Source of the DNA: Amia ocellicauda
Lineage: Eukaryota; Chordata; Actinopteri; Amiiformes; Amiidae
DNA length: 64,000 bases
Assembly (NCBI RefSeq): GCF_036373705.1
Contig: NC_089855.1
Span: 3,372,501 to 3,436,500, forward strand
Direction of reading: 5' to 3'
Position numbers and translations under genes: made by a program. This document shows, in pieces, positions 1 to 64,000 of the stretch. Positions within the stretch are counted from its first letter, which is position 1. Every line of letters starts with the position of its first letter. The notes beneath the pieces were generated by a model. The model ran no database searches. It was not told the origin of the DNA and saw nothing but the letters and a program-made list of their open reading frames with translations.

Positions 1-1051
1 AGCAGCAGATGCTAAACAGCTCATTCACAAGATGTGTGAGCAGCTGTCATCTGGTGGCTTTGAAATCAGACAATAGGCCAGCAATCTACCTTCAGTAATT
101 GAACACTTACAGTACCTACCGAAGCGTGATCTGAAAACTCAGAACTGTGTCTCTCTCAGAGTAGTGGGGACCCTCAAGAACCTACTCTTGGATTACGCTG
201 GAACTGCAGTACAGATGAAATAGGATATAAGCACCGATCAACAGAGTACCCAGAACGAACCATGAGGAATATCTACAAGGTCCTCGCTAGCTAATATGAC
301 CCCCTTGGCTATATATCTCCATATACAGCCAGAGTCAAGGTCCTAGTCCAAGACCTATGGAAGATAGAAAGAGGCTGGGATGATCCTATCAAACCTGGGA
401 GCCTGCTAGAGTGTTGGCTTGCTTGGGAGAGTGAGCTCTGTGACCTACCAAGAGTTATGATACTGAGGTGTTACACCCCACCTTGTGCTGATGTGTTAAC
501 CTCCAAGAGAGACCTCCACATCTTCTGTGATGCTTCTGAATACATATATGGCTCAGTCGCCTACCATAGCACAGAGGACGAGCAAGACCATATCCACACC
601 AGCTTTGTCATGGCTAGATTCCGTGTAGCTCCCAAACGTCAGCTCTGTATGCCAGGCCTAGAACTCTGTGCAGCCCTCACTGGAGCCCAGATCGCCCAAG
701 TGCTGTGCACAGAACTTACGCTGCCTATCAGAAAGGTAATTCTATGGAGCAACTCCTCCACAGTACTCACCTGGCTGAAATCTGACTCCTACAGATACAG
801 TAGGCACAAGAGTTTCTCAGATTCAGAAGCTCACAGACATCCAGTATTGGTGTTATGTGGATACAACGAACAACCCTGCAGATGACATTACTCGAGGAAA
901 GTCCCTGCAAGAATTAAGCCAGCACAACTGCTGGAGACATGGTCCTCCCTTCTTGTCTCAGTCAAAGGAGACATGGCCATCAATGCCATCAGCTGAGCAG
1001 GGAGAGCACTCTGCTGAATTGAAGAAAATGGTGTTCTGTGTGTCTCCATAG
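1..1051 (+). pseudogene. Pao-type pol fragment: RT end and RNase H
   Basis: The readable part at 457-885 carries the RNase H-like segment of Pao pol: an FCDASE motif near 520-540, a conserved RVAPKRQL-type stretch near 620-645, and an MPGLELCAALTGA segment near 650-690. The reading then moves to another frame, where DTTNNPADDITRG (about 860-900) marks the conserved end of this domain. Upstream, 1-456 shows RT-connecting sequence with several in-frame stops. In an active element this polyprotein copies the RNA into DNA inside virus-like particles. Here it is a dead remnant with at least one frameshift near 860 and several nonsense codons. Confidence 0.75.
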
Positions 1052-1890
1052 AACAGTCCATCTGCTTTCCAGGCCCTGGTCAGTTCAACACATATCACAA
1101 CCTCATCCTGGCCACCCATCAGTCCCTCAATGGGGCGGCCAACGGTGATGCCAGATCCAGATGGACAGCTGAATGCCAGACGGAGCTGGATAACCTGCTT
1201 CTACAGAAAGCCCTATTGGATAGCTTTACAGAAGAAGTAAAAACACTGCTAGTACTCATTAGAGTGGCAGGGAGGTTGCGCTGAGCTGAAGATTTGGACT
1301 CAGATAACATCCACCCTATTGTGTTGGACTCGAGTCATCCCATAACCAAGCTTCTCATCCAAGATTATGATTAGAGGCTACTCCACCCTGGACCACAGCG
1401 AGTCCTTGTGGAACTCAGATATAAGTGAAGAACTGCATGTCTTTCCCTGTGGGTCTGTGTGAACGAGGTCACTGTCTCACTGTGCTATGTACTGTGCTAT
1501 AGTTCAACCCTGATACCTAGAAGAACAGGGTCTGATAAGAACCAGTTTTCACCAGCATACATCATACAAACCCCACTTATAGTAAACATTACATATGCCT
1601 TAATTCTTCCCGGTTTAACTATATATGGGTCTTCCTGAGCAGTTATTTTTTTCTCCTGTCTGGTCTGTATAAAAATGCCTGTAGTTTGTAAATTCTATAA
1701 GACTGTTCTTGAGATCGCCTCTTGATCCTCTTCCTTGCAGCTGCTTGTATAAAAACCTTTTGATTGGAGGTGCATCTCTCTCTGGATTTCTGCGATTCTT
1801 CATAAGTACTGGATACTGCGTGGCTGAGAGGCTATCTGTCGACACCAATACCACTGCCCACAGTGCCGTAAATGGAGTGCCAACCCTGAA

Positions 1891-2776
1891 GTGCCAAAGA
1901 TGGCATACTTGCCTCCTTCATGTTTACGTCTGTACAAGCCTTGTTTCTGGTCTACAGGAGTTGACTGCTTTGGCCTGTTTACTATCAAGATTGGCTGGTG
2001 GTCAGAAAAATGCTGGAGCATTACATTAAAATGTTTAACAACCCGTTGTGTGCACCTTGACCTACTAGAGAGTCTGGACACAGATGCCTTCCTGATGGCA
2101 TTCTGATGTTTCACCTCCCGTCGGGACAAGCCCTCTGAGATCATCTCTGATAGGGGCACCAACTTCTGTGGTGGAGATGCTGAATTATAAGCTAGTATTG
2201 CTGCTATGGAGCCTTCACTGATGCAGCAACTTGCCGACCAGAAGGTGACCTTCCAGTTCAACCCATCAAACGATCCGCGCTTCGGTGGACCTTGGGAGCA
2301 GGAGATAAAGTCTGTGAAGAAAGCTCTGTGTGTGGTGCAGGGTGATCACACTGTGTCACCGGTTCTCATTGAAGTGGAAGGGATTCCGAACTCCAATTCC
2401 CTTGTCTATGTTTCTTCAGATGGAGCTGATCATGATCCAGTCACACCCAATGTGCTTCTAATGGGACGTTGAGATACTTCTCTTCCTCAAGTAGTATATC
2501 CTTCCAACGATCTGTTGAATCACCATTGGCAGCACAGCCAGATTCTCGCTGATCACTTCTGGACCAACTTCATCAGACACCATCTTCCTGATCTGCAGCT
2601 TCATCAGAAATGGCACAAGGACTGCAAAGACCTGACGATCGACCAAGTCGTTATGATTGTTGATCCTCAACTACCTTTGTGGCCAACCGGAAGGGTTACA
2701 GAGAGCCAAAGTCCATGTCCAAGATCGCACCTATGTCCGTCTAGTTGCCTGACTTATCTGGCTTCCACCCCTCAAT
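1891..2776 (+). pseudogene. Pao-type integrase and C-terminal domain fragment
   Basis: 1,891-2,106 contains a piece like the integrase core (CVHLDLLESLDTDAFLMAF). 2,206-2,472 contains FNPSNDPRFGGPWEQEIKS and ends in TPNVLLMGR, matching the integrase C-terminus of Pao elements where a conserved TPNHLL-type motif occurs. 2,515-2,776 continues with a segment resembling the domain after integrase (HHWQHSQILADHFW). The three pieces are in different frames, so the gene is broken by frameshifts and stops. An intact integrase would insert the element DNA into the genome. Confidence 0.75.
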
Positions 2777-2854
2777 GATGAGGATGAGGATACTCAGAAA
2801 GACTGAATGACCAGAGACTGTGTTACAAATTTATTTCACGAATTTGGGGGCGGC

Positions 2855-3520
2855 TGTGTCAGAAAGTCTAATTTTGTGGCTAAATGCTGCCACCTTGTGT
2901 TCAGAATTCATTACTGTTTGGTTTATACACATCATCTCGGTGAGACTCTCTCCTTATGACTCATCATAGTTAGACCTTCCTTTGTATTAGCCGTCAGCCG
3001 AAAGCAAGGACACTGTGTATTTCTCTTTCCTCCAACATACCATGCGTCAGTGCAGAAATGACGGTTATCATTATAATTATGAATAACGTGTTTTGGGGTT
3101 TTATGTTTAAGCTAATGCTCTTTTGTAATGTTTATGTTGAATATTGTAAACATAGCAAAGTAACCTTATACAGTCCAATTGTCATATTCTGTTTGTTTAC
3201 TTGATCAGCACAGTAAGTGCTTAAAATTATTATTTATTTGTTTATTTGCAGACCATGGATAAACACAGATAAACCACTGTTCAAGCATTCATTATTAATG
3301 GTACAATACTATTCTTTATTTAAACACTCTTGGGCTGCTATGAATACATTATTATTATTATTTGGATTATCTACTGGCTGAACCTGAATAAATTCACCTC
3401 TTCTGGAATTCCTCTGTCTCTCGTCTCCAGTCATCTGATCGTGACTCCTGTCCTTGGTCATCTGTTTAACTTTGCCAAATGAGCTAGCCTAGCGTAACGA
3501 GGTCCCTGCCCTGTCTTACA
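2855..3520 (+). repeat. Putative 3' LTR of the BEL/Pao element
   Basis: It begins TGTGTCAG directly after a G-rich polypurine-like tract and ends CTTACA, giving the expected TG...CA boundaries. An AATAAA signal lies near 3,387. The upstream LTR is outside the window, so neither LTR identity nor the target duplication can be checked. Boundaries are inferred. Confidence 0.5.
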
Positions 3521-3774
3521 CCAATAAAAAAGCTTTTTGATTGGTTAATACTCACAACAAATATCTTTGTTATTGGTTAAGACAGTTGCTATGTAGAATT
3601 GTCCAATAAAAAACATTTTAAATTAAGTATAAAGTGGTGGCGGAAGTTTGGGCTGAAAATCTGCCCTGTAGTCCTCTGAGGGTTAATCACGAAAATACAT
3701 TTGTTCATTTTTTCCTATTATAGTCTTATTTTTGTATCATCATTGTAGTCAGTTTTCGTTTTGTTTCATTATTA

Positions 3775-3945
3775 TTTACATTACATTTTTTGTCATTTAG
3801 CAGACACTCTTATCCAGGGCAACTTACATTTGTACCCATTTATACAGCTGTGCATTTTACTGGAGCAATCTAAGTGAAGTACTTTGCTCAAGGGTACAAC
3901 AGCACTGCCCCACCCAGGGTTTGAAGAGCCCTAACCACAGTGCTG
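3775..3945 (+). repeat. Interspersed repeat, copy 1 (TTATCCAGGGCAACTTACA family)
   Basis: The stretch contains TTTAGCAGACACTCTTATCC and then GGAGCAATCTAAGTGAAGTA, followed by a segment about a running total of 'stored' bases ending near 3,945. The same order recurs at 17,200-17,390, and a short piece recurs at 59,437-59,467. I recognise this as a common dispersed fish repeat but do not assign a class. Confidence 0.7.
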
Positions 3946-4350
3946 CCTTGTTTCAGTGTTTAGTACTGTTATTATAGGAAGAGTGTGTTGACATGGGGTG
4001 CTGCAATCAGACTTCAATCATTCTGCACAGAATCTGTGGAAAGTCTGAGCATTCATTGGCTAAATTGTCCTTTTCTGTGAGAATTCTGTGCAGAATGGCC
4101 ACGTTCATGTAGCTCAGATTTCAAAAGTTCTGCAGAATTACAAATTACATAGCCACTTTTCCTTGAACAAGTATTTGGTTATTATTTGCATTTAGCAGGT
4201 GACTGGGCATTTAATGAGTTAATGAGATTAATAATGAGGTTATTTAATATATTTCAAACCATTTAAAGTGTTAAAATATCTGTAATTAAACAGAAAGAGA
4301 GATATAATCCATATTGAGCATTATATTATGTTTGAAATGTAGCTGTAAGT

Positions 4351-4593
4351 GGGTGGCACAGTGGTGTGGTGGTTAGTGCTGCTGCCTCATAGCTCCAGGG
4401 GTCCTGGGTTTGAGTCCTGACTCAGAGTGCCTGTCTGTGTGGAGCTTGCATGTTTTCCCCATATCTGTGTGGGTTTCCTGTGGGCACTCCAGTTTCCTCC
4501 CACTGTCTAAAGACATGCAGGTTAGGTTAATTGGCCATGCTAAATTCAGGTCTTGTGACCCTCACCAGGATAACTGGTTTCAAAAATGGATGG
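4351..4593 (+). mobile_element. V-SINE copy 1
   Basis: A tRNA-derived head (GGTGGCACAGTGG...GGTTAGTGCTGC) is followed by the conserved central region (GTGTGGAGCTTGCATGTT, AAAGACATGCAGGTTAGGTT) and a tail ending in ATGGATGG. Imperfect 14-bp direct repeats at 4,337-4,350 and 4,594-4,607 look like its target duplication. The 3' half is slightly shortened compared with the copy at 23,863. Confidence 0.8.
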
Positions 4594-4849
4594 ATGTAGC
4601 TACAAGTGTAAAATAATTCACTCAGACTCAGCTTTGTTTCTTTAATATTGTGTATTTGACATACAGTCACTGTGGTATTAATATTTTAAATATATCTCCA
4701 CCAGTATCTGATCAGATTTTCCCTTGGTCAAGTGAAAAAATCGGAATGTTATTTATTGGCTTTTACTTAAATAAGGATCTGTATACTGTGTGTTTGTTAG
4801 TGTGAGATTGTATGTGTCTGTGAGTGTGTCACAAAATACAAAGTGATGC

Positions 4850-5093
4850 TTGTGCTTTGTTTCATGTGGGGACAGTTGGACACAGGGGCACATTTTGTGT
4901 AATTTGAAGAAATCAGTGAACTGGTTGACCTACACGGCTGCCTCTGAGTTTATACAGGCAAACCAGCACACACTATCTTTTTCTGTCTTTGCAAAACATG
5001 CACTTCAGTTTTCCTATTTTTTTGTTGAGGGATTTACAGAAGCTTTGGATTGGTCCCTGTTCTGAAATGGACAGACACTCCAGGCAATGAGTT
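4850..5093 (-). repeat. Duplicated OR 3' flank, unit 1
   Basis: This stretch, containing TGTGGGGACAGTTGGACACA and TTGTTGAGGGATTTACAGA, is shared with 22,085-22,542 and 59,915-60,216 in the same orientation and position relative to the OR genes. It shows that the duplicated unit extends beyond the coding region. Confidence 0.7.
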
Positions 5094-6071
5094 TTATTCG
5101 GCAGCCCTGACAGTGTTCTTGGCACCCTGTGGAAAGACAAACTTGAATCCAAAGTACCTCTGAGCTGCTGCCTTGATCTTCTCATTCCTTAAGCTGTAGA
5201 TGATGGGGTTGACCAGGGGGGTGAGAAAGTAGTTCAGCCCCCCAATGAAAACACGCCCATCGGGGGAAATGCTGTCCACTCTCAGCCCTATATACACCAC
5301 AGCCGTGGAGACGTAGTACAGCACCACCACCACTATGTGGGAGGAGCACATGTAGAAGGCCTTCTTCCGGCTCTCCACAGTTTTCATTTTCACCACCGCT
5401 ATTATGATCCTGCAGTAGGTAAACAGCACAAATACAAAGGGTCCCCAGGCACCTATCATGACAATCAACAGAGCTAAATTCACCTGGGCCGTCACATCAG
5501 CACAGGCTAGAGACATTATAGTGGGGTAGTCACAGACAACATGCAGGACATGGTAGGATCTACAGAATGGCACTGAACTGGCCAGGGCCACAGACACCAC
5601 AGGGAGGAGGAAGCCCAGCACCCAGACTGTGGACATCATCATGAGGCACACCCTGGTGCTGATGACAGAGTTGTAATGCAGCGGCTTCACGACGGCCACA
5701 TACCGGTCGTAAGCCATGGCCGCCACGAGGAAAACTTCAGTGGCACTGATTGAAATGAAAAAGTACATCTGCAGGAAGCAGCCAGTGAAGGAGATCCTGT
5801 TATTTCCCCACAGCACTGCCAGCAACTTGGGCATGATGGTAATGGTCAGCAGCATATCCAGGAGAGCCAGGTTACACAGGAAGAAGTACATGGGTGTGTG
5901 AAGCCGGGGGTCCAGGGACAGCAACACCACGATCAGCAGGTTCCCCAGAATGGTGGCCAGGAAGAGCAGCAGGAAGATGGGGAAGAGTGTGGTGTAGTGC
6001 TCCTGCAGGCCTGGCATTCCCACGATGATGAAATAGGAGGCTGAGGGCAGGGAGGTGTTGGGGTCACTCAT
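5094..6071 (-). CDS. Olfactory receptor, fish type (OR unit 1)
   Basis: An intact 325-codon seven-helix receptor of the odorant family, expected in the olfactory neuron plasma membrane and coupled to an olfactory G protein. An N-glycosylation sequon (NTS) lies at residues 5-7. Family motifs are GN at 43-44 (helix 1), LHTPMYFF at 58-64, Cys98 and Cys180 for the helix 3/loop 2 disulphide, MAYDRY at 119-124, KAFYMCSSH at 237-245 and NPIIYSLRN at 288-296. The length matches the family. The ATG at 6,071 gives the full N-terminus and sits just after a splice acceptor. In loop 2 this copy has Val178 where the other two copies have Cys. The stop codon lies inside an AATAAA signal. Its upstream intron appears swollen by nested transposons. 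Ligand and subfamily are unknown. Confidence 0.95.
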   Translation of the reverse strand: MSDPNTSLPSASYFIIVGMPGLQEHYTTLFPIFLLLFLATILGNLLIVVLLSLDPRLHTPMYFFLCNLALLDMLLTITIMPKLLAVLWGNNRISFTGCFLQMYFFISISATEVFLVAAMAYDRYVAVVKPLHYNSVISTRVCLMMMSTVWVLGFLLPVVSVALASSVPFCRSYHVLHVVCDYPTIMSLACADVTAQVNLALLIVMIGAWGPFVFVLFTYCRIIIAVVKMKTVESRKKAFYMCSSHIVVVVLYYVSTAVVYIGLRVDSISPDGRVFIGGLNYFLTPLVNPIIYSLRNEKIKAAAQRYFGFKFVFPQGAKNTVRAAE

Positions 6072-6083
6072 GACACACAGGGT

Positions 6084-6100
6084 CTGTGAAGAGAGGAGGG
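6084..6100 (-). promoter_or_regulatory. Splice acceptor upstream of OR unit 1
   Basis: On the minus strand a pyrimidine tract ends in CTCTTCACAG|ACC, leaving only 12 bases before the ATG. The same acceptor precedes the other two OR genes, which fits the usual OR design of one or more non-coding 5' exons spliced to a single coding exon. Confidence 0.65.
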
Positions 6101-7592
6101 GCAGCTGGGAGGGCAGGGGGACACTGGCTCAGTCATGCATTTCTCTATATTGAAGAAGAAAACACTCAATCGGAAAGGAACCAGATATTTTATTACTTTG
6201 ATTTAAATCTCTCTGCACAGATATATAATATAATGCAATCTGTATAACGCATGGCCATTCAATATATTTAATTTAATTTTAAAAAGCACATAAAGATCAC
6301 ACATTTTCACATATTGCTTTTACCTGTGAAATTATGATTTAATGTGATGTTAATATAATTGAATGTTCCCAAATCCCAGTATATTGTATATACCAGGGGT
6401 AGTCAATTATTTTGTGTCAGGGTCCACATTTCTTCGTCAAGGTATAGTCAAGGGGGGGGGGGTCACACCTTCAAATGACCCTTTCCAATACACACACACA
6501 ATTGTGTGAATTAGTAATATACCCCGTTGCTTATATTTAGTACATTAATTTGACAAAGTACACAAATAAAATGTTTAAATAAATGTATATATTAGTATTA
6601 AAACTGTTTCAGACCACTTATATTTTAATTTGTTAAAGATTATTGTAGTCATATAGATACAAATAATATAAACTTTCAAGCATTTTGTGTCTCATTAGAT
6701 TCAAGTATTTACCATTTCCCTTTGTCCCACTGTGCACTGCACAAAATTAGTGTTGAAAAATGAGGGCAAAGATGATTGAGTAATTCAGGTCAGGGGGGTG
6801 TGGGGGTCCTCCCCTAGATGATTTTGAAAATTGAGACCTGAAATGCGAGATTCTGATTAATTTCAAAGTCGAAAAACTCAGCTCAAAATCTTCATGAAAT
6901 CAGGCAGATTTGGAATCAAACATATCTTTGTTCACACCCACATATCACCAGCAAAAAATCCCATATCAACCGACATTATATATGCAAACTAGACGCGGTT
7001 TCTGGTGCTTGTCAATCACAGATCTGTGTCGGTGGGTCTCTGTGATTGAAACTTTTTGTGCCGCTCTTGCCCCAGTCCAGAGTATGTGCAGACACGGCGA
7101 ACAGGGAATCTGCGTGCAATCAACTCACTAACTAACTAAAGGGAACACTATCTCTATATAGGACATCCCATATTAATAACATAAGTTGGTAAAACTGAGT
7201 TGGTGAAAGTAAACCTGAGTTGGTGAAAGTAAACAGGTTGTAGAAGGGAGATTTTGTCAAGGACTAGCAGGAATTGTGTTGCAGGTGGGGCCAGTTAAAT
7301 GTGAATTGGGGGTAGTCCTAGAGATCAAGGTCCGTGATCTTCAGGCTCAGCTTGTTGATCTGTGCTATATTAGGGATATAGAACAATTGGTCAATCAGCC
7401 CATGAGAAAGATGGTGTGCATGACAAAACCTAGGAGAGTTAAGACTGTAGAGCAGGACAGCGTAGAGAACTGCTGGGTTACAGTAGGTTACAGTAGGTCG
7501 TAACCGCAGAAAAGGGCGCGCACAACCCTTAGAGACATCCCAAGAGCTAGAACTGCCCAACAGGTTCCAACTGCTGGACACCGAGTTGGACA

Positions 7593-8138
7593 ATGACAGC
7601 TCAGAGGGTGATGGGGGAGGCAGTTGAGCACCAGAGCACCATGATGCTCCTTCCCCCCCAGAAGAGGGAGGTAGTTATAGTAGGAGACTCAGTTCTTAGA
7701 GGCATAGATCACACAGTGTGTTCTAGTGATAAGGAAACCCGCATGGTATCTTGCCTGCCTGGTGCTCAGGTTGCAGATCTCCCTAAACTAGTAGATGGGC
7801 TACTGGCCAAAGCCGGGGGGAATCCACTGATCATGGTCCACATTGGAGCCAATGACATAGGAAAAGGTAGGACAGAGGTTCTGCAAGATGCATTTAAAGA
7901 GTTAGGAACAAAACTAAAGAGCAGAACCTCCATGGTAGTTTTCTTTGAAATACTTCCGGTACCACGTGCCAGGCCAGGGAGACAGGCAGAGATTAGAAAG
8001 TTTAACATGTGGTTGAAATCTTGGTGTAGGGAAGAGGGGTTTAGGTTTATGGAGCATTGGTCTTTCTTCTGGGATAGATGGGACCTGTACAAATCGGACG
8101 GTCTACATCTAAACAGAAAGGGGGCTAATGCATTTTGA
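7593..8138 (+). pseudogene. CR1 ORF1 fragment with SGNH-type esterase domain (copy A)
   Basis: The 181-codon frame has the esterase blocks VIVGDSVLRG (Ser of the catalytic block, residues about 28-37), HIGANDIGKG (residues about 82-91) and SDGLHLNRKG (residues about 168-177, with the Asp-x-x-His pair). CR1 elements of vertebrates are known to carry such an esterase in ORF1, with a probable role in lipid or membrane interaction that is not settled. The N-terminal zinc-binding part present in copy B is missing or unreadable here, and GTND is changed to GAND. The downstream ORF2 is also broken, so this copy is inactive. Confidence 0.75.
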
Positions 8139-8269
8139 GAGCGTATGAGCAGAGAAATTGAGAATCTTTTAAACTAGGGACCAGGAGGGCAGGGAGCTCT
8201 GACAATCAGACATGTTCCTCTAAGGAAAAAAACCAAAGGGAACCTGCTAGTAAGAAAGTCCTGAAATGT

Positions 8270-8930
8270 TTGTACCTCAATGCCAGGAGTATAAGGAACA
8301 AGATGTTAGACCTAGAAGCCACAATGCTGGTATGTGACTATGATGTTGTAGGAGTGACGGAAACCTGGCTTACAGAAAATGATGGGGAAGAATATAAGTT
8401 GGAAGGATACACACAGTTTAGGAGAGACAGGCAAAATTGTAGAGGGGGTGGGGTAGCATTATATGTGAAAAATGACATTGAGGCAGAAGAACTCAAATTA
8501 GATTCCAGAAATGGAATAGAATCTTTCTGGGCATAACTTTTGAACTAGAGATGTTGAGGATTAGTGGTAGGAGTGTTACAGACCACCAAACTCAGATATT
8601 CAGTGTAATCAGGACTGCATGTAGCAAGGATGTGGCTGTTATAATGGGGGATTTCAATTTCCAAAACATAGACTGGAAAAGCCCGGTTGGGATGGTAAAT
8701 GATTGCTTTCTAACTCAATTTGTCAGGGAACCAACCAGAGAGAGTGCATGTATTGACTTGATCTTTTCAAATGACCAAGATAGAGTCAGGGGGACACTAG
8801 TTAGAGAACCAATGGCAAATTGTGATCACAATATGGTTAGCTTTGAGGCATTCTTTCAAAAATCAAGGTCCAAGTCTAAAACAATGGTCTACAATTTTAG
8901 AAAAGCAAACCTTGAAGGTATGAGGTAGCA
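8270..8930 (+). pseudogene. CR1 ORF2 endonuclease part (copy A)
   Basis: 8,270-8,536 holds YLNARSIRNK and VVGVTETWL, the first blocks of the APE-type endonuclease (Asn and Glu active-site residues). 8,551-8,928 holds VIMGDFNFQNIDW (Asp and Asn) and later CDHNMVSFE (His). A frameshift separates the two parts near 8,536-8,551. The family uses this nuclease to nick the target DNA for target-primed reverse transcription. It is a remnant. Confidence 0.8.
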
Positions 8931-9014
8931 CTTAGAAGATGTAGACTGGAGCACACTGGATACAGAGTTAGTTGAAAATGGATGGGTATATTTTAAGAAT
9001 AAACTACTTGAGGC

Positions 9015-10175
9015 TCAGGAGAAATTTGTACCAAAACTTAGCAAATTGAGGACCAAAAAACACTGGCCAAAATGGTTTACTAGAGGTATGCAAAAGATAT
9101 GAAGAGAATTAAAATGTTGTATAGGGCATACAAAAGGGATGGAGATGAAACAAAATACATAGAATATGTTGAGCTGCAAAAAGATCTTAAGAAAGGGATC
9201 AGGAAAGCAAAGAGGGAAATAGAAAGAAACATAGCTCTTGGAGCTAAAACTAATGCAAAGAGCTTTTTTCAATATTACAACAGCAAGCGGTCAATAAAGG
9301 AGAAAGTGAAACAGATAAAGGGCAAAAATTGAAGTATCTTGGGAAATGAACAAGATGTGGCAAATGTTCTAAATGAGTATTTCACAGAGGTTTTTACAAA
9401 AGAAAAAAGGGAAAATGTGCCACAAGTTAACAATCAGTCCAGTCAAACCCTAAGAGAGATCAGGATAAATGAGGAGGAGGTACTAAAGGGACTAGCAGAA
9501 TTAAAAACAAACAAATCACCTGGGCCAGATGGGATATTTCCAACAGTACTTGAGGGAAATGAGGGGAATTATTTATAGGCCGCTAACTCAAATATTCTAA
9601 AAGACACTTAGAACAGGGGATGTGCCCACTGATTGGAAGACAGCAAATGTCATACCAGTCCACAAGAAAGGGGACAAAACTGAGCCAGGAAATTACAGAC
9701 CAATCAGTCTCACCTGCATCACTTGTAAAATGTTGGAAAAAAAGATGAGACAGAAAATAGAGGAGCATCTTAATGAAAACCATATTCTTGGAGATAGTCA
9801 ACATGGGTTTAGATGAGGCAGATCATGTCTTACTAATTTATTAGAGTTCTTTGAACATGCAACTGCAGCTGTAGATCTCGTGAAAGCATATGATATGATA
9901 TACTTAGATTTTCAAAAAGTTTTTGATAAGGTTCCACACCAAAGACTGATCCTCAAATTGGAAGCTGTAGGCATTCAGGGTAATGTAAGTAGATGGATTA
10001 TGAACTGGTTGATGTGTAGGAAACAGAGGGTGTCGATTAGAGTGAGGTTGTTAGTGGAGTTCCACAGGGATCAGTACTAGGGCCTGTACTTTTTCTAATC
10101 TATATTAATGATCTGGACTCTGGGATAGTTAGCAAACTTGTCAAATTTGCAGATAATACTAAAATAGGTGGTTAT
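9015..10175 (+). pseudogene. CR1 ORF2 reverse transcriptase part (copy A)
   Basis: Pieces in three frames carry the RT blocks: KSPGPDGI near 9,515, NYRPISLT near 9,690, GDSQHGFR near 9,795, DFQKVFDKVPH near 9,910, and an FADNT block near 10,150 where the catalytic FADD/YADD should be. Stops and frameshifts lie near 9,578, 9,816, 9,875 and 10,078. After the last block the sequence jumps to 3' untranslated CR1, so the thumb and C-terminus are deleted. Confidence 0.8.
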
Positions 10176-10875
10176 GGTATATTGTCAAAAGTGTAGAATT
10201 GAGAACAAGGGCAGTAATGTTCAGACTGTACAATGCACTAGTTAGAGCTCATCTGGATACTGTGGACAGTTCTGGGCTCCACACTTCAAGAAATATATCG
10301 CTGCTCTAGAGGCAGTTCAGAGGAGAGCAACCAGACTTATTCCAGGTCTGAAGGGAATGTCCTACTGAGAGACTGAGGACCTGAACCTTTTCACCCTGGA
10401 ACAGAGGAGACTACGTGGGGACTTGATCCAAGTCTTCAAAATCATGAAGGGCATCGACCACATCAAACCAGAGGAGCTTTTCCAGATCAGCAGGGACACA
10501 CGCACCCGGGGACACAAATGGAAATTGGGCTTCAAGGCATTCGAGACAGAAAACAGGAGACACTTCTTCACACAGAGAGGCATCACAATCTGAACAAACT
10601 CCCCAGCGATGTGACTGAAGAGACAATTTGGGAACATTCAAAAACAGACTGGATAGGATCCTTGATCACTTAGTTATTAATGGACACCAAACAAGCACGA
10701 TGGGGTGAATGGGCTCCTCTCGTTTGTAAACTTTTTTATGTTCTTATGTTCTTAACATCCTATTGGCTAATAACTAAGAATTGCTGCGACTAGGTTCCAC
10801 ACTATAACAAGCACTGAGTGCAACAAACCTCTGTAACATTACATAAAAAAAAAAAAAATGGGGAAAGTTAATTAA

Positions 10876-12062
10876 CACTAGAAGCGCAGACATTTCGAAC
10901 TACCTTCAAGTGCCATACCCGGTCATTGTAACCGATAGCTATTTAACAACTGTGATATGATAATCAAATGCAAACCATCGTATAAAACTCATACGTTTTA
11001 TTCATGAACATCAAATCCAACATTTACATAGCACACATGTAGTATTTAAATTGAAATATGATCCTGAAAATAATATTAATATTATTGCTATAAATAACAA
11101 CACACTTTTTTCTAAATGTGCACACTGCAGTCAAGACATGAATAACTATATAGCCTACAATAAGCAAAAAGCTCAAAAATGGCATAAAATATGATAATGA
11201 AACAAGTGTAAATGTAAATATTGGAGTAATGCTCAAAATAAATATTTCAAAATATTCAAAAATAACTATTGCATTTATCAGAACATAATTGTACACTAAA
11301 GTAAACATTTTCAACATCATGTAAACTTTGTTTTCAACATATACTGCTTGTATTCACTGTAGTTTTGTACTTCAATAAACTATTTTCTATATATTTAGCC
11401 TACTTGCCCGACAGCTCGTACAGTCACACAGGACACGTTTCTGCACTTTCCCTGCATGAGCTCGTATCTCACACTGCATTTTGACACTGCATTTGGACCT
11501 GGCGTTTCACTCGCAGTGTTTTTACAGCACTGGCACAAACCCACGACTGATCTGTCATTGCCAGTATTACTGATGCCCCTGAATCAATCACATTCATATA
11601 CACGGCATGTCCAAAACGAGCTCTCTTCAGTCTCCATTTCCAACCCATTTTTATTTGCGGGTAATCACTGTATCAGCTCAATCTGACTACAGCTGTAAGA
11701 AAACACCTGTAATGCTGTGCAATGCGAGTGTTTTTCAAGCACATGAAAGACTGTACACAGGTAGAGATCGTCACTGGAGCGCCAGACTGACTATATTGTA
11801 ATGGGAAGGCAGGATTATGCGTTATATTTCAGTTATTATGTATTTAAATGACCGGTCAAAATAAACCGATTTTGGCTATTCTTGGTAAATGTGTTTATAA
11901 CTTATTTATTTTTGCGTTTATGCAGCTAAAACGCTGTAGGCATGTTTAATACATATATTTAGGAAAAGTCACGAACGGGTTTGCGCAGTGTATTTAGGAA
12001 CACAGAGTAATCAAATTTTAATAACCAAATCGGTCAAATTGACCGGCTCGGTGCTTCTAGTG
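10876..12062. mobile_element. piggyBac-like element, non-autonomous
   Basis: The ends are CACTAGAAGC and GCTTCTAGTG as an inverted pair, each flanked by TTAA (10,872-10,875 and 12,063-12,066), which is the target duplication of the piggyBac superfamily. At 1.19 kb it is too short for a complete transposase, and I see no recognisable transposase block. It sits inside the hAT-like element, 3' of the CR1 copy. Confidence 0.7.
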
Positions 12063-12148
12063 TTAAAATTATTCTCGGGGTCCAGTCAAAAGCGTCTGGT
12101 GGTCTGGATTTGGCCTGCAGGCACCTATTTACTACCCCTGGTATATAC

Positions 12149-12380
12149 ATTGGCCTGCAGCTTCATTCATAGCCCAGAAAAAATAGAACAACACAACATA
12201 ATAAAACATAAATATTTACATAGTGCATTATGTGTCCTGCTGAAGAAAGTCTAAGAATGTTATACTGTAAATGTTATTGCATTTCACAGAGCAAAGTCAT
12301 GTTTGTCATCAATAAATTATTTAATTCCAGAAAACAGTCAAATTTATTCATACCTCTAAATCTTCTTTTAATAAAATCTA
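12149..12380. other. Unassigned AT-rich spacer
   Basis: No gene or recognised repeat seen between the hAT-like element and the next transposon remnant. Confidence 0.5.
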
Positions 12381-12382
12381 CA

Positions 12383-13708
12383 GCCTGGGTTGGGGAGTAA
12401 CGAAATACAAGTAGCGGCGTTACGTAGTCAGATTACAGAATTTGAATAACTGTATTTCTGTTACAGTTACTCCTGTCAGACGATATTCTGCTTACAGATA
12501 ACTTTTTAAATGAGTAGGAGATTACAGAATATTTCTAGATCATTTACATGAAAGTGTACAAGTGAACGGGAATTGCCCGAATCTGAAGAGGCCCACTGTA
12601 GTATTTTTGCAACTTAGTTTTTATTTATGCGTCTCTAGCCAAAGATTCGGCACCATTGTACAACAAGCAGCAGAATGGAAGCCACTAGTCAGCATCCCAG
12701 CTAACACACAACATTTTACAACATTGTGGCAACATTGTGTGTTAAAAGGGATTAAGTCGTGGAAGTTCAGGCAAATGTTAACTTTCAAAGAAAGAAAAAG
12801 GAACAAATATTAAAGTACAATACAAGATGTGCCTACCACAGGACAATGTACTGTCTGCTTCCAAGGACTCAAAAATATCTGGAGGTAAGACTTTATTTTT
12901 CTGCTAATAAATACATAAATAAATAAATAAGTGTGCAGCTGTAGTACAATTATGCTTGAAAATGCGAGTAAAAAATACACATTTTAATTACATATTTTTT
13001 ATGAAAGCATAATAAGCAAAATGGCAGAATAGTCATAGTATAACCAAGAACATTATTGATAGTTTGTATTTGCAGTAATAATGTATCCTATCTAAATTTA
13101 AGATACTTCCACGTAAGTTACTAATAGTTCCTGGGCATCCTAGTTGGTTCTGTGACCTTAACAATGCAATTCATATAATTCAAAAATAACATCTTACAAC
13201 ACGTTTATAGTCTAAAACAAAACAATCTGTGTTTTCAGTGACTGGTGAATTGATAGAACAATGTAATTAATTAAAATCCCCTTTATTATAGCAAGTTGCT
13301 TGATCCATGGATAAACACAAGTCTTTATAAGCATTTAACATGCAATTTACAGAGAAGATGCCTATTTAAGTTTTTAAGAAAATGCGTTTTACGACATCAG
13401 TGATTAGTAAAAAACTGAAACCAAGTCCTGCAATAAAATTATGGAGAACGTGATAAACCTTCTTTGACATTAACGCATTATTGATCCATATTAAAATGTG
13501 TACTACATTTTGTTTCACTTCTTTAACTCAGCTGCATTTTGTTTTTAATAAGGGAGAAAAAAAGTATTAAAAAGTAATGTAAAAGTATTCTGATTAGGTT
13601 ACTGACTTGGAGTAATGTAATGGATTAGGTTACAAATAATTTTCAAAACAAGGCAATCAGTATTCTGTAACTGAATACTTTTTAAAAGTAACCCTCCCAA
13701 CCCTTGGT
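12383..13708. mobile_element. DNA transposon remnant with GGGTTGGGGAGTAACG-type ends
   Basis: The left end reads GGGTTGGGGAGTAACGAAAT followed by repeated TAAC/TTAC words. The right end, on the other strand, reads AAGGGTTGGGAGGGTTACTT, forming imperfect inverted repeats. This style of terminus belongs to a common fish DNA transposon family that I recognise by eye but cannot name with confidence. No coding capacity was found inside. The target duplication is unclear. Confidence 0.5.
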
Positions 13709-14458
13709 ACATCCTGCACAGGTCCTTGATCAATATACCTCAGTTACTTGAGGTTATAACAGAAAAAGAAACAAACCTGACCTAACTAATAAAATAACAA
13801 AACTATAAAAACAAAAAAAAAGCACTGCGGCTTGGGCTAAAAATACCTGCCCCGCCTGGAACACCCTATTTACAGAATGACAAAACAAGGATCTCCTTCC
13901 GGGTTCCGACTTCCTCTTTTAAGCTCTAATCTTGGGCCAGTCAATGGGTGCGGAACATCACAAATTAATAAAACCACTCTCCCATTCTTTCAAGTCAGTA
14001 TTTTAGTATTGAAACCATTTACTCATAATTGTATTACAAATAAATAAATAAGTAAAATTAGCAGCCCGAATCAAGCAGAGTGAACTGACTTGCTATACTA
14101 GAGTGCAGTTGGGTCTTCAGTGATTCAGCCAAAAGCTGCACTCTTCTGCGCAGAAGCAAATCAATTCAGGAATTAGTTCCAATAAATCCTTCTGAAAGAT
14201 CATTGGTGACCTTAGTCAGATGCGGCACAGAATCTGAGATTCGAGGATGACATTTAGCAACAGTAGTGAAAATGAACATGTGCCTGTTAGTGCTATGTTG
14301 CTGATGTAAGTGCAGAACAACGTAGGACAAGACAACGTAATTCGGCCGATGACTGTATAGAAAAGCAGCATTAACACATATTATTGAGACAGATTTTCAC
14401 CAATACTATATTTTCTAAACATGTTTGTAAAGGATATCATCACTTAATCTGTTGAAAA
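13709..14458. other. No gene seen; AT-rich intergenic DNA
   Basis: Short A-runs and short ORFs without recognisable motifs. Nothing supportable beyond low-complexity stretches near 13,800-13,820. Confidence 0.5.
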
Positions 14459-14840
14459 GAAATGGGATCAAACTGAATCTGAGTAATTCTGTATTCTGCT
14501 TTCTGTAAAATATTCTATGAAGAAGAAAAGATCAAACCTTCAGAAGTCAGTTCGTGTCTGTGGTCTGTGGCTCTCAGTGTGGAGTGACGTTCAGTGCCAG
14601 GTACCTGGGCTGTGTGTCTGTTCACTTCAGTCTTCAGCTCCAGTCACAGCTCTTCTGGACCAGTCTCTGCACGTGTTGTTTTTTATGGGCGTCCTCTCGC
14701 GCTGACCCCAGAGGCTGCTGTCTGCAGTGCTGCAGTCTTTATTAACCCTCAGAGACACAGAGAAGGGGAGCACCACAGGGATCAGTCACAGGTACTTACA
14801 GTGAGAAGAAAACACTTTTATCAGTTCCTGAATCATCTTG
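14459..14840 (-). promoter_or_regulatory. OR-unit conserved upstream block A: probable promoter and first exon of OR unit 1
   Basis: This block is near-identical to 24,689-25,050 and 63,550-63,935. All three lie upstream (minus-strand sense) of an intact OR gene. On the minus strand it has a TATA-like CCCATAAAAAA at 14,679-14,689 and, about 75 bases downstream, CCCAG|GTACCTGG near 14,600-14,608, which could be a splice donor. The paired acceptor is at 6,084. The block keeps no long shared ORF with selection-like features, which favours regulation over coding. TSS and donor are inferred. Confidence 0.5.
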
Positions 14841-16374
14841 GTGGAAACTTCAGAGACTGACATCCAAAGCTAACAGGATTAATTTAACAAGCACAACAAA
14901 ACCAATCAAACAGAACAAAACATATACAAATCACAAGGTTAAAAATTCAAACTGACATACCTTTTCTGGAGAGTGCATTAATACTGAATTTCTATGATGA
15001 ATGATTGCTGTGTTCACAGCTTTAAAGAATGAAGAAAACAGAAACATAGCACAGGCAATAAACAGCAAAGTAAAGCTATTGTCACATTTCCCAGCGGCCG
15101 CTGAAGCAGTGTGTGACAGGTGTGCATTGTGAGTGTGTTCTTCAGTCAGCTGTCAGAGGGGTCCAGGTAGGCCCTTGAGCCTGACAGCAAGCCTCTCTCC
15201 CAGGGGCTCAGGCACAGGCAGAGCAGACAGGCACACACCTCTGCACACCCTGGTGTGATCAGTATGTAGTGGATTTATAAATTCTCAGGATGAAGAAGTA
15301 ACAAGTTTATTATAAATACATAAATGAACGTTAACATGGAGCCCTCCTCTCACATGAAGTGAAGAAACGAACTAAGGATGTAAGTTGGAGAAGCCTTTTT
15401 TATCCTCCAATAGACAATGGGTTGCAGTCTAATCTGTCGGAAGTGATTACATCTCTTTAATACAGTTGTACAAATAAATTGACCACATGCATAATAATTA
15501 ACATAGGCCTGAGTTTCGTGACGTCCTAAAGGTAGAACCTGGAATTCATTAAAAAGACAACAACAGCTTGTCGACCTTAGCCAGGGCCCGGATGTTACAG
15601 AGGTAACTGAGTGTGACAGTGTGGGGGGTTGATCCACACTGCTGGGGCTCTAAGGCGCTGTTTAACTAATACAGAGGCGGAGATGTGGGGAGAAAAAGTG
15701 TGTTTATTATACAACAGTGTGCTAACTCCTCTGGAACTAAACAGTTAACAGGGTCCCTCTCTATAATCTAATAACAAATCAATCTAAAATAAAAAATATA
15801 ATCTAATAAGCCTTGTCCAGCACAGATATTGTACTGAGAATATTTATAGATCTATTCGGCATGCATCTCTGAGAGACATTTGAGTTGCCAAACCAACAGA
15901 GCACATAAAATGTTAAAATGCTTTCAATGAAGGCTTTGTAAAAAAGTTAAAAGCTGCATTAAAAGATTAAAGCTTCCTTAAAAAATACAGAGGCAGTTTT
16001 TGGGACAGGAAGACTTTTTCCATATAGTGGGGACAAATTGCATGTCAAGGGATTGCTGAAAAATGTAGGTGAAGTGCATAGTGAACATAGTGATGCCACA
16101 TTAATGCATACACTGGTTCAAAAGTGATTTTATTTATATGGACCTAAAATATTTTCCATTTTGTGGAAGATAATTATTTTGAGTGGTGATTTCAACCTTT
16201 CAATACTTATTTTTTGTTTGAAATGTTTTTAGTTGCAACTGATGGATACACATTTTACTGATAACATATGAAAATTCCTAATGACTATGAAAATATTAGC
16301 ATATTTCCCTGCCAATGAATCTTACAATCAAAGTTTCACATTCAATTTAGTGTGAATAACAAGATAAAACCTAC
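14841..16374. other. No gene seen; intergenic DNA
   Basis: I see no supportable ORF, RNA gene or named repeat in this stretch. It has short AT-rich stretches and a GC-richer patch near 15,100-15,250. Confidence 0.5.
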
Positions 16375-16690
16375 GTATGCAACCCCGGTTATCTGAAAAA
16401 GGAAGTACTACCCAAGGGGGAGGGGTTCCGCGGGAACCCGATTGGAACATCACTCTATCAAAGCTGCCATTGGCCCCTGCTCTCGTCACTCAGAACAGGT
16501 CCCTTCCCACTTCCTGTTCTATAAAACTTGACGTCTGCACAGGATCGTCCTCTTTTGCCGGGAGGCAGGACTCCCGCGCGACCTTGCAACCCTTGGGCAA
16601 CCCTTGGGCATACGCAACCTATCGTTATCTTTCAAGTCGGAAGCACTGCCCAAGGGGAAGCGGTTACTGTATAACAAAACCGTCGCAAGG
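16375..16690 (-). repeat. DIRS terminal and internal complementary repeats
   Basis: Two related words occur: GCAACCCCGGTTATCTGAAA near 16,379 and CGCAACCTATCGTTATCTTT near 16,612, each followed by GAAG.ACT/CACT.CCCAAGGGG. Such repeated, partly complementary termini are expected at DIRS ends, where they template circle formation. Which copy is terminal and which internal cannot be settled because the other end of the element is damaged. Confidence 0.5.
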
Positions 16691-16849
16691 GAGGAGGCAG
16701 CGAGCTGATAAGGGAGCCTGCCCTGAGGTGCACCACTAGGGGGCCTTGGCAACACAACTCCAGGCAGTAACCTCAGGGGCCCAGTAGGGCCACACCTGAG
16801 CTGTTCAGGAGCGAGGACCATAGTCAAACTCTACCGGGAACTGTCTGCA

Positions 16850-18060
16850 ATCAGCATATACAAAGCGGGGCTACAGAGGTTAACTCATACGCCCTCCGCT
16901 TACAAGAGCAAGGCCGGCTGCCCTACTAGTGCAGCTAGGAGTGAGGCCGAATCTACCTGCACAATGTCTGGCGCAGGCAATCAAGCACTTGTGTGCAATA
17001 TCATGGCAGTGGACACCTGATCCAATAGGACCCAATGAGAAAAATACAATATAATACATAGCTGGCTAGTCAACAGAGTAGCCGAGCTGAACAACATACA
17101 ATACATACATATCGTGTGACCTTCATGCTGTCAGCATGCAGCACAAGAGCATCCAACTCAACTAAACAGTACAGATTGGAAGAGCTCCATTGTACTGACA
17201 ATTTATTATTTTTGTCATTTAGCTGACGCTCTTATCCAGGGCAACTTACATTTATACCTATTTATACAGCTGGGTATTTTACTGGAGCAATCTAAGTGAA
17301 GTACCTGCTCAAGGGTACAACAGAACTTTGAACCCACAACCTTCCACTCATGAGTGCAGAGCCCTAACCACTACTCCACAGTGCTGCCTGTATTAGGTTT
17401 CATACAAACGAACTATATACACCACGGGGTGCAGGAATGAACTCATGCGCTGCCCATGGAACACAGGAGTAGTTGACGCTTGCTGGTTAGACTGGCTAAC
17501 GTAGGGCAACATTAGTTCTACTGTGTTAACAAAGGAACTATATACACAGCGGAACACGAGAGCCTGCTCATGGACTCTTGCACTATGGCACACAGCCAGA
17601 GCGGGCCACAGACCTGCTGACCAATGAACTATGTACACAGCGAGGCAGCAAAACTCAAGCGCTGTCAGCTGGGAACAGTGGCAGTGAGCTGCTGTTTAAC
17701 ACATAATACATATATACACATATATACATCACATGGTGCAGGAGCTGGCTCATGCGCCACACGTGGAATACAGGAGCAGTTGACACCTGTCGAATAGCGT
17801 AGCTAACGCAGGACAACTACAGCTCTACCGTGCGAATAAATTAACTATGTACATAGCGGGGCACTGGAGAACTCAAGTGCCCTCCGCTGGAGGACAACAG
17901 CAGCGGTCCCCTGCTCTATGGCGTAAAATTGCCAGAGCGGGCCACAGACCTGCTGACCAATATACAGAGCAGGGTACAGGCCGTACGCATGCACCACCGC
18001 AACACAATTACAATGAATGAACTATATACAGGGCGGTCTCGTAAGGCAACATGCCTGTAG
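16850..18060 (-). repeat. Degenerate tandem modules in the DIRS 3' region
   Basis: The phrase AACTATATACACAGCGG (or close variants) recurs near 17,408, 17,529, 17,625, 17,833 and 18,018, each followed by a short imperfect hairpin-like stretch with ACTCATGCGC/CTCAAGCGC words. The spacing is irregular, roughly 90-200 bp. One interval is interrupted by the interspersed repeat at 17,200-17,390. Confidence 0.6.
17200..17390 (+). repeat. Interspersed repeat, copy 2 (TTATCCAGGGCAACTTACA family)
   Basis: Same word order as at 3,775-3,945: TCATTTAGCTGACGCTCTTA, then GGAGCAATCTAAGTGAAGTA, then CTCAAGGGTACAACAG. It interrupts the DIRS 3' region, so it inserted after the DIRS element. Confidence 0.7.
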
Positions 18061-18242
18061 GCCGCACGACAAGCCCCGGGAACACATCTACAGGGCTGTC
18101 CGTACATCCAGGAGCAGCTTGCGTGGGTGCTCAACTGGAAGGCATAGTCCGGTGGAAGGGAAAGACACGGTTCACTAGCTCCCTCAGGATGCACTTACAG
18201 GGGCAGACTGGGAGAGGAAAGGCAGGAGCCAGAGCCTGCAGG

Positions 18243-19281
18243 CTACTGGGGCTCGACTGCAGCCAAAACTAGGTTCCCAATGGAAGGGACCGGTCCCGTC
18301 ACATCCAACCTGTAGAACCGGGCAAATGTAAGCGGCGAGGCCCAAGCTGCAGCCGCACAAATGTCTGCCAAGCGGGCACCTTGAAAAAAGGCCCATAATG
18401 TGGCAACGCCTCGAGTCAAGTGGGCCACCAGATGATCAGGCACCGGGGTCCCGGTAGACTTGTAGGCCATGGTAATCGTGTCCACAATCCAATGCGAGAG
18501 GCGCTGCTTTGAAAGCGCCTGGCCCTGTGTCCGCACTCCATAAGACACAAACAGTTGGTCTGAGCGCCGAATGTCCTTAATGCGTTCCAAAAAGCACCTG
18601 AGGACCCTCACAGGGCAGAGCAGGTGAAGCAGACTCTCTTGCTCTGAAGCGAAGGGAGGAGGATGAAAAACCATCAACTCAATAGGCCTGTTGACATGAA
18701 ATGGAGACAGCACTTTCGAGAGGAACACAGGGTTAGGCCGTAGCGTGACCCTGGAGCCATCTCCCGCAAAACGGACACACGATGGGTGTACGGACAGGGC
18801 GTGTAACTCGCTCACGCGTTTTGCAGAGGTGATTGCCAGCAAAAACGCAGTCTTAAATGACACCAGCTTCAGCTCAGCTGAGTTCAGTGGCTCAAATGGG
18901 GCTTGGGAAAGTGCGTCCAGCACTACATCAAGGCGCCATGCAGGCAGTGAAAGGGTTCGAGGAGGCCGTAGCCATCGAGCTCCCTTCAGAAACTGCACAG
19001 CCAGAAAATCAGACCCAGGAGGCTCGGAAATCAATCCGAACATGATACACCGCCAGATACACTTTGAGCGTGGACGGGGACTTGCCCTGTTCTAACAGCT
19101 CTTGTAAAAATTGCAATATGACCCCGATGGGGCAATTCATTGGGTCTTGACCACCATCTTGGCACCAGGTGCTAAACTTCCACCAGCGGTAGGAATACTG
19201 CGACCTCGTAGAGGGTGCTCTTGCCGACTGAATACTACTACCAACTACAACTACCACGTCCGACAGACCCCAGGCAATCAA
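18243..19281 (-). pseudogene. DIRS tyrosine recombinase
   Basis: The N-terminal core-binding part (19,281 to about 19,030) contains APSTRSQYSYRWWKF and SPSTLKVYLA, typical of the phage-integrase-like SAM domain. The catalytic part (19,043 to 18,243) contains ITSAKRVSELHAL (first Arg), HLTRGVATLWA (His-x-x-Arg) and FARFYRLDV (nucleophile Tyr). The two parts are in different frames, so one frameshift near 19,030 disables the gene. In the family, the enzyme inserts a circular DNA copy by recombination, without target duplication. Confidence 0.8.
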
Positions 19282-19290
19282 TCGCTCCCG

Positions 19291-20981
19291 CTAAGGGGCC
19301 AGGCCCAGAGCTGGAGGAGGCCCGGATTGGGGTGCCAAAGCGTGCCCTGCACCTGGGACAATAAGTCCGCTCTCACTGGGAGCTGCCAAGGCTCTCCGTG
19401 GAGGAGGGCGATCAGGTCCGCGAACCAGAATCTGTGAGGCCACCGCGGGGCTATCAGCAGAACTGTCGCTCGTTCTCTCCTGACCTTCTCCAGGACAACC
19501 GGGAGAAGGGGTAACGGTGGGAACGCCTAAAGGAGACAGCACGGCCACTTGTGAGCTAGCGCGTCGATCCCTAGGGTTCCTGAGCGGTCTTGGACGGAGA
19601 ACCATAGTGGGCAGTGGGTGGACTCTGCCGAGGCAAAGAGATCCACGTCCGCCCTGCCGAACCGGTTCCACAGTTGTTGTACAACAAGCGGGTGGAGGCA
19701 CCATTCCGAGACCGGGGGGCCTCCCCGAGAGAGGAGGTCCGCCGCCGTGTTGGACAGGCCTGGGAGGTGAACTGCTCTGATGGAGCAGAACCGTGGTTGC
19801 CCCCACAGAAGCAGACGGCGTGCTAGACAATACAGTCTGCATGACCGGAGACCTCCTTGCCTGTTGATATAGGCAACCACCGCTGTGTTGTCCGTCCGGA
19901 CCAGCACATGTCTGTACTGCAGGACTGGCAGGAAATGAGACAGTCCAAAGAGTACTGCTTGTAACTCCAGGATGTTGATATGGAGGGCCCATGCGGGCTC
20001 CATCCACCTGCCTCGGACTCCACGTCCATCGCAGACTACTCCCCAACCCTGCTTGGAGGCGTCTGTCGTCATGACTGCTCGGTGGTAAACTGGCCCCAGG
20101 GGCACACCGAGGGTCAAATTGTGAGGGCTCCACCACCAACGGAGCGCCTTCCAGCACGCCGGAGTGACTGTGACTCGGCGTGCTCGATTGCGGTGAGGGT
20201 GCATCCTAAGAGACCTGAACCACCACTGCAATGGCCTCAACTGGAGGAGGCCGAGGGGGAGGGTCTGTGATGCAGCCGCTAGGAGGCCCAGCAGCCTCTG
20301 GCAAAGGGACACCCTGACACGAGCTCTCAGTCGGAAAAGGGAGAGACATGTGTGTATTGAGGCAACTCTCTCTGGCGCCAGTGTGGCGAGCATGGCAACG
20401 GAATCGAGGCACAGTCCGAGGAACTGTGCCTGCTGAGTTGGTGTCAGGCGGCTCTTTTCTCGATTGACCCGAAGGCCCAATTCGGAGAGGCGGCCTAAAA
20501 TCAGGTCTGTGTGAATCCGAACCTGCTCGCTCGAGTGAGAACAAACCAGCCAGTCGTCTAGATACTTGAGGACGAGGACCCCCTGGCAATGCAAGGGGGC
20601 TAGCACAACGTCCATGCACTTGGAAAAAGTGTGTGGCGCTAGCGACAGGCCAAAGGGGAGAACAGCAAACTCGAACGCTCGGCCCTCGAAGGCGAAGCGG
20701 AGAAACTTCCTGTGCGCCTGCGCAATGGGGATGTGAAAGTAAGCATCTTTCAGATCCACAGTGGTGAACCAGTCGCCGGGCTTGATGGCCTGGGACATGG
20801 TGCACAGGTTGAGCATCTTGAAGCGCAGCACCTTGAGGTGGCGGTTCAGGCGCCTCAGATCCATCTTTCTTGGGCACAAGGAAGTATGGGGAATAAAATC
20901 CCTCATGCTGCCCCGGCAGGGGCACTTTGCGGATTGCTCGCTTCTCCAGGAGAGCGGCGATTTCGACGCGAAGCGCCGCAC
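19291..20981 (-). pseudogene. DIRS reverse transcriptase and RNase H
   Basis: A 484-codon frame (20,981 to 19,527) holds RT blocks DLKDAYFHIPI (about residues 76-86), FAVLPFGLSLAPHTFSK, and the catalytic KYLDDWLV block. RNase H follows with MTTDASKQGWG, NILELQAV and VRTDNTAVVAYINRQGG. The end of the protein continues in another frame, where matches to the conserved DIRS pol tail are seen near 19,300-19,530, implying a frameshift. There is no protease or DDE integrase, as expected for DIRS. Confidence 0.85.
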
Positions 20982-20984
20982 ACT

Positions 20985-21881
20985 GCAACGGGTCCCTCAC
21001 TCGCGTCCACACCACGCCCTGGAAGTGGGGTGGACGTGTCTGAAATTGCAGGGAGTAGCCAACTGATATAATTTGGAGCACCCATGAGTCTTGGGTGCAG
21101 TGTTGCCAATTGGAGAGTTGCTGGGGGTAAAGGTGGGCCAGAGGCTGCTGGAACGCCTCAGGGACAGGGCTCAGGTGGTGTAGGAGGCAGGGTCGGGCCG
21201 GGTCCCATCCTACCACGAGCTGCCCTGGGCCACCGGGGGCCAGGGTGGCGAGCCTGGGGGGGCGCCTGCCTGCCAGTGAAATGCTGGCGGAGATCGGCAG
21301 GTGGGCGGGGCTGTGACCTGGGTTGTGGTCCGGCCTGTGGCCAAGGCTGTGGCCTGGGAGCCGCGGTTGGGGGGCCTCTTCGCTGGCAAGCTGCCGCAGA
21401 CGGCCTGCGTTGCTGAGCCTGAGGTGCCACCGGGTACACTTGGGCCAGCTGCAGGGACTGCTCCCTCTCCTGGAGGGTGCACGAGAGCATCTCCTCCACA
21501 GAGCAGCCAAAAGTAAAGCTCGGCAAAATAGGTCGTCCATGAGGCGAGTCCTGTCCGCCTCAGGGACCCGCCATGCCTGAGACAGCCAAAGCTAGTGGCG
21601 CGCCGCCACAATGGCTGCCAAGGATCACCCTGTCGCCCTTGCCCCCTGGCGCATCACTGTGACCAGCTGATCCGCCGCCGCCGCTATCTCCGAGATAGCT
21701 CCGAGGGTTCTGCCAGCTGGGCCACATACAAGGCCAGCATGGCTTGGGCTCCAGCCTCATACGCCCTCCGGAGCAGCGTCTCCGTGACGTGACACTGCCT
21801 GTTGGGCACACTCTTTACTGCCGCTGCTAGCGCTCCTGCTGTGGAGGAAAAAGCCCTGTGGACAAAAAACCAACACAGCAA
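20985..21881 (-). pseudogene. DIRS gag-like region, degenerate
   Basis: 21,881-21,684 reads RRAYEAGAQAMLALYVAQL, a segment like DIRS gag, and proline/alanine-rich pieces follow in other frames down to the RT start. The region is GC-rich and open in several frames, so exact borders are unreliable. The N-terminal part appears missing where DIRS sequence ends near 21,880. Confidence 0.5.
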
Positions 21882-22084
21882 GCAGTTGGAATATATATAG
21901 CACTATATAACCATGACTATTATTTTTAAAAGGCTCTTCTTGTGAACGAAACTGAAACCAAAAACGCTGCCGGACCTCCGGTGCGCGGACGGGACATAAT
22001 CGGGATTAGCTATCAATAATAACTAAACACACACAAGAGCCAGCCAGCCGAAATACGCAGTTTGAATGTTTATTACAAACACAG

Positions 22085-22542
22085 ACACATATGTGGGGAC
22101 AGTTGGATACAGAGGGACCTTTTGCATAACTTGAAGAATTCAGTGAACTGGTCGATCTACACGGCTGCATCTGCCCTTGAGTTTATACGGGCAAACCAGC
22201 ACACGTCTGGTTCAGTCTTTGCAAAATTTCCCATTAGAACTGGCTTTATTCCCTTACAATGGTTGCATAATTAAAGTTTTGATAAACTGGTCTCATGTAC
22301 AGATGAGTTGGTCCTGAAGGGCACAGATCTGAAAGGCAATCATCTCCCAACCCTTATTACTGCAGAGCCCTACAGCTCAGCTCATGGGGGTTATCAGCAC
22401 CTTTTTAATTCTGCCCCACTTGCCCTTTCAGCCTCTGTTTGATTCTGTTTTTCAGTTTCCCTCCTTCTTTGTTGAGGGATTTACAGAGGCATTGACTGGG
22501 TCACTGCTCTGGAATGGACATAGAGAATCCAGATAATATGTT
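22085..22542 (-). repeat. Duplicated OR 3' flank, unit 2
   Basis: Shares GTGGGGACAGTTGGATACAG and CTTTGTTGAGGGATTTACAG with the flanks of OR units 1 and 3. Unit 2 also shares with unit 3 a segment around CAGAGCCCTACAGCTCAGCT that is absent in unit 1. Confidence 0.7.
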
Positions 22543-23520
22543 TTATTCAACAGCCCTGACAGTGTTCTTGGCAGTGTGTGGAAAGGCAGACTTGAGTCCA
22601 AAGTACCTCTGAGCTGCCGCCTTGATTTTCTCATTCCTTAAGCTGTAGATGATGGGGTTGACCATGGGAGTGAGGAAATAGTACAGCGCACCGATGAAAA
22701 TGCGTCCAATGGGGGAAATGCTCTGCACTCTCAGTCCTATATACACTACAGCCGTGGAGACATAGTATAGGACCACCACCACTACGTGGGAGGAGCACAT
22801 GTAGAAGGCCTTCTTCCGGCTCTCCATGGATTTCATTTTCACCACTGATATTATGATCTTGCAGTAAGACCACAACACAAACAGAAAGGGCCCACAGACA
22901 ACCAACATGGCGAGAAACAGGGCAAAATTCACCTGGGCTGTCACATCAGCACAGGCTAGAGACATTACAGTGGGGTAGTCACAGAAACAGTGTAAGACAT
23001 AGTTGGAGGTACAGAATATCACTGAACTGGCCAGGGCCACAGATACCAAGGGGACAAGGAAGCCCAGCACCCAGACTGTGGCCATCATCGTGAGGCACAC
23101 CCTTGTGCTGATGATAGAGTTATAATGCAGTGGCTTCACCACGGCCACATACCGGTCGTAAGCCATGGTCGCCACAAGGAATACTTCAGTGGCACAGAAA
23201 GAAATGAAAAAGTACATCTGCAGAAAACAGCCTGTGAAGGAGATCCTGTTGTGGCCCAGCAGCACCGCGAGCAGTTTGGGTGTGATGGTAATGGTCAGCA
23301 GCATATCCGCGATAGCCAGGTTCCACAGGAAGAAGTACATGGGTGTGTGAAGCCGGGGGTCCCTGGACACCAGCACCACGATCAGCAGGTTCCCCAGGAT
23401 GGTGGCCAGGAAGAGGAAGAGGAAGATGAAGAAGAGTATGGTGTAGAGCTCCTGGAGGCCTGGCACTCCCACAATGATGAACTGGGAAGCAGAGGGCAGG
23501 GAGATGTTGGGTTCACTCAT
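22543..23520 (-). CDS. Olfactory receptor, fish type (OR unit 2)
   Basis: An intact 325-codon receptor, the same length as the other two. It has an NIS glycosylation sequon at residues 5-7, GN in helix 1, LHTPMYFF after helix 1, MAYDRYVAVVKPLHY at the end of helix 3, KAFYMCSSH in helix 6 and NPIIYSLRN in helix 7. Loop 2 holds Cys170, Cys178, Cys180 and Cys190. It is expected to signal odorants through an olfactory G protein in the sensory neuron membrane. A splice acceptor lies 20 bases upstream of the ATG, and the stop codon is inside AATAAA. The probable first exon and promoter are at 24,689-25,050, giving an intron of about 1.3 kb that contains a V-SINE. Divergence from the other copies is mostly conservative. 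Confidence 0.95.
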   Translation of the reverse strand: MSEPNISLPSASQFIIVGVPGLQELYTILFFIFLFLFLATILGNLLIVVLVSRDPRLHTPMYFFLWNLAIADMLLTITITPKLLAVLLGHNRISFTGCFLQMYFFISFCATEVFLVATMAYDRYVAVVKPLHYNSIISTRVCLTMMATVWVLGFLVPLVSVALASSVIFCTSNYVLHCFCDYPTVMSLACADVTAQVNFALFLAMLVVCGPFLFVLWSYCKIIISVVKMKSMESRKKAFYMCSSHVVVVVLYYVSTAVVYIGLRVQSISPIGRIFIGALYYFLTPMVNPIIYSLRNEKIKAAAQRYFGLKSAFPHTAKNTVRAVE

Positions 23521-23540
23521 GACTCAGTGGCACAGAGGGT

Positions 23541-23560
23541 CTGTGAAGAGAGGATGGGCA
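23541..23560 (-). promoter_or_regulatory. Splice acceptor upstream of OR unit 2
   Basis: Minus-strand CCTCTCTTCACAG|ACCCTC, the same as in the other OR units, directly upstream of a short 5' leader and the ATG at 23,520. Confidence 0.65.
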
Positions 23561-23862
23561 GCTGGGAGGAGAGAAGGACACTGGCTTAGTTATGAAGACC
23601 TATTAGCCAGGTTTTAGAGTCAGCGTTTTGTAACCATTAGCTTCCAGCAATTGTGATGCGCTACTGAAATGAAAAATTCAAATTTCTTCAAACTGGAGTA
23701 AGCATTCAGGCTAAAATGCCGAAATACCGAAGTATCCCTATAATACATTATTGAAATAAATTATAAATACTTAACAATCTACTACTGCTATTTATATACT
23801 GTACTGGTAAAATTGATTGATTTCCACTATGAGTTTAAATACAATCATTTGTTGCATATTGT

Positions 23863-24212
23863 GTGCGGCACGGTGACACAGTGGTTAGCACTGCTGCTGC
23901 ACAGCTCTAGTGGTCCTGGGTCCGAGTCTCGGCTCAGGGTGCCGGTCTGTGTGGAGTTTGCATGTTCTCCCCATGTCTGTGTGGGTTTCCTCCGTGCACT
24001 CTGGTTTCTTCCCACCGTCCAAAGACATGCAGGTTAGGTTGATTGGCTATGCTAAATTGCTGTGTGTGTGTGTTAACCAGCAATGGACTAGTGTCCCATC
24101 CTGGGTGCATTCCTGCCTTGCGCCCTATGCCTGCCGGGATCGGCTCCAGCGTCCCCCGTGACCCACAAGGATAAGCGGTTTCGAAAATTGATGGATGGAT
24201 GGATGGATGGAT
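23863..24212 (+). mobile_element. V-SINE copy 2, full length
   Basis: Head GCGGCACGGTGACACAGTGG, central GTGTGGAGTTTGCATGTTCT and AAAGACATGCAGGTTAGGTT, and a 3' end of repeated ATGG units. A perfect 12-bp target duplication GTTGCATATTGT flanks it (23,851-23,862 and 24,213-24,224), showing a clean target-primed insertion. Confidence 0.9.
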
Positions 24213-24224
24213 GTTGCATATTGT

Positions 24225-24688
24225 TTCTCACAATGTATATGTTTGTTTATTTATAACAGTAAAAACAAAGTCAAATCCACCTACAAGGGAAGATCAGAAT
24301 ATTTAATTGTACTGAAATACTGAAGTACTCGTCACTATTGACAATTATTATTATTGATGGTTCCTATGTCCCAATATACAGTATATGCAGTGCCCTGCAG
24401 AATCATTCATATCCCTGTATAAATATGAACAAAATATATCATATCAAAGAAAAAAATAGATTGAAGTATGTGTCCTGCTGAAAGAAATCTGAAGATTATT
24501 AATCTGTAATCTTATTAGCATTTCACAGAGCAAAATCATTTGTCATCGATACATTATTTATTTCTAGAAATATATTATTTACAATGTATCTTGAATATAG
24601 AAAAACATAATTAATGAATGTGATCTAATTGATTATGAATATATTATAATCATACTTCATTAAATATAATCACTTATTCCTCTGAGAC
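24225..24688. other. No gene seen; AT-rich, probable intron/upstream DNA of OR unit 2
   Basis: No ORF or named repeat is supportable here. Confidence 0.4.
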
Positions 24689-25050
24689 GAAATGGGATGA
24701 AACTGAATTTGAGTAATTCTGTAGTAGAATCAGGATTTAAAAAATATTTTATGAAGAAGAAAAGATCAAACCTTCAGAAGTCAGTTCGTGTCTGTGGTCT
24801 GTGTCTCAGTGTGGAGTGACGTTCAGTGCCAGGTACCTGGGCTGTGTGTCTGTTCACTTCAGTCTTCAGCTCCAGTCACAGCTCTTCTGGACCAGACTCT
24901 TCACCTGTCGGTTTTTATGGGCGTCCTCTCGCACTGACCCCAGAGGCTGCTGTCTGCAGTGCTGCAGTCTTTATTAACCCTCAGAGAGACACAGAGAAGG
25001 TTAGTGCCAAAGGGAACAGACTCACAGGGCAAACACTTTTCTCAGTTACT
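24689..25050 (-). promoter_or_regulatory. OR-unit conserved upstream block B: probable promoter and first exon of OR unit 2
   Basis: Near-identical to blocks A (14,459) and C (63,550). Minus-strand TATA-like CCCATAAAAAC lies at 24,911-24,921 and the candidate donor CCCAG|GTACCTGG near 24,830-24,840. The distance to the OR unit 2 acceptor is about 1.3 kb, the least disturbed of the three. Confidence 0.55.
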
Positions 25051-25261
25051 TTCTTTCTATATATATATATACACCTGCAGCCTCAAGGCCACCTGTGACA
25101 CAGTTCCCCTGCTTCTTCTACACTGCCAGTGTACACTGCTGAATCCCTCGAGGCTTCAGACAGAGAGCATGACTCCAACACACCTGGAGAGGAGACAGAG
25201 GCCCTCTCCAGAATGAATTTGGCAACCCCAGTTGCTTCTTCTCTCACAGCTTTCACTTACT

Positions 25262-25857
25262 AACTTAAGAACTTAAGAACATACAGAATAGTTCCAGCTT
25301 GCTGGCGGTGTATGTGGTGGGATCTGGCAGAGAGACGTAAGGCAGATTCGACCCCGGAGGTCATGCCAGAGATTGCTGGAGCTACCAACTTCATTCTGGA
25401 ACTCATGATGTATTCGTTGCATACATCTGGCCATTCGCTGCTGTCATTTTCTGGACCCTGTTGCCCCCATCACTCCTGGCTTAACATTCGGTCCTGTAGT
25501 TGTCCTTCCTGTTTGTATTTAGCAGATGACGGCTCTGGAGCCTCCCTGTGTCTGTAGCACGCTTTTCTTCCCAAATGTTAGACTGGCTTTCCATCTGCAT
25601 TTCCTTTGCCCTGTACAGACATTACAATGTTATGTTGACACTCTATTTGTCAGACTGATCAACCCATGCCATAGTTTTGGGGCCTGTCTTATAGCATTGT
25701 GGAAACACATTTTGTTCAGTCGTTCACTCTTTTTGTTTCTCTCCTCTGGCTTCCACTCCTTCAGCCCACTCCAACACTGCACAACAAAGGTTTCCAACTT
25801 CCTGCTTCCAAGCTGGCCAATCAGGGTCATCTTGCCAGTCATGTGCTTCCACAGCAT
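25262..25857. other. Mostly unassigned DNA, beginning with a CR1-like 3' tail in minus sense
   Basis: 25,262-25,285 reads ACTTAAGAACTTAAGAACAT, like the inverted 3' end of CR1. The rest up to 25,857 does not match the CR1 3' part seen at 10,440-10,750 and has no recognised gene. It may be an insertion in, or replacement of, the CR1 fragment that continues at 25,858. Confidence 0.4.
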
Positions 25858-26113
25858 GTATCATCTTCATGATTTTGAGGACTTGAATCAAGCCCCCACA
25901 TAGTCTCCTCTGTTCCAGGGTGAAATGGTTCAGTTCCTCAGTCTATCAGTAGTACATTCCCTTCAGACCTGAAATAAGTCTGTTTGCTCTCTGAACTGCC
26001 TCTAGAACAGCAATTTCTGTGTGGAGCCCAGAACTGTACACAGTATTCCAGTTACATTCTTAACATTACTTGATTACACTTCTTTTAAATTCTACACTTT
26101 TGACAATAGACCC
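25858..26113 (-). mobile_element. CR1 LINE fragment, minus strand
   Basis: Inverted match to copy A around 10,185-10,450: CTCCTCTGTTCCAGGGTGAA, CAGACCTGAAATAAGTCTG and ACACTTTTGACAATA can be followed in order. The fragment continues beyond the LTR at 26,700. Confidence 0.75.
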
Positions 26114-26694
26114 TGGAGACTCTGTATAGGAAGTTGAAGAAAGTGTTTTGTGATAATTATATAATGTTTTATATTAATACTAGCATTAGAAGTAGTTTTG
26201 TATACAGACTGAGCAGATTAGATTTAGCAGGACAAGTAAAGGGTCAACAAGGTCGATTTGTTAAAAACTCCTGTCAGTAATGAAAGATTACACAGTGCTG
26301 AAATAGCCTACAGATGTCTGCTGTGAATTTGTTTATGACTTAATCGTTTCTCCAGATAGGCAGGAATTGTTTCTGTTAATGGGCGATTGACACTAGGTAA
26401 ATGATGACCATGGGATCGCATCTTCCTAGTGCACATCAAAGATGGACATCTGCTTTGGATCCATCACCTCTTCACGGGAGGACAGATCGTAAAACGGACC
26501 CGGACCTGTATCTTCTGATTGGATGAACGGCCATAAGATGTTACGTCATTTTCCTATAAAGCTGCACTCATGTTTGTAAACATTAAGTCTCACTGAAGGA
26601 ATTATTCCTGACGTGGGGCTTCCGAGCCGCTTGATTAAAGTTCTATCTGCTTTATCTCGACGACTTCTCCACTTATTTCCGAGACGGTTCTACA
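26114..26694 (+). repeat. Solo LTR inserted in the minus-strand CR1 fragment
   Basis: It runs TGGAGACTC...GGTTCTACA with a near-perfect 5-bp duplication (GACCC at 26,109-26,113, TACCC at 26,695-26,699). The CR1 sequence on the two sides joins as expected from copy A. A TATA-like CCTATAAAG lies near 26,552 and ATTAAAG near 26,634, consistent with a plus-strand LTR promoter and poly(A) signal. The family (endogenous retrovirus or other LTR element) is not determined. Confidence 0.65.
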
Positions 26695-26699
26695 TACCC

Positions 26700-26770
26700 T
26701 AGCATTTTGTTTGCCTTTTTTATTGAAAACAGAAGTATTTACAAGTTGCCACAGATAGATACAGGAGAGT
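26700..26770 (-). mobile_element. CR1 LINE fragment, minus strand, continuation
   Basis: CCCTAGCATTTTGTTTGCC in this orientation fits a CR1 3' coding segment on the far side of the LTR. The end is uncertain, since CR1 copy B begins close by in plus sense. Confidence 0.4.
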
Positions 26771-26889
26771 ACAGGTGAGAGGCAGCCATCATGTTGTTTT
26801 CCTAGTTTCAGACCAGTCTTAGCATTGCTCATTTTAAGTTTGCCTTAATTGACGTTAGAATTGTCTGTAGTTTGCCTAAATTGAAGTCA

Positions 26890-27317
26890 TTTCAGTTCAG
26901 CTTCTGAGTTGGTGAAAATAAATAAGCAGTAGAAAGATGATTTAGTCAGGGACTAGCAGGAATTCTGTTGCAAGAGGAGCCAGGTGGGGCCAGTTAGGTG
27001 TGAATTGGTGGCAGATAGACAAAAGCTACTTAAAGCAGCTGTTGATAAAGAGCTGCGCTGTTTTTCTGTGACAAAAAGTTGAGCAGTTGACTAGGGTACA
27101 GGCACCAAGAGCCAAAAATCAAATCTGACAAAAAAAGAAACTAACATTTAGAAGCATGTGGCCACTACAGTGTCAGGTTTGCAGAACGATTGCCTTCCTG
27201 GATGAGCTCATCCAAGAAGGTTTCATTTGTGAACGATGTCGGCATGTTGAAATCCTAGAGATCAAGGTCTGTGATCTTGAGGCTCAGATTGTTGATTTGC
27301 ACTGTATTAGTGATATA
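26890..27317 (+). mobile_element. CR1 LINE copy B, piece 1: 5' UTR and start of ORF1
   Basis: Homologous to copy A from about 7,190. An ATG at 27,156 opens ORF1 with CQVCR and later CERCR, a Cys-x2-Cys pair typical of the zinc-binding N-terminus of CR1 ORF1, followed by a leucine-rich stretch. The copy is interrupted at TA 27,316-27,317 by a Tc1-like element and resumes at 28,539. Confidence 0.8.
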
Positions 27318-28536
27318 CACTCACCTAAAGGATTATTAGGAACACCTGTTCAATTTCTCATTAATGCAATTATCTAACCAACCAATCACATGGCAGTTGC
27401 TTCAATGCATTTAGGGGTGTGGTCCTGGTCAAGACAATCTCCTGAACTCCAAACTGAATGTCTGAATGGGAAAGAAAGGTGATTTAAGCAATTTTGAGCG
27501 TGGCATGGTTGTTGGTGCCAGACGGGCCGGTCTGAGTATTTCACAATCTGCTCAGTTACTGGGATTTTCACGCACTACCATTTCTAGGGTTACAAAGAAT
27601 GGTGTGAAAAGGGAAAAACATCCAGTATGCGGCAGTCCTGTGGGCGAAAATGCCTTGTTGATGCTAGAGGTCAGAGGAGAATGGGCCGACTGATTCAAGC
27701 TGATAGAAGAGCAACTTTGACTGAAATAACCACTCGTTACAACCGAGGTATGCAGCAAAGCATTTGTGAAGCCACAACACGTACAACCTTGAGGCGGATG
27801 GGCTACAACAGCAGAAGACCCCACGGGTACCACTCATCTCCACTACAAATAGGAAAAAGAGGCTACAATTTGCACAAGCTCACCAAAATTGGACAGTTGA
27901 AGACTGGAAAAATGTTGCCTGGTCTGATGAGTCTCGATTTCTGTTGAGACATTCAGATGGTAGAGTCAGAATTTGGCGTAAACAGAATGAGAACATGGAT
28001 CCATCATGCCTTGTTACCACTGTGCAGGCTGGTGGTGGTGGTGTAATGGTGTGGGGGATGTTTTCTTGGCACACTTTAGGCCCCTTAGTGCCAATTGGGC
28101 ATCGTTTAAATGCCACGGCCTACCTGAGCATTGTTTCTGACCATGTCCATCCTTTTATGACCACCATGTACCCATCCTCTGATGGCTACTTCCAGCAGGA
28201 TAATGCACCATGTCACAAAGGTCGAATCATTTCAAATTGGTTTCTTGAACATGACAATGAGTTCACTGTACTAAACTGGCCCCCACCGTCACCAGATCTC
28301 AACCCAATAGAGCATCTTTGGGATGTGGTGGAACGGGAGCTTCGTGCCCTGGATGTGCATCCCACAAATCTCCATCAACTGCAAGATGCTATCCTATCAA
28401 TATGGGCCAACATTTCTAAAGAATGCTTTCAGCACCTTGTTGAATCAATGCCACGTAGAATTAAGGCAGTTCTGAAGGCGAAAGGGGGTCAAACACAGTA
28501 TTAGTATGGTGTTCCTAATAATCCTTTAAGTGAGTG
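27318..28536 (+). mobile_element. Tc1-like transposon #1
   Basis: Inverted ends CACTCACCTAAAGGATTATT and AATCCTTTAAGTGAGTG, with TA duplicated at 27,316-27,317 and 28,537-28,538. It lies in CR1 ORF1 of copy B; the CR1 reading joins neatly across it. It is nearly identical to Tc1 #2 at 37,249-38,468. Confidence 0.9.
27466..28504 (+). pseudogene. Tc1-like transposase (copy #1), frameshifted
   Basis: The N-terminal DNA-binding part (from 27,466: GKKGDLSNFERGMVVGARRA, then a second helix-turn-helix with FSRTTISRV) and the DDE core (27,627-28,504) are in different frames. The core shows WSDE-type Asp followed by QQDNAPCHKG and PDLNPIEHLWD, the DD34E triad. At least two frameshifts break the gene: one near 27,590-27,610 and one near 27,830-27,945, where the first catalytic Asp (near 27,920) falls in a different frame from the second half. 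It is not functional as it stands. Confidence 0.8.
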
Positions 28537-28538
28537 TA

Positions 28539-29120
28539 GAAGAATTGGTCAATCAGCCCATGAGAGAGACGGTGTGCAACCAAAACCTAGGAGAGCTTAG
28601 AGGAGGACAGCGTAGAGAACTGCTAACCGCAGATAAGGGCATGCACAACCCATAGAGACACCCCAAGAGCTAGCTGCTGGACAACGAATTGGACAGTGAA
28701 GGCTCAGAGGGTGATGGGAGGGCAGTTGAGCACCAGAGCACCATCATCATGCCCACTCCCATCCTGAAGAGGGAGGTAGTTATAACAGGAGACTCAATTC
28801 TTAGAGGTGTAGATCACACAGTGTGCTCTAGTAATAAGGAGACCCGCATGGTATCTTGCCTGCCTGGTGCTCAGGTTGCAGATCTCCCTAAACTAGTAGA
28901 CGGGCTACTGGTCAAAGCCGGGGGGAATCCACTGGTCATGGTCCACATTGGAACAAATGAGATAGGAAAAGGTAGGGCAGAGGTTCTGCAAGACAAATTT
29001 AAAGAGTTAGGAACAAATCAAAAGAGCAGAACCTCCACGGTAGTTTTCTGTGAAATACTTCCGGTAACACGTGCCAGGCCAGGGAGACAGGCTGAGATTA
29101 GAAAGTTTAACATGTGGTTG
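28539..29120 (+). mobile_element. CR1 LINE copy B, piece 2: ORF1 esterase, cut by the Polinton
   Basis: 28,689-29,120 reads the esterase blocks VITGDSILRG and VHIGTNEIGKG. The CR1 sequence stops at TGGTTG (29,115-29,120) where the Polinton begins, and resumes after the second TGGTTG at 43,659. Compared with copy A, the join across the Polinton is exact. Confidence 0.85.
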
Positions 29121-29433
29121 AGTAGAATCGGGGGTGCCATAGGCGTTTCCAGATATTTTATGGCATGTTACATCACTTGTTTATAATACCTACGTCATAT
29201 CCGGACGGAAGTGTACACCCATAGCGCCCTAACCCCCCACGATGAACCTGATGACCCCCTGATCCTCCTGTCCTTCTCTCTCCCCTAGCCCCCTACCTCC
29301 ACCCACACTGATTAGTTCTGCAGGCCTTTGTTCTTGCCGGAGAGTGTGAATGTTCAGAGTGTGAATGTTTCAGGTCCTGGGGGTTGTGACCCCCCCCCAT
29401 TAAGTTAGAATAGCTCCATTGTTTCAGTAATAG

Positions 29434-29491
<58 letters not shown>

Positions 29492-29842
29492 CTCTCTCTC
29501 TCTATCTTTTTTTATCTTGTTGTGAATTCATTCTTTTTTTAAACACCTTCTAGTAAAGGCCTTCTAACTGTCTTAAAAGTTCATAATATTTAAACTTAAG
29601 ATATTGTTCAATTTCTTAACAGTCCCTTATCCTGGCTTACAGATGTTATTCAATTACTCTAGCCCTCTAAGTAAAGTGCTTAGGGGGAAAGTTTTTTTTA
29701 ATTTATTTTAGCTCTCTCTCGCTCTCCCTCTCTCTCTCACGAAATGCATAACGTGAAGTCTGAGTTTAAAATGAATGCTGGGTAGTGGGTCCGGAGCCGC
29801 CAAGGCCACTCTCTTCTAAGAGGGCAGGTTATCGTGACGTGA
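29121..29842 (+). repeat. Polinton left terminal inverted repeat
   Basis: It aligns by eye, inverted, with 42,885-43,658. It contains a TATC microsatellite at 29,435-29,505, and a CRE-like GTGACGTGA lies at its inner end near 29,834-29,842. It is about 50 bp shorter than the right repeat because of an indel near 29,640. Confidence 0.9.
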
Positions 29843-30543
29843 TTCACAACGAGGGGGTGTAGGGGTGTGAGTGGGTTGTGTTTTATGCTAATAGTGCCCT
29901 AGAGACAGGGGCTGCCTGCTTGTTGAAATCAAAATAATCTAATCATTCTAATCGATATAATTTATCAAACGTGTATCAAAAGGCCAAATAACTCTTTTGT
30001 CTGATCTAAACGCTTTCTGATTAGTGGCTACACGTTTTGATACCAAACACACCTGTGTCCCGTCAATAACCTGGGCTGGACCAGGAAGTAATTTTAAACA
30101 TCCCGAGGCTTAGATAAAGCTGTTGTTGAAATAATGTTTTTAAAATGCTAAACATCCTATGCTCTGTCTTTAGACTTAAAAGATAAAACAGGTCCCCTAA
30201 AACAATGAACAGAAATACAACGGTTAGCTAGAAGTCTTTTGTATATAGTATTATAGGTCCTTTCTTTGAGCTTGGGGTAATTGTTAGATCGAATAAACTG
30301 TTGAAATAGTCTTAGATCGAGTTTCTATAGGGCTAGCTGTTTTATTTAATTAATTTTAAGTTTTTTGTACTTAGCCGCTGACATAAAACCTTTTTTTTTT
30401 TTGGACATCGAGCCAGGGGAGGCGCCACCTTGGCGCTCATTTGAATTATGCCGCCTAGAGAGCTGATTAGTTGTGGGTGTTTAACAAGGCGACTGAAAGT
30501 CTGGGGGGTGCCCCAGAAAATTGACCCCCACCGCAGATTCATA
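29843..30543. other. Polinton left non-coding region
   Basis: No ORF is supportable between the inverted repeat and the TATA-like motif of the six-exon gene. It holds an imperfect inverted GGCGCCACCTTGGCGCTC stretch near 30,421-30,438 and a T-run at 30,391-30,402. Confidence 0.5.
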
Positions 30544-30556
30544 GGCATAAATATGT
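30544..30556 (+). promoter_or_regulatory. TATA-like box of the six-exon Polinton gene
   Basis: GGCATAAATATGTGG lies about 90 bases upstream of the ATG at 30,636, leaving room for a start site near 30,575-30,580 and a short leader. Position relative to the gene is the only support. Confidence 0.4.
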
Positions 30557-30635
30557 GGTTAGGTCTCCGTCTTGATGCATCATCTGGACCTCCCGAGTGA
30601 AGTGAAGTGAAGACCTCTGGTACTGAAGAACTACA

Positions 30636-32341
30636 ATGGCCGGAAACAGCATCACAGACTTCGACTTGAACGAATTTTTCGGTAAGTCTTCAGATTCCTT
30701 TCATTGTTATGTTCTGTGTTATACACATGTTTTGTAAATAAGGATATAACCTCTGTTTTAAGAACTGTAACCTTATTTTACAGACAGTCAACAATCTTTA
30801 ATACCCAACGCGGAGGCTATAATTTGGAACGGCTCTGTGATTAACGAAGGTAAGCTTTAATTGTTTGTATAGGAGCTTGTGTGTGTGTGGGTGTGTGCAC
30901 GCGTGCATTGCTGTGTTTGTGCTTTAAGTTAGCTGTTTGTTATATATATGTTTGTTAATGTTTTGAATTAATTACACAGAGGTTACCGAAAGGATCAATG
31001 TTATCGAGATACTGAGAGAAGCCACCGTCCCTATACGAGAGATCTACAGACTACGTAAGAACTAAATTATCTTACATCACATTATCGGTACTTAATTGTC
31101 CCCTTTTATACAGCGGGGTCTTTCATAGTTTCATAATTTTTTTTCTTTTTTTTTCTTTAACAGCTCTAAGAAACGTGGTCCTAGACAACGAGAGACCATC
31201 CACTTCCAGAACGTGTTTAGTTTTACCATCAAGAGCAAGCAACTTTCAAGAGTCTGAAAAACAAAAGAAACGACTATTCGCTGAGGGTCAGTAATGTCCT
31301 TCAAACTTTAAGTCTTAAAAGGGTTTTGTTTGTTTGTACCACTGAGGCTTGATGGGTATTTTTATTTTTGGGTGGGCGGGTGTGTTAGTCTGATTCATGG
31401 ATAGGTTGTGTGGAGAGTCTTGTAGATGACATGCTGGGGCATGTAGCATGGCATTGTTTAGAAATGTTTGTTTGAACACTCAGTTGGTTGTGAAATTAAG
31501 CTTACCGTCACAGATGTTTTAGTGAGTTTTTTGTAATATCTACAGTTATTTTGATAGTTTAAGATGTATAGAGATGTTTGTAAATTTTTTATACGTGTTA
31601 TTATTATTTTTTTAGATGGTGAAAACACTCCCGAACCAGGAATCTCCGGGGTCAGGCGACGTTTAAACTTGGAAGGTTTGTTTAAAAGCGAAATGTTGTT
31701 AGTGGTCTATAAAGCTGTGTTATGATTTTTTTTTAGAATTTTATAGAATCGTTTATTATGAGTTTATTTACTGTTTGTATTTTATGTTGTTTTTACATGG
31801 TTCATAAGTTTTATAGCGAGCTGTATTTTATTGAGTTATAGCCTCAATGTGTTTTGTTTGTTCCTAAGGCTAATTTTCAAAGGTCTAAAAATGACCCTAG
31901 CATAGCGTTTAAATCATTTGATATAAATTAAGAGTTTGGCTGTTTCTGTCGCCTTAATGTTTAAAGATCTATATGTGATACTTTTTTTTTTTTCGCACAT
32001 CCTAAGACTTGTGGGACAGTCATTCCGTCGATGATCTTTTGGGTGCGATTACTCCGACTAACTGGGGGGGAAACCCTGACGCCGCCAAGATCGCTGAGAG
32101 GAACCCCACCGATACATCTGGAGACACCGCCCCACCAGCGTGGATCACTGCAGTCCACGAGACACCCAGAGACACCTCCCCATCAGCGTGGATCAACGCT
32201 AGCCAAGGCTGGTTCACCCCGCAACGCCAGGCGGGATTCAGCAGTGTTCAGTCCGGCCCGTTACCGAACACAGAGAGGTACCCCCCGGCCGGTCCTGGAG
32301 ACACCACAACACCAGCTTGGACCACCGCTAGTCGGTGGTGA
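30636..32341 (+). CDS. Six-exon Polinton gene of unknown function (34 to 43-codon tandem repeats in last exon)
   Basis: Exons, inferred from GT/AG sites: 30,636-30,681; 30,784-30,849; 30,980-31,054; 31,164-31,286; 31,616-31,675; 32,007-32,341. Each donor is good (GTAAGT, GTAAGC, GTAAGA, GTCAGT, GTTTGT) and each acceptor follows a T-rich tract. Every intron is phase 1 and the internal exons are 66, 75, 123 and 60 bases, all multiples of three; the joined frame has no stop until 32,339, giving 234 codons. The exon 4 and 5 products carry basic KKRLF and RRRLNL motifs. Exon 6 begins a tandem repeat with a period of about 129 bp. No homologue or domain is recognised. It occupies the slot between the left inverted repeat and the polymerase. 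Confidence 0.7.
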
Positions 32342-32795
32342 ATCACCCCTCAACGCCAGGCTGGTTTCAACCGCGTTCAGTCCACCCCGTTACTGATCGC
32401 CGAGAGGGACCCCACGGCCGGACCTGGAGAGTCCTCAACACCCGTTTGGATCAGCCTGAGTCGGAGCTGCTACACCACCCAACGCCAGTCCAGTTTCATC
32501 GTCACTCAACCCGCCCTCGATCCTGTATCCAAGATACAGGAGCAGTACCCCTGCCTACGCCAGATTACCCCCAGGTTTTTATGGGTCACCGCTCCCGACT
32601 CCACGATTGACCCCTTCAAATCCCGGACGGTATCCGCCGATGGGTGGTGATCTACTGAACCATCAACCCTATAGACCCGCATCGATAGACGAACGCCCGG
32701 ATATAATCCCACAAGTGGCGCGTGCACAAAGCCTGGCTATAGAGGGTCAAAACATTATTATTAATACAGTTAATAACGCCATAGATCGAAATTAA
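32342..32795 (+). other. Continuation of the six-exon gene's repeat region, probably former coding
   Basis: The 129-bp repeat (CAACGCCAG words at 32,222, 32,351 and 32,480) continues past the TGA at 32,339-32,341, and the same frame stays open for another 102 codons to TGA at 32,648. A different frame (about 32,607-32,795) ends in an Asn/Ile-rich tail. This suggests the gene was once longer and the current stop and a frameshift may be lesions, but an alternative 3' exon is possible. AATAAA signals follow near 32,847. Confidence 0.45.
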
Positions 32796-32870
32796 TGTTT
32801 TATTAGTGGTAAAACGACTCGAAAGTGTGGGATGTGCTGTTGTGTAAAATAAATAAATGAATAAACAAAA

Positions 32871-35735
32871 ATGTCTGGACATGGTAAAAGAGCTCACGAA
32901 CCGAATGATTATGATAGAGCTCAGTCCCCAAAAAGACCATCCAGAGAGAATGGAACCGTTCATGTCGAGAACTCAGCCAGCAATCCAATCAACCCGGAAC
33001 TATTGCAAATGGTAAATGATTTAAATAACAGACCCTTACCCCCGATAGAGTTAAACACCCTGTCCCCTCCTGATTTGGTCGAATTGCCACTGAATTCCGA
33101 CCTGTTGCAAATTGTTAATGATATAAATAACCTACCCCTGCCAATGTCTCCTATAGAGCCCCAGCCCCCATTACACCCTGATTTACTTGAAATGGTTGAT
33201 GCTTTGAATGAGCTACCCTGTACAAATTCTGTCCCTGTTACAAATGAATTGGGGCCATTAGAACACCGGGGTTCTGCTGAAGCAGCCGGCGCTATAGAGC
33301 AGGATCTTGACATTAACCGGTTTGATATCTTTGAAGGTCTTTTACAGGCTTTAAATGAGATTCGTCAAAATGGTGGCTTTGCGGGTTGTGGGGGTGATGT
33401 GGAGGGATGTGATACTGATAAAGTGGTAGAGGGCAGGCTCGATGAGAACACGTGTAGTGAGGGTTTTGGGCAAACTGTTGACAATCCTAAGACGATCGTT
33501 GAACCAGTGATTATAGATAGACCGGCCTATAACAATTTTGAAATTATGCAGTGTTTTAATTTTGCAGAACATTTCAATTGCGATAATTATGCTGAAATAT
33601 TCGTCAACATACACGATGCCTTGCAAAGCATGATTGAGCGGGTGGCTGAAAGGGTTAGACCTCGAGATGTTGTCCTGTTAGAACTGAGGGATGGGGACAA
33701 CAAAATCTGTTTTGCGTACAGTTTAATAAAACTGATCAAACCCGACACCCCGGAACCCCAAGCACTGCAACAGGCCTTAATGCTTCATCAGAGTGTCGGA
33801 TTGACCGACCAACAGATGGTTGCCTTTTCAGACATCTTCAAGTTTGATGAGAAATTGTCTTTAAAAATTGTGGTGTGGTACCGGTGTGTGATAAATGACG
33901 TGTTTTTGAAACTTCAGATGCATTCTGAACCCCACGAACAGACGCTGTTTCTCTTATTTAATGATAGTCATTACTTTGGAATTAAGAGTTTGACGGCTTT
34001 TTTGAGTTGTTCGTACATTTGCCCCTTCTGTTATGCTGCATTCAACGATAAGCTTAAACACTGATGCGCCGGTTACTGCAATGTTTGTTTCAGCCCCCAG
34101 TGTCGTAAGGGATTGTCCCCCACCATCCGCTGTAAAGATTGTTAAAGGATTTGTCTCTCAGCGTTCTGTTTTTCTGAGGATAAGGTGCCGAGGGTTAACA
34201 GCGAGGGTGTTGAACTGAGCACCTGCGATCAAACAAAATATTGCCCCAAATGTTGTTTCCAATACCGGTTTCATAAGGGCAAGACCCACAAATGTTCGAA
34301 ACAGCAGTGTCCGCTCTGTAAGGTAGACCTAACCCAAATGCCGAACACCAATGTTTTATCCAGTCTGTTAAAAAGGAGCCACTGCATAAACTGTATGTCA
34401 TTTTTGATTTTGAATGTCGCCAGGAAAAAGGGGTCCATGTGGCTAATTATATACATTGTATATACATGATGGATCGCGAGTGGGCGGCCAGCGGTGTCAG
34501 TGCTTTCTTTATAAAATACCGTAGTCTGAAATACCTCAATTACACGTTTATTGCACACAATGCTAAGGGTTATGATTCTTACCTTTTGATTAAGTATCTG
34601 GTGGAGAACGGGGTGACCCCTAAAATTAGGGGGTGCGTGTCTTCATGGAAACCTTTGACTTTCCAGAACGGCTCGAACCCCGGGAGGCATTATTTGGGGG
34701 TCGGACCAACGCCATCTGTTTACATTATTAGGTAAAGGCGGGGGAGAGAGTAGATTACTATGACTTCACTAGCTTGTACCCGTTTGTCAACAAGACTAAA
34801 ATGTATCCCTTGGGACATCCAAACATTATTTATCACGACTTTCTCGACATCAGTCATTACTTTGGCTTGATCAAATTGACCGTATAGGTGTCTGGTGTAG
34901 CGTTGAGCTTGACAAGGCGGTGGAAAAAGGTTACAGAGTCGGTAACGTGTATGAAAAATCTGATACTCTTTTTGCCGATTACATTATGACCCACCTGAAA
35001 GGGAAGCAGGAGGCCTCCGGCTACCCCTCTTGGTGTGCTGACGATGCGGACAAAAAGCGTTAGGTTCAGCAATATTATGAAAAGGAATGGATTCAGCTGG
35101 ATCCGTGTAACATAATGGTAAACCCGGCTAAAAGACAGATGTCCAAACTGATATTGAACAGTCTGTGGGGTAAGTTTGGGGAGATAAATAACCGTCTAAA
35201 TACCACCTTGATTAAAAACCCCAAACAAAGTTTATAGAATTCATGTTTTCCAAAGAACACGATGTAGCCCACCGAGTGGCCCAGGTGCAATGGCGGACCC
35301 TAAAGATTTCCCCACCTGACAGGGTAACGTTAATGTGTTTATTGCGATTTTTACCATGGCTTACGCCCGGCTTGAACTGTACAACATAATGGACCAACTA
35401 CAGGAGCGCACGCTCTATCATGATACTGACTCTGTGATCTTTCTCACCAGGCCGGGGGATTGGGTCCCGCCCTTCGGGGACTACCTTGGGGAGTTAACGA
35501 GCGAGCTTTATCCTCAGGACCACATAGTGGAGTTTGTTTCAGGGGGACCAAAGACTTAGGGGGACTAAGGGGATCACTCTGAACCATTGTAACAACAAAA
35601 TCATTAACATTAAATCTCTGATGACCCTGGTCCAAAGTTTTGTAACCGAAAAAGACGCGCCTCCTCATGAGATTATTACTTCCGGAAACTGAATCTATCG
35701 GAAAATAAAAAGGGTTACACCTTGGAAAAAGTCGC
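32871..35735 (+). pseudogene. Polinton protein-primed DNA polymerase B, decayed
   Basis: In the family this enzyme replicates the linear element using a protein primer. The first 397 codons (32,871-34,064) form the N-terminal extension and end in a CPFC zinc-like motif. An in-frame TGA at 34,062 and TAA at 34,143 interrupt the following Cys-rich region. A frameshift near 34,370 precedes the exonuclease DFEC block, and the second exonuclease block (HNAKGYDSYL) is at 34,550-34,590. Polymerase motif A (DFTSLYP) is near 34,761, motif B (KLILNSLWGKFG) near 35,146 and motif C (YHDTDSV) near 35,417. Only about 60 codons separate the second exonuclease block from motif A, far less than usual, so an internal deletion is likely. 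More stops and shifts follow. Confidence 0.85.
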
Positions 35736-35804
35736 ACTATTAATTTAAACGCTAATTATATAATTATTTTTAAAAATCCCAGAGATAAACTACAGGTTAC
35801 CGTC

Positions 35805-35990
35805 TTGGCTCGTCAAATGTACCCCAAACAGACAAAGTTCTTTTTGGAGGCTTTTGAGGACGCTACCAAAAAACCTTACGGGTACTTGCTCGCCGACTTA
35901 AAAGCACAAACCCCGGAAGACTTTTGTCTCAGAACAGGTTTGTGCCCTCCAGATTGGCCGGCCGTGTATGTGCTAAAGAAAAGGAAATAA
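35805..35990 (+). CDS. Small Polinton protein, unknown function
   Basis: A short frame of up to 61 codons begins at or before the ATG at 35,817 and ends KKRK at 35,990, six bases before the next gene's ATG. It contains QTKFFLEAFEDATKKPYG and a CPPDWPAVYV segment. The position, between polymerase and the next gene and on the same strand, suggests it is a genuine small gene or the end of a longer one whose start was lost. I do not recognise a domain. The upstream frame may extend to about 35,783. Confidence 0.45.
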   Translation: MARQMYPKQTKFFLEAFEDATKKPYGYLLADLKAQTPEDFCLRTGLCPPDWPAVYVLKKRK

Positions 35991-35996
35991 ATAAGC

Positions 35997-37088
35997 ATGT
36001 CTGTTTGGATTAAAAGAAATCTACCACTTTTGCAGATGTTATTTGAGGGGAACCCGTGCCAGAGGAAAGCTGTGCTGGCCACGGCCCCTTCGGATTTGAT
36101 AGAGTCCCTGTGCGAAATAGCTTTAAACATCTTGTGTGGAACCATATCCCCTTCTAAACTCAAAAAACAAAAAACGGCTATCAAGATCATCGCTAATAAG
36201 AAGTATTCTATTAAAAGAAAAAGAAAGAAGATCGAGATCGGTTTAATAATGGAACCTGCTCGGAAAATGTTTTTGGTCCCTCAGGAGCAGCTTGAAAAAC
36301 TGAGAAAAAATGTTGCCGGACCAGAAACCCTCAGACAAACTGTCGAAAATAACTTGGACTCTGAAATGAAAGCTATATTAGCCAGGGTTGATTTAAATCA
36401 GCATTTCAAAACCCAATTGTATAGTGCCACGTTACAACGATATCTCCGTCTGGTTCGGCAGGGGGAAAAAGATTACAACACCTTAACTTTAAACATGGCC
36501 TCTCAAGAAAACGGGGTTGCGGCTGAGGGGACAGTGGCTGATAAGGGTTTTGATGCTCAGCCCTCTGTCATAGCGGATACCGAGCCTGTTGAGGGTTTTT
36601 CCTCCTTGCCAGAGGTCGATGTTGTAACCGATGTTTTGAGAAACATGCCTTCCAGAAGCAAAATAAATGCTGAATATATCCTGCACAAAATGGTTCAGAA
36701 ACCGCAGGTAACGGCTTGGAATGAACAGGGTGAATTTGTTTTTAAAGGACAATTGATCAAAGGATCACATATGTTTGATCTGTTGAAGAGTGTCACTAGC
36801 ACTAATAAGATCCCTGCTAGCTGCAGACCTGTAGGCTGGAATTCTTTCCTACTTGCGATGGCCTGTCTGAACATTCCCCAATCAACAGTGCCTAACCAGG
36901 AGACACGCCAAAAAATACACATGTGTAGAGAGGGGGAGGGGCTGAATGGGGAGCTAAAACCCCAACTGCTCATTACACTCTTCGTCGGGGGTCAGGTTGA
37001 ATCCGTACAGCGTGTAGCCGCTGCAGTATTCCTGGCGATTGATCATCAGAGGTTGATCCTTGATCCCGTAGCCAATACTAGACTGTAA
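35997..37088 (+). CDS. Polinton protein of unknown function, two-part
   Basis: An open frame of 363 codons. The first 80 or so residues are hydrophobic/helical and end in a strongly basic KRKRKKIEIG stretch. A new Met at about residue 84 begins a second part (EPARKMFLVPQEQLEKLRKN, then DVVTDVLRNMPSRSKINAEY and RPVGWNSFLLAMACLNIPQS), which has the look of a protein common in fish Polintons whose function I cannot name. Two originally separate genes may have become fused. The last 45 or so codons run antisense through the 3' end of the major capsid gene, so the true end is probably near 36,950. Coding remains open, unlike its neighbours. Confidence 0.55.
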   Translation: MSVWIKRNLPLLQMLFEGNPCQRKAVLATAPSDLIESLCEIALNILCGTISPSKLKKQKTAIKIIANKKYSIKRKRKKIEIGLIMEPARKMFLVPQEQLEKLRKNVAGPETLRQTVENNLDSEMKAILARVDLNQHFKTQLYSATLQRYLRLVRQGEKDYNTLTLNMASQENGVAAEGTVADKGFDAQPSVIADTEPVEGFSSLPEVDVVTDVLRNMPSRSKINAEYILHKMVQKPQVTAWNEQGEFVFKGQLIKGSHMFDLLKSVTSTNKIPASCRPVGWNSFLLAMACLNIPQSTVPNQETRQKIHMCREGEGLNGELKPQLLITLFVGGQVESVQRVAAAVFLAIDHQRLILDPVANTRL

Positions 37089-37248
37089 TATTCCCGAACA
37101 TTTCTGTTTTCAAAGTCCGGTTGAAAAGGCTTGGACGGCACCTGCACGCCGTCAACATACAACGCTATAAATTCTGCGTTATAATGTTTAAAGTTAAAGG
37201 GGTTCTTGTTGTAAACCCCGGTAAAGGCATCATTATCCACTAGACCTA

Positions 37249-38468
37249 CACTCACCTAAAGGATTATTAGGAACACCTGTTCAATTTCTCATTAATGCAA
37301 TTATCTAACCAACCAATCACATGGCAGTTGCTTCAATGCATTTAGGGGTGTGGTCCTGGTCAAGACAATCTCCTGAACTCCAAACTGAATGTCTGAATGG
37401 GAAAGAAAGGTGATTTAAGCAATTTTGAGCGTGGCATGGTTGTTGGTGCCAGACGGGCCGGTCTGAGTATTTCACAATCTGCTCAGTTACTGGGATTTTC
37501 ACGCACAACCATTTCTAGGGTTTACAAAGAATGGTGGAAAAGGGAAAAACATCCAGTATGCGGCAGTCCTGTGGGCGAAAATGCCTTGTTGATGCTAGAG
37601 GTCAGAGGAGAATGGGCCGACTGATTCAAGCTGATAGAAGAGCAACTTTGACTGAAATAAGCACTCGTTACAACCGAGGTATGCAGCAAAGCATTTGTGA
37701 AGCCACAACACGTACAACCTTGAGGCGGATGGGCTACAACAGCAGAAGACCCCACCGGGTACCACTCATCTCCACTACAAATAGGAAAAAGAGGCTACAA
37801 TTTGCACAAGCTCACCAAAATTGGACAGTTGAAGACTGGAAAAATGTTGCCTGGTCTGATGAGTCTCGATTTCTGTTGAGACATTCAGATGGTAGAGTCA
37901 GAATTTGGCATAAACAGAATGAGAACATGGATCCATCATGCCTTGTTACCACTGTGCAGGCTGGTGGTGGTGGTGTAATGGTGTGGGGGATGTTTTCTTG
38001 GCACACTTTAGGCCCCTTAGTGCCAATTGGGCATCGTTTAAATGCCACGGCCTACCTGAGCATTGTTTCTGACCATGTCCATCCCTTTATGACCACCATG
38101 TACCCATCCTCTAATGGCTACTTCCAGCAGGATAATGCACCATGTCACAAAGGTCGAATCATTTCAAATTGGTTTCTTGAACATGACAATGAATTCACTG
38201 TATTAAACTGGCCCCCACATTCACCTGATCTCAACCCAATAGAACATCTTTGGGATGTGGTGGAACGGGAGCTTCGTGCCCTGGATGTGCATCCCACAAA
38301 TCTCCATCAACTGCAAGATGCTATCCTATCAATATGGGCCAACATTTCTAAAGAATGCTTTCAGCACCTTGTTGAATCAATGCCACGTAGAATTAAGGCA
38401 GTTCTGAAGGCGAAAGGGGGTCAAACACAGTATTAGTACGGTGTTCCTAATAATCCTTTAGGTGAGTG
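37249..38468 (+). mobile_element. Tc1-like transposon #2, inside the Polinton capsid gene
   Basis: Ends CACTCACCTAAAGGATTATT and AATCCTTTAGGTGAGTG, with the TA target duplicated at 37,247-37,248 and 38,469-38,470. Size 1,220 bp. Nearly identical to #1, so both are recent. Confidence 0.95.
37397..38436 (+). pseudogene. Tc1-like transposase (copy #2), one frameshift
   Basis: The N-terminal helix-turn-helix part reads from 37,397 and passes FSRTTISRVYKEWW. The rest (about 37,540-38,436) is a single open frame with WSDESRF (first Asp), QQDNAPCHKG (second Asp) and SPDLNPIEHLWD (Glu), the DD34E catalytic triad, and ends KAKGGQTQY. A frameshift around 37,535-37,550 separates the two. Apart from that shift the gene looks complete, so it decayed recently. 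Confidence 0.85.
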
Positions 38469-39329
38469 TATAATAACCTGTTCTGGGAGCTGCCCTAGAA
38501 AAATATTTTCTTGGTCCATCACCCGTGTCCCCGCGGGGATACTGTGGACTTTCATATAGAGCCTATCTATCGGGTACTTGGCATTTGCCGTCATTAACCC
38601 CTGCGTGTGTCCTAGTTTAACTGCTGGGGATACGGACACTTTTTTCACGAACAGCGAGGCCGATAATATATTCAGTTTAATTTTTTCAGTATCGGGAGTC
38701 ATCAGACAGAAAGCATTTTTGCTCCGTATCATTTTAATTTTAATGTCTACACCGTTGAGCATGAGTTTTTCTTGAAAAAATATGTCCGCATGAATATGCC
38801 CCATTAGCTCAAAGGTCCGGCCTTCGGCTGAAAAGGCTGCTCTTTTTTGCAAACCCTCATTGAGTCCATCTGTATCCCTGTCATCCATAGCTTCTGGGGT
38901 GTCTTTGAAGAACAGGCCAGGACTGAACTGCTTGCTTAGAGTCTCCTCACTATAATTAAGGATACACTCCATCATGGCTCTATAGGGGTAGGTATTGCTG
39001 CTTTGACTAATGAGTCGATCACCCAGGGTCAAGTCCACTTGCGAAAACATGGTGGCCACAGGGTAAATGATGACACCAATATTGGCTGCCTTCACTGTTG
39101 CATCCCCATCCTCCTCATCCAGTCTGCTGTTGATTAAAATGACAGTGTTGTTCAAATCAATATAATCTTCCCCATTTCCTGCTATGAAAAACTCCAGAGG
39201 GGCCATTTCTGAAATTGCGGCAGAATCTCTACATGCTTTTATCTATACTCGTTTGGGTAAACGGGACTGTAAACAGGTCCAGTTCTGATTTAACGCATTC
39301 TTCCGATAGGCTATGGACAAAAGACATGT

Positions 39330-39626
39330 TTAAAAGATGTAACCTGAGGTTCTATTGGTCTTTCTTTGAGACTTTCTTTTTGCAGGTTTTCTCTTCTGTT
39401 GCTTCCTTCTCCGAGGGTTTCTGTGGTGTGTTGGAGAATGAGCGAGTCTTCGTTTTTTGTTAGCCGGGGGTCTTCGCTGCCCTGGTGGGCGTCTGCTGCT
39501 TCTTCTTTTACCCCCGCCCCTCGACATCACCATGAGTCCCGAACCCTCCTGATGCTCATGGCTAGCCGAGCGGTTCATAACATTGGCGAACACGTCACTA
39601 ACAATGTTTTTAGCCACTGATTTCAA
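39330..39626 (-). CDS. Small basic, core-like Polinton protein
   Basis: A 98-residue frame with a helical start (KSVAKNIVSDVFANVMNRS), then RGGGKRRSSRR and a very Arg/Lys-rich second half (RRRKQQKRKPAKRKSQRK). It overlaps the end of the penton-like gene by 17 bases and precedes the capsid gene, the usual place for small DNA-binding virion proteins in these elements. A role in condensing DNA or as an entry peptide is inference from composition and position. Confidence 0.6.
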   Translation of the reverse strand: MKSVAKNIVSDVFANVMNRSASHEHQEGSGLMVMSRGGGKRRSSRRPPGQRRPPANKKRRLAHSPTHHRNPRRRKQQKRKPAKRKSQRKTNRTSGYIF

Positions 39627-40359
39627 GTGGGGTCTGGCTATAGCAAAGCCTCTCTTTACCGAAACAGAATGGTACGTTGATATTCTGATCTGATTTTACT
39701 TCGATTGTGATGTTGTCAAAGTGTGTCTTTGAGACTGGTACGTAGTGCGGCTTGTCATAAGTAATTGTGATCATGTCATTGCTTTTACCTTTAATAAGTA
39801 CATTTCTCAAAAGAGGAACGTAACTATTACCGACCCTCTGGTGGGCAATGATGTCCATATAGATGTAAAGAGTGTATAAACCACCCCTGATATCGGCCGG
39901 GAAGGGAGCCACCACGTCTGAGAATGAGTTCTCCGTGTCGGTATAGAAGCCTAATATACGTCTCAGGGCCCCGCTGGTTTGAATACTAATGCCAGGTTTT
40001 GACACAATGTACACTCGGTTTTTAATAGAATTGTAATATAACTTGAGGGAGGGGTTCCTGTCGGAGAACTGCTTATTCATCTCATCTAATATTTTATCCA
40101 CACTGTCGTAATAACCCCCTTGGATCGTGAATGACCACTGATTCTTTTTAACATGATCAAAAACTGAGAAGTTGGCATCCTTATCTTGTAAAATAGACCA
40201 AGTGTAAGGATACTGTATTTCCGCCAAACCCACTTCCCATGAACCCCTTAGATCTATAGATTTTCCAAATTGCACTGTGTAACTGGATATTTCATTTTTA
40301 GTATATATATCGAGAGAGGAGTTACTGGGTAGAGTCACGTAGAAGCTGCCTGATTCCAT
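39610..40359 (-). CDS. Polinton minor capsid (penton-like) protein
   Basis: A 250-codon open frame. I chose the ATG at 40,359 because the family start resembles MESGSFYVTLPSNSS; an in-frame upstream TTG is less likely. Blocks seen are WEVGLAEIQYPYTW (about residues 50-65), a glycine-rich GGYYDSVD, and the later LYIYMDIIAHQRVGNSYVPL. These match the single-jelly-roll minor capsid proteins of Polintons, which occupy five-fold vertices. The length fits the family, and this is one of the few virion genes still open. The last 15 or so residues look altered, perhaps by a late frameshift. Confidence 0.75.
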   Translation of the reverse strand: MESGSFYVTLPSNSSLDIYTKNEISSYTVQFGKSIDLRGSWEVGLAEIQYPYTWSILQDKDANFSVFDHVKKNQWSFTIQGGYYDSVDKILDEMNKQFSDRNPSLKLYYNSIKNRVYIVSKPGISIQTSGALRRILGFYTDTENSFSDVVAPFPADIRGGLYTLYIYMDIIAHQRVGNSYVPLLRNVLIKGKSNDMITITYDKPHYVPVSKTHFDNITIEVKSDQNINVPFCFGKERLCYSQTPLEISG

Positions 40360-40422
40360 CTTGAGAAACAAAAGTAATGCATCCCCGGACAACCGCGGGC
40401 ATCTTGTTCTAAGGCTTGAATA

Positions 40423-41472
40423 TCACAAACCTGTTGCTCTATTGAACTTTTCAGGCCAACCTCTCCATTGCACTAACACATATTTTTTCCGGTTTTGGGT
40501 TTTTTCCGCTAAAATCTTTTCAACTCTGAATACTCTATCTTTACCCAAAATATTTTTTTGTAACTCGGCCAAATAAAACATCCCTTCTATTTCCTCCCCA
40601 TCATAGTCTTTTAACCGGTTCACAGGGGGGTCTCTAGCCAACTGCTCGGTAACTGTAAAATATTCATCAGAAAATGGCAAAAGGGTTGCACAGCTTTGAA
40701 ACTCTCACCACATCCCCAACATTGAACTTATAAGTAGTTTTTTCTGTCTTAATAAAGGGACCGTATACATTTTTATATAGCTTAAAAGAATTAAAAGAAT
40801 TACACTTGTTAACATCTATAGGCTTCACTTTAATGCTGGTGTGATATCCTCTGTTGTAAGTAAAATCCTGAACTTTATCAACATACTTGAACGTGTTGAC
40901 AGCTGTAAAATATCTCCACATATTTGTCTTTATGGTGCAGTTAAACCTCTCTACAACCGATACCTTAAGCTCATTACCGGTGGTGAAATTATGTATATTG
41001 TGTCTCTTCAACAGATTCTGAAATTCTCTGTTGAGAAACTCTTTTCCTTTATCAGTCTGCAGTTTTTTAAGACACCAACCCTGGGACAATATATCCTCAA
41101 AGGCCCTTGTCACCACACTACCTGTTTTATTGCGCAGAATGCGGATCCATGCGTATTTCGATAACACATCGATGCACATCAACATAAATTTGTGACATTG
41201 TCATGTTTTGATAAATTTGACATATCGACTAGATCCATCTGCTATTGTGAGTCTATGTTAGTCACATAGACATGATTTCTTTTAAAGTTAATTCTGAGCG
41301 GTTTATGTAGGGTATAGGCATCTTGTGCCCTTAGCCATTCTGAAACAACATCATCCTTAGCCTTAACCCCAGCCTCAGCGAGTCCTCTTTGAAAACCTTT
41401 CTTACCAGCCAAACCACCGGCCTTGGCCGGGTTGTAGTACAGATCCTTCTTCTGGGGAGCTTGCCAAGTCAT
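40423..41472 (-). pseudogene. Polinton integrase with C-terminal chromodomain
   Basis: The N-terminal part (41,472-41,242) has DLYYNPAKAGGLAGKKGF and RAQDAYTLHKPLR, typical of Polinton integrases, and ends at an in-frame TAG. A frameshift near 41,185 leads into the catalytic core (41,185-40,667) with CIDVLSKYAW (first Asp), QTDKGKEF (second Asp) and VVERFNCTIK (Glu). Another shift near 40,675 leads to a chromodomain, FRVEKILAEKTQ...YVLVQWRGWPEKFN, near 40,440-40,530. Such a domain is known to direct some integrases to modified histones. The protein is inactive because of these three lesions. The second and third catalytic residues are intact in sequence. Confidence 0.85.
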
Positions 41473-41786
41473 TCTGTCAGATCACACAACACAATGAGCA
41501 AAGTTTTTTAAACATGTTTTTTTTATTCCATTTCAGGCGAACAAAAACATTTTCAACGATCCAGACAAAAAGAAATCAGATGATTGATTACTTGTTCTAT
41601 ATCGACAACGACATGGTTTTTTATCTTGTAGGCACACACATTGGTTACATACACAAATAAAACAACAATATGGGCTATTTTAAAAGTAAACTAAGGTTTA
41701 TTAAACATGATCAGTAAAAGTTCATACAGATAATGGTGAAAAGGACTAACATCCTTCTCGGCGCCCTCGACCATCTCACTCCAGTT

Positions 41787-41978
41787 TTAGTACCCCCCTG
41801 TATCTGTTACAGTGGCCATTAACTTTTCCAGGTTTGAAAGTTGGTCATCATCTACGGTTAAATCTGTAGAGAAAAGGCTCGCATTGGCTACTTTTTTGTC
41901 AAGCACATGGTATAATAGAGCTCTCAGGCTATCCACTGAGTGTTGATGGCAGATCCAGTTGCAGAAGCAGTCTTCCAT
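41787..41978 (-). CDS. Small Polinton ORF (63 aa), unknown
   Basis: A short frame with CFCNWICHQHS near its start and an acidic centre (DLTVDDDQLSNLEK). It begins 18 bases after the stop of the next upstream gene on the minus strand, compatible with a compact gene cluster. No domain recognised; it could be a spliced exon of a larger gene. Confidence 0.4.
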   Translation of the reverse strand: MEDCFCNWICHQHSVDSLRALLYHVLDKKVANASLFSTDLTVDDDQLSNLEKLMATVTDTGGY

Positions 41979-41995
41979 CTTCCAGGTCCCTCAGT

Positions 41996-42520
41996 TCAGT
42001 CAGAGTCTGAATCGGTGGCGTAGAGCTCAAATTCTTTGCAGGTCTCAGCTTTAAATTCTCGGAAGAAATACTGTTTTAGCTTCCCGGCGGTTTTTCTACT
42101 CGGCTCATCCAGGTCATTGAACAGCTGATCAAGTTTCTCTTTTATAGACGGCTCATTTTTCAACTCCAGCAAAATCTCATCTATGATTTTCTGGACTTGC
42201 CCGGAGGTGGCCCGCAGGTGGGAGTAAGATAGTGCCTTGATTAGTGCCGGCTTCAGCCACGGTTTGTTCAGTCTTCTGTAAATCACATCGAAATAGTATC
42301 GGAAATAATAGGCCTCTGGTTCAAACAGACAGCTGTGCCTCAACTGGCTGGGGTGATTCACTTCACAACCCTGACAGACTGGTTGTGAAAATTCAGTTTG
42401 GTCGATGAGAACCGACAGAATATACACCAGGGCGCTTTTAACAACTCTGATTACCTCGACTCGCACGCCGGGCATAAAGCCATCGTCTTCATCACGCCCC
42501 TGGGGCGGTTCACAGCTCAT
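41996..42520 (-). CDS. Polinton protein with CxGCx3HPSQx2HxCL motif, unknown function
   Basis: An open frame of 174 codons. The middle part has VCQGCEVNHPSQLRHSCL (about residues 47-65), a tight Cys/His set likely to bind metal. Around it are an aromatic-rich helix region (EAYYFRYYFDVIYRRL) and an acidic tail ending SDSD. It lies close to the right inverted repeat and is transcribed leftward like the capsid genes. I do not recognise a named domain. Its position and small size suggest an accessory, probably early, gene. It is intact. Confidence 0.6.
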   Translation of the reverse strand: MSCEPPQGRDEDDGFMPGVRVEVIRVVKSALVYILSVLIDQTEFSQPVCQGCEVNHPSQLRHSCLFEPEAYYFRYYFDVIYRRLNKPWLKPALIKALSYSHLRATSGQVQKIIDEILLELKNEPSIKEKLDQLFNDLDEPSRKTAGKLKQYFFREFKAETCKEFELYATDSDSD

Positions 42521-42549
42521 TGGGTTGCTCGGAGGGCTGTGGGTTGTTT

Positions 42550-42837
42550 CTACAGCCGCCGGATGCCCCCTTCCTGAGACGAGTCCACGATAGACAGTGC
42601 AGCAAACGCTGTACCGTTCAGGAGCTCCTGAGCCTGTACACCCCAGAGACCAGTTTCGACGTCCATCGCAAAGGGTCCTGTTTCGTCTTGCGGAATCGGG
42701 GGTTGAGGGCCCGGAAGGTGGCCGCAGTCAGAGGTTTCGGGCATGTATACAAAATCGGGTGAATAGAACCAAGGTAGATCCCGGGGTTGGAGAGGATTGT
42801 AGAGCCTGTTGACATCCATAGCTTTCGGGTAAGACAT
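42550..42837 (-). CDS. Small Polinton ORF (95 aa) next to right inverted repeat
   Basis: Starts ATG 42,837, 48 bases from the inner edge of the right inverted repeat, with YNPLQPRDLPWFYSPDF in its first third and proline-rich stretches. It ends RRL at 42,550, 30 bases upstream of the next ORF, so the two may belong to one transcript or be exons of one gene. Function unknown. Confidence 0.45.
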   Translation of the reverse strand: MSYPKAMDVNRLYNPLQPRDLPWFYSPDFVYMPETSDCGHLPGPQPPIPQDETGPFAMDVETGLWGVQAQELLNGTAFAALSIVDSSQEGGIRRL

Positions 42838-42884
42838 TCTCTTTAAACATTGATCGGGGGGTGATGCGCTTTTAGTCTCTTTAC

Positions 42885-43285
42885 TACGTCACGATATCCC
42901 GCCCTCTTAGAAAAGAGTGGCTTCGGCAGCTCCGGACCCACTACCAAACCCCCCAGCATTCATTTTAAACTCAGATTTCACGTTATGCGTTTCGTGACAG
43001 AGAGAGAGGGAGAGCGAGAGAGAGCTAAAATACATTTAAAAAAACTTTCCCCCTAAGCACTTTACTTAGAGGGCTAGAGTAATTTAATCAGTTCTAAAGA
43101 TAAAGAATGTAAGAAAATAATGTGGTATATCGTAACATTTGTAAGCCAGGATAAGGGACTGTTAAGAAATTGAACAATATCTTAAGTTTAAATATTATGA
43201 ACTTTTAAGACAGTTAGAAGGCCTTTACTAGAAGGTGTTTAACTAAAAAAAGAATGAATTCACAACAAGATAAATAAAGAGAGAG

Positions 43286-43343
<58 letters not shown>

Positions 43344-43658
43344 CTATTACTGAAACAATGGAGCTATTCTAACTTATTGGGGGGTGGGTCACAACCCCCA
43401 GGACCTGAAACGTTCACACTCTGAACATTCACACTCTCCGGCAAGAACAAAGGCCTGCAGAACTAATCAGTGTGGGTGGAGGTAGGGGGGATAGGGGAGA
43501 GAGAAGGACAGGAGGATCAGGGGGTCATCGGGTTCATCGTGGGGGGTTAGGGCGCTATGGGTGTACACTTCCGTCCGAATATGACGTAGGTATAATAAAC
43601 AAGTGACGTAACATGCCATAAAATATATGGAAACGCCTATGGCGCCCCCCATTCTACT
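42885..43658 (-). repeat. Polinton right terminal inverted repeat
   Basis: Inverted counterpart of 29,121-29,842. It has a GATA microsatellite at 43,279-43,341, an extra segment near 43,095-43,145 not in the left repeat, and a CRE-like CTACGTCACG near 42,884-42,893. The last bases ATTCTACT mirror the first bases of the element. Confidence 0.9.
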
Positions 43659-43664
43659 TGGTTG

Positions 43665-45440
43665 AAATCTTGGTGTAGGGAAGAGGGGTTTAGATTTATG
43701 GAGCAATGGACTTTCTTCTGGGATAGATGGGACCTGTACAAACTGGACGGTCTATATCTAAACAGGGGGCTAATGCATTTTGATAGCGTATGTGCAGAGA
43801 AATTGAGAATCTTTTAAACTAGTGACCAGGGGGTCAGGGAGCTCTGACAATGGGACATGTTCCACTAAGGAAAGAAAACAAAAGGAACCTGCTATTAGGA
43901 AAGTCGTGAAATGTTTGTACCTCAATTCCAGGAGAATAAGGAATAAGATGTTGGACTTAGAAGACACAGTGGTGGTACGTGACTATGATGTTGTAGGAGT
44001 GACGGAAACCTGGCTTACAGAAAATGATGGGGATGAATACAAGTTGGAAGGATACACACAGTTTAAGAGAGACAGGCAAAATCGAAGAGGGGGTGGGGTA
44101 GCATGATATGTGGAAAATGACATTGAGGCAGAAGAACTCAAATTAGATCCCAAGAAACGGAACAGAATCTTTCTTGGTGAAACGTTTGAACAAGAGATCC
44201 AGAGGATTAGTGGTAGGAGTGAGTTGCAGACCACCCAACTCAGATATTCAGCAAGATGTTGCATTGTACAGTGTAATCAGGACTGCATGTAGCAAGGATG
44301 TGGATATTATAATGGGGGATTTCAATTTCCCAAACATAGACTGGGAAAGCCCAGTCGGGACTACAGAAGCAGAAATAGAAAAGGTTGAGATGATAAATGA
44401 TGCAGGATAGTGCTCTGTCTGAATGCCAAATATATTATATTCCCACCATGGTTTGCAGCAAGATTGTGTAACCCATGTATGAATGCAGAGCCCGCCTAAT
44501 TATTTCAGTTAAATCGGGTCCTGAGTATTCCTTGTCCACCTATTTATTGAGGGAGTAAAATTTCTCCCGATCAGTAAATGACTGCGTTCTAACTCAATTT
44601 GTCAGGGAACCAACCAGAGAGAGTGCATGCATTGACTTGATCTTTTCAAATGACCAAGATAGAGTCAGAGGGACACTAGTTAGAGAAAACAATGGCAAAT
44701 TGTGATCACAACATGGTTAGCTTTGAGGAATTATTTCAAAAAACAAGGTCCAAGTCTAAAACAAGGGTGTACAAATTATAGAAAAGCAAACCTTGAAGGT
44801 ATGAGGTGGCACTTAGAAGATGTAGACTGGAGCACATTGGATACAGAGTCAGTTGAAAATGGATTGTTATATTTTAAGAATATACTACCTGAGGCTCAGG
44901 AGAAATTTGTACCAAAACTTTGAAAATTGAGAACCAAAAAACATTGGCCTAAATGGTTTAATAGAAATATGCAGAAAAATATAAAGAGAAAGAAAATGTT
45001 GTATAGCGCATACAAAAGGGATGGAGACTAAACAAAATACATATGTTGAGCTGCAAAGAGATCTTAAGAAAGGGATCAGGAAAGCAAAGAGGGAAATAGA
45101 AAGAAACATAGCTCTTGGAGCTAAAACTCATGCAAAGAGCTTTTTTCAATATTACAACAGCCAGCGGTCAATAAAGGAGGAAGTGAAACAGATAAAGGGC
45201 AAAAATTGAAGTATCTTGGAAAGATGTGGCAAATGTTCTAAATTAGTATTTCACAGAGGTTTTCACAAAAGAAAAAAATGATAACATTCCACAGGTTAAC
45301 AATCAGTCCAAGCAAACCCTGAGAGATCAGGATAAATGAGGAGGAGGTACTAAAGGGACTAGCAGAATTAAAAACAAACAAATTACCTGGGCCAGATGGG
45401 ATATTTCCAACAGTACTTAAAGAAATTAGGGAAATTATAT
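43665..45440 (+). mobile_element. CR1 LINE copy B, piece 3: ORF1 end, ORF2 endonuclease, RT start
   Basis: The CR1 resumes at 43,665 exactly where it stopped at 29,120. It shows the end of the esterase (DRWDLYKLDGLYLNR-like, where the His of the usual SDGLH is changed), then LNSRRIRNK, VVGVTETWL, IIMGDFNFPNIDW, and the RT start KLPGPDGI near 45,385. Frames are broken in several places. A 171-bp insertion sits at 44,404-44,574. The piece ends at an L2 insertion at 45,440. Confidence 0.85.
44404..44574. mobile_element. 171-bp insertion in CR1 copy B, family unknown
   Basis: Compared with copy A, CR1 sequence is interrupted between TAAATGATGC (44,394-44,403) and TAAATGACTGC (44,575-44,585), which look like target duplications. 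The insert has no ORF and I do not see it elsewhere in the window. Confidence 0.6.
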
Positions 45441-45639
45441 GGGCTTTGGGCTTTCATTCAGCGAGCGACGAGCGATCGAGTGAGACAGCGGACGTGCAGA
45501 CGTGACCGGGAGTCTCTGCACCTCTGAAGTGCAGCAAGAGCAACAACAACAGCGACCCACACAGCGCCTGCGCCACGGATCTGCCTCCGAGAAGTGAAGC
45601 AAAAACAATAGCGGTACACAAAAGGGGATTACTGCTAAT

Positions 45640-46377
45640 ATGTCTTTATCTAATGCCATTTACTGTTTGTCGTGCAGCATGTTTACCATGGTTAGATCCG
45701 CCGACCAAAATGATAATTTCACTAGCACAAAATGCATAGTTAATAAGGAGTTGGCGGCTGTGCAGTTTCAGCAGGATCACTAGGTCTCGGTAAAGAGAGG
45801 CTCTAGAAGCGCGAAATCAAGAGCTACAGCTCCGGCGCACCAGTCTCCCATTCGGACCCTGAACAGATTTGAACCCCTCGGCGGCGCGTCTGCTGAGAAG
45901 GGGCTCATTATTGGAGACTCCATAGTTAGAAATATAAAGATTGTGTCACCAGCAGTAGAAGTAAAATGCCTTCCGGGAGCCAGAGTCTCTGACATTGAAG
46001 CTAAATTGGACGAATTGCCAGGCGGCACAGTTTCTACTCTGGTTATTCACGCTGGCACTAACGATATTAGACATAGACAATCAGAGATTTTAAAAATACA
46101 TTTTACATCGCTATGCAAAACAGCAAAAAAATTATGTCAGAATATAATTGTCTCTGGCCCGCTACCAACATTACACAGAGGGTATGAGGCCTTCAGCAGG
46201 CTGTCCTCTGTAAATACCTGGTTGACAAGCTGGTGTGCATCAAATAATTTTGTTTTTGTGAACAATTGGGATTGTTTTTGGGAAAGGCCTGGCTTATACA
46301 GAAGAGATGGGCTCCATCCGAGCTGGAGAGGAGCGCTAATGTTATCTGATAATATAGTTAGTTGTTTAAAAACGTGA
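45640..46377 (+). pseudogene. L2 ORF1 with SGNH-type esterase domain
   Basis: From ATG 45,640 the frame runs to 46,377 except for one TAG at 45,781. The N-terminus is Cys-containing (YCLSCSMF). The esterase shows IIGDSIVRN, then KCLPGARVSDIEAKL, HAGTNDIRH (residues with Gly, Asn and Asp of block III) and RRDGLHPSWRG (catalytic Asp-x-x-His). Esterase-bearing ORF1 proteins are known in CR1 and L2 clade LINEs; the true substrate is unknown. One nonsense codon is the only visible lesion in this ORF. Confidence 0.75.
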
Positions 46378-46639
46378 CTCCTCAGAGCACCGGTCAGGCT
46401 GTAGGCTCGCAGTCCTACAATGCAGTCTGCCTGTAACTCCAAGCATAGCCTGACCCCGATCCTAGATCCCTGCCTGGGGGCATCCAATAAAGTACATAGT
46501 CCTGAGATTAAATCTTATACAAACAAAATGAATAGTTATCCTATTAAAACAGTCATTTGTCATAGGCTTGGATGTATTCCTTCCTCTCGGAGCCCTCGTT
46601 TCAACAATCTAATAAAAGTTAAAACTACAAGACAATTAC

Positions 46640-49051
46640 CTGTTCACATTACTCCTCCCATGTATAAGCTTGCTGTCTTAAACATCCGCTCACTAGCTAG
46701 CAAAGCAGCCTTAATAAATGACACCATAACTGACACACACATAGATGTGCTCACCTTGACTGAGACCTGGTCAAGACCAGACAACACTATTCCATTAGTA
46801 GAAGCCTCCCCTAATGACTTCTCTTACTGCCAGAAGGCCCGTGCAACAGGCCGCGGGGGTGGCTGGCCACCATCTACCGCACAGACCTGTGCCTGTCTAC
46901 TAAGCCATTAGACAGCTTCACATGTTTTAAAATTCACCAGGTAAAATTTAGGCTTAATCCACCTCTTCAGCTTATAGCTATTTATAGGCCACCAGGCCCC
47001 TATTCCTTTTTATGACCGAATTTAGCGATCTCTTATCTGACTTAACCATACATTATGATGAACTCATTATTTTGGGGGACTTTAACATACATATTGACAT
47101 TAAAGACAACCCCCTCACTGTTAGTTTCTTGTCCCTATTGGAGTCTGTAGGCTTCACTCAGCATGTGTCAGGACCCACACATCATCACAATCACACACTA
47201 GATCTAGTTATTACCCGTGGGGTACAGATTCACAACCTAATAATATCATCCCAAAACCAGACGATTTCCGACCACTGCCTTATTACATTTGAGCTGCCAG
47301 GAGTAGAATCGGACACACAGGAGAGGAATATAGAAACTCGCTGCCTAAATCCCACTGCTATTCATAAATTCACTACCCTGTTGCCAAATGCTAGCTTTAT
47401 CAAAAAGGATCTGAAGATGAATTATTCAATAATTTCAACAATACACTAAGCACTGCTTTAGATACAGTAGCCCCATTAAGGACATGACAAATTAAACCAA
47501 CAAAACACTCACAATGGTTTGACGAACACACTCGCTCACTTAAAAACAGAATGCCGTAGATGTGAGCGTAAATGGAGAGAAGCAAAACTAGAGGTCTTCC
47601 ACATGGCATGGAATGACAGTATAATAAGATACAAGCAGCCCTGTCCTCTGCTAGGTCTGCCTACTACTCCAATTTAATAGAGACGCATAAGAATAACCCG
47701 CGTTTTCTTTTTAATACAATAGTGACACTTACTAACCAGCAGGTAAAGCCTTCAGAGGTTATCCCCCCGAATTTCACCTGTAGTGACTTCATGGATCATT
47801 TCAATAGCAAAGTTAACGGCATTAGAAAACAGATAGAACAGGAAACATACACAGATACTATAGCCGACACATGCAGTCCTTCACAGCCGCTGCCTACCTT
47901 GGACTCGTTTAACACAGTAAATCACCAGGAATTGGTCTCCTTAATTACTAAAATGAAAACAACAACCTGCGCACTAGACCCTATACCCACTAAACTGCTA
48001 AAACAATCTCTTCCATTAATTATTCACATAATACACAATATTATTAATGTCAAACAGACTCCAATATGTACAGATTAACGAGAACCACTCAAATTTAACT
48101 GAGGTTAAGTATGGAGTCCCACAGGGCTCAGTCCTCGGACCTATACTTTTTTCATTGTACATGCTCCCTTTAGCTGATATCATTCGACGACATAATATTA
48201 ACTTTCACAGTTACGCAGACGACACAATTATATCTGTCAGTAAATCCTAACAACACCATAGACCTAGAAAAACTAATGTGCTGTCTGTCTGAGATTAAAA
48301 TATGGATGACAAAAAAATTGTCTTATGCTTAATTCTGACAAAACAGAAGTCATAATTTTAGGAGACAAAAATTGAACTGTTCATCATGCACTAACAAAAC
48401 TGAGTAATGATAAGTTTAATTTCTCCCCTAAGGAGATGGCACGAAACCTGGGTGTCATCAGTGATCATAATCTATCTTTTGAATCACACATTCAGAATGT
48501 GTCGAGATCTTCCTTCCTCCAGCTCAGAAAGATTGCTAGACTAAAACAATTCCTCTCGTTACAGGACACTGAGAAATTGATACACGCATTTGTTACATCT
48601 AGATTGGATTACTGTAATGCCATTCTGTCAGGCAGCACAAACAGAGCTATTCCTGCACTTCAGTCCAAAATGCTGCTGCAAGAATCCTAACAAAAACAAA
48701 AAAGCATGAACACATCACTCCAATATTGGCTTCTCTTTACTGGCTGCCCGTGCACTACATAGACTTTAAAGTGCTCTTATTAACATTTAAAGCACTAAAG
48801 GGACTGGCACCTCCCTACCTAAAAGATCTCCTTATCGAATACACTCCAGGTCGGCCATTGAGATCACAGGAAGATAGTTACTTAGCGCTCCCTAAAATAC
48901 ACAAGAAAAGCGCAGGTGGTAGATCATTCAGTTATAGGGCTCCGAAGCTGTGGAACGATCTTCCAGCCAATGTAAGAGATGCCCCCTCTGTCTTAGCCTT
49001 TAAATCACGTCTGAAGACTCATCTGTTTAGTCTCTGTTTTTCTAGCCCATA
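46640..49051 (+). pseudogene. L2 ORF2 (endonuclease and RT remnants)
   Basis: Endonuclease pieces are LAVLNIRSLASK and LTLTETWSR (about 46,670-46,770) and then DELIILGDFNIHID near 47,060 and [10 protein letters not shown] near 47,270. The RT is reduced to DPIPTKLLK (about 47,980), [16 protein letters not shown] near 48,115 and the catalytic YADDT near 48,220, with the palm region before VPQG deleted. The C-terminal part (YWLPVHYIDFK, APKLWNDLPANVR) is readable near 48,730-49,040. Several frameshifts. Not functional. Confidence 0.8.
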
Positions 49052-49969
49052 GTGCCGCCGGTGTGCCATGGACATGCAATTGCACAACTGTCTTTGGAAA
49101 TGTCCTGCACTGCATGACCAGTATCTGAGCTCGACTGCCCTCTTGTCTTCCAGCAACAACCTCCTCTGAGGGTCCAACGAGGCACCTCGTCCCCCACCAT
49201 GGAAGTCTGATGAGGCACAACCCATCCCAGAAGCACCTCACCACGGAGGGTCAACGGGGCATTCACACCCAAGGTTTGATGAGCCATTGCAACCCAAAGC
49301 CTGTTGATGGTCCAAACCCTCCACCCCCGATGGCCAGTGAGAGGCCTCCTCCAGAGGGATGAGCACAACAAGCAGCATCGATAAAAAACATTCTGATCTC
49401 CTTGCTGCTGTAATAACTATACTGCCTGGAGGGGAGGCAACCATTAGGCCTAGGCCCTAAGCCGTGGACCCCCAGAGATTCATTTTCTCCTACATGCCAT
49501 TCATAGGAGTTTTTTTGTTTTTCTCTCCTCCGTGCCTAAATGGTTTATTTACTTAAATGTTCACTCACTTTATTCTAGATCATGTAAAATGTTTACAGGT
49601 CTATAATTGATTTTATTGTATTTATGTTTTTTATTTTGCTGTATGTTTGTTGTATGTTTTCCAGTCTGTAAAGCGCTCTGTGGCTACCCTGCGAAGGGCG
49701 CTATACAAATAAAAATTGATTTAATTGATTGATTGATATACAGTGAGGGAAAAAAGTATTTGATCCCCTGCTGATTTTGTACATTTGCCCACTGACAAAA
49801 AAATGATCAGTCTATAATTTTAATGGTAGGTGTATTTTAACAGTGAGAGACAGAATAACAGCAAAAAAATCCAGAAAAATGCATTTCAAAAAAGTTATAA
49901 ATTGATTTGCATGTTAATGAGGGAAATAAGTATTTGATCCCCTATCAATCAGCAAGATTTCTGGCTCCC

Positions 49970-50064
49970 AGGTGTCTTTTATACAGGTAACGAGCTGAGA
50001 TTAGGAGCACTCTCTTAAAGGGAGTGCTCCTAATCTCAGCTCGTTACCTGTATAAAAGACACCT
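49970..50064. repeat. Near-perfect 95-bp palindrome in Tc1 #3
   Basis: Arms AGGTGTCTTTTATACAGGT... and its complement meet at a centre near 50,017, with one internal mismatch over about 47 bp per arm. It lies between the outer inverted end and the transposase ATG. The copy in Tc1 #4 (53,702-53,796) has two more mismatches. Confidence 0.85.
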
Positions 50065-50106
50065 GTCCACAGAAGCAATCAATCAATCAGATTCCAAACT
50101 CTCACC

Positions 50107-50872
50107 ATGGCCAAGACCAAAGAGCTGTCCAAGGTTGTCAGGGACAAGATTGTAGACCTACACATGGCTGGAATGGGCTACAAGACCATCGCCAAACAGC
50201 TTGGTGAGAAGGTAACAACAGTTGGTGCGATTATTCGAAATTGGAAGAAACACAAAATAACTGTCAGTCTCCCTCGGTCTGGGGCTCCATGCAAGATCTC
50301 ACCTCGTGGAGTTTCAATAATCATGAGAACGGTGAGGAATCAGCCCAGAACTACACGGGAGGATCTTGTTAATGATCTCAAGGCAGCTGGGACCATAGTC
50401 ACCAAGAAAACAATTGGTAACACACTATGCCATGAAGGACTGAAATCCTGCAGCACCCGCAAGGTCCCCCTGTTCAAGAAAGCACATGTACAGGCCCGTC
50501 TGAAGTTTGCCAATGAACATCTGAATGATTCAGAGGAGAACTGGGTGAAAGTGTTGGGGTCAGATGAGACCAAAATCGAGCTCTTTGGCATCAACTCAAC
50601 TCGCCGTGTTTGGAGGAGGAGGAATGACCCCAAGAACACCATCCCCACCGTCAAACATGGAGGTGGAAACATTATGCTTTGGGGGTGTTTTTCTGCTAAG
50701 GGGACAGGACAACTGCACCGCATCAAAGGGACGATGGACGGGGCCATGTACCATCAAATCTTGGGTGAGAACCTCCTTCCCTCAGCCAGGGCATTGAAAA
50801 TTGGTCGTGGATGGGTATTCCAGCATGACAATGATGTGTGCAAACCTGGTGGCCAACTACAAGAAACGTCTG
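50107..50872 (+). pseudogene. Tc1-like transposase (copy #3), C-terminus missing
   Basis: ATG 50,107 opens with [18 protein letters not shown] (first helix-turn-helix), then GYKTIAKQL and [10 protein letters not shown] (second). The first catalytic Asp is in [12 protein letters not shown] and the second in FQHDND, right after which a deletion (shared with copy #4) removes the segment with the third catalytic residue. At 50,872 the frame runs into L2 sequence, so the apparent 305-codon protein is a chimera created by the duplication and not a real gene product. Confidence 0.85.
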
Positions 50873-53471
50873 GAGTCTGTAGGCTTCACTCAGCATGTGT
50901 CAGGACCCACACATCATCACAATCACACACTAGATCTAGTTATTACCCGTGGGGTACAGATTCACAACCTAATAATATCATCCCAAAACCAGACGATTTC
51001 CAACCACTGCCTTATTACATTTGAGCTGCCAGGAGTAGAATCGGACACACAGGAGAGGAATATAGAAACTCGCTGCCTAAATCCCACTGCTATTCATAAA
51101 TTCACTACCCTGTTGCCAAATGCTAGCTTTATCAAAAAGGATCTGAAGATGAATTATTCAATAATTTCAACAATACACTAAGCACTGCTTTAGATACAGT
51201 AGCCCCATTAAGGACATGACAAATTAAACCAACAAAACACTCACCATGGTTTGACGAACACACTCGCTCACTTAAAAACAGAATGCCGTAGATGTGAGCG
51301 TAAATGGAGAGAAGCAAAACTAGAGGTCTTCCACATGGCATGGAATGACAGTATAATAAGATACAAGCAGCCCTGTCCTCTGCTAGGTCTGCCTACTACT
51401 CCAATTTAACAGAGACGCATAAGAATAACCCGCGTTTTCTTTTTAATACAATAGTGACACTTACTAACCAGCAGGTAAAGCCTTCAGAGGTTATCCCCCC
51501 GAATTTCACCTGTAGTGACTTCATGGATCATTTCAATAGCAAAGTTAACGGCATTAGAAAACAGATAGAACAGGAAACATACACAGATACTATAGCCGAC
51601 ACATGCAGTCCTTCACAGCCCCTGCCTACCTTGGACTCGTTTAACATAGTAAATCACCAGGAATTGGTCTCCTTAATTACTAAAATGAAAACAACAACCT
51701 GCGCACTAGACCCTATACCCACTAAACTGCTAAAACAATCTCTTCCATTAATTATTCACATAATACACAATATTATTAATGTCAAACAGACTCCAATATG
51801 TACAGATTAACGAGAACCACTCAAATTTAACTGAGGTTAAGTATGGAGTCCCACAGGGCTCAGTCCTCGGACCTATACTTTTTTCATTGTACATGCTCCC
51901 TTTAGCTGATATCATTCGACGACATAATATTAACTTTCACAGTTACGCAGACGACACAATTATATCTGTCAGTAAATCCTAACAACACCATAGACCTAGA
52001 AAAACTAATGTGCTGTCTGTCTGAGATTAAAATATGGATGACAAAAACATTTCTTATGCTTAATTCTGACAAAACAGAAGTCATAATTTTAGGAGACAAA
52101 AATTGAACTGTTCATCATGCACTAAAAAAACTGAGTAATGATAAGTTTAATTTCTCCCCTAAGGAGATGGCACGAAACCTGGGTGTCATCAGTGATCATA
52201 ATCTATCTTTTGAATCACACATTCAGAATGTGTCGAGATCTTCCTTCCTCCAGCTCAGAAAGATTGCTAGACTAAAACAATTCCTCTCATTACAGGACAC
52301 TGAGAAATTGATACACGCATTTGTTACATCTAGATTGGATTACTGTAATGCCATTCTGTCAGGCAGCACAAACAGAGCTATTCCTGCACTTCAGTCCAAA
52401 ATGCTGCTGCAAGAATCCTAACAAAAACAAAAAAGCATGAACACATCACTCCAATATTGGCTTCTCTTTACTGGCTGCCCGTGCACTACATAGACTTTAA
52501 AGTGCTCTTATTAACATTTAAAGCACTAAAGGGACTGGCACTTCCCTACCTAAAAGATCTCCTTATCGAATACACTCCAGGTCGGCCATTGAGATCACAG
52601 GAAGCCAGTTACTTAGCGCTCCCTAAAATACACAAGAAAAGCGCAGGTGGTAGATCATTCAGTTATAGGGCTCCGAAGCTGTGGAACGATCTTCCAGCCA
52701 ATGTAAGAGATGCCCCCTCTGTCTTAGCCTTTAAATCACGTCTGAAGACTCATCTGTTTAGTCTCTGTTTTTCTAGCCCATAGTGCCGCCGGTGTGCCAT
52801 GGACATGCAATTGCACAACTGTCTTTGGAAATGTCCTGCACTGCATGACCAGTATCTGAGCTCGACTGCCCTCTTGTCTTCCAGCAACAACCTCCTCTGA
52901 GGGTCCAACGAGGCACCTCGTCCCCCACCATGGAAGTCTGATGAGGCACAACCCATCCCAGAAGCACCTCACCACGGAGGGTCAACGGGGCATTCACACC
53001 CAAGGTTTGATGAGCCATTGCAACCCAAAGCCTGTTGATGGTCCAAACCCTCCACCCCCGATGGCCAGTGAGAGGCCTCCTCCAGAGGGATGAGCACAAC
53101 AAGCAGCATCGATAAAAAACATTCTGATCTCCTTGCTGCTGTAATAACTATACTGCCTGGAGGGGAGGCAACCATTAGGCCTAGGCCCTAAGCCGTGGAC
53201 CCCCAGAGATTCATTTTCTCCTACATGCCATTCATAGGAGTTTTTTTGTTTTTCTCTCCTCCGTGCCTAAATGGTTTATTTACTTAAATGTTCACTCACT
53301 TTATTCTAGATCATGTAAAATGTTTACAGGTCTATAATTGATTTTATTGTATTTATGTTTTTTATTTTGCTGTATGTTTGTTGTATGTTTTCCAGTCTGT
53401 AAAGCGCTCTGTGGCTACCCTGCGAAGGGCGCTATACAAATAAAAATTGATTTAATTGATTGATTGATATA
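50873..53471 (+). mobile_element. L2-like LINE 3' half, duplicated copy
   Basis: Repeats 47,141-49,740 with the same RT deletion and the same L2 tail, again followed by a TA and a Tc1-like element. The shared deletion shows the duplication came after the deletion. Confidence 0.9.
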
Positions 53472-54862
53472 CAGTGAGGGAAAAAAGTATTTGATCCCCT
53501 GCTGATTTTGTACATTTGCCCACTGACAAAAAAATGATCAGTCTATAATTTTAATGGTAGGTGTATTTTAACAGTGAGAGACAGAATAACAGCAAAAAAA
53601 TCCAGAAAAATGCATTTCAAAAAAGTTATAAATTGATTTGCATGTTAATGAGGGAAATAAGTATTTGATCCCCTATCAATCAGCAAGATTTCTGGCTCCC
53701 AGGTGTCTTTTATACAGGTAACGAGCTGAGATTAGGAGCACTCTCTTAAAGGCAGTGCTCCTCATCTCAGCTCGTTACCTGTATAAAAGACACCTATCCA
53801 CAGAAGCAATCAATCAATCAGATTCCAAACTCTCCACCATGGCCAAGACCAAAGAGCTGTCCAAGGTTGTCAGGGACAAGATTGTAGACCTACACAAGGC
53901 TGGAATGGGCTACAAGACCATCGCCAAACAGCTTGGTGAGAAGGTAACAACAGTTGGTGCGATTATTCGAAATTGGAAGAAACACAAAATAACTGTCAGT
54001 CTCCCTCGGTCTGGGGCTCCATGCAAGATCTCACCTCGTGGAGTTTCAATAATCATGAGAACAGTGAGGAATCAGCCCAGAACTACACGGGAGGATCTTG
54101 TTAATGATCTCAAGGCAGCTGGGACCATAGTCACCAAGAAAACAATTGGTAACACACTATGCCATGAAGGACTGAAATCCTGCAGCACCCACAAGGTCCC
54201 CCTGTTCAAGAAAGCACATGTACAGGCCCGTCTGAAGTTTGCCAATGAACATCTGAATGATTCAGAGGAGAACTGGGTGAAAGTGTTGGGGTCAGATGAG
54301 ACCAAAATCGAGCTCTTTGGCATCAACTCAACTCGCCGTGTTTGGAGGAGGAGGAATGCTGCCTATGACCCCAAGAACACCATCCCCACCATCAAACATG
54401 GAGGTGGAAACATTATGCTTTGGGGGTGTTTTTCTGCTAAGGGGACAGGACAACTGCACCGCATCAAAGGGACGATGGACGGGGCCATGTACCATCAAAT
54501 CTTGGGTGAGAACCTCCTTCCCTCAGCCAGGGCATTGAAAATTGGTCGTGGATGGGTATTCCAGCATGACAATGATGTGTGCAAACCTGGTGGCCAACTA
54601 CAAGAAACGTCTGACCTCTGTGATTGCCAACAAGGGTTTTGCCACCAAGTACTAAGTTGAAGGGGTCAAATACTTATTTCCCTCATTAGCATGCAAATCA
54701 ATTTATAACTTTTTTGAAATGCGTTTTTCTGGATTTTTTTGTTGTTATTCTGTCTCTCACTGTTAAAATACACCTACCATTAAAATTATAGACTGATCAT
54801 TTCTTTGTCAGTGGGCAAACGTACAAAATCAGCAGGGGATCTAATACTTTTTTCCCGCACTG
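53472..54862 (+). mobile_element. Tc1-like transposon #4, both ends present
   Basis: Ends CAGTGAGGGAAAAAAGTATT and, inverted, CAGTGCGGGAAAAAAGTATT at 54,862, with TA at 53,470-53,471 and 54,863-54,864. On its right, CR1 copy B resumes at once. This is the complete reference for copy #3. Confidence 0.9.
53839..54660 (+). pseudogene. Tc1-like transposase (copy #4), third catalytic residue deleted
   Basis: Starts at ATG 53,839; an upstream in-frame extension to 53,755 runs through the hairpin and is unlikely to be used. The two helix-turn-helix motifs and first two Asp residues are present ([17 protein letters not shown]). An internal deletion of perhaps 190-200 bases then removes the region that normally holds the PDLNPIE motif, and the frame is shifted into a short C-terminus. 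It cannot be catalytic. The remaining 274 codons compare with about 340 in full-length relatives. Confidence 0.85.
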
Positions 54863-54864
54863 TA

Positions 54865-55660
54865 TAGGCTGCTAACTCAGATATTCCAAATGACACTTAG
54901 AACAGGGGATGTGCAAACTGACTGGAAGACAGCAAATGTCATACCAATCCACAAGAAAGGGGACAAAACTGAGCCAGGAAATTACAGACCAATCAGTCTC
55001 ACCTGCATCACTTGTAAAATGTTGGAAAAAATTATGAGACAGAAAATAGAGGAACATCTTCATGAAAAACATATTCTTGGAGATAGTCAACATGGGTTTA
55101 GACAAGGCAGATCATGTCTTACTAATTTATTAGAATTGTTTGAACATGCAACTGCAGCTGTAGATCATGTGAAAGCATATGATATGATATGAACTGGTTG
55201 ATGTATAGGAAACAGAGGGTGTCGATTAGAGGAGTTGCTTCTAACTGGAGTGAGGTTGTTAGTGGAGTTCCACAGGGATCAGTACTAGGGCCTTTGCTTT
55301 TTCTAATATATATTAATGATCTGAATTCTGGGATAATTAGCAAACTTGTCAAATTTGCAGATGATACTAAAATAGGTGGCTCAGTGGATACAATCTCAGC
55401 AGCACAGGTTATTCAAAGGGACTTAGATGATATTCAGTTGTGGGCCGACACCTGGCAGATGAAATTCAATGTGGACAAGTGCAAGGTATTACAAGCAGGT
55501 AAAAAAATGTCCACTATAATTACACTATGGGAGGAATAGAACTAGATGAAGTAACGCATGAAAAAGACCTAGGCATTGACCACATCAAACCAGAGGAGCT
55601 TTTCTAGATCAGCAGGGACACACACCCGGGGACACAAATGGAAATTGGGCTTCAGGGCAT
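54865..55660 (+). mobile_element. CR1 LINE copy B, piece 4: RT
   Basis: Continues copy B after the L2/Tc1 block. RT blocks [42 protein letters not shown] and the catalytic KFADDTKIGG are readable (54,980-55,380). A deletion near 55,190 removes the region between DMI and NWLMY, including the first catalytic Asp that copy A keeps, and another near 55,575 removes most of the C-terminus. Confidence 0.85.
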
Positions 55661-55665
55661 TCAGG

Positions 55666-56192
55666 TGTCACAGCCATCATCTAGCACTTACACAATATCC
55701 CCAGTAGATGTCACCATCACCCTTCCTTACCAGTCACTTCTCCCAGCTCCCTTCAATCAATCAATCAATCAATCAATCAACATACCTGAACACCATGTCC
55801 ACTTGTTCAATCACTCTCTGCTCCCATTTGCCCTGCACCTCCAACCTTGGTTCCTTGCTTCCCTCTGCTCCACATATAAACACCTCAGTCACACTCAGTC
55901 TTTGTGACGTTTTGTTAGTGTAAACTACAATTCTGAGCTGTCTTTCTGTGCTTTGTTTAGCCTTGTATCTACAGTGTATCCTTGACTTCCTGCTTGACTT
56001 CCAGACCACGACTTTACTACTCCCCTGATTGCCTGTTTGCCTGATCACCTGACCCTTGCCCGTGACCACGACTACGTCTTTGCTTTGCCTTGATTGTACT
56101 GTCCTCCTGGTATCCGACCCCCGCCTGTCTGACCACCTCTACTGTGCAGCGCAACTGAGTCCCCCTGTTCCCGTGCCCCGTGGTACTATACA
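55666..56192 (+). repeat. Solo LTR in CR1 copy B
   Basis: Runs TGTCACAGCC...GGTACTATACA with a perfect 5-bp duplication TCAGG (55,661-55,665 and 56,193-56,197), splitting CR1 between GGGCATTCAGG and ACAGAAAACAGG. A CAAT run (about 55,755-55,780) lies near its start. The CT-rich 3' half resembles Gypsy-type LTRs of fish, but the family is not proven. A TATA-like ACATATAAA lies near 55,871. Confidence 0.75.
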
Positions 56193-56197
56193 TCAGG

Positions 56198-56362
56198 ACA
56201 GAAAACAGGAGACACTTCTTCACACAGTTGTCACAGTCTGAAACAAACTCCCCAGCGATGTGGTTGAAGCTGGACATCTGGGAATATTTAAAAATAGACT
56301 GGATAGTATCCTTGGATCATGATGGGTCTAATGGCCTCCTCTCGTTTGTAAACTTTCTTATG
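56198..56362 (+). mobile_element. CR1 LINE copy B, piece 5: 3' end
   Basis: Matches copy A from about 10,545 to the end (GGAGACACTTCTTCACACAG, CTCCTCTCGTTTGTAAACTT), ending TTTCTTATG. It closes the dispersed CR1 copy that began near 26,890. Confidence 0.8.
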
Positions 56363-57593
56363 TCTCACAGCTTCTCTCCCAGCCTGAATTTCCAGGAGTT
56401 TCATGACTTCAACTCAATTGACTTATTTTATTTGTTTCCTCTCATTCGTTTTCTTTAATTTTTTGTACACCTGAATTAATTCTTCATCCTCTAATTTCTC
56501 AATATTATCATATTATCCTCAGAAAACCTGTGCTGAAATCGACAGCACATTAATTCCCACAAAACAAATTTCGTCTTTCCCTCTCTAGTTTCCCAAGCCT
56601 TTTCAACTTTCAGCTTTCTCAAACCTTTATACCTTCTGTATTCATTGCTACACATCTATCTACATTATTTATCAATATACATCATACATATATCATACTG
56701 TTATATTATTAGGGTGGTTGATCGATTTAAAAAGCTGTTAGATGGTTAGATTATGCCTTAACTTAGATATGTGCAATACCAAAAAAACTAAATTGTGACT
56801 TTAACCAAAACCAGCATCAAAACTTGTATTTTTTTTATCAAATCAGCCATCTTGGATTTTCTTTAACTAGCGTCATTAAAAGTATGTTTTTAAACTAAAG
56901 TACAAATATTAACAACCACCACATTTATCATAATACAAGGCCGTTTTCTAACATTGGCATGTGATAGTTGATACATTTTTATCAATTTGTGTGAACTACA
57001 ACACAAAACATTGTCAAATGGTGCGAGTCCAGCGTTTGGCGAGAAACGGCACCAAAACGCAGCTCTGCGCAGCCACTCCGAGTGTTCAGATTGGAATGTC
57101 GCAGCAAAGCGGAGACACTGACCTGCGCATTCCACTGCCAGAGCCACCGCCATTCACACACACTGAGCAACGCTGAGCTGCGGCACCATACTGCTGCAAG
57201 CGTGGACTTGAACATTGATTTGCAGTGTTGTTAGTATTGCAACAGAAATACGAATTTATGCAATACAATAAAACGTTCCTACAGTATAGTAATTAAATTA
57301 GACAAGGAAGTAAAATATAATGTGTAATATTATATTCAGTGTATATTTATTTTCAGTTATGTAACGAGAACTGCAACACAAGTTCATTTTTTGAACTGAT
57401 CAATAAATTGGTTTACTATTGGTCATCATCATGTCCTGTTAAAACTGTGTTTTAAAATCTATTGCCAGGATAATTACAATATGTTTGCAGCACATTACTG
57501 TAACGTGATCAAGTAGCAAGAAAAATAACTGCAGGCACAAATGAAAGGCTGTTTTCATGTACCACTAACAAAACAATTACATCAGTGTTTTAT
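56363..57593. other. No gene seen; intergenic DNA
   Basis: AT-rich sequence with a moderately GC-rich island at 57,010-57,200 in which several frames are briefly open on both strands. None shows a recognisable motif. Confidence 0.5.
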
Positions 57594-57594
57594 A

Positions 57595-58333
57595 CACCGA
57601 TCAGCCATAACATTATGACCACCTGCCTAATATTGTGTAGGTCCCGCTTTTGCCGCCAAAACAGCCCTGACCCGTCGAGGCATGGACTCCACTAGACCTC
57701 TGAAGGAGTGCTGTGGTATCTGGCACCAAGACGTCAGCAGCAGATCCTTTAAGTCCTGTAAGTTGTGAGGTGGGACTGGATCGCACTTGTTTGTCCAGCA
57801 CATCCCACAGATGCTCGATTGGATTGAGATCTGGGGAATTTGGAGGCCAAGTCAACACCTTGAACTCGTGATTCATCAGACCAGGCCACCTTCTTCCATT
57901 GCTCCGTGGTTCAGTTCTGATGCTCACGTGCCCATTGTAGGTGCTTTCGACAGTGTACAGGGGTCAGCATGGCACCCTGACTGGTCTGCGGCTACGCAGC
58001 CCCATACGCAACAAACTGTGATGCACTGGGTGTTCTGACACCTTTCTATCAGAACTTTTTCAGCAATTTGAGCTACAGTAGCTCGTCTGTTGGATCAGAC
58101 CACACGGGCCAGCCTTCGCTCCCCACGTGCATCAATGAGCCAGTTCACCTCTTTTCCTTCCTTGGACCACTTTTGATAGGTACTGACCACTGCAGACCGG
58201 GAACACCCCACAAGAGCTGCTCTGCTCTGACCCAGTCATCTAGCCATCTCAATTTGGCCCTTGTCAAAGTTGCTCAGATCCTTATGCTTGCCCATTTTTC
58301 CTGCTTCTAACACATCAACTTTGAGGACAAAAT
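57595..58333 (-). mobile_element. Tc1/mariner-like remnant, minus strand, deleted
   Basis: The left end CACCGATCAGCCATAACATT after TA is the inverted end of a common fish element. The minus-strand frame 57,927-57,613 holds VLTWPPNSPDLNPIEHLWDV, the block with the third catalytic residue. Other parts of the transposase are seen further on, out of frame, while much of the core between them is missing, as is the second inverted end. Confidence 0.75.
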
Positions 58334-58348
58334 GTATAATAGAGATAT

Positions 58349-58447
58349 TGTTACGACCCCAAGTGGCTGATGTAAGGGGATAAGGGGAACGTAACATAAA
58401 ACACACAAATGCAGTAGTGAGGGGAGTGCAAAATACAACACAAAATC

Positions 58448-58486
<39 letters not shown>

Positions 58487-59199
58487 AAGGGTTTATTTAC
58501 AATGGGGAGGGGAGTATATACAAGTATGTACAGTATACAAAAACATGTGATGATAATAATACAAATTATGAACAAATATACAGAGGAAAACACCCTGGGT
58601 GGTGTCGGCTAACACTGAACCAAAACAAAACCTATCTAAGCTAGTCTAAAAGAGTAAACCACTACCTGACTTGGATTTGTATGATGACCCTAACTATCTA
58701 CACTAACTAAACTATCTAAGCCTAACAACTAGTATAGAGGGGTTATCACCGTCCCTACCTAAATACCTAATGTGATAGACAACATACATCCCTATGTGTA
58801 ACCGTGTAAACCCATGGGTGTCTCACCTATCTACCTGTTCTCCCCTGAACAGAAAACAATTAACAGAATACAATGTAAATGGAAACAAAACAGAGAAGAA
58901 AACAGTGGGTATTTACACAAGGAAAAACAATCAATCACAAAGGTATTTTACACAAACAGACAGGGTAGCAACACAAAATGGCGTTGCAATCGGTAGTCTC
59001 CCGAAAAGGAGGAATGACAGAGTTTTTAAACTGTAGTTGGAGACATCTGATTGGACAGGAAAAGCACAGAACAACGGAGTTGAGTGACGGGGACGAGAAC
59101 CAATCACAGTAGGACACCTGCGTACAATAGGGATAGGAGGACAACAGACACAGAGCACCCCGCCAGTGGCCAGTATGTACGCATGCAAGGCATGTAACA
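58349..59199 (-). repeat. Solo LTR with GATAT target duplication
   Basis: Starts TGTTACGACCCC and ends GCATGTAACA, so the ends form a short inverted TGTTAC/GTAACA pair, flanked by GATAT (58,344-58,348 and 59,200-59,204). An inverted AATAAA near 58,490 favours minus orientation. It holds a TA microsatellite. The element inserted next to the Tc1-like remnant. Family unknown. Confidence 0.65.
58453..58486. repeat. (TA)n microsatellite
   Basis: About 17 uninterrupted TA units inside the solo LTR. Confidence 0.95.
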
Positions 59200-59204
59200 G
59201 ATAT

Positions 59205-59371
59205 CTTTAAATTATTCAGAGATTTCTGCAAATCATTTCAAGATATCTTCAAATTACTTCCTGTGGGTCCATGACAATTCGTCGACCCCATCATTATATG
59301 TTCTCCACTTGAGCATTTGTGACCATGAGTGTATTCACTTATTGTAGAGCCATAGAATACACATATGTGTA

Positions 59372-59432
<61 letters not shown>

Positions 59433-59483
59433 TCTTAGCAGATGCTCTTATCCAGGGCAACTTACAAAATATAATATAGTAGG

Positions 59484-59529
<46 letters not shown>

Positions 59530-59914
59530 AAATACACACACACAGAACTATTTTGTATTATTTATTATAATGTATGTTTTTAATTGATACATTCATTTGA
59601 GACAATAACCACAATTATTAAGTTTTATACAATTAGTCACAACAGCTGGCAGTGACGGCTGCAGCCTACTTAAAATAGGTTTCATATTAAAATTGTATAT
59701 GAATTGGTGCAGGGGTTAGGGAACGGCACTGTGAACCTGGTGATTTTAATACATTATATTTGTCAGAAGGACTGACCCTCTATATGTAAGCATTGTATTC
59801 TCAAAAGCCTTCTAATTGTTATTTATTTATTTTTACTTAAATAAGGATCTGTATACAATGTCTATATAATGTGTGTGTGTGTTACCTAAAACAAAATTAT
59901 GCTTGTGCTTTGTT
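59205..59914. repeat. Microsatellite-rich spacer: (TTA)n at 59,371-59,431 and (TA)n at 59,484-59,526
   Basis: Two long simple repeats. Between them at 59,437-59,467 is a short piece (CAGATGCTCTTATCCAGGGC) of the interspersed repeat seen at 3,775 and 17,200. No gene in the rest. Confidence 0.85.
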
Positions 59915-60216
59915 TCATATGTGGGGACAGTTGGACACAGAGGGACCTTTTGCAAAACTTGATGAATTCAATGGCAATTCAATGGCAATCATGCACACCT
60001 CATGCACACATGACAATCATCTCCAACCCTTATTTCCGCAGAGCCCTACAGCTCAGCTCATGGGGGTTATCAGCACCTTTCTTATTCTGCTCCACTTGCC
60101 CTTTCAGCATCTGTTTGATTCTGTTTTTCAGTTTCCCTCCTTCTTTGTTGAGGGATTTACAGAGGCATTGGCTGGGTCCCTGCTCTGGAATGGACAGAGA
60201 ATCCAGAGAATGAGTT
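59915..60216 (-). repeat. Duplicated OR 3' flank, unit 3
   Basis: Shares TATGTGGGGACAGTTGGACA, CAGAGCCCTACAGCTCAGCT and TTTGTTGAGGGATTTACAGA with the other OR units, closest to unit 2. Confidence 0.75.
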
Positions 60217-61194
60217 TTATTCAACAGCCCTGACAGTGTTCTTGGCAGTGTGTGGCAAGGCAGACTTGAGTTCAAAGTACGTCTGAGCTGCTGCCTTGAT
60301 CTTCTCATTTCTTAAGCTGTAAATTAAGGGGTTGACCACAGGGGTGAGGAAGTAGTGTAGCGCACCTATGAAAATGCGACCAATGGGGGAAATGCTGTCC
60401 ACTCTCAGCCCAATATACACCACAGCCATGGAGACGTAGTACAGCACCACCACCACTATGTGGGAGGAGCACATATAGAAGGCCTTCTTCCGGTTCTCCG
60501 TGGATTTCATTTTCACCACCGATATTATGATCCTGCAGTAGGTAAACAGCACAAACAGAAAGGGCCCCCAGACACACACCATGGTGATCAACAGAGCAAA
60601 ATTCACCCGGGCCGTCACATCAGCACAGGCTAGAGACATTATAGTGGGGTAGTCACAGAAACAATGTAAGACATAGTTGGAGGCACAGAATGTCACTGAA
60701 CTGGCCAGGACCACAGACACCACAGGGAGGAGGAAGCCCAGAGCCCAGACTATGGACAACATCATGAGGCACACCCTGGTGCTGATGATAGAGTTATAAT
60801 GCAGTGGCTTCACCACGGCCACGTACCGGTCATAAGCCATGGCCGCCACAAGGAAAACTTCAGTAGCACAGAAAGAAATGTAAAAGTACATCTGCAGGAA
60901 ACAGCCAGTGAATGAGATCCTGTTGTGGCCCAGCAGCACCGCCAGCAGCTTGGGTAAGATGGTAATGGTCACCAGCACATCCAGGACAGCCAGGTTCCAC
61001 AGGAAGAAGTACATGGGTGTGTGAAGCCGGGGATCCAGGGACACCAGCACCACGATCATCAGGTTCCCCAGGATGGTAGCCAGGAAGAGGAGGAGGAAGA
61101 TGGGGAAGAGTGTGGTGTAGTGTTCCTGCAGGCCTGGCACCCCCACAATGATAAAATAGGAGGCTGAGGGCAGGGAGGTGTTGGGGTCACTCAT
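60217..61194 (-). CDS. Olfactory receptor, fish type (OR unit 3)
   Basis: An intact 325-codon receptor. Motifs as in the other units: NTS sequon at 5-7, GN in helix 1 (here followed by LMIVVLVS), LHTPMYFFLWNLA, MAYDRYVAVVKPLHY, KAFYMCSSH, and NPLIYSLRN in helix 7 (Leu replaces the first Ile). Loop 2 keeps Cys170, Cys178, Cys180 and Cys190. It should act as an odorant receptor coupled to an olfactory G protein. Start chosen at ATG 61,194, which follows the shared splice acceptor by 20 bases. The stop codon overlaps AATAAA. The probable promoter and first exon are at 63,550-63,935, about 2.5 kb away. No defects are seen. Confidence 0.95.
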   Translation of the reverse strand: MSDPNTSLPSASYFIIVGVPGLQEHYTTLFPIFLLLFLATILGNLMIVVLVSLDPRLHTPMYFFLWNLAVLDVLVTITILPKLLAVLLGHNRISFTGCFLQMYFYISFCATEVFLVAAMAYDRYVAVVKPLHYNSIISTRVCLMMLSIVWALGFLLPVVSVVLASSVTFCASNYVLHCFCDYPTIMSLACADVTARVNFALLITMVCVWGPFLFVLFTYCRIIISVVKMKSTENRKKAFYMCSSHIVVVVLYYVSMAVVYIGLRVDSISPIGRIFIGALHYFLTPVVNPLIYSLRNEKIKAAAQTYFELKSALPHTAKNTVRAVE

Positions 61195-61214
61195 TACTCA
61201 GCGCCACATAGGGT

Positions 61215-61235
61215 CTGTGAAGAGAGGATGGGCAG
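61215..61235 (-). promoter_or_regulatory. Splice acceptor upstream of OR unit 3
   Basis: Minus-strand CCTCTCTTCACAG|ACCCTA, the same as in units 1 and 2, followed by a short leader and the ATG. Confidence 0.65.
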
Positions 61236-63549
61236 CTGGGAGGGCAGGAAGACACTGGCTTAGTTATGAAGACCTATTAGCTGGCTTCTGAGAGTCAGAG
61301 TTTTGCAACCACTAGCTTCCAGCAATTGTGCTGTGCTAACAAAATGAAAAATTCAAATTTCTTCAAACTGGATGCACAGAATTAAAAAGGTTTCCATGGA
61401 TTCATCAGACTCTGGGTGAGAAAGCATTCAGGCTAAAATGCCAAAATACCAAAGTATCCCTTTAATACATTAATTAAATAAATTATAAATATGTCAATCA
61501 TTATTTTGGCAAATATATACAGAATTGCATATACCTTCCTAACTGAGAAATTTAGGCTTGTGTTACAGGACTTAAGGAGACAGTTCTGTGTTTTACGACT
61601 GGCCTGTGCTCACCAAAGTACAACAGGTAAAACATTCATGCTGGAAGACCCCCCCCAACTGTCTCCACAGAGACTAGCACAACATTGCAATTGAAGATTT
61701 ATTTTGTGAAACTCAGACATTCAAGGTACTTTATATATTCCATAGACCAGGGCAACAAACCCAAATATAAACTACATGCTGCTAACAGAAACAGAAGTGT
61801 TACCCAGCTTCTTCCTCAGTTTGATAACAAACAATAAAAGGTGACTTAAAACTAATTTAATTACATTTAAGTAATTCTAACTCAAACCAAAACATGAATA
61901 AGCCATGTTTGGTCTTAAAAGAAAGACCATTAGCTAAAACAACCATTGGACCATTTATATTTCACATACAATGCAACATTTTTGTTAAGAGAATTATTCA
62001 CACATCCTAACTGATCCTCCACTGACCTGGGCATCAGACCAGCCCCCCTGGAATTCCAATAAAACTCAAATGCAAACTTCACCGAGAAAGAACACCTGGC
62101 TTGTTTGGTATCAACTGTAAGGTCATGCTTTGAGGAACTTGAAAATGTAATTGATAGAACAGAAACTAGACAATATAGAGAGTTAGAAACTCTAGGTAAC
62201 ATTTGAACCACTTTCACATTCCTCAAAGCCATCACACCCCCAATACACATTCTGTAGGAATCAAGGGAGAGGAATGGCAAAGACTGCTTCGATTCGAATC
62301 TATATTTTATTACCCGTAACCTGACCAATCAGAAGTTTGGAAGGAAAGAGATTAGAATCTCTTTGTCTGAAATGTATAAAAACAGAAGATAAAACTAGCA
62401 ATTTGGAGTGGCACAATTGGGAGTGGTACAATTTGGAGTGGAACAACCTGGGAGAAGAAGCCAAGGAGACGAAATCCAGGAAGACTGAATGGAACCAGAA
62501 CCAGAACTTCTCCAACAAAAAACTGAAAGCTTTGCAACTGACCTCAAGTTGAAGCAGTCTGCCAGCCCTCCCCGCTATTGACCGTCTGCATAACTGAATC
62601 TCAGTAAACCACACAGGCAGGGGCGTCGCAAGGGGGTAAGGGCAATTGCCTAGGGCCCCGGGCTTGGGGGGGAAGACTCTGCCTCACCCCCCCCGCTCTC
62701 ACGGGAGAAGACTCTGCCGCACCCCCCAGCCCCCCCCACCCCCCCCGCTCTCATGGGAGAAAGCTCCGCTGCACCCCCCTCCGCTGCACCCCACCCCACT
62801 CTCACATACCCTAGAATCACATCTGCAGGTACAGGTAGTATATTTCGTATACTAGTCAATAATTAGTTTCATGCTTTATTTCACTTGGAGTTTATGTGGA
62901 ATTTATTTTTTAATCACATTGAGATTTTAAATGTTTTAAGTGATTTTAGACTTGGATTTTAACAAAATTTTAATCATAAGTATTAAAATTTGTGTACGTT
63001 TTTATTATTGCAATGTAAAATACTTATTTTAATAAAACCGTACTAGTCAAGAATTAGATATATCACAATTACATAACACCTGTGTATGAAATCTAAATTG
63101 TAGGAACGGGTAGCATAATCATAATACTTGTTTGTTATTTTACATGTTTTGTGCCTCCAGTCAAAACTCGAGTATCGGATAGATCTCCTCTCACTCTTAC
63201 TTTGAATATTATCCACCCTGCTTGTCTCTTTGCAAATACATGTTGTCTATTTACATTTTTAATAAGCCTATATCTTGTATAAAACAAAACAGCCTCCAGG
63301 TTAATTCATGCAGATCAACCTCAACGCTAATCTGAATTCGTATTAATTAAAGTATTGTGGTAACTTGCATATCAACCCGGTCTCGTTTTCAGAGGATTTG
63401 GCCGCTGTGGGTTGTATGTTTGGGGGGTCACTAGATTATTTATTTATAGAAAACATGAGTGTGAGATGAATTCACACCTTTAAATAAAAAAAATATATAA
63501 TAGTATATAATCCTACTTCATTAAATATCATTAAATATCACAAAACGCA
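61236..63549. other. No gene seen; probable intron/upstream DNA of OR unit 3
   Basis: The first 200 bases match the corresponding region upstream of OR unit 2 (AGCTTCCAGCAATTGTG, AAAATTCAAATTTCTTCAAA). A GC-rich, C-run-rich segment at 62,620-62,830 (GGGGCGTCGCAAGGGGGTAA, GGGCAATTGCCTAGGGCCCC) looks like a dispersed repeat I cannot name. The rest is AT-rich and without recognised features. Confidence 0.5.
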
Positions 63550-63935
63550 GAAGAAAAGAAACTGAAACAGAGTAATTCTGTAGTAGAATCAGGATTTTTT
63601 AAATATTGTAATAAGATGAAAAGATCAAACCTTCAGAAGTCAGTTCGTGTCTGTGGTCTGTGTCTCTCAGTGTGGAGTGACGTTCAGTGCCAGGTACCTG
63701 GGCTGTGTGTCTGTTGTCTTCAATCTTCAGCTCCAGTCACAGCTCTTCTGGACAAGACTCTTCACCGGTCATTTTTTATGGGCGTCCTCTTGTGCTGACC
63801 CCAGAGGCTGCTGTCTGCAGTGCTGCAGTCTTTATTAACCCTCAGAGAGACACAGAGAAGGGGAGCACCAAAGGGAACAGACTCACAGGGCTTACAGCAA
63901 GAAGAAAACACTTTTATCAGTTCCTGAAGCATTTT
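63550..63935 (-). promoter_or_regulatory. OR-unit conserved upstream block C: probable promoter and first exon of OR unit 3
   Basis: Near-identical to blocks A and B. Minus-strand TATA-like CCCATAAAAAATG at 63,771-63,783 and the candidate donor CCCAG|GTACCTGG near 63,690-63,702 are kept. Conservation in three places, always upstream of an OR and in the same orientation, is the main support. Confidence 0.55.
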
Positions 63936-64000
63936 GTGTGCAATCAGTCACTTGGCCCACAGACTGTCCACCCGTCAGACTGAGTGTAGAACAGATAGAT

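Follow-up and report, generated by a model that had tools for sequence, protein, structure and literature searches.

Can a Maverick/Polinton in a fish genome carry a spliced gene of its own? In the accessible part of the 2021 study by Barreat and Katzourakis (PMC8097293), vertebrate Mavericks/Polintons have eight conserved ORFs, all intronless, and genes of intact elements showed no introns, in line with Kapitonov and Jurka 2006; that part also describes accessory regions flanking the core modules and mentions no spliced gene there. A sequence-only reading of a 64,000-nucleotide stretch of Amia ocellicauda DNA (hereafter the window) had claimed a spliced accessory gene directly beside the left inverted repeat of such an element. 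We compared this locus with its relatives elsewhere in that one host genome (988 Mb, 385 contigs) and conclude that it very probably is a genuine accessory gene, spliced and coding for protein, that belongs to a lineage of fish Mavericks/Polintons.

The element occupies positions 29121-43658 of the window (14.5 kb). Its terminal inverted repeats, at 29121..29840 on the plus strand (first bases AGTAGA) and 42886..43658 on the minus strand, are 88% identical and are flanked by a perfect 6-bp duplication, TGGTTG, at 29115..29120 and 43659..43664. An rve integrase core with a chromodomain lies at 40423..41200 on the minus strand (Pfam; rve E 2.7e-8, Chromo E 6.7e-6). By its inverted repeats, 6-bp target site duplication and chromodomain-bearing integrase, the element is a Maverick/Polinton. 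The N-terminal part of the PolB frame lies at 32871..34064 on the plus strand. The PolB of this copy is frameshifted from 34064 to about 35990, and in its fragmented state matches DNA_pol_B_2 with an E value of 0.0031, below the curated cut-off; Pfam returned no OTU-like domain at the PolB N-terminus (32865-34064). The ORFs at 38433-39242 and 39610-40422 we provisionally take to be those of the major and minor capsid proteins; neither has a significant Pfam match, nor has 38433-39242 a significant PDB match. A frame at 37397-38436, presumably a Tc1-like transposase, abuts the first of these. The right accessory region (41787-42837, minus strand) holds three small, overlapping or adjacent ORFs that are apparently intronless, and its stop-to-stop frame 41996-42727 has no Pfam match. 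The left accessory gene departs from the intronless rule for vertebrate Mavericks, with five predicted introns (six in a sister group); the published rule covers the genes of intact elements and the eight core ORFs, so these introns touch the rule and not the membership of the element.

The gene is on the PolB strand, flanked on one side by the left inverted repeat and on the other by PolB. Six exons with GT/AG borders, at 30636..30681, 30784..30849, 30980..31054, 31164..31286, 31616..31675 and 32007..32341, join to 234 codons plus a stop (705 nt). Their lengths are 46, 66, 75, 123, 60 and 335 nt and all five introns are phase 1, which confirms the first description at its exact coordinates. 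Exon 1 holds the start ATG. Exon 4 ends in KKRLFAE and exon 5 holds VRRRLNLE, both cyclin-docking-like, whereas exon 3 is the least conserved exon between groups; exon 6 as first reported runs to an in-frame stop that falls within a repeat array whose unit is 129 bp (43 codons). The donors of introns 1-5 read GTAAGT, GTAAGC, GTAAGA, GTCAGT and GTTTGT, and every acceptor is AG. Because all introns are phase 1, any internal exon could be skipped without a change of frame. The flanking signals that had been claimed are both present: a TATA-like CATAAATA at 30546..30553, starting 90 nt before the ATG, and overlapping AATAAA signals at 32848..32865, just 5' of the PolB ATG. Transcription by host RNA polymerase II would begin just downstream of the TATA-like box, and the six exons (seven in the sister group) would then be joined by the host spliceosome.

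A chain of open segments of this kind might also arise by chance in non-coding DNA. When dinucleotide shuffles were searched with crude splice-site rules, any six-exon, all-phase-1 chain appeared in 13/300 and one of at least 702 nt in 0/300; under the same loose rules, however, 2 of 25 control stretches elsewhere in the window reached 702 nt, and the real stretch itself had as its best chain one of 822 nt, not the reported one. The crude rules thus fail to single out the reported chain, which by itself is rare but only suggestive, and we dropped it as proof of a gene. The reality of the gene is decided by relatives in the same genome rather than by chain statistics.

The nearest relatives form a family to which the window copy belongs. 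We aligned the window with 20 loci, taken from at least 97 match rows (several rows per locus); most of a cluster at C2:52-63 Mb was left out, as were L004 and L008, which duplicate L009 and L010, and L025-L028 were unused. At C2:52.6-63.5 Mb, 14 loci of the window family with a similar match pattern, in which most of exon 4 is unmatched, are spread over 11 Mb of one contig. Across the 20 copies, the splice dinucleotides were the same as in the window in 147/155 cells, compared to 1781/2154 for other GT/AG in intron cores (Fisher p 1.6e-5, a generous value given that related copies were treated as independent). Indels of up to 60 nt shared by at least two copies were likewise partitioned: exons 1-5 had a single one, a multiple of three, and exon 6 had one that was a multiple and one that was not, while the introns had 18 non-multiples and 6 multiples. 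For nucleotide variants shared by at least two copies, the nonsynonymous/synonymous ratio in the proposed frame was 0.40, against 0.78 for singletons (p 0.047), which mostly represent decay after insertion; the ratio for shared variants was 0.62 and 1.21 in the shifted frames and 0.64-0.92 in the introns. Mean pairwise dN/dS in the family was 0.53, near the low end of the intron controls (0.57-1.24). Among the 20 aligned copies, none was established as complete and open across the whole gene; complete copies come from a more distant group.

A search with the PolB N-terminus returned at least 204 matches, including loci 55-66% identical to the window, and several of these diverged relatives have open PolB frames of up to 1417 aa. 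From these matches, 20 diverged loci were picked to span the identity bands, and the 4.6-4.9 kb upstream of each was examined for the exon peptides. Peptides 1, 2, 4, 5 and 6 were matched in 15/20 loci (E <=0.05), L029 matched exons 2, 4 and 6 only, and the remaining four (L030, L034, L036 and L037) matched only the 3' exons; the exon-3 peptide was matched in one locus, L031. An automatic order check flagged 4/20 loci because it used the earliest match of each peptide. L034, L036 and L037 have nothing that matches in the place of the first exons (L036 was read by eye).

L032-L048, whose PolB N-termini are those 55-66% identical to that of the window, constitute a sister group with a seven-exon gene. 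In L041 its exons measure 46, 54, 84, 123, 54, 60 and 602 nt (1023 nt in total), all introns are phase 1, and a TATA-like TATAAGTA starts 73 nt before the ATG. The gene is open end to end in 9 of the 17 copies and encodes 340 aa. The additional intron falls inside exon 4 of the window family, so that exon 4 of the window has its counterpart in portions of exons 4 and 5 of the seven-exon relatives. Clusters of sister-group PolB N-termini with equal or nearly equal scores and a stop-free matched part occur at C25:1.3-2.2 Mb and on C42, C372 and C79, suggesting recent amplification or segmental duplication.

Comparison between the two groups reveals the signature of coding constraint. In 140 codons aligned between the window and L041, first, second and third positions differed 28, 31 and 52 times (p 0.0006), an excess at third positions found in the proposed frame only. 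In that frame pS was 0.50 and pN 0.20, a ratio of 0.40, compared to 1.14 and 1.04 in the shifted frames and 0.69-1.27 in intron frames. Exon 5 showed no synonymous excess (pS and pN both 0.25), and the signal was weak for the nearer pair of the window and L031 (17/18/22; ratio 0.57 versus 0.76 and 0.99 in shifted frames and 0.47-1.53 in introns). Within the sister group (14 of the 17 copies, without L034, L036 and L037), the ratio for shared variants was 0.62, with controls of 1.74 and 0.58 in shifted frames and 0.59-1.21 in introns; over all exons of 14 copies pS was 0.055, pN 0.035 and dN/dS 0.63. Nine of the 11 conserved blocks between the window and L041 overlap an exon, and seven of these nine cross an exon border. 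Two stretches of intron are also similar: intron 1 (30682-30783), at 75% identity, equals exons 4 and 5 and may contain a regulatory element, and a block in intron 5 (31866-31893) is 79% identical, far from the splice sites. The alternative of one unspliced ORF was rejected, as the exon matches in L041 switch frame and are separated by 88-318 nt that do not match. With exon borders, frame and codon-position pattern all conserved across groups, a chance chain is extremely improbable, and conservation among Polintons of this genome lends good support to the claim of a spliced accessory gene beside the left inverted repeat.

The end of the gene at 32341 is not the natural one. The window frame stops at 32339-32341, within the repeat array, but copies that keep the exon-6 acceptor continue in the same frame through the array. 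Last exons were scored in the window and 18 copies (L019 and L023 were omitted as too short). With the acceptor kept, L018 and L021 terminate where the window has 32793, their C-terminus being NAIDRN, and L014 halts two codons short of that point. L007 encodes the same C-terminal segment and stays open beyond that position; L009 also terminates at it, but the beginning of its exon 6 is missing. In the remaining 13 scored copies the stop comes sooner or lies in a different frame. The remainder of the natural last exon, comprising the array and a C-terminal segment ending in NTVNNAIDRN, thus corresponds to 32342..32795 on the plus strand (stop 32793-32795). The window copy encodes this segment in a different frame from exons 1-6. 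Given the longer frames in the copies and this shifted segment, the 234-aa product is a truncated form. The position of the natural stop also bears on whether the small exons are alternative 5' exons spliced into the PolB message, with no separate gene. They are on the same strand and the PolB ATG is within about 80 nt of the natural stop, as this idea would have it, but the last exon of related copies stops ahead of the AATAAA cluster and a new ATG, which makes such an arrangement very improbable.

What the product might do is less certain. It has no match in Pfam or PDB, and searches of IMG/VR viral contigs found no relative of the two-group product alignment, of either capsid ORF or of the PolB N-terminus, and 0 matches to a DNA pattern for exon 4; a PolB fragment matched one locus there, over 15 residues. 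The lack of a Pfam or PDB relative is one of two points against the gene having been captured, introns included, from a host gene of phase 1-1 exons whose job it would keep in some version; the other is the age of the gene, which predates the split between groups sharing 55-66% identity in the PolB N-terminus. A plan of six or seven symmetric phase-1 exons does resemble the architecture of a cellular gene, while the neighbouring PolB reads as one long frame in relatives (up to 1417 aa). We consider such a capture unlikely; it concerns the origin of the gene and is compatible with the spliced accessory gene that we favour.

The layout of the product comprises short conserved islands, a variable array and a conserved C-terminal segment. 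Over the first 160 residues the two groups have the same residue at 91 of 139 aligned positions, and these cluster in short islands (DFDLNEF, LIPNAE, LRNVVxDNERPSTS, EKxKKRLF, GxRxRLxLED and WDSHSVDxLL). A contrast of 49/55 identities within islands against 42/84 outside them was dropped as a measure of constraint, since the islands had been picked by eye from the same alignment and the argument was circular. Ser, Thr and Pro make up 26-28% of residues, and judged by composition the natural product is probably disordered. These properties speak against a role in replication, for example as a distinct terminal protein serving a protein-primed PolB, since they are unlike those of a folded priming protein. 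The gene is directly upstream of PolB on the same strand, and the adenovirus terminal protein and polymerase messages are spliced, both of which would suit that role; on balance we regard it as improbable. Instead, we lean towards the product being a regulator, and hold the combination of a spliced gene and a regulatory role with the same mild preference.

Two of the islands suggest how such a regulator could act. KKRLF and RxRLxLE fit the RxL/Cy pattern ([RK]xL with a hydrophobic residue at +1 or +2), lie at corresponding places in both groups and are each preceded by basic residues; RxL-like motifs of this type resemble those of E2F1 and p21. Decayed copies of the window family mostly retain the first site and more often show changes at the second. 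Two or more RxL-like patterns also occurred in 15% of shuffled versions of the window product and 63% of those of the L041 product, and because of this high chance rate cyclin docking by these sites is possible but doubtful. If it occurs, the product would be a nuclear hub-type regulator whose two motifs, lying beside basic residues, bind cyclin-CDK, and this binding would tune the cell cycle for replication by PolB. The accessible parts of two herpesvirus studies describe comparable motifs: the criterion for HCMV pUL21a (PMC4231158) was an RxL core followed at +1 or +2 by a bulky hydrophobic residue, and beta-herpesvirus kinases have NLS-RXL modules in which RXL/Cy follows basic residues (PMC7518283). 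Binding was measured for those proteins, whereas the Polinton product is known by motif and conservation, and we claim no kinship.

With respect to the wider implications, vertebrate Mavericks have been reported as intronless, so this gene, and perhaps others in the accessory regions, would escape pipelines that rely on long ORFs. A gene spliced by the host would imply a nuclear phase that draws on the spliceosome as well as RNA polymerase II, a point that matters for the question of whether Mavericks act as adenovirus-like nuclear DNA viruses, and the gene is a testable candidate for how Mavericks handle the host cell. A more ambitious reading, which we think distinctly unlikely, is that Mavericks carry an alternatively spliced multi-exon hub gene in the position of E1A. 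Each symmetric phase-1 exon would then supply one or two short motifs, and skipping would mix cyclin-docking and other modules, giving adjustable control of the fish cell cycle.

Among known elements, vertebrate Mavericks as described in the accessible part of PMC8097293 share with this one the two gene modules on opposite strands, the terminal inverted repeats, the 6-bp target duplication, an end motif close to (AGT)2 and the accessory regions beside the core modules; unlike them, the left accessory gene here has five or six predicted introns. Adintoviruses share PolB, an rve integrase with a chromodomain and an animal host; the N-terminal OTU-like domain that marks their PolB had no Pfam match here. 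The available text of a preprint (PMC11071296) mentions, for most species associated with mammals, candidate oncogenes or anti-apoptotic homologues and describes no spliced gene of such a plan. Titles and abstracts among the matches listed contained no spliced accessory gene in vertebrate Mavericks, which fits such a gene being undescribed there in the literature surveyed, Starrett et al. 2021 apart. Unlike the pocket-protein binders E1A and E7, the product has no LxCxE motif (by eye, in both the window and L041 forms) and no sequence match within Pfam and PDB. Adenovirus E1A is encoded at the left end and spliced, and E1A and papillomavirus E7 are hub proteins characterized by disorder and short motifs. 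The Polinton gene shares with E1A its left-end location and predicted splicing, and its product shares with both E1A and E7 a probable disorder and the use of short motifs.
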